Source: Chloroflexota bacterium
GTDB taxonomy: Bacteria; Chloroflexota; Ktedonobacteria; Ktedonobacterales; Ktedonobacteraceae
Length of the DNA stretch: 21,506 nt
Reading direction: 5' to 3'
Assembly (NCBI GenBank): GCA_005879655.1
Contig: VBJK01000130.1
Coordinates: forward strand, 1-21,506
Part shown: one piece after another, positions 1-21,506 of the stretch
Numbering within the stretch: the first letter of the stretch is position 1
Layout: the number at the start of each line of letters is the position of its first letter
Program-made: the position numbers and the translations under genes
The notes under the pieces: model-generated
Database searches by the model: none
Seen by the model: the letters and a program-made list of their open reading frames with translations, nothing else
What the model was told of the DNA's origin: nothing

Positions 1-342
1 TAACATGCTCTTGTCCACCTTCGGCTTTCGCTTCCGGGTAAGTTACTGTCCTAGAGGTCATTGCTCTCAACCTCTCTTCCCTATGGGAAGGATCTAACTA
101 GCGCCGAAACGGCGCACGGCCTCGTCAAGGTTAGCGAGCGGTTTGGCGTACAACACACTGAGTTAACCCTTGTACCTCTGTTTAATGCCGTACCGTAGAG
201 GGCAGAGCTGGCCGCGCACCCTGCCGTACCTAATTTCGCTCCTAACGTAGCCGGTCGCCCGACTGAGACTGGTTAGGTAGAGCTTGTAAACACCCCTTGA
301 GGTGGCTACAAGCCCCTGTCATTCAGACATGGGGTTCCTGAC
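1..342 (+). ncRNA. Right end / omega-RNA-like region of an IS200/IS605-type TnpB element
   Basis: No reading frame is open across this stretch, but it is dense in short perfect hairpins: CTTCCC/GGGAAG (76-81/85-90), GCGCCG/CGGCGC (101-106/110-115), CCTAAC/GTTAGG (241-246/272-277), and GCTTGTA/TACAAGC (282-288/307-313) enclosing CACC/GGTG. It ends in an imperfect hairpin (313-334) of the same design as the right-end hairpin of the intact element at 9219-9240: a C-rich arm, TGTC, a short loop, then GACATGGGG with one unpaired T. Guide (omega/re) RNAs of TnpB elements come from exactly this position. The first bases (CATGCTCTTGT) resemble the zinc-ribbon coding segment of the tnpB at 9105-9115, so this could instead be decayed tnpB tail. 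That the element's tnpB lies left of the window is inferred. Confidence 0.5.
313..334 (+). repeat. Imperfect right-end hairpin of IS200/IS605-type element
   Basis: CCCC-TGTC, loop ATTCA, then GACA-T-GGGG gives an eight-pair stem with one bulged T. The hairpin at 9219-9240 has the same shape and nearly the same right arm. Imperfect subterminal hairpins of this type are the DNA structures bound by IS200/IS605 TnpA. Confidence 0.6.
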
Positions 343-410
343 TGCAGACTTCCCTTACTAACGTTCTATGGCTCCTTAGTATAGGGCGTCATGACATGTT
401 GTGTCTATGC

Positions 411-541
411 TGGCGTGACTTTAGGGTGTCCATCAATTTATTGCGCAGCTACGAAGATCTATGGCGGGCACGGCGCAATGAATTGCGCAGCTACGAATAT
501 CATCGGCGCAAAACACTGACGTGCACCCTAAAGTCACGCCA
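411..541. repeat. 131-bp MITE-like element with 18-bp perfect terminal inverted repeats
   Basis: The left end TGGCGTGACTTTAGGGTG (411-428) and right end CACCCTAAAGTCACGCCA (524-541) are exact inverse complements. Inside are two direct copies of TTGCGCAGCTACGAA (441-455 and 483-497) and a palindrome at 473-488. There is no plausible protein. I see no clear target-site duplication at the edges, so a mobile origin is not proven. The right arm supplies the last codons and stop of the broken membrane-protein gene on the minus strand. Confidence 0.55.
473..497. repeat. REP-like palindrome, copy 1
   Basis: GCGCAAT, a GA spacer and ATTGCGC form a perfect 7-bp stem, followed by AGCTACGAA. The same palindrome plus tail recurs at 872-894 and as a half copy at 440-455, so it is a dispersed intergenic repeat rather than a chance hairpin. 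Confidence 0.6.
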
Positions 542-845
542 ACTTACTCACCTGCCGATCCTCAAGAAACAGCAGCACAATCAGCGCTAGTTCAACAGGC
601 TTATCAGCATAAGCGAGTACATTAGCGCGACCATGAGTAATCACAAACCATGCAATAACTGTAGTAGCTGTAAACACGATCAAAACCCAACGTATAATGC
701 GTTGATAGTTTCGTAAAACTGGCTAGTAGAGTGTTGCAATCAAAACACTATAACCCAGGAAATTGAGCAAAAACAATAGCAGAATAATGACGATCTGCAA
801 TGGACCAATACGCGAAACAACGCGTGTGAAAGCCGTCTGATTCAT
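534..845 (-). pseudogene. Small membrane protein gene interrupted by an in-frame amber codon
   Basis: On the minus strand an ATG at 845 opens a 40-codon frame, beginning MNQTAFTRVVSRIGPLQ and followed by a hydrophobic segment, which stops at a TAG (725-723). Reading on in the same frame gives about 62 more codons without another stop, including a second hydrophobic stretch (WVLIVFTATTVIAWFVI) and a third (VELALIVLLFL), then a TGA at 536-534. Three helices in one frame suggest a single small integral membrane protein damaged by a point mutation. An AAGGAG lies about a dozen bases before the ATG. The C-terminus ends inside the inverted-repeat arm at 524-541, so the 3' end may also be altered. 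It lies downstream of the binding-protein gene in the same direction but does not look like an ABC permease. I do not recognise the family. Confidence 0.5.
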
Positions 846-871
846 TGCCTTTATGATCTCCTTCTATCATA

Positions 872-894
872 GCGCAATAAATTGCGCGGCTACG
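872..894. repeat. REP-like palindrome, copy 2
   Basis: GCGCAAT-AA-ATTGCGC (872-887) followed by GGCTACG repeats the palindrome at 473-488 and its tail with one change. It sits in the gap between two minus-strand genes, the usual location for REP-type repeats. Confidence 0.6.
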
Positions 895-909
895 CGATGG
901 GGTTTGCAC

Positions 910-1878
910 CTATTTCGTGCCAATGCCAGCCTGCTGAGTATTCCATAGGCCCCACCTATCCAGGATCTCGTGCAAGGTCCCATCATTTTTAATCTGAGCA
1001 ATAGCCAGATCGACTTCCTTTTGTAACACTGCTGCATTAGCACTGCTCTTGTTATAGGCGAGCACATAATCACTTGTTCCAAGAGGCTGTCCTATTAGTT
1101 TGAGCTTTGCCTCTTTCGTACTGGCAGGACCTATACCTAATATGTTGTAGGTGGCCAGAGGAAAGTCAATCAGCATCGCATCGAGCGTCCCAGTCACAAG
1201 ATCGTTAAAGAGTATATCAGAATCGTATGTTTTTAGTGTAATCTTGGGATTTTGCCCTAGCATAACCGCTGCTTTAGAACCTAAGCTAGCTCCGATGGTA
1301 TGCCCTTCCAGAACTTTCAATGTCAGTGTATCCTGAGCCGTTTTGCCAGCAAAGCGCGTATCATTGCTACGAACGACTATTTGCTGTCCAGAACGATAGT
1401 ATGGTTGCGAAAAGAGTTCTGTACTCCTGCGCTCGTCAGTAGCCTCCCACCCGTTCATAATTGCATCAAAATTATTAGTCTGTAATGCATCTGTCAATTG
1501 ACCGTGGTCGGTCTCCACCTGTTTAGCTTTTATACCCATGGCCGTGGCAATCGCATTGGCAATTTCTAGCTCGAAGCCGACAAGTTGCGTAGGTGTTGGC
1601 GTTGCTGCATCGGGATCTGGAAATACATAGGGCGCACCGCCGTTCGAGGATGATCCCCACTGAAGCAAACCAGCCGTTTTCAGCCCCTTCGCCTCAATCT
1701 TCTGCGGCGTAGAGGAGGAACCCGTAGCAGCGGTCGCAGCAGGACCAGTCGTATCAGGGTTTGAGATATCGAGACTACAGGCAGCTAACAGGGCTTGTAA
1801 CGTAGCGCCAGTGGCAACGAGTCCGCTGGCCTGAGTAGCATGTTTCAAAAATGTTCGTCTATCTACTTGAAATATCAT
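910..1878 (-). CDS. ABC transporter substrate-binding lipoprotein, polar amino acid type (SBP_bac_3)
   Basis: The 322-residue product is probably an extracytoplasmic solute-binding protein that captures an amino acid or similar small polar solute for an ABC importer. Residues 7-11 (RRTFL) form a twin-arginine motif. A hydrophobic stretch follows and ends in the lipobox LLAAC (Cys34), so Tat export and lipid anchoring are likely. A low-complexity Thr/Ala/Ser linker leads into the family 3 fold (GFELEIANAIATAMGIK, FDAIMNGWEATDERR, DAMLIDFPLATYN, and a C-terminal LHEILDRWG). The ATG at 1878 is chosen because AAGGAGAAAGG lies just upstream; the nearby ATG at 1882 is out of frame. No permease or ATPase gene is adjacent; the next gene downstream is the broken small membrane protein. 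Confidence 0.88.
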   Translation of the reverse strand: MIFQVDRRTFLKHATQASGLVATGATLQALLAACSLDISNPDTTGPAATAATGSSSTPQKIEAKGLKTAGLLQWGSSSNGGAPYVFPDPDAATPTPTQLVGFELEIANAIATAMGIKAKQVETDHGQLTDALQTNNFDAIMNGWEATDERRSTELFSQPYYRSGQQIVVRSNDTRFAGKTAQDTLTLKVLEGHTIGASLGSKAAVMLGQNPKITLKTYDSDILFNDLVTGTLDAMLIDFPLATYNILGIGPASTKEAKLKLIGQPLGTSDYVLAYNKSSANAAVLQKEVDLAIAQIKNDGTLHEILDRWGLWNTQQAGIGTK

Positions 1879-2131
1879 ACATTTATACCTTTCTCCTTAA
1901 CAATTGTGACATACGACACACTGTTCTTTCTACATGACAGACCTCAATAAAACTACAGAAAATTGTAAAATTACTATGAAGTTCGCTCGACTTTACGAGT
2001 TATGTCAAAATGACAATAGCATAAGATGAATAAAATAAAGAAACAAGCAAAAAAGAAAATATAGGTAATAAGTATTTTATCTATGTAGACACCTGTCCGA
2101 GCTGCATTAAGGAAGAGGTCGTGGTGATGGC

Positions 2132-3136
2132 TTATTGCCAGCAGTCAATGATAGGCGAGGCGCTGGCACTATTATGGGCGTGAGATAGTCCATAGGCATC
2201 TTCCAGAGTGCGTAGGATATTATAGTGATTAATGGTTTTGCCATAGTAACCGGTTTTGACCATCTGACCGACAAAGATGGTAGCGATCTGATTGTTTTGT
2301 GAGTCGTCATCCTCGTCCCATGTCACAATCAGCAAGCTATTGTGTGTCTTTGCCCACTGGACATAGGCATCGAGGTGTGTCTTGAGCCAGCCATCGGCTT
2401 GTTCGACGGTACCATCGTGCATATCACCGAGCTGGTCGGGTACGACAAAGGAGACGGTTGGTAATTTAGTGAAGTCGGTGGGGAAGCTAGTAAAGGGTTG
2501 ATTATCACTCGACGGAACATCTGTGAAATCCGCCCATGGATTATGCTTGCGTTGATAACTGTCGGAAGAGCATGCCGTAGAGCCCACGCTGGGTAGACTC
2601 TCTGCGTAACCCACAAAGGTCTTACCTGCATTGAGCAATTCGCCTCCCAAGTCTGGTCCTGAGAAGGTCAGTGGGCATGAATTATCTGTGATACCTTGTG
2701 TTGAGCCGGAGAAGATGGCCAGATAATTTGGCTGACTTGGGTGAGTAATGCCAAAAGATTTGCTGAACAATGCTCCAGAGTTCGCCAGGGAATTGATGTA
2801 TGGAGCATTTGATGCCCCAATGATCTGATTGTATGCGTGATTTTCCTCCATGACAACCACGATATGAGCGGGAGATGGGACGCCATTAGCGCCTCGTGCC
2901 GCTGGTGTAGATGATATAGCTGGTGTAGATGATGTAGCTGGTGTGGATGGTGCTGCTTGGCAACCACTGACCATTGTGCCTACCAGCAGGATGAACAGAC
3001 TGGATAGTATGAGTCCCATCTGCCTGGGAGTGCGCAATGCCAAGGTATAGAAACAGGTCTTTGCAAGTCTAGCGTTATCTAGCGTTTGATTACGTTTTAT
3101 GACAGTTTGTTCGCAACGGTTGACACGCTGTTCCAT
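2132..3136 (-). CDS. AcpA-like acid phosphatase / phosphoesterase lipoprotein
   Basis: The product is 334 residues from the chosen start and belongs to the phosphoesterase family that includes acid phosphatase AcpA and bacterial phospholipase C. Visible motifs are VVVMEENHAYNQI (Glu/Asn metal ligands, about 94-106), THPSQPNYLAIFSGST with the probable nucleophile Ser134, DMHDG (His240), and TWDEDD (Asp274/Glu275). Residues 40-59 form a hydrophobic segment ending VSGC, a lipobox, followed by a Thr/Ser/Pro-rich linker with a short repeat (SSTPA). Secretion and anchoring are therefore likely. The ATG at 3136 has GGAGG nine bases upstream. A longer frame from a GTG at 3226 exists, but that codon lies inside a strong hairpin. 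About 39 residues precede the hydrophobic segment, so a later start at 3019 is possible. The substrate is unknown. Confidence 0.85.
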   Translation of the reverse strand: MEQRVNRCEQTVIKRNQTLDNARLAKTCFYTLALRTPRQMGLILSSLFILLVGTMVSGCQAAPSTPATSSTPAISSTPAARGANGVPSPAHIVVVMEENHAYNQIIGASNAPYINSLANSGALFSKSFGITHPSQPNYLAIFSGSTQGITDNSCPLTFSGPDLGGELLNAGKTFVGYAESLPSVGSTACSSDSYQRKHNPWADFTDVPSSDNQPFTSFPTDFTKLPTVSFVVPDQLGDMHDGTVEQADGWLKTHLDAYVQWAKTHNSLLIVTWDEDDDSQNNQIATIFVGQMVKTGYYGKTINHYNILRTLEDAYGLSHAHNSASASPIIDCWQ

Positions 3137-3196
3137 AGCAGGTATCCTCCAGCCCTTTTTTACAAATTTACTACTTACCTTTAATATATGACAATT

Positions 3197-3234
3197 CTGA
3201 GGGTGCGTCCATTCCCAAATGAACACACCCTCAG
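3197..3234 (-). terminator. Strong hairpin between the PIG-L and phosphoesterase genes
   Basis: CTGAGGGTG (3197-3205) pairs exactly with CACCCTCAG (3226-3234), and GTCCATT/AATGAAC extends the stem inward with one mismatch around a CCCA loop. It lies about 140 bases after the PIG-L stop and about 60 bases before the phosphoesterase start on the minus strand. There is no T-run after it, so attenuator or RNA-stability roles are equally possible. Confidence 0.4.
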
Positions 3235-3375
3235 AGGATCACGAGCAACCAGTTGCCAATGGCCTGTTCGTCTATGAGACTGGCATCACAAATGCCACAT
3301 CTATTCCCTGTAAATCTTGTAGGGATGCTTCCACCCCAGTGCACCCATAAAGGAGGCCTGGGGTACCTCACACAT

Positions 3376-4203
3376 TTACATCTCTGTTGGAGCTTCTTCC
3401 TGTGGCTCTGGCGGAACATGCAGTTTGATGCGCCGAAATACTTCAGCATATTGCATATCGAGCCCCAACTTCTCTTTTGCCGCTTTAGCTTCCCTTGCCG
3501 CATACTCACGCATACGTGTAGCTATGTCCTCCGCATTGGGACCAAACTGTGTCACATGGCATTGTAGTCCTTTGACTTTGAGGTCGATGGTTTCGCTCAC
3601 ATCGATATAGGTGTTAGGTTGTGCCGTAAAGAAGAGATACAGCTCGTGCACGCGGTAAGGCTGTAATCCTTCCATCAGCAAGTCGCGGTAGGCACGTGGA
3701 TTGCCAACGGCTGGAAAGATGGCATCCAGTACGATATTGCCGGTAGCGCGGTGATCTGGATGATTCAGATAGGCCGTATCGTTTGGCTTTTCGTTTGGAT
3801 CGGGGGCAAAGATATGCTGCGAGGGATCATGAGTGAAGACGACTCGTGGACGATACAACCGCATCAAGCGCACAACTGCTTTACGTGTCTCTTCGTTGTT
3901 CGTGAGATGACCATCCGGGAAGCGGAGAAATTCAACCGCTTTTACACCTATCACTTCACACGCCATACGTTGTTCTTGTTCACGTGTAAGCATAAATTCG
4001 GTGTTAGGTATGCTTGGAACCTCACCTCCCTCTGTCCCATCGGTCATAACGACCCATACAATCTTACGTCCTTGTTTAGCCCATAATGCGCATGTAGCAG
4101 CCGTTCCAAAGTCATCATCGTCGGGATGAGCGCCGATAACCATCGCGTCATAATCAGGGGTTGTGACGACCTCTACAGCTCCTGAGGCGTTTCTATCTCC
4201 CAT
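3376..4203 (-). CDS. PIG-L / LmbE family N-acetylglucosaminyl-type deacetylase
   Basis: The 275-residue protein is a zinc-dependent de-N-acetylase of the family that includes GlcNAc-PI deacetylase, MshB and BshB. The diagnostic metal motif AHPDDDDFG is at residues 25-33 (His26, Asp28/29), and the second motif NHPDHRATG at 147-155 supplies another His. The strand-turn motifs VVMTDGTEGG and VVFTHDPSQH are also present. It has no signal peptide, so it acts in the cytoplasm. Members act on GlcNAc linked to inositol, malate, lipid or an antibiotic; nothing nearby fixes the substrate. The ATG at 4203 has GAGG about ten bases upstream. The C-terminus is rich in charged residues and ends in a Pro/Glu tail. 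Confidence 0.9.
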   Translation of the reverse strand: MGDRNASGAVEVVTTPDYDAMVIGAHPDDDDFGTAATCALWAKQGRKIVWVVMTDGTEGGEVPSIPNTEFMLTREQEQRMACEVIGVKAVEFLRFPDGHLTNNEETRKAVVRLMRLYRPRVVFTHDPSQHIFAPDPNEKPNDTAYLNHPDHRATGNIVLDAIFPAVGNPRAYRDLLMEGLQPYRVHELYLFFTAQPNTYIDVSETIDLKVKGLQCHVTQFGPNAEDIATRMREYAAREAKAAKEKLGLDMQYAEVFRRIKLHVPPEPQEEAPTEM

Positions 4204-4263
4204 GGCTAAAAAACCTCACATAACGTTGTTTAGCTTTGTCCAATAGAGCAGAGCGATGCCTGA

Positions 4264-5340
4264 CTACGCGTCAAGCACGTCTACCTTGTTGTCAATTGCA
4301 ACAATCACTTTTTCAAACGCCGATATCACCTCGTTTATTCCGACCTCACGCCCGGCCAGCGTATCCAAGCCGACTGCTCGTTGCTGTAAGCCAGTACGCA
4401 ACAATTCCTGTTCCTCAGCACTATGGCCAGGCAGTTGTGCCAACAGATCGCTCTCCCAGTGGAGCAACACTCCTGCCTGTAATAGACTCCCGGCACGTCT
4501 TCTAATCATATCCAGCCCTCCTACTTTACGTAAGCCGACCACAGTCCCGTTCAAATAAGCCTCTCCATCCACAGCAGGGCACCCACAAGGGATGTCCCTA
4601 CAATGGTACGAATGTGCTTGGGAGGCCGATGCGTACCATTGTAGGGGCATCCCTTGTGGGTGCCCTGGTGACGGCTTATTTGACCCGTCTTGTCCCTTGT
4701 GGTTGCCCTGCGGACGGCTTATTTGAACGGGATTGAACCCTACCACAACTTCATACGGCGATACTGTCCCATAGCAAGCGCGGTTCATCAGCAGTTCGTA
4801 GCTGCGCGTTTCTGGCTGCTTGAGCAATGCTCGTTGCGTATGAGCCTCGGTAGGAGAGATTGCACGCGTCTCTATACCCAATAGGCGTAGTGCGGCAACC
4901 CATGCCTCACCAAACCAGCAATAAGACTCTACAACGTCAGCGAGAATCAGAGGATGCCCCGCTGGTAAGACCACATCGAGGCTAAGCAAGCTAGGTCCTA
5001 CCAGTACAGCGGTGCCACCAGCACGACGCTGATAGATAGGGAATGGATGTTGCGCTAATGTCGCTTGGTTGAGCACCGCTGGTTTTTGCGAGAAGCCCAA
5101 TACCAGTCCTGCTGGTTCAGCCAGGGACCAGTAGAGTGTAGCTGGATCATTTGGCTGAATAGTCGCGAGTAAGTGCTCGCTTTGTGCTATATGCTGATGC
5201 TGATCTGCAACAGTGAGCGGATAAATGCGCCCGTTATCTTTTAGCGTATGCGTCTTATCGTACACCTTTCTCGGCAAGAACCATCTTGTTTGTGAGCGGT
5301 TTAGGCCAAATTTGAGACCGTACCTACATCGATCGAGCAC
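4264..5340 (-). CDS. Biotin/lipoate A/B ligase-family protein with a 68-residue repeat-encoded insertion
   Basis: The family attaches lipoate or octanoate (or biotin) to carrier domains. The conserved core is visible: TLYWSLAEPAGLVLGFSQ (67-84), the ligand-binding RRAGGTAV (105-112), and, after the insertion, LRKVGGLDMIRRRAG, where Lys272 is the likely conserved catalytic lysine. Between VVVG (198-201) and a second VVG (267-269) lie 68 residues with no family resemblance, encoded by the palindromic repeat at 4544-4747. Without them the protein would be 290 residues with VVVGLRKVGG continuous. The insertion falls just before the catalytic-lysine loop, so activity may be altered. The start at 5340 overlaps the TPR gene end by 40 bases; a GTG at 5265 is an alternative. 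Whether it is a ligase or an octanoyltransferase cannot be told from sequence alone. Confidence 0.78.
   Translation of the reverse strand: MLDRCRYGLKFGLNRSQTRWFLPRKVYDKTHTLKDNGRIYPLTVADQHQHIAQSEHLLATIQPNDPATLYWSLAEPAGLVLGFSQKPAVLNQATLAQHPFPIYQRRAGGTAVLVGPSLLSLDVVLPAGHPLILADVVESYCWFGEAWVAALRLLGIETRAISPTEAHTQRALLKQPETRSYELLMNRACYGTVSPYEVVVGFNPVQISRPQGNHKGQDGSNKPSPGHPQGMPLQWYASASQAHSYHCRDIPCGCPAVDGEAYLNGTVVGLRKVGGLDMIRRRAGSLLQAGVLLHWESDLLAQLPGHSAEEQELLRTGLQQRAVGLDTLAGREVGINEVISAFEKVIVAIDNKVDVLDA
4544..4747. repeat. Palindromic element inserted in frame inside the lipoate-ligase-like gene
   Basis: ACCACA occurs at 4538-4543 and 4742-4747, an apparent 6-bp target duplication; the net insertion is 204 bp, exactly 68 codons. 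Between these are outer inverted repeats CCCGTTCAAATAAGCC (4546-4561) and its inverse (4716-4731). A 35-bp inner inverted repeat (4576-4610 with 4632-4666) has one mismatch. A partial tandem copy is also present: 4651-4683 is repeated at 4694-4726 with a few changes. No stop codon is created on the coding strand. The core (GTAGGGGCATCCC, GTGGGTGCCC) looks like a dispersed repeat; I recall similar sequences in Chloroflexota genomes but cannot check that here. Confidence 0.8.
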
Positions 5341-6860
5341 AAAGGACCGACCTGTGCGACATATGTCGGTAGCGTGGTGTTCTTATTATAGATGAACTCA
5401 AGGTATCTTGTCGTGCTATCTTGGCCATACCAGATCAGACCATAGCTTCCTTGTCTAACTGCTTTGATCACAAATTTCCCGTCATTCTGAATGTCACTCT
5501 TGTAGGATGTATTATCCCACATGTTAAACTCCTCAGCATTCGATATTCCATTCTTTAATCCCTGTACCAGTCCGATCTGAGTATACTTTGTAGCTGGTGT
5601 CCTGTTCTCGAATTTACCAGTTACATCCTGTGGAGCATTCAAATCTGTTTGAGCCGTCTTTCCATCGGAAGTATCGTTATACTCCTTTGCCAGCCTTTGA
5701 TAGATCGGAGTAGCACTACTACAAGTCGTCGTGCGCAGCTGTTGCCCCTGCCCCAACAGCGCCTTTGCCATATCACCATGCAACTGCTTGGCTTCGGGAG
5801 CATTAGGAAACTTCGTCAGCACAGTGTCAAAAGCACTAACAGCCGCGTCATATACCTGCTTCTGAAGACTTGCCTCACCCAAGTTATAATAAGCAGTAGC
5901 TTGCAGTGTATTGATCTGAGCAAGGCAACCAACATCACAGTACGATAGCCGCGAAACATCGTCAAAAACAGTAACCGCACTAGCATAATCCTGCGCCTGC
6001 ATCTTTTGCTGACCAAGGGCTATACGAGCGCGAATATCTCCCTGTTGGGCGCGTGATACTTGGCGAATGGTCGTGCTCGTACTGTTATTGAACTGAGAGA
6101 TGACGATAGCGAACTTGCCCATTGCTTCGTTATAAAGATGGGCATCGTGCAAGGCCAATCCCCAGGAGGTATAAGTACGTGCCAGATCTTCCCCTTCCGG
6201 AGCTTTTTCTCCACCGAGAGTATACTCGTTAATAGCCTCCTGCCAATTCTGCCGATTCTCTAACCAATGAGCTTGTGCTACATGCAGGTTTGGTTGCAAG
6301 AGCTGGCTAGCTCCAGAGTAAGCAAAAAGGACAAGTATACAGATGATAGAGGTCAAATATTGCTTGCGGCGCGTTGGATTGAGAGAAGATGACATGCCGT
6401 CCCGTGTACGCACTCCAAATACTAGCACGAGGATGATTCCAATGATTAGTGCAGCAAGAGATGCATTTGCTGCTCCCGCAGCCCAGTCACTTCCAGTAAG
6501 ATGCAGCACTATGAAAAACACTACAACGAGAGCAATGCTACTTATAAGTGCCCAAAATGGGAGGGGGTGTGCTAGTTTGCCAGGCTGCTTTGGCGTTGGT
6601 GGAACAGGAGGCTGTTGTTGAGAGCCTTGCATTCCCCAGGCGGCAGGAGGCTGTTGTTGATGGCCTTGCATTCCCCAGGCGGTAGGAGGCTGTTGTTGAG
6701 AGCCTTGCATTCCCCAGGCGGTAGGAGGCTGTTGTTGATGGCCTTGCATTCCCCAGGCGGCAGGAGGCTGTTGTTGAGAGCCTTGCATTCCCCAGGCGGC
6801 AGCTTGTTGAGTAGGGATTTCCTCACCCGGATCATATGGAAACTCCCTCAGCATAGGCAT
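5301..6860 (-). CDS. Membrane-anchored TPR-like protein, 5' end displaced by a transposase-gene fragment
   Basis: About 519 residues from the ATG at 6860; the native start is probably at 7059 (see the entry at 6976-7059). In order it has a short acidic N-terminus (MLREFPYDPGEE), five 13-residue Gln/Pro/Trp repeats (AWGMQG S/H QQQPP), and two hydrophobic segments (ALISSIALVVVFFIVLHL and LAALIIGIILVLVFGV). A basic loop and a third membrane segment (LTSIICILVLFAYSG) follow. The large C-terminal region has TPR-like helices (ARTYTSWGLALHDAHLYNEAMGKF, ATAYYNLGEASLQKQVYDAAVSAF) and ends in a beta-rich domain. A scaffold role at the membrane is inferred; no catalytic motif is visible. Bases 6854-7014 are a foreign tnpA/tnpB fragment, so the usable starts (GTG 6896, ATG 6860, ATG 6854) lie in or at the edge of it without a clear ribosome binding site. 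The gene may be poorly translated. Confidence 0.75.
   Translation of the reverse strand: MPMLREFPYDPGEEIPTQQAAAWGMQGSQQQPPAAWGMQGHQQQPPTAWGMQGSQQQPPTAWGMQGHQQQPPAAWGMQGSQQQPPVPPTPKQPGKLAHPLPFWALISSIALVVVFFIVLHLTGSDWAAGAANASLAALIIGIILVLVFGVRTRDGMSSSLNPTRRKQYLTSIICILVLFAYSGASQLLQPNLHVAQAHWLENRQNWQEAINEYTLGGEKAPEGEDLARTYTSWGLALHDAHLYNEAMGKFAIVISQFNNSTSTTIRQVSRAQQGDIRARIALGQQKMQAQDYASAVTVFDDVSRLSYCDVGCLAQINTLQATAYYNLGEASLQKQVYDAAVSAFDTVLTKFPNAPEAKQLHGDMAKALLGQGQQLRTTTCSSATPIYQRLAKEYNDTSDGKTAQTDLNAPQDVTGKFENRTPATKYTQIGLVQGLKNGISNAEEFNMWDNTSYKSDIQNDGKFVIKAVRQGSYGLIWYGQDSTTRYLEFIYNKNTTLPTYVAQVGPLCSIDVGTVSNLA
6607..6801 (-). repeat. Five tandem 39-bp repeats inside the TPR-protein gene
   Basis: Five exact-length units start at 6607, 6646, 6685, 6724 and 6763, each encoding AWGMQG-S/H-QQQPP plus A or T. 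Units 1, 3 and 5 carry GAGAGCC (Ser) and units 2 and 4 carry GATGGCC (His), an alternating higher-order pattern that points to expansion of a 78-bp pair. Length variation would keep the frame. Confidence 0.9.
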
Positions 6861-7014
6861 CACGACGCTCGGAAAGGGCAGCGTTATAGAGTTCACGACA
6901 ACGAGTAAGCGTCCAGAAGAGTTTCCTCTCTTGCTCTTTGTTGGGATATATCCGGTACTTGAATGCCTTGCGCATCTATCTATCCCTCTGTGTTTCCACG
7001 TACTTTTTCAGTGT
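6854..7014 (-). mobile_element. 161-bp exact inverted copy of the tnpA/tnpB junction
   Basis: Read on the minus strand this segment is identical to plus-strand 7994-8154 with no gap. It contains the last 12 codons of tnpA (LKKYVETQRDR and stop) and the first 41 codons of tnpB. Identity stops sharply at both ends. The flanking sequences share CCTA (AAACCTA on one side, GATGCCTA on the other), so a microhomology-mediated insertion fits. It separates the native start of the TPR gene from its body. Confidence 0.9.
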
Positions 7015-7059
7015 AGGTTTAGAAGTCGTTGGTTCATTCGGGAGGAAATCCGTGCTCAT
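6976..7059 (-). pseudogene. Severed native 5' end of the TPR-protein gene
   Basis: GGAGG at 7070-7066 lies six bases before an ATG at 7059. The frame reads MSTDFLPNEPTTSKP, then runs into tnpA sequence (TLKKYVETQRDR) and stops at TAG 6978-6976, giving 27 residues. If the inserted 160 bases are removed at the CCTA junction, the frame continues directly into MLREFPYDPGEE of the TPR protein. This is the only strong ribosome binding site for that gene, so it is most likely its original start. Confidence 0.75.
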
Positions 7060-7070
7060 TTGTGACCTCC

Positions 7071-7517
7071 ATCTCTAAGAGTTGAACATTGGTTTGGTTT
7101 GGCTTGACGAGAAGAGAAAAACCATCTGTTTATGTGGCTTAGTTAAAATGTCTTCATAAAGAATAACATAGAAATAGATACTATTACAAGGGGAAAGGTT
7201 ACTTAAAATAGCAAGCCATTTGCTTTATGAAAAGGTATAAATTGGTTTGACAAAAGAAAGTGCTACTATGCTAATTAGGATAGATAGATGCATGAATGTT
7301 AAGTGTCAGGTAAGTTGGTAGATGTGTTTCGGCAAGAGTTTTTGATGGTTCTTAAGAAGCTACCATGTGGTATTGCTTCTATGATATTGACGTAAGCTTA
7401 CTCAGTGATCAGCATAACTAGGGGTGCCATCAGCGCAAGCCGATTATGATAGAATACCTAGGGACACCCTAGCCATTTTCCGTATATATTAACTGTCAAC
7501 CGCCATCTTAGTAACCT
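7071..7517. other. Intergenic region between the TPR gene start and the IS element
   Basis: About 450 AT-rich bases without a convincing gene on either strand. It should hold the promoter of the TPR gene (minus) and the flank of the insertion element. A perfect 6-bp hairpin CTAGGG-ACA-CCCTAG is at 7458-7472, and CTAGGGGTG at 7418-7426 can pair with part of it instead. TTGACA at 7247 lacks a well-spaced -10 box. Confidence 0.4.
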
Positions 7518-7522
7518 TTTAA

Positions 7523-7537
7523 CTTACGCGCCGTAAG
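7523..7537 (+). repeat. Left-end hairpin of the IS200/IS605 element
   Basis: CTTACG-CGC-CGTAAG is a perfect 6-bp stem with a three-base loop about 95 bases before tnpA. Its position and size fit the subterminal left-end hairpin recognised by TnpA. A second possible pairing, CTATCC with GGATAG, follows at about 7542-7565. Confidence 0.4.
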
Positions 7538-7595
7538 ACCCCTATCCGGTCTCGTCAGGGGGATAGAAGGCGCAAGGGTATGGTACTAGATAGTG

Positions 7596-7624
7596 TTGTG
7601 CTATCTATCCTTTTATGGTATACT
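7596..7624 (+). promoter_or_regulatory. Possible tnpA promoter
   Basis: TTGTGC (7596-7601) and TATACT (7619-7624) are separated by 17 bases and lie just before the tnpA ATG at 7631. The -10 is close to consensus and the -35 is weak. Transcripts would have almost no leader, in keeping with poorly expressed transposases. Confidence 0.3.
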
Positions 7625-7630
7625 GTGAGC

Positions 7631-8032
7631 ATGAGTAGGATAGACATCAAGACAAATAACAACATTGCGTACATCTGTCGGTATCACGTGGTGTTTTGCC
7701 CAAAGTATCGACGAAAAGTGCTAACTCCGCCCATTGATGCACGTCTGAAAGAGCTTATGCTTGAAACAATCGAGAAATGGGGACAAGAGTTTATCGAGAT
7801 GGAGGTCATGCCAGATCATGTACACTTGCTTGTGGGATGTGACCCACAATTTGGGATACATCGACTGGTCAAGTACATCAAAGGAACGAGCAGCCGCTAC
7901 TTGCGGCAAGAGTTCCCGCAACTCAAGAAGAGATTACCAAGCTTGTGGACAAATGCGTACTTCGTAGCGACAACAGGCGGTGTGACACTGGAAACACTGA
8001 AAAAGTACGTGGAAACACAGAGGGATAGATAG
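7631..8032 (+). CDS. tnpA: IS200/IS605 Y1 (HUH) transposase TnpA
   Basis: The 133-residue single-domain HUH endonuclease would cut and rejoin single-stranded element ends. The metal-binding HUH motif is PDHVHLL with His63 and His65, and the catalytic tyrosine is Tyr126 in LKKYVETQ. The usual YHVVFCPKYRRKVL motif is near the N-terminus. Length is within the family norm. The ATG at 7631 is preferred over an upstream in-frame ATG at 7580 because MSRIDIKTNN matches the usual N-terminus. Its stop TAG touches the tnpB ATG directly, so the two are probably translationally coupled. No frameshift is visible, so activity is plausible. Confidence 0.93.
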   Translation: MSRIDIKTNNNIAYICRYHVVFCPKYRRKVLTPPIDARLKELMLETIEKWGQEFIEMEVMPDHVHLLVGCDPQFGIHRLVKYIKGTSSRYLRQEFPQLKKRLPSLWTNAYFVATTGGVTLETLKKYVETQRDR

Positions 8033-9232
8033 ATGCGCAAGGCATTCAAGTACCGGATATATCCCAACAAAGAGCAAGAGAGGAAACTCTTCTGGACGCT
8101 TACTCGTTGTCGTGAACTCTATAACGCTGCCCTTTCCGAGCGTCGTGATGCCTACACATACGAACGCAAGAGCATTACCTATCGCATGCAACAAAATGAT
8201 TTGCCTGAGATCAGAGATCTCCTCCGAGAGGAATACCAACAGATCCATTCTCAGGTCCTACAAGACGTGCTTAAGCGTCTAGAAAAAGCCTTTCAACACT
8301 TCTTCCGGCGGGTCATGAATGGCGAAAAGCCTGGGTATCCCAGGTTCCAAGGACGCAATCGGTACAATTCCTTCACCTACCCACAGGGTGGCTACACCCT
8401 TTCTGAGAAGTCTGTCACCCTCGGCAAGATTGGGACCATCAAATGCGTTGTGCATCGTCCAATGGAGGGACAAGCTAAGACGTGCACGACCAAATATGAG
8501 TCAGGACAGTGGTATGTGGTTTTCTCATGTGACGTCAAAGAGCCAGAGCGTTTGCCCGGAGTTGAGAGTGAAGTGGGCATTGATCTGGGGGGCACCCATT
8601 TTGCGGCGCTCTCTGATGGCACATTCATAGAGAACCCTCGTCACTTTCGCAAGGCCGAGAAGCTACTACAACGCCGCAGCCAAGTCTTGTCCAGAAAGAA
8701 GCAGAGAAGTCATCGGCGAGAAAAAGCTCGTCGGTTAGTTACTAAAGCACACCGGAAGATCCTCAACCAGCGCCGTGATTTTCACCATCAACAATCTCGT
8801 CAACTGGTAGACACGCGCTCGCTCATCGTGTTTGAAGATTTGCAGATAGCGAACCTCACCAAAGCGCCAAAGCCGAAACAGGATGAGGCAACGGGGCACT
8901 ATCTGCCCAATGGAGCGGTAGCCAAAGGCGGTTTGAACAAGTCGATATTAGATGCTGGTTGGGCGATCTTTCAACAGATGTGTACGTACAAGGCAGCATG
9001 GGCCGGTCGTACTGTTATGTTGGTAGACCCTAAATTCACCAGTCAAGTTTGTAGTGGGTGTGGCACCTTTCGCAAAAAGGATCTCTCTGAACGATGGCAT
9101 TCATGCTCTTGTGGCGTCTCTCTGGATAGAGACACGAATGCAGCGGTGAACATCCTGTATAGAGGCAAAAAACAACTGCTTGGTGTGGAAGACGCCAACA
9201 GGGCAAAACCTGTAGAAGCTCCTTGTCTTTAG
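8033..9232 (+). CDS. tnpB: RNA-guided nuclease TnpB (OrfB) of an IS200/IS605 element
   Basis: The 399-residue protein has all expected parts: an N-terminal helix-turn-helix region (MRKAFKYRIYPNKEQ), RuvC-I in VGIDLGG with Asp184, RuvC-II in LIVFEDL with Glu268, a zinc ribbon with Cys340/343 and Cys358/360, and RuvC-III in LDRDTNAA (Asp365/367). Family members are omega-RNA-guided DNA nucleases, ancestors of Cas12, that help keep the element in place. The coding end is unusual in that the stop codon lies within the right-end hairpin, so any guide RNA must overlap the 3' coding sequence. The last residues (VEAPCL) are typical of this subgroup. An exact 161-bp copy of its first 41 codons and the tnpA end is inverted at 6854-7014. 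Confidence 0.93.
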   Translation: MRKAFKYRIYPNKEQERKLFWTLTRCRELYNAALSERRDAYTYERKSITYRMQQNDLPEIRDLLREEYQQIHSQVLQDVLKRLEKAFQHFFRRVMNGEKPGYPRFQGRNRYNSFTYPQGGYTLSEKSVTLGKIGTIKCVVHRPMEGQAKTCTTKYESGQWYVVFSCDVKEPERLPGVESEVGIDLGGTHFAALSDGTFIENPRHFRKAEKLLQRRSQVLSRKKQRSHRREKARRLVTKAHRKILNQRRDFHHQQSRQLVDTRSLIVFEDLQIANLTKAPKPKQDEATGHYLPNGAVAKGGLNKSILDAGWAIFQQMCTYKAAWAGRTVMLVDPKFTSQVCSGCGTFRKKDLSERWHSCSCGVSLDRDTNAAVNILYRGKKQLLGVEDANRAKPVEAPCL

Positions 9233-9240
9233 ACATGGGG
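9219..9240 (+). repeat. Right-end hairpin of the IS200/IS605 element
   Basis: CTCCTTGTC (9219-9227) pairs with GACATGGGG (9232-9240) with one T/T mismatch and one G-T pair; the loop TTTA contains part of the tnpB stop. The hairpin at 313-334 has the same architecture. Confidence 0.65.
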
Positions 9241-9260
9241 TACTTCACGGAAGTGTGAGT

Positions 9261-10058
9261 ATGCACGACACCTTATATTCCCTGATAGAGAGAGCGTTAA
9301 ACGGTAATCCACGTCCTCTGGAGTTTTACCTGCGTAATAATAGTCGTCTGCCGGGGCCGCGTGCGAATCTGGAGCTAGCAAACGATCTCAGCTATTTATT
9401 GGCTTCTTCCGTGCCTCGCTATGCTGAGAGTGTGCATCAGTTAGTGGCATATTTTACTACTAACGAGCATAAGATCATTACCAGCAATACGCCAGGGGAG
9501 TTCCTGATGCTTTGTGGCATTATCGCGGCTGGCGCTTGCGCTGCTGTAAAACCAGAGTGGCGCAATGAAACGCGCCACATGCTTAGTCATTTTGCTGGTA
9601 GCCCTTATTGGCGTCTGCGTGAGGGCGTAGCCATGGCTTTTCAGCACTTGCTCACTGCCGATCAGCAGGAGACCATCGCCCATTTGATGAATTTAGCGTC
9701 CGAAGGAAGCTCTTTGCAACAAAGAGCTGTGCTCGCAACTATCTCAGAGCCGCCAATACTTTGTGCCCCAGAAATAGTTAAGGCCGCGTTAGCCTTCCAT
9801 CGCATAGTATTGAACCATATCCGTGCAGTTCCGCTTGCAGAGCGCAAAAACGAAGAGTTTCGTATCCTACGGCGTGCCCTGGGGTATACGCTCAGTGTAG
9901 TGACGGCGGCGGCTCCCGACGAGGGCTTTGCTCTGATGCGTGAGTGCGCTACCTGGAATGACCAGGATATCGCGTGGGCCTTGCGGGAGAATTTGAAAAA
10001 GAAGCGTTTGGCGAAATTCGCACAGGATGCCGCTGGTATAGCGAAACTATTGGCGTAA
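9261..10058 (+). CDS. Helical-repeat (HEAT-like) protein of unknown function
   Basis: The product is 265 residues, mostly alpha-helical by eye, with repeated helix pairs such as YWRLREGVAMAFQHLLTADQQ and EFRILRRALGYTLSVVTAA. The segment WRNETRHMLSHFAGSPYWRLREGVAMAF resembles HEAT repeats of DNA-alkylation-repair-like (AlkD-type) folds, but I see no catalytic signature and would not assign repair activity. The ATG at 9261 has GGAAG seven bases upstream; an in-frame GTG at 9255 is the alternative. The insertion element ends about 20 bases before this start, so the original promoter, and perhaps some N-terminal codons, may have been separated from the gene. Next downstream on the same strand is an RNA methyltransferase, 124 bases away. 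Confidence 0.6.
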   Translation: MHDTLYSLIERALNGNPRPLEFYLRNNSRLPGPRANLELANDLSYLLASSVPRYAESVHQLVAYFTTNEHKIITSNTPGEFLMLCGIIAAGACAAVKPEWRNETRHMLSHFAGSPYWRLREGVAMAFQHLLTADQQETIAHLMNLASEGSSLQQRAVLATISEPPILCAPEIVKAALAFHRIVLNHIRAVPLAERKNEEFRILRRALGYTLSVVTAAAPDEGFALMRECATWNDQDIAWALRENLKKKRLAKFAQDAAGIAKLLA

Positions 10059-10182
10059 GTGGTTGCTAGGGATGAGCGTTGTATGATATGATGACACGCC
10101 GGGTTAAGGTATTGCTGGCCGCACGTTTTTCACGCATGGTCACTGTACTATAGCCAAATCTACTGATCAAAGTTATAGGTGG

Positions 10183-11235
10183 ATGTCATCCCTGTTTTAT
10201 GTAATGACAATGCCAGGATTAGAAACCCTGGCCTTTAGTGAGGTGCGGGCACATATGCCTGACGCCGAACTAGTGAAATTTGCACGTGGTGTTGCACTCT
10301 TTCGCGCTACAGCCACTCCTGCACAATTGTTCGCGTTGCGCACTGTTGAGGATGTCTTCTTCGCTCTCGTGCATATAAAAGGATTGGGACGTGGCACTGA
10401 TGCTTTACGTGTACTGCATAGTGCTACGCTTAACGCTGATATTGCCCAGGGACTGGCCTTATGGCGTCGTGCACACGACGGGCGGCAGCCAAAAACCTGG
10501 CGTGTGGTGAGCCAGAAGTCTGGTACTCATGAATTTCGACGGGTAGATGCCGGGCAGTCGGTAACAGCTGCCTTGCAGCGCGTTGTGCCGCGCGCTATGC
10601 GTTTAGCAAAAGATGAAGCTGATCTTGAGTGCTGGCTCTGGCTGAATGGTAGCGAGGTGCTGATCGGGTTGCGTTTGAGTGATGCAACCATGCGCCACCG
10701 TCGTTACAAGCGCGAACATATGCCTGCATCGCTGCGTCCAACAGTTGGTGCAGCCATGAGCTGGCTGGCTCGTCCCACCCCGCAGGATATCGTGCTCGAT
10801 CCACTCTGTGGCGCTGGCACGCTACTCATCGAGCGTTGCCTATTAGCCCCTTATGAGCAAGCCAGCGGTGGGGATATACGCGCGGAAGTGGTCGAAATGG
10901 CACGCAGGAATGCGCATGCGGCTCATGTTCGTGCGCCATGGCAAGTCTGGGATGCGCGTTCATTGCCCCTTGCCGAGCAGAGTGTAACGCGTATCTTAAC
11001 CAATCTGCCCTTTGGTAAGCAGATTGGCTCGCGTGAGACGAATCATGCACTCTACACAGCCCTCGCTCAAGAATTCCGTCGTGTCCTGACTAGCGACGGC
11101 CTCCTGGTTACGCTGACCAGCGAAGATCGGCTCTGGGATGTAGTTTTGCGCGATCACGGGTGGCGCATTGTGAAGAAAGTAGTGCTTGTAGTGCTGGGAC
11201 AACCAGCGAGTATCTTTGTTGCTGAGCAAGTGTAG
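10183..11235 (+). CDS. THUMP-domain class I methyltransferase, probably tRNA/rRNA guanine-N2
   Basis: The 350-residue protein has an N-terminal THUMP-type RNA-binding region (about 1-165) and a Rossmann methyltransferase domain. Motif I is DPLCGAGTLLIE (206-217), an acidic SAM-ribose residue is in GGDIRAE (about 231), and motif IV is TNLPFGKQ (273-280), the NLPFG form seen in Trm14/TrmN and THUMPD3-type N2-guanine methyltransferases. A role in modifying tRNA near position 6 is the best family-based guess; a 23S rRNA target (RlmL-like) is less likely because the protein is short. The ATG at 10183 gives the usual YVMTMPGLE N-terminus, although GGTGG lies unusually close to it. The efp gene follows in 37 bases. 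Confidence 0.85.
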   Translation: MSSLFYVMTMPGLETLAFSEVRAHMPDAELVKFARGVALFRATATPAQLFALRTVEDVFFALVHIKGLGRGTDALRVLHSATLNADIAQGLALWRRAHDGRQPKTWRVVSQKSGTHEFRRVDAGQSVTAALQRVVPRAMRLAKDEADLECWLWLNGSEVLIGLRLSDATMRHRRYKREHMPASLRPTVGAAMSWLARPTPQDIVLDPLCGAGTLLIERCLLAPYEQASGGDIRAEVVEMARRNAHAAHVRAPWQVWDARSLPLAEQSVTRILTNLPFGKQIGSRETNHALYTALAQEFRRVLTSDGLLVTLTSEDRLWDVVLRDHGWRIVKKVVLVVLGQPASIFVAEQV

Positions 11236-11272
11236 CAAGATCGATTTTTTCTTAAGAAAGAGGAACACTCCG

Positions 11273-11839
11273 TTGGGTAATGCAACAACCGCCGATTTTC
11301 GTAACGGCATGGTCATACGTTTTAACAATGAACTTTACACAATTACTGAATTCCATCACGTCAGTCCTGGCAACTGGCGCGCTTTTGTACGTACACGCCT
11401 GAAGAATCTGAAAAATGGTCGTGTGATCGAGCAACGTTTCCGCGCCGGTGAGGAAATTGATGAGGTGCGCGTCGAGCATCAGAACTGGCAATTCCTGTAT
11501 GTTGATGGTAGCGATTATATCTTTATGAATACCGAGAGCTATGACCAGCAGCCCATCCCCAAAGATATGCTGGGAGACGCCATCAAATTTTTGAAGGAGC
11601 AGGATGAGGTAGAGATGCTCGTTGATGGCGAAAAGATCATTGCGGTAGAGTTGCCAAACTTCCTGGCTCTGGTCGTTGAAAGCGCTGAACCTGGCGTACG
11701 TGGCGATACGGCAAACAATGTCACCAAGCCCGCTACATTGGAGACTGGTGCAGTGGTGAATGTGCCTTTGTTTGTTAATCCTGGGGATAGGATTCGTATT
11801 GATACGCGTACTGGGCAGTATGTGGAGCGTGTGAAGTAG
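11273..11839 (+). CDS. efp: Elongation factor P with Asn at the tip position
   Basis: The 188-residue EF-P binds the ribosomal E site and relieves stalling at polyproline. The KOW-like domain I begins TTADFRNGM and is followed by two OB domains ending in PLFVNPGDRIRIDTRTGQYVERVK, all typical. The TTG at 11273 is chosen because AGAGGA lies eight bases upstream and the length matches the family; a TTG at 11216 would overlap the previous gene. The domain I loop reads HHVSPGNWRAF. With this start the residue aligned to the modified Lys34 of E. coli (PGKG) is Asn34, so lysylation or Arg rhamnosylation at that site is impossible. I believe PGNWR-type EF-Ps occur as a separate clade, so this is probably natural variation. 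The final codons lie in a large palindrome. Confidence 0.95.
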   Translation: MGNATTADFRNGMVIRFNNELYTITEFHHVSPGNWRAFVRTRLKNLKNGRVIEQRFRAGEEIDEVRVEHQNWQFLYVDGSDYIFMNTESYDQQPIPKDMLGDAIKFLKEQDEVEMLVDGEKIIAVELPNFLALVVESAEPGVRGDTANNVTKPATLETGAVVNVPLFVNPGDRIRIDTRTGQYVERVK

Positions 11840-11917
11840 AGTAGCACCATATAAAAGCAGCATAATACGTATTACGTATTATGCTGCTTTTATATGGTGC
11901 TACTCTACTTCACACGC
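11827..11917. terminator. 91-bp perfect palindrome between convergent efp and dgkA
   Basis: Arms of 45 bp (11827-11871 and 11873-11917) are exact inverse complements around a single central T. The left arm begins in the last codons of efp and includes its stop. The right arm ends eight bases before the dgkA stop. It most likely acts as a bidirectional terminator for the convergent genes, but the arms are far longer than usual and there is no classical GC stem with T-run. DNA like this can extrude as a cruciform. Confidence 0.8.
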
Positions 11918-11925
11918 CTATCAGT

Positions 11926-12354
11926 TTATACATAGCTCAACAATACCCACAAATGCGGCCCAAGCACAAACAGACCAATAATCACAGCCAGTATCGCACT
12001 CACCAGCACAGCACCCGCCGCCACATCCTTTGCAATCTTGGCCAGCGGATGATATTCGGGTGTCACCAAATCTACACATACTTCAATGCCTGTATTAAAC
12101 ATCTCTGCAATAAAAACACTAGTGATAGCCACAAAAAGAAACGCAAATTCCAACGCAGAGAGGTGCAGGAAAACGCCGAGTAGCGTCACTAGCAGCGCGG
12201 CTACAGCGTGGAAACGAGCATTGCGTTGCGTACGCAGAGCATACCAGAGTCCGCTGAAGGCATAGCCAAACCCGGCAAGAAACTTTGCCAGTGCGCCTTG
12301 TTTGGGTTTCTCATCGATTGAGACCGTTGATGTTGCTAAGGACTGTTTTATCAT
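11926..12354 (-). CDS. dgkA: Prokaryotic diacylglycerol kinase / undecaprenol kinase family
   Basis: The 142-residue integral membrane protein has three hydrophobic segments (51-66, 70-86, 111-134). The active-site signature is intact: Glu84, Asn87 and Glu91 in EMFNTGIE, Lys109-Asp110 in AKIAKDVAAGAV. The family phosphorylates diacylglycerol in Proteobacteria and undecaprenol in many Gram-positives; in this lineage undecaprenol phosphate recycling for cell-wall or polysaccharide synthesis is the more likely role. An N-terminal extension of about 20 polar residues precedes the core. It follows ybeY by 54 bases on the same strand, a common pairing, and both are probably read with rpsU. Confidence 0.92.
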   Translation of the reverse strand: MIKQSLATSTVSIDEKPKQGALAKFLAGFGYAFSGLWYALRTQRNARFHAVAALLVTLLGVFLHLSALEFAFLFVAITSVFIAEMFNTGIEVCVDLVTPEYHPLAKIAKDVAAGAVLVSAILAVIIGLFVLGPHLWVLLSYV

Positions 12355-12408
12355 ATTATTTTTTGTATTCCATTTATGTTGATACCTATCTTTAAAATGA
12401 CCAATATA

Positions 12409-12963
12409 TTATATTTTCTGTTCAAGAGATGCTAGCATTTGGCGTTGAATGCCCACCATTGCTTGATAGCCCGCCTCGGTATGATCATCGTAGCCAACCA
12501 GGTGCAATACGCCATGAGCGAGCAGATACAACAACTCGTAGCGCGGGTTATGGCCTAACTCGCTCGCCTGTTTCACAACGGTAGGCCAGGACATCACGAT
12601 ATCGCCCAGATTGATGACTTCTGATGGCGGTGAGACAAATGGTGGAGTGGTCTTGCCTTCTTCGCTCTCCTTGGGTGGCCACAGTTGTTCGGCAGGAGCT
12701 TGCACTAACGGCTGATCAAGTAGCGGGAATGAGAGGACATCGGTTGGCTTATTCTGGCTGCGGAACTGTAAGTTCATGTCGCGGATGCCATTATCATCTG
12801 TCACTAAGAGTGTCAGCATCGTCTTTTGCATAATGCCAACAGCGCGCAGTGTGCGGAACACCACGTTATCTAGATCAAGAGTCGCTAAAAGTTGCTCTAC
12901 AGCCGTATTTTGTTGATCATTGCCTACGCTGACGTAGAGTTCGATCAGAGGATGTTCTTGCAT
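12409..12963 (-). CDS. ybeY: Endoribonuclease YbeY (16S rRNA maturation)
   Basis: The protein is 184 residues from the ATG at 12963, which has GGAG nine bases upstream; a GTG at 13035 would add 24 residues unlike the family. The substrate-side motif NLQFRSQNKPTDVLSFPL is at 64-81 and the zinc site HGVLHLVGYDDH at 150-161. The third metal His is one residue later than in the usual GYDH form (GYDDH), a variant I believe exists in other phyla. Residues about 86-115 are a Pro/Glu-rich insertion between the two motifs. The enzyme acts in rRNA processing and ribosome quality control. It lies between rpsU and dgkA, 94 bases after rpsU. Confidence 0.92.
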   Translation of the reverse strand: MQEHPLIELYVSVGNDQQNTAVEQLLATLDLDNVVFRTLRAVGIMQKTMLTLLVTDDNGIRDMNLQFRSQNKPTDVLSFPLLDQPLVQAPAEQLWPPKESEEGKTTPPFVSPPSEVINLGDIVMSWPTVVKQASELGHNPRYELLYLLAHGVLHLVGYDDHTEAGYQAMVGIQRQMLASLEQKI

Positions 12964-13057
12964 AAACGTACACTCCGCTATTAGAGAACTATGGCATGGG
13001 TAACGTACAGAGCAAGCGAGCATTTTGTTGCTCACTTACCCTGCATACACTGTATTT

Positions 13058-13240
13058 TTAGGCTTTACGCGCCGTCTTACGCCGTCTTGCGGCTTCTTTC
13101 CTCTTGCGTTTAACGCTCGGCTTCTCATAGTGTTCACGGCGGCGGGCCTCTGCCAGGATGCCATCCTGCTGAATCTTACGATTGAAGCGCTTTAACGCAG
13201 TTTCAAAAGACTCATTGCCACTAATTTTGATTTCCGACAC
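13058..13240 (-). CDS. rpsU: Ribosomal protein bS21
   Basis: The 60-residue basic protein has the S21 signature ([43 protein letters not shown]). The start is GTG at 13240 with a GGGGGGA stretch about seven bases upstream. It is the first gene of a probable rpsU-ybeY-dgkA unit and is driven by the consensus promoter at 13329-13357, with an untranslated leader of roughly 80 bases. Confidence 0.97.
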
Positions 13241-13328
13241 CAGGAATCCCCCCTCTCATGGCCTGTTTTCGAGGTTGGCAAGCGGGCAAAAAGACCTCTC
13301 TCTTGACGCCTCGTGGACCTGCGCAGAA

Positions 13329-13357
13329 ATTATAGTGTAGCTATCTCGCTGTGTCAA
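13329..13357 (-). promoter_or_regulatory. Perfect consensus sigma70-type promoter of rpsU
   Basis: On the minus strand TTGACA (13357-13352), a 17-base spacer and TATAAT (13334-13329) match the consensus at every position. It points at rpsU and lies within 35 bases after the stop of the upstream membrane-protein gene, so rpsU-ybeY-dgkA is expected to be transcribed strongly and independently of the polysaccharide genes. Confidence 0.88.
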
Positions 13358-13363
13358 GGTAGA

Positions 13364-14551
13364 TTACACTTTTACACCTTTATGTTGCTTCGTCACTACT
13401 GGGACCGTGACAATGCGTTGTCGGGTTGCTTTGCGGCCAACAGCGATAAAGAAAACAATTGCGCCGATTGCCAACAGGCTAAACAGACTGATTGTGCGAT
13501 CGAGCAGAATCGCTGCGGCGGTCAGATTCGGCGCGTTGGGTCCCTGGTAGAAGAGTGTAATCATTGCCACCATACCCCCTTCAACCAGCCCTACACCACC
13601 GCTGGTCGCCGGGATCGCAGTCAAGAGTGCTTCGCCCAAGCCGATAAAGATGGCAGCCGCAACAATATGCACGAGATTTCCGCCAATGAGCTTGAGCGAA
13701 ACAGCGACAAAGAAGAAACGCAACGCTTCGCAGAGCCAGACCCCAACCGTTAAGGGGACCAACGCGGTTAAGCGGCGGAATGAACCAAGCGTCCCTTCCT
13801 GAAAATGATAGTAATGTATGCGGAAGCGTTGCGGCACTAACCCAGCAAGAGGTTCGCGGGCAACTCTCAAGACCACCAGACCAGCAATACCCAGCACCAC
13901 AGCGATCAGCAACACCTCTAAGCTCAGACTGAGCTGAGGGGGCATGTTTTCATGCAGGCTAATGATGATCGCTGGAATGAAGAGTAGCAGCAGGATAATG
14001 AGATCCAGCAGACGCTCAGCCAGCACAGTGCCGAAACTACGCGTTGTCGAGACATTAATCTCCTGGCGCAACAAGTAAGCGCGGTAGAGATCTCCTAATT
14101 TGGCTGGTACAACCACGTTAGCGAAAAAGGATATGTAAATGATCTCTACCAGTTTCCAGAAATGTGGCAGTTGGACACCATGCTCTTTCGTGAAGCCAAC
14201 ATTTTCCAGCAGGAGACGCCAGCGTAAAGCACGTATGCCGAAGGAAAGGTAGTAGATGGCGAAGGCAAGCAGAAAGAAAAACAGATTGGTATTGCGCATC
14301 GCGGCCCACGTCTTCTGTGGATCGATATTGGCCTTCTGTGCGAAGACAAGCAGGGCAACGATCACAAGAACAAGTGGAACGAGCGTACGCCAGTTAAAAA
14401 GACGTTTGCCGAGTGCTAATTGATCTTGGGTAAGTTCTTGTTCTGCTTGGGGGATAGGTGTTTGTTGCTGTACTTCCGTCAATGCTGTAGTATATTCTAA
14501 GGTCCCTCTACTCTTGGAAAACACACTCATCTTGTGCGGTGTATTACTCAA
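13364..14551 (-). CDS. LPG-synthase-type / UPF0104 (YbhN-like) membrane protein
   Basis: The product is about 395 residues with around eight membrane segments. It matches the lysylphosphatidylglycerol synthase transmembrane family (MprF N-terminal, AglD/YbhN type): FGIRALRWRLLLENVGF, then FFANVVVPAKLGDLYRAYLLR, then TSGGVGLVEGGMVAMITLF. Such proteins are suspected lipid or lipid-linked-sugar transporters; the LPG-synthesising domain is absent. The TTG at 14551 has GGAGG five bases upstream and overlaps the preceding gene by eight bases, suggesting translational coupling; ATG 14563 and ATG 14575 are alternatives. The context with O-antigen ligase and an epimerase suggests a role in surface-polymer assembly. 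Confidence 0.85.
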   Translation of the reverse strand: MSNTPHKMSVFSKSRGTLEYTTALTEVQQQTPIPQAEQELTQDQLALGKRLFNWRTLVPLVLVIVALLVFAQKANIDPQKTWAAMRNTNLFFFLLAFAIYYLSFGIRALRWRLLLENVGFTKEHGVQLPHFWKLVEIIYISFFANVVVPAKLGDLYRAYLLRQEINVSTTRSFGTVLAERLLDLIILLLLFIPAIIISLHENMPPQLSLSLEVLLIAVVLGIAGLVVLRVAREPLAGLVPQRFRIHYYHFQEGTLGSFRRLTALVPLTVGVWLCEALRFFFVAVSLKLIGGNLVHIVAAAIFIGLGEALLTAIPATSGGVGLVEGGMVAMITLFYQGPNAPNLTAAAILLDRTISLFSLLAIGAIVFFIAVGRKATRQRIVTVPVVTKQHKGVKV

Positions 14552-16154
14552 AACGCCCTCCATTATTGCCTGCACCTGGTGCTAGCGCTCCGAGGCGCAT
14601 CAACATAACAATGAGTAAAGCAAAAAGGCTAGTCATACTATGAACAAACACGTTATCGACCAGGTTGTGGACGCAAACTGATAGTAGAGATGCTAACAGC
14701 CCTACCACTAAGGCTCGGTCATTGCTCAGTGTACGAAGGCGTCCTAATGTATCTCGTTTTCCATACGGTGTAACAGTTGCCTGCTGCACTTGTGTGGTCA
14801 AGTGTGCTTGTATATTTTTTATTGTATCGTTAATATTTATAGATGCACGAACGCCAACAATGAATACGGCGGTCAAAAAGGTAAGTAGACCAGCTAAACC
14901 AAAAATGCCAGCTTCAGCTGCAATATTGATATAGTAATTATGAGCGTGTCCAAGAGGATTAATGAAGATGGTCACAAAATATTTGGAGTACGCAGTGGCA
15001 TAATTCCCGATGCCTACACCGAATAAGGGATGATTCAGAAACATCCTCACACCAGCAATCCAGTGCGCCAAGCGCTCAGCAGTAGCGAAATCGTCTGGCG
15101 TAGGTATCACAAGCGAGATGCCAGCCAGCCCCAGTTTTTGAAGGATGGGATCTGTAAGAGTAGCGGGTAACAAACCGCCAAGGTAGGTAGCAACAAGCAC
15201 TAGCGTAGCAAGAGCGGCAACTCTCAGTGCAGTGCGCAGATAAGGCATACCCAATAGCACAATAAACAGTAACGTTGCAGCCAAGGCTGTATCCCCACCA
15301 CGAGATTGGGAAAGCAGCAACGCCACGCCCAGCAATATGCTCGTGATGCCAGCGAGCAAGCGTATGATGGCACTTTTACTAAGCAGCGTCAATGCAATCG
15401 TAATGCTCAGTGTCATGTTGATGTAACCAGCATAAGGATTGGGCTGGTCAAAAGTACCATAGACACGTAATACAGAGTTGCGAATGAATGATTGTGGTCC
15501 TAGCTCTAGCAATGCCTGGAGATAGCCCAGCAGAGCTTGAGAAAGCGCAACAAGGCACATAAGTACTGACAGTGTCCAGATCTGGCGGCGCGTGCGAATG
15601 TACTGTGACCCAATAAATACGACGATCAAAAGCTCCAGCCATTTGCTAATTTCTTTCAGGCTAAGTTTTAGCCCAAAAGAGCCTGGCAGGGAGAGCAACA
15701 TTGTGAATATATATGCCAGTATAGCGAACGTGAGATAGTGGGGAACAGCGGAACTATCGCGATCAAGAGGGGCAGTCCGTCGCTGCGTGCTAAATGGGCG
15801 GAGCGCAAAACGCATGAGCCAGCTCACGGCGAGCAAAAAAACGAGAATATCAGCGCTGTCCACATTTATCTCGCCCAAGTGTAGCGTATCAAGCGAACCC
15901 CAGGGTATTGCAATCGGCAAGAGGTAGAGGGCTATGCGTGGACGTAGGATAATCCAGATGGTGAGTACCAGATAGAGGAGTACATGAATGCTCAACTGTG
16001 CCGGGAGAGCGAGCAAACAGAAAATAGCAACAAAGCCACCAGCCAATCCCACAAGATTAGCCATGGTTGTATGCATCCGTATAATGGCGCTAGCTCTTGC
16101 AAGAAGAGAGCTATGGTATGCCTGTGCTAAACTACTGGCAGCTGGATTACGCAT
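14544..16154 (-). CDS. O-antigen ligase / Wzy-like polysaccharide membrane protein
   Basis: The 536-residue polytopic protein has a dozen or so hydrophobic segments. Family signatures are FDQPNPYAGY (235-244), SQSRGGDTA (282-290), and the large outer loop HPLFGVGIGNYATAYSKYF (375-393) followed by GHAHNYYINIAAEAG (402-416), whose His-Asn pair is the hallmark of the Wzy_C/WaaL group. It probably polymerises or transfers polysaccharide from undecaprenyl pyrophosphate at the outer face of the membrane. The start at 16154 has no clear ribosome binding site, and ATGs near 16076 are possible. It follows the epimerase by 31 bases and overlaps the next gene, so the three form one operon. Confidence 0.85.
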   Translation of the reverse strand: MRNPAASSLAQAYHSSLLARASAIIRMHTTMANLVGLAGGFVAIFCLLALPAQLSIHVLLYLVLTIWIILRPRIALYLLPIAIPWGSLDTLHLGEINVDSADILVFLLAVSWLMRFALRPFSTQRRTAPLDRDSSAVPHYLTFAILAYIFTMLLSLPGSFGLKLSLKEISKWLELLIVVFIGSQYIRTRRQIWTLSVLMCLVALSQALLGYLQALLELGPQSFIRNSVLRVYGTFDQPNPYAGYINMTLSITIALTLLSKSAIIRLLAGITSILLGVALLLSQSRGGDTALAATLLFIVLLGMPYLRTALRVAALATLVLVATYLGGLLPATLTDPILQKLGLAGISLVIPTPDDFATAERLAHWIAGVRMFLNHPLFGVGIGNYATAYSKYFVTIFINPLGHAHNYYINIAAEAGIFGLAGLLTFLTAVFIVGVRASININDTIKNIQAHLTTQVQQATVTPYGKRDTLGRLRTLSNDRALVVGLLASLLSVCVHNLVDNVFVHSMTSLFALLIVMLMRLGALAPGAGNNGGRFE

Positions 16155-16185
16155 ATATAGGCGCTAGATTTCTAGTCTGGCAGTA

Positions 16186-17151
16186 CTACAAAAACTGTGC
16201 AGAGGAAATCGTTGATAGATGCGGGAGTTGCGTGCTGAACCATTTAATCGTGCGACGTAACCCTTCTTCCATATCAACGGTGAGATGCCAGCCTAAGATT
16301 TCCCGTGCTTTGGTAATGTCGGGACGACGACGTTCTGGGTCGTCAATGCGGCTAGGTTCAAAAACGATAGGCGAAGACGAATTGCAGAGCCGTATAATAG
16401 TCTGAGCATATTCGAGCACAGTATGTTCTCCCGTATTGCCCAGATTAAATACCTCACCCATCGTACCAGCATGGAACATTGCTAACATTAAGCCTTCCAC
16501 CAAGTCGCTTACATAGCAGATGCTACGAGTCTTATTACCATCGCCATAGATGACGAGTGGCTCATTCTTGAGGGCCTGCGTAATGAAATTGGGGATCATA
16601 CGTCCATCGTGGATCTGGCTATTCGGGCCGTAGGTATTGAAGATGCGTACAATACGCACATTTGTACAATATTGGCGGAAGTACTCCATCGTCAACGTCT
16701 CGCCGAGACGCTTGCTTTCATCATAGCAGGCACGGGGACCAATGGGATTGACATTTCCCCAGTAATCTTCGGTCTGTGGGTGGACGATCGGATCGCCATA
16801 TATTTCAGAGGTAGAGGAGACCAGGAACATCGCATTCTGTTTGCGGGCCAATTCCAGCATGCGGTACGTGCCCTGGGTATTCACCATGATTGTTTCAAGA
16901 GGATGTTGCATATAGCCAACAGGGCTTGCGGGACTCGCCAGATGAAAAATGGCTTCAGCGTCGCAATCAAAGGGTTGAGTCACATCATATTCAAGAAATG
17001 TGAAGAGAGGGTTATTCAGTAATGGAGCTATATTTCGCGCAGAGCCAGTAATATAGTTATCTACACAGAGAACGCTATGGCCCTCATCGAGGAGCCGCCT
17101 ACACAAATGGGAGCCAATAAAACCTGCTCCACCAGTAACAACAGTTTTCAA
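16186..17151 (-). CDS. UDP-glucuronate decarboxylase-like NAD-dependent epimerase/dehydratase
   Basis: The product is 321 residues from the TTG at 17151, which has GGAGG nine bases upstream; a longer frame to 17256 would add 35 residues unlike the family. The Rossmann motif TGGAGFIGSHL starts at residue 6. The decarboxylase-type motifs HLASPASPVGY, STSEIYGDP and YWGNVNPIGPRACYDESKR follow, with catalytic Tyr143 and Lys147 (YxxxK). These match UDP-xylose synthase (UXS), which converts UDP-glucuronate to UDP-xylose for glycan synthesis. A dTDP-glucose dehydratase or epimerase is less likely given the HPQTEDYWG segment. It opens the polysaccharide operon. Confidence 0.88.
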   Translation of the reverse strand: MKTVVTGGAGFIGSHLCRRLLDEGHSVLCVDNYITGSARNIAPLLNNPLFTFLEYDVTQPFDCDAEAIFHLASPASPVGYMQHPLETIMVNTQGTYRMLELARKQNAMFLVSSTSEIYGDPIVHPQTEDYWGNVNPIGPRACYDESKRLGETLTMEYFRQYCTNVRIVRIFNTYGPNSQIHDGRMIPNFITQALKNEPLVIYGDGNKTRSICYVSDLVEGLMLAMFHAGTMGEVFNLGNTGEHTVLEYAQTIIRLCNSSSPIVFEPSRIDDPERRRPDITKAREILGWHLTVDMEEGLRRTIKWFSTQLPHLSTISSAQFL

Positions 17152-17325
17152 AAGAGAAGACCTCCGAGCACTGATAGGATATATTGATGAGAAACTACTG
17201 TTTATTGTATCTGAATGGCTAGACGAATTACACGCTTGAAGGTAACGAGATAGCACTGAGTTAGGCTAGGCTGGGGGGAGTAGCTACCTGCAAAATAGGC
17301 TCAGCAAGCCTCTCATTTGGGAGAC

Positions 17326-17354
17326 ACCGTATTAGTTTAGCAATTGTATACGGT
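17326..17354 (-). terminator. Hairpin after the small membrane protein gene
   Basis: ACCGTAT (17326-17332) pairs perfectly with ATACGGT (17348-17354), 26 bases beyond the stop of the gene at 17380-17745. It may end that transcript or be part of the roughly 200-base leader of the epimerase gene. There is no T-run, so the assignment is weak. I see no recognisable riboswitch in 17152-17379. Confidence 0.3.
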
Positions 17355-17379
17355 AAGACTAATCCTTTGGGTATATTAC

Positions 17380-17745
17380 TTAAATACTTTTTTGTATCGC
17401 TATGAATACTATCAACGCAATTACAGAAGTAAACGCAAAAACGAGCGCTAAGACCCAGGAGGTATGCCAGAAAGCGGCACCAGTACCAACAAGGGCTGCA
17501 AAAATTCCTCCGTAATAAAAGAGAATTTCCAAAACTCTGTATGTAGGCTTCTTACCCGATCTTTTCCTGAGAAAATTTGTCAGGAGGTTACAAGAAAGAA
17601 TGGGAATAGCAACAGCAAAGGCAGTAATAGAGATAAATACAGGAGGGTCGATGGGGTTCAAAGTGAAGAAGCCTTGCAGAATTACGAGGGCAACGGCAAT
17701 CAGCCCGCCGGACCATATATCAGAAGGATGAGTCTTGTCTTCCAT
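17380..17745 (-). CDS. Small four-helix membrane protein of unknown function
   Basis: The product is 121 residues with four hydrophobic segments (LIAVALVILQGFFTL, PVFISITAFAVAIPILSCNLL, LFYYGGIFAALVGTGAAFW, WVLALVFAFTSVIALIVFIAI) and a short polar loop with RKRSGKK between the second and third, which suggests cytoplasmic placement of that loop. No family is recognised. The ATG at 17745 has GAGGTGG just upstream, immediately after the strong hairpin at 17759-17801. Confidence 0.7.
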   Translation of the reverse strand: MEDKTHPSDIWSGGLIAVALVILQGFFTLNPIDPPVFISITAFAVAIPILSCNLLTNFLRKRSGKKPTYRVLEILFYYGGIFAALVGTGAAFWHTSWVLALVFAFTSVIALIVFIAIQKSI

Positions 17746-17758
17746 ATGACCACCTCAG

Positions 17759-17801
17759 CTAAGGGCTGATGCAGAAACCAGACTTCTGCATCAGCCCTTA
17801 G
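17759..17801 (-). terminator. Strong 18-bp stem hairpin
   Basis: Bases 17759-17776 and 17784-17801 are perfect inverse complements around the loop ACCAGAC. The hairpin begins 13 bases after the stop of the 73-residue gene and ends just before the ribosome binding site of the membrane-protein gene. It is probably a terminator for the GTPase-like operon, though without a T-run. Confidence 0.6.
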
Positions 17802-17813
17802 AACCAATAAGAC

Positions 17814-18035
17814 CTATTCCAAAGAGAAGAGTCTGCGTAATTGCCTGACGGCTTCCTGGACAATACGACCGTAGTAATCACGTACTACCTCTATAATGAT
17901 CTCATCTATTCTACGCTTGTGTTTTTCCTGAATCCCTCTTTGCCACTGACGAGAAGATGCATCGTATGAGGACACACGTTGGTGAACTTCTCTCCTAAGC
18001 TGCTCTATATCTCGTGGTGTATAAGACTGTCGCAT
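17814..18035 (-). CDS. Small charged helical protein, partner of the GTPase-like gene
   Basis: The 73-residue product is rich in Arg, Glu and Gln, is probably one or two long helices, and has no membrane segment (RDIEQLRREVHQRVSSYD, IIIEVVRDYYGRIVQEAVRQLRRLF). No family is recognised. GGAAGG lies four bases before the ATG, and the gap to the upstream GTPase-like gene is 18 bases, so the two are almost certainly co-transcribed. Confidence 0.65.
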   Translation of the reverse strand: MRQSYTPRDIEQLRREVHQRVSSYDASSRQWQRGIQEKHKRRIDEIIIEVVRDYYGRIVQEAVRQLRRLFSLE

Positions 18036-18053
18036 ATTACCTTCCTCTCTTTG

Positions 18054-19022
18054 CTAGCTGTAATCCATGGCACTTAGATCATGCACCTGTTTTGTCGCAT
18101 CATTGAGAATTACTATATTGCCAAAGTGCTTCACTTTGTCAAAAGGAAGTTTGTTGAGTGATGCTCCATGAGGCTTAAAGTTTTCCAAGTTTCCGATGAC
18201 ATGCGATTCCAGCTTATCAACAATGGCTTCCATAAGAGGGTCGAGGTTAAACCGAAACTGGGATGAACAGGGAATAACACGGTAGTTATTATACAACCGC
18301 TTAAACACATCTTGATAGTTAGGATACTTCTTGCATAACTCTTCGAGCCGTATCTTACTCATCGAGCCTCTGTAATAAACGGTATGTTGATCGTAATCTA
18401 AGTAGTCGTCCTTGATGTTAAAATTCTTACTACGATACGTTTGTGCCTTTAATAGATGTCCAAAGGGAGCGATAAATGCTTCTTGGAAGTAGGACTCTTT
18501 TTCCGCCAGCAGTTTCTCTGTCTCCTTATGAACGGTAAACACCCCTTCAGAGCCAATTTTTGTGAGCACCCAGGGGGAGGGTATGAGTAAATCAACCTTT
18601 GTGAGGATGAAGACTATCTTATTGATTAGCCGCCTTCTCTCATCCACATTGGGTGCGGAATAGACGAGGTCCTCAAGCGCTTTGCGATCAAATGTGACTG
18701 ATCGACTATCAGCGTGGATAGCCCAGATCACGATATGTGACTCCAGCATCTTCGCTTTATATATCTCGAAATATTTACCATCTAATACATGTGATTCACC
18801 AAGACCTGGAAGATCACAAAATTCAAGTTTGTGACCGTTCTTCTCTTCTACCCAAATCTGAGGCTCTAGGGTTTCTGGACGGGTCTGCTGTTCTAGGTTC
18901 CACCAATGCGTAGTTTTCTCCGATAGCATCTTTAGTATGCTGTCCTTCTTCTTGTGCTCTTGATCGAAGTTCCACCAATGCTTAGCTTTTGTCGATAGCG
19001 TCTTTAGTATGCCGTTGTTCAT
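18054..19022 (-). CDS. GTPase-like protein lacking the G1/P-loop
   Basis: The product is 322 residues from the ATG at 19022, which has AAAGGG about six bases upstream. It carries G3 as FCDLPGLGES and G4 as TKVD, followed by helices typical of the large Era/HSR1-like (YfjP/YeeP-type) GTPases. No GxxxxGKS/T motif exists anywhere in the frame, and G3 comes only about 75 residues from the start. In place of the missing first part of the G domain are two 24-residue repeats (ILKTLSTKAKHWWNF, ILKMLSEKTTHWWNL). Upstream bases 19023-19250 contain many stops and no hidden P-loop that I can find. It is therefore a degenerate or truncated GTPase, perhaps a pseudoenzyme that binds nucleotide weakly or not at all. 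The downstream small gene is an operon partner. Confidence 0.6.
   Translation of the reverse strand: MNNGILKTLSTKAKHWWNFDQEHKKKDSILKMLSEKTTHWWNLEQQTRPETLEPQIWVEEKNGHKLEFCDLPGLGESHVLDGKYFEIYKAKMLESHIVIWAIHADSRSVTFDRKALEDLVYSAPNVDERRRLINKIVFILTKVDLLIPSPWVLTKIGSEGVFTVHKETEKLLAEKESYFQEAFIAPFGHLLKAQTYRSKNFNIKDDYLDYDQHTVYYRGSMSKIRLEELCKKYPNYQDVFKRLYNNYRVIPCSSQFRFNLDPLMEAIVDKLESHVIGNLENFKPHGASLNKLPFDKVKHFGNIVILNDATKQVHDLSAMDYS
18898..19015 (-). repeat. 72-bp tandem duplication in the GTPase-like gene
   Basis: A unit beginning TTCCACCAATGC at 18898 recurs at 18970 (period 72 bp, 24 codons). The second copy is partial and diverged by several substitutions. It encodes the two ILK-LS-K-HWWN segments at the N-terminus. 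Confidence 0.75.
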
Positions 19023-19566
19023 CTTGTGCCCTTTAGCGACTCCATACATGACCTACGCGCTAAAATAGTTGGCCGAATAGTACATAAAACAAGAACACTA
19101 GTACAAGATACGTGGGCTACTTATGGGTCTAGCTACAGTAGAATAAATATTCGTGGTTAGAATTACTTTTCTACTATAGTAATCATGTTTCTCTTAGATA
19201 GGACGTAATTAGTGTGGTAAACCAAAATTTTATGATGATTCTTGGCTGATGCCTATGTTGATTAGGAGGCAGCGTAGCAATATGCTTCGGAAAACCCACA
19301 TTGCCTCCTTGCACTTTGTAAGTGAGATATGCCTGAAGTTTGAGAGTTTCTGTTCATCAAGCACGTTAGCAGCAAGAATAAAGCAGGCTTGTCGCTTGAT
19401 CTTGCACCTTCACTTCAGGTTCGGGTTGTAGGCACAAAGCAAGTTGCCAACACGAAAGATAGTATTTTTGGCTAGTCACTAACAAAACTGTGTCCAGCAG
19501 TGTATACTATTAGTAGCTAGTCTCGTACAAGTGTTCGCGTTTACGTTATGTCGGGAGCAGGATGTG
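19023..19566. other. Intergenic region with several inverted repeats
   Basis: About 540 bases without a convincing gene. AGGAGGCA (19264-19271) pairs with TGCCTCCT (19302-19309). CCTGAAGT (19332-19339) pairs with ACTTCAGG (19412-19419) and encloses ATCAAGC/GCTTGAT (19356-19362/19394-19400). This could be a structured RNA or a decayed mobile element; I recognise neither. It must also contain the divergent promoters for the GTPase-like and phospholipase-like genes; TATACT at 19503-19508 is a possible -10 for the latter. Confidence 0.35.
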
Positions 19567-20706
19567 ATGCAGCAAACAAGACAAACCTCTACTACAAGTA
19601 TAATAGGTAATATTATACTACCAATTACGGCCATCCTCAGACAAGCAAGGACAACGATCTCTCTGCTTATTAGTGTCCTGACTATTGTGTTACCTCTTTC
19701 TTTATCTGCTTGCAATTCCACTACTTTGCCAGACAATACTGGCAGTAACAGAGCATGTCAGGGGAATTGTAATGTAGGTTCAGGTGCACAGCATGTACAG
19801 CTCTTTGTCGAGCCACAGGATGGTTATCGCGTTATCACCAATGCGATTGCAAGTGCTCAACAATCCGTCTGGGTGGAGATGTACCTTCTGACAGAGAATC
19901 ATGTCATCAAAGCACTTGAAGAAGCTGCACATCGGGGCATTGAGGTGCGTGTGATGCTTGAAGAGCATCCATATGGAGGAGGTAGTGCCTCAGTAACGAA
20001 AACACTTGATCGCCTCAGCGCTGCTGGTGTGCAGACAAAAACAGCTAGTCCCAATTTCTCATTGACACATGAAAAGTGTTTAATGAGCGATAATAACGTC
20101 ATATATATCATGACCGCCAACTTTACCGTCTCAGCATTGGGTGGTAGCAATAATGGCACAAGAAACCGTGAATACGGCATAGTTGATCATGATCCCCAGG
20201 ATATCCAGGCCGCCATGGCTATTTTTCAGGCGGATTGGAACCGTACTGCTGTGCAGGTCAATGATCCCAACCTGGTGATTAGCCCGCTCAACTCGCGCAA
20301 TGACTTCACCGCATTGATCAACAGTGCGCGCCAAAGGCTACTCATTGAGGCTGAAGAAATGCAAGACAGCGGTATCGCACAAGCTATGATTGCAGCTGCT
20401 AGGCGCGGCGTGCAAGTACAGGTTGTGCTGCCTGTATTGTCAGATAGTTCTAACAATTACAATAGAGATGGTATTAAAACCATTATGCAGGGTGGTGTGC
20501 AGGTGAGGGAGGATGGCAAGCTTTATATGCATGCGAAAATAATAGTGGTCGATGGACAGTTGGCCTTCGTTGGTTCGGTCAACATTTCTACGGCTTCACT
20601 GGAACGTAATCGTGAGTTGGGTATTATTGTTTCTGATGCAAATGTGGTCGGTGCTTTGCAGAGGACCTTTCAGCAAGATTGGGGGGATGCGCAAAGCACG
20701 CAATGA
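19567..20706 (+). CDS. Phospholipase D-like lipoprotein with two HKD motifs
   Basis: The 379-residue protein is of the PLD/cardiolipin-synthase superfamily. Both catalytic motifs are present: HEKCLMSD (168-175) followed by IMTANFT, and HAKIIVVD (322-329) followed by VGSVNIS. The two halves would form one active site around a phosphohistidine intermediate. The N-terminus has a hydrophobic segment ending LSLSAC (Cys49), a lipobox, so it is probably anchored outside the membrane, unlike typical cardiolipin synthases. The ATG at 19567 has GGAG nine bases upstream; the in-frame GTG at 19531 is less likely. The substrate could be phospholipid or nucleic acid. The FAD oxidase gene follows in 47 bases on the same strand. 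Confidence 0.88.
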   Translation: MQQTRQTSTTSIIGNIILPITAILRQARTTISLLISVLTIVLPLSLSACNSTTLPDNTGSNRACQGNCNVGSGAQHVQLFVEPQDGYRVITNAIASAQQSVWVEMYLLTENHVIKALEEAAHRGIEVRVMLEEHPYGGGSASVTKTLDRLSAAGVQTKTASPNFSLTHEKCLMSDNNVIYIMTANFTVSALGGSNNGTRNREYGIVDHDPQDIQAAMAIFQADWNRTAVQVNDPNLVISPLNSRNDFTALINSARQRLLIEAEEMQDSGIAQAMIAAARRGVQVQVVLPVLSDSSNNYNRDGIKTIMQGGVQVREDGKLYMHAKIIVVDGQLAFVGSVNISTASLERNRELGIIVSDANVVGALQRTFQQDWGDAQSTQ

Positions 20707-20753
20707 AATAAAGAGGATTTATCTCTTGCCATTCCTTTCTTAAAAGGAGACAT

Positions 20754-21506
20754 GTGAAACAAGTGACAGATAACATTTCGTTGAAATATCTCAAGCGAAG
20801 AAACTTTCTTGCACTTTGCGGTCTGGGTGTTCTGCCAGAACTGCTCATTGCTTGTCAGAATGGCACAACAACTTCAGCCGTAGGGAGACCTACTCTTACT
20901 GCTACGCGCCATCCATTGCCTCCGACGGAGACTGATTGGGCAACGCTGGCGAGCCAATTAAACGGTTCGTTAATTCGCCCCGGCCATGCGCAGTATGCGA
21001 CTGCACATCAACTCTTTGATCCTCGCTACGATAGTATACAGCCCGCAGCGATTGCCTATTGCGCATCTGCTAAGGATGTCCAAAACTGTCTTGCCTTTGT
21101 GCGCAACTTTGCTTTGCCTGTTGCGCCTCGTGCCGGTGGTCACTCGTATGCGGGCTATTCAACGACAACTGGTTTGCTCATCGATGTCACCCGCATGAAC
21201 GAGATAACGACAGATGTTACCTCAGGCACTGCTCTCATCGGGGCAGGTGCCCGCCTGATCGATGTCTATGCCAGGTTGGCACAAGATAATCTGGTCTTGC
21301 CCGCCGGTTCTTGCCCAACGGTAGGTATTACGGGTCTCACGCTGGGTGGCGGGATTGGCGTCCTTGGTCGCAAGTTTGGTCTGACGTGCGACAATATGCT
21401 TTCGGCGCAAGTAGTCACCGCTGATGGGCGTCTGCTCATCTGTAATACACAGCATTATGCAGATCTTTTCTGGACATTGCGTGGAGGTGGTGGTGGCAAT
21501 TTTGGG
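20754..21506 (+). CDS. FAD-linked oxidase, BBE-like, Tat lipoprotein (partial, runs off window)
   Basis: The first 251 codons are present and open to the window edge. The N-terminus has KRRNFLALCG, a twin-arginine motif, and LLIAC (Cys34), a lipobox. The FAD-binding PCMH domain shows PRAGGHSYAGYS with His130 and PAGSCPTVGITGLTLGGGIG with Cys187. These are the two residues that attach FAD in berberine-bridge-type and sugar/oligosaccharide oxidases, so bicovalent flavinylation is expected. The end of the segment, FWTLRGGGGGNFG, is also typical. The start is GTG at 20754 with AAAAGGAGA just upstream. The substrate lies with the missing C-terminal half and cannot be inferred; carbohydrate oxidation outside the cell is one possibility. 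Confidence 0.9.
   Translation, partial: MKQVTDNISLKYLKRRNFLALCGLGVLPELLIACQNGTTTSAVGRPTLTATRHPLPPTETDWATLASQLNGSLIRPGHAQYATAHQLFDPRYDSIQPAAIAYCASAKDVQNCLAFVRNFALPVAPRAGGHSYAGYSTTTGLLIDVTRMNEITTDVTSGTALIGAGARLIDVYARLAQDNLVLPAGSCPTVGITGLTLGGGIGVLGRKFGLTCDNMLSAQVVTADGRLLICNTQHYADLFWTLRGGGGGNFG

What the first reader, a model, noticed from the sequence alone, without database searches (positions are those of the whole stretch)
4538..4747. Palindromic repeat inserted in frame within a lipoate-ligase-family gene (Rickettsia-palindromic-element-like)
The sequence shows a direct duplication ACCACA at both edges, a net insertion of exactly 204 bp (68 codons), nested inverted repeats (16 bp outer; 35 bp inner with one mismatch), and no stop codon on the coding strand. 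Removing one unit joins VVVG to LRKVGGLDMIRRR, which restores the expected catalytic-lysine loop of the family. In-frame protein-coding palindromes are known from Rickettsia; I do not know of such a case in Chloroflexota. The core resembles a dispersed repeat, which would make it a mobile family able to enter genes and add peptide segments.
Basis: partly seen in the sequence, partly recalled or inferred. Interest (0 to 1): 0.85.

Follow-up and report, generated by a model that had tools for sequence, protein, structure and literature searches.

The report
Mobile hairpin inserted within lipoate ligase
A small, apparently mobile DNA hairpin landed in frame inside a bacterium's lipoate-ligase-like gene and adds about 68 amino acids without breaking the reading frame, a known kind of event seen here with an unusual composite element.

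Summary
ORF 4264-5340(-) is a lipoate-ligase-family gene with a clean 204-bp (68-codon) in-frame insertion just before a conserved lysine. Of 120 homologs compared, only P0001, the nearest, carries it. The insert is best read as a 194-bp non-autonomous element (4542-4735): its ends match terminal repeats of IS4-family insertion sequences in relatives (class Ktedonobacteria), an imperfect 10-12 bp duplication flanks it, and inside lies a tail-to-tail pair of GTAG-type REP hairpins plus a 43-bp duplication. A relative, G006, has elements of the same design. It acts like a Rickettsia palindromic element but is not one: the CGTC tag is absent. In other relatives REP units also sit in frame inside conserved genes (clearest: malate synthase). 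Intragenic REPs are already published for other bacteria. Most unusual: window and P0001 appear to carry the hairpin loop in opposite orientations, both open. AlphaFold keeps the enzyme fold and leaves the insert disordered, but the host protein departs from conserved residues more than most homologs, so lost or altered function is a serious rival. No genome is held for the window, so copy number there is unknown.

The parts
4264..5340 (-). Host gene: lipoate-protein-ligase-family ORF, 358 aa with insert (290 without)
   Evidence: PF21948 E 1.7e-12 over residues 48-160; 16 uninserted homologs 63-86% identical
4532..4543 (.). Target duplication, copy 1 (AAGCCGACCACA; 4532-4541 if the terminal repeat starts at 4542)
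   Evidence: Direct repeat D2, 10 of 12 identical, spacing 204
4736..4747 (.). Target duplication, copy 2 (AACCCTACCACA)
4542..4561 (+). Left terminal inverted repeat CAGTCCCGTTCAAATAAGCC
   Evidence: Pairs 19 of 20 with 4716-4735; close to the IS4 end CAATRCCRTTCAAATAAG of relatives
4716..4735 (-). Right terminal inverted repeat; reads CAATCCCGTTCAAATAAGCC on the - strand
   Evidence: Fits CAATMCCGTTCAAATAAG exactly
4575..4601 (-). REP unit 1; on the - strand begins GTAGGGACATCCC
   Evidence: Part of the 42-nt inverted repeat; the core matches places in 8 of 47 genomes of the class at E 0.001
4641..4667 (+). REP unit 2, GTAGGGGCATCCCTTGTGGGTGCCCTG; GTAG ends face inward, a tail-to-tail dimer
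   Evidence: GTAG and TT definitions from PMC3733652 section 5
4611..4631 (.). Hairpin loop with flanking bases (21 nt), which appears reverse-complemented in P0001
   Evidence: Inverting this stretch cuts mismatches to P0001 over residues 229-256 from 6 to 2 of 28
4650..4735 (.). Two 43-bp direct copies (REP half plus terminal-repeat-like end), 84% identical
   Evidence: D1; without one copy the element is 151 bp, against 145, 153 and 153 bp for three of four G006 elements measured, the fourth 106 bp
4542..4735 (.). Whole inserted element, 194 bp

Best explanation
A 194-bp non-autonomous element with IS4-type ends, carrying an inverted pair of GTAG REP hairpins, was inserted into a lipoate-ligase-family gene in an ancestor of this lineage (nearest relatives: class Ktedonobacteria), most likely by an IS4-family transposase acting in trans, and duplicated 10-12 bp of the gene. 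Element plus duplication add 204 bp and the frame is open, so the gene now encodes a 68-residue extra loop at the turn before the conserved lysine. Shown: insertion, ends, REP dimer, absence from the 119 other homologs compared, open frame. Inferred: the transposase acting in trans, and that the protein is made, folds and stays at least partly active with the insert as a floppy surface loop. The insert itself most likely has no selected function.
For: Clean insertion against 119 of 120 homologs. The end motif CAATMCCGTTCAAATAAG with up to 2 mismatches occurs at 110 places in 23 of 47 class genomes, against 13 for the reversed control (summed). In G001 the ends lie 1524 bp apart (5 fetched) or 148 bp apart (4 fetched); the one 1524-bp element tested and the 1510-bp element of G036 encode PF13006+PF01609 transposases (NF033592 E 3.8e-55 for the first). 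Direct flanking duplications of 11-13 bp are exact at 9 of these 11 loci (L183-L193, including one 3056-bp copy); the G036 copy sits at ACCACAAGGGT, the REP loop motif. G006 has elements with similar ends around a REP dimer and a REP-flanked RAYT-like gene. Of 95 positions conserved in at least 95% of 118 other homologs the window departs at 2 and P0001 at 1, within the usual range: 38 of 118 depart at 2 or more. AlphaFold: 202 of 358 residues at pLDDT 90 or more, segments 204-234 and 236-266 below 50, between strands 198-201 and 270-280; best Foldseek hits are lipoate ligases. Window and P0001 differ at 8 of 68 insert residues but 1 of 289 others.
Against: No full-length copy of this element was found: the matches seen in relatives cover only the core or the ends, and the window's genome is not held. 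The duplication is imperfect (8 of 10 or 10 of 12). In relatives the flanks are not always direct duplications: L190 fails and L191 has a mismatch (G001); L194 (G004), L195 (G031), and L016 and L198 (G006) have inverted or no clear repeats; L196, L197, L199 and L202 only partial ones. At positions conserved in at least 90% of 118 homologs the window departs at 6 of 120 and P0001 at 5, against 1 for P0002; only 6 of 118 others depart at 6 or more, a sign of relaxed constraint. V274G lies two residues after the conserved lysine in both carriers. The first AlphaFold model, from 18 sequences, was poor (pLDDT 37). The DNA of P0001 was not seen, and 5 of the 8 insert differences probably come from one inversion.
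Confidence: 0.7

Rival explanations
1. The insertion inactivated or crippled the gene; the frame is open by chance and the gene is drifting.
For: About 1 in 15 shuffles is stop-free; 6 departures at 90%-conserved positions in the window, reached by only 6 of 118 other homologs; strong mRNA hairpin; in two relatives, G009 and G010, a TAG lies inside the matched stretch.
Against: Frame open in two distinct sequences; their host parts differ at 1 of 289 residues; at 95%-conserved positions the departures are ordinary; 27 of 29 class genomes with a match better than 1e-70 show a single match, so no obvious spare copy in relatives.
Confidence: 0.28
2. Pure RAYT/REP event: the REP dimer moved as a REPIN-like unit and the outer repeats are secondary.
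For: REP dimers of about 90 bp occur without the outer ends in G047; one RAYT-like gene in G006 is flanked by REPs.
Against: The outer 20-nt repeats sit at the very edges next to the duplication and match IS4 ends.
Confidence: 0.15
3. Assembly artefact or chimera.
For: Hairpins are hard to assemble; the window holds other perfect inverted repeats.
Against: P0001, from an ENA contig of 22155 bases, carries the insert with its own differences; mobile-element ends and a target duplication.
Confidence: 0.05
4. The insert is removed at RNA or protein level (intron-like or bypassed).
For: Strong hairpin in the transcript.
Against: No Rfam match reaches a gathering score: 8 miRNA-type rows and 1 sRNA row, all below; the frame stays open, which removal would not require.
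Confidence: 0.03

Closest known systems
GTAG REP families and intragenic REPs (Di Nocera et al. 2013, PMC3733652; abstract, sections 5 and 15 and passages read)
   Same: GTAG-ended hairpins, tail-to-tail dimers, some units entirely inside ORFs; clusters encode 43 to 82 aa; many in replication and repair genes
   Different: Here the dimer sits inside IS4-type ends; 'Ktedonobacter' does not occur in that text
IS4-family MITEs, and REP-targeting IS4 elements such as ISRm22 (Tobes and Pareja 2006, PMC1525189; passages read)
   Same: IS4-type ends; REP-like palindromic targets in some relatives
   Different: ISRm22 makes 6-bp repeats; here 11-13 bp in relatives and an imperfect 10-12 bp in the window; the window target is a gene, not a REP
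Rickettsia palindromic elements (as summarised in PMC3733652 and PMC10969869, passages read)
   Same: In-frame palindromic insertion that lengthens a protein of known family
   Different: They end in CGTC; no sequence relationship was shown or tested beyond the end tag

Membership tests
GTAG REP | Palindromic unit of 20-40 bp ending in GTAG | tested here: met
   4641-4667(+) and 4575-4601(-)
GTAG REP | Many copies in the genome | not testable with these tools
   Own genome not held; in relatives, 21 copies in G018 and 15 in G019 of a related unit within 3 mismatches, 21 matches in G006
GTAG REP | Association with a RAYT gene | tested here: inconclusive
   Loci of 30 of 42 Y1_Tnp matches were scanned with two REP patterns: 1 of 30, in G006, is flanked by them; it matches NF047646 at 64 bits, below the cut-off of 80
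IS4-family MITE | Terminal repeats shared with an autonomous IS4 element | tested here: met
   By motif, with elements of relatives G001 and G036; no partner in the window's own genome could be sought
IS4-family MITE | Target duplication of 11-13 bp as in relatives | tested here: inconclusive
   10 bp with 8 matches or 12 bp with 10 matches
IS4-family MITE | Several copies in the same genome | not testable with these tools
Rickettsia palindromic element | CGTC tag at one end of the palindrome | tested here: not met
   Units end in GTAG; CGTC statement from PMC3733652
Rickettsia palindromic element | In-frame insertion within an ORF | tested here: met

The most novel reading that the evidence does not exclude
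Ktedonobacteria carry a running system of protein-coding palindromes: REP hairpins and IS4-end composites enter conserved genes in frame, and recombination between hairpin arms flips the loop in place, always length-neutral, so that strains display alternative peptides from one gene.
Probability: 0.15. Interest if true: 0.7.

Novelty: new variant of a known kind. Interest (0 to 1): 0.45.

Why it matters
It extends in-frame palindromic insertion to another bacterial class and shows a composite of two mobile systems, IS4 ends and a REP dimer, inside an enzyme gene. In-frame REPs in repair and replication genes of Ktedonobacteria echo a pattern reported for other bacteria. The apparent loop inversion offers a simple test of whether hairpin recombination can recode a protein segment without breaking the frame.

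Tried and rejected
Search of the insert peptide (residues 199-268) against the protein database returned only P0001, from 2 candidates: no sign of the same peptide in unrelated proteins of similar length. Plasmid DNA search with the insert: no match. The window-type end ATCCCGTTCAAATAAGCC with up to 3 mismatches gave 139 places against 58 for the control over 47 genomes (summed), a weak excess; the pattern was clearer. The first AlphaFold job was unusable. Rfam rows are below cut-off and were rejected. A count of chance inverted repeats (21 of 2000 shuffles) probably reflects self-palindromes and is not used. The idea that the 43-bp duplication restored the frame after a 161-bp net insertion fits arithmetically (161 + 43 = 204) but cannot be told from a 194-bp mobile unit; G006 also shows tandem end-plus-REP pieces. 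Stop-free frames over REPs (10 of 15 G019 copies, 11 of 21 G018 copies) were dropped as evidence because such frames are expected to be common; only Pfam-supported cases are used. Literature listings seen without a description of this element: (open-licence PubMed Central only).

Full report
Observation. The window carries a 358-aa ORF on the minus strand, 4264-5340, that matches the lipoyl ligase catalytic domain PF21948 (E 1.7e-12, residues 48-160) and no NCBIfam model at E 0.1. In an alignment of 18 sequences the 16 uninserted homologs are 63-86% identical to it and lack the 68 residues. Of 814 proteins passing the search the 120 listed were compared: P0001 has the insert, the other 119 do not.

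Site in the enzyme. The lysine after the insert, K272, is invariant in both alignments and aligns with residue 145 of T. acidophilum LplA in a weak second segment (8.3 bits) of a PDB sequence match; that this is the catalytic lysine is recalled, not tested. With 89 sequences AlphaFold gives a lipoate-ligase-like fold (mean pLDDT 76.5) and leaves residues 204-266 almost wholly below 50; the best Foldseek hits are lipoate ligases. The insert therefore extends a turn between two strands. An earlier model from 18 sequences was poor.

What the insert is. From the outside in: an imperfect 12-bp duplication; 20-nt terminal repeats; two inverted GTAG hairpin units tail to tail; and, on the right, two 43-bp copies of a REP half plus an end. 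A search of 47 genomes of the class of G006 with the 204 bp gave matches in 8 at E 0.001, all partial and mostly on the hairpin. The motif CAATMCCGTTCAAATAAG with up to two mismatches was found in 23 of 47 genomes, 110 places against 13 for the reversed control (summed). In G001 I fetched five elements of 1524 bp, four of 148 bp and one of 3056 bp holding a further ORF. One 1524-bp element and the 1510-bp element of G036 were tested and encode Nterm_IS4 plus DDE_Tnp_1 proteins (NF033592 for the first). At 9 of these 11 loci the flanks are exact direct repeats of 11-13 bp by my reading; L191 has one mismatch and L190 fails. In G004 (L194) and G031 (L195) no clear direct repeat is seen, and L196 and L197 show partial ones. 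G036's copy lies in ACCACAAGGGT, the loop motif of the REPs.

Same design in a relative. In G006, L016, L198 and L199 are 145, 153 and 153 bp with similar ends around a REP dimer; L202 is a 106-bp short form. L016 and L198 are flanked by inverted REP halves, which prove no duplication; L199 and L202 have near-matching direct flanks. The window element without one 43-bp copy is 151 bp. G006 also has a RAYT-like ORF (L138) with REPs on both sides.

Is it general? In G018 and G019, REP units (21 and 15 copies within 3 mismatches) lie inside stop-free frames with Pfam support: RecF-like (PF02463; the name RecF is my inference), RecG, FtsZ, GT87, VWA and Type ISP in G019; PolA and SMC in G018. A related unit in G019 malate synthase is the clearest: the 29 other sequences aligned, from 30 loci returned, lack the seven residues. 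The RecF-like case lies in a linker of variable length, with the REP peptide in 1 of 29 aligned sequences; one of 30 loci, L251, dropped out. LeuRS and an amidohydrolase look to have the unit upstream of the true start. Six frames and two alternative frames gave no family; spanning frames at L044, L095, L217, L225, L226, L229 and L234 were not scanned. G006 has a REP dimer in frame in an eCIS_core ORF.

Two versions of the loop. Start codon set aside, window and P0001 differ at 8 of 68 insert residues and 1 of 289 others (Fisher p 9e-6; without the loop 3 of 60 against 1 of 289, p 0.017). Inverting 21 nt (4611-4631) of the window reduces mismatches over residues 229-256 from 6 to 2 of 28 without a stop. 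The simplest account is recombination or template switching between hairpin arms. P0001's DNA was not seen, so an assembly cause is not excluded.

Is the host protein sound? At positions conserved in at least 95% of 118 other homologs the window departs at 2 of 95, which 38 of 118 also reach. At 90% it departs at 6 of 120 (W37G, Q48H, R141C, L193V, V274G, L304P), P0001 at 5 and P0002 at 1; 6 of 118 others reach 6 and 15 reach 5. The carriers therefore look somewhat relaxed. The two differences within the duplicated target fall at synonymous third codon positions (GTA/GTC, GGG/GGC), too few to weigh.

Mechanism and rivals. I favour IS4-type transposition in trans and later toleration (0.7). Loss or change of function is the main rival (0.28) and partly overlaps, since the origin of the insert is the same in both.

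Known or new. Intragenic GTAG and CGTC REPs, with clusters encoding 43 to 82 residues and many in repair genes, were reported in 2013 (PMC3733652, sections 5 and 15 read), and an IS4 element that targets REPs in 2006 (PMC1525189, passages). A 2024 review calls in-frame fusions by intragenic MITEs not unusual (PMC10969869, passages). New here, as far as the listed searches show, are the class, the composite build and the apparent loop flip.

Noticed in passing
window 6854-7014 and 7994-8154: Perfect 161-bp inverted repeat; one arm covers the start of ORF 5301-6896, the other the tnpA/tnpB junction of an IS200/IS605-type element (ORFs 7580-8032 and 8033-9232). May be a duplication or an assembly fold-back.
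   Followed up: no
window 11827-11917: Perfect 45-bp palindrome with a 1-nt centre, overlapping the ends of two opposed ORFs.
   Followed up: no
window 6606-6839: 39-bp tandem repeats in ORF 5301-6896, encoding a 13-residue repeat rich in Q and P.
   Followed up: no
L046 1504-1528 (G019): REP-encoded seven-residue insertion in malate synthase, absent from the 29 other sequences aligned.
   Followed up: yes
L206, L218, L221, L203 (G018, G019): In-frame REP peptides in RecF-like, PolA, SMC and RecG proteins, echoing the repair-gene bias reported for other bacteria.
   Followed up: partly
L138 700-2100 (G006): RAYT-like gene flanked by REPs and by tandem end-plus-REP pieces similar to the window's 43-bp repeat.
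   Followed up: partly
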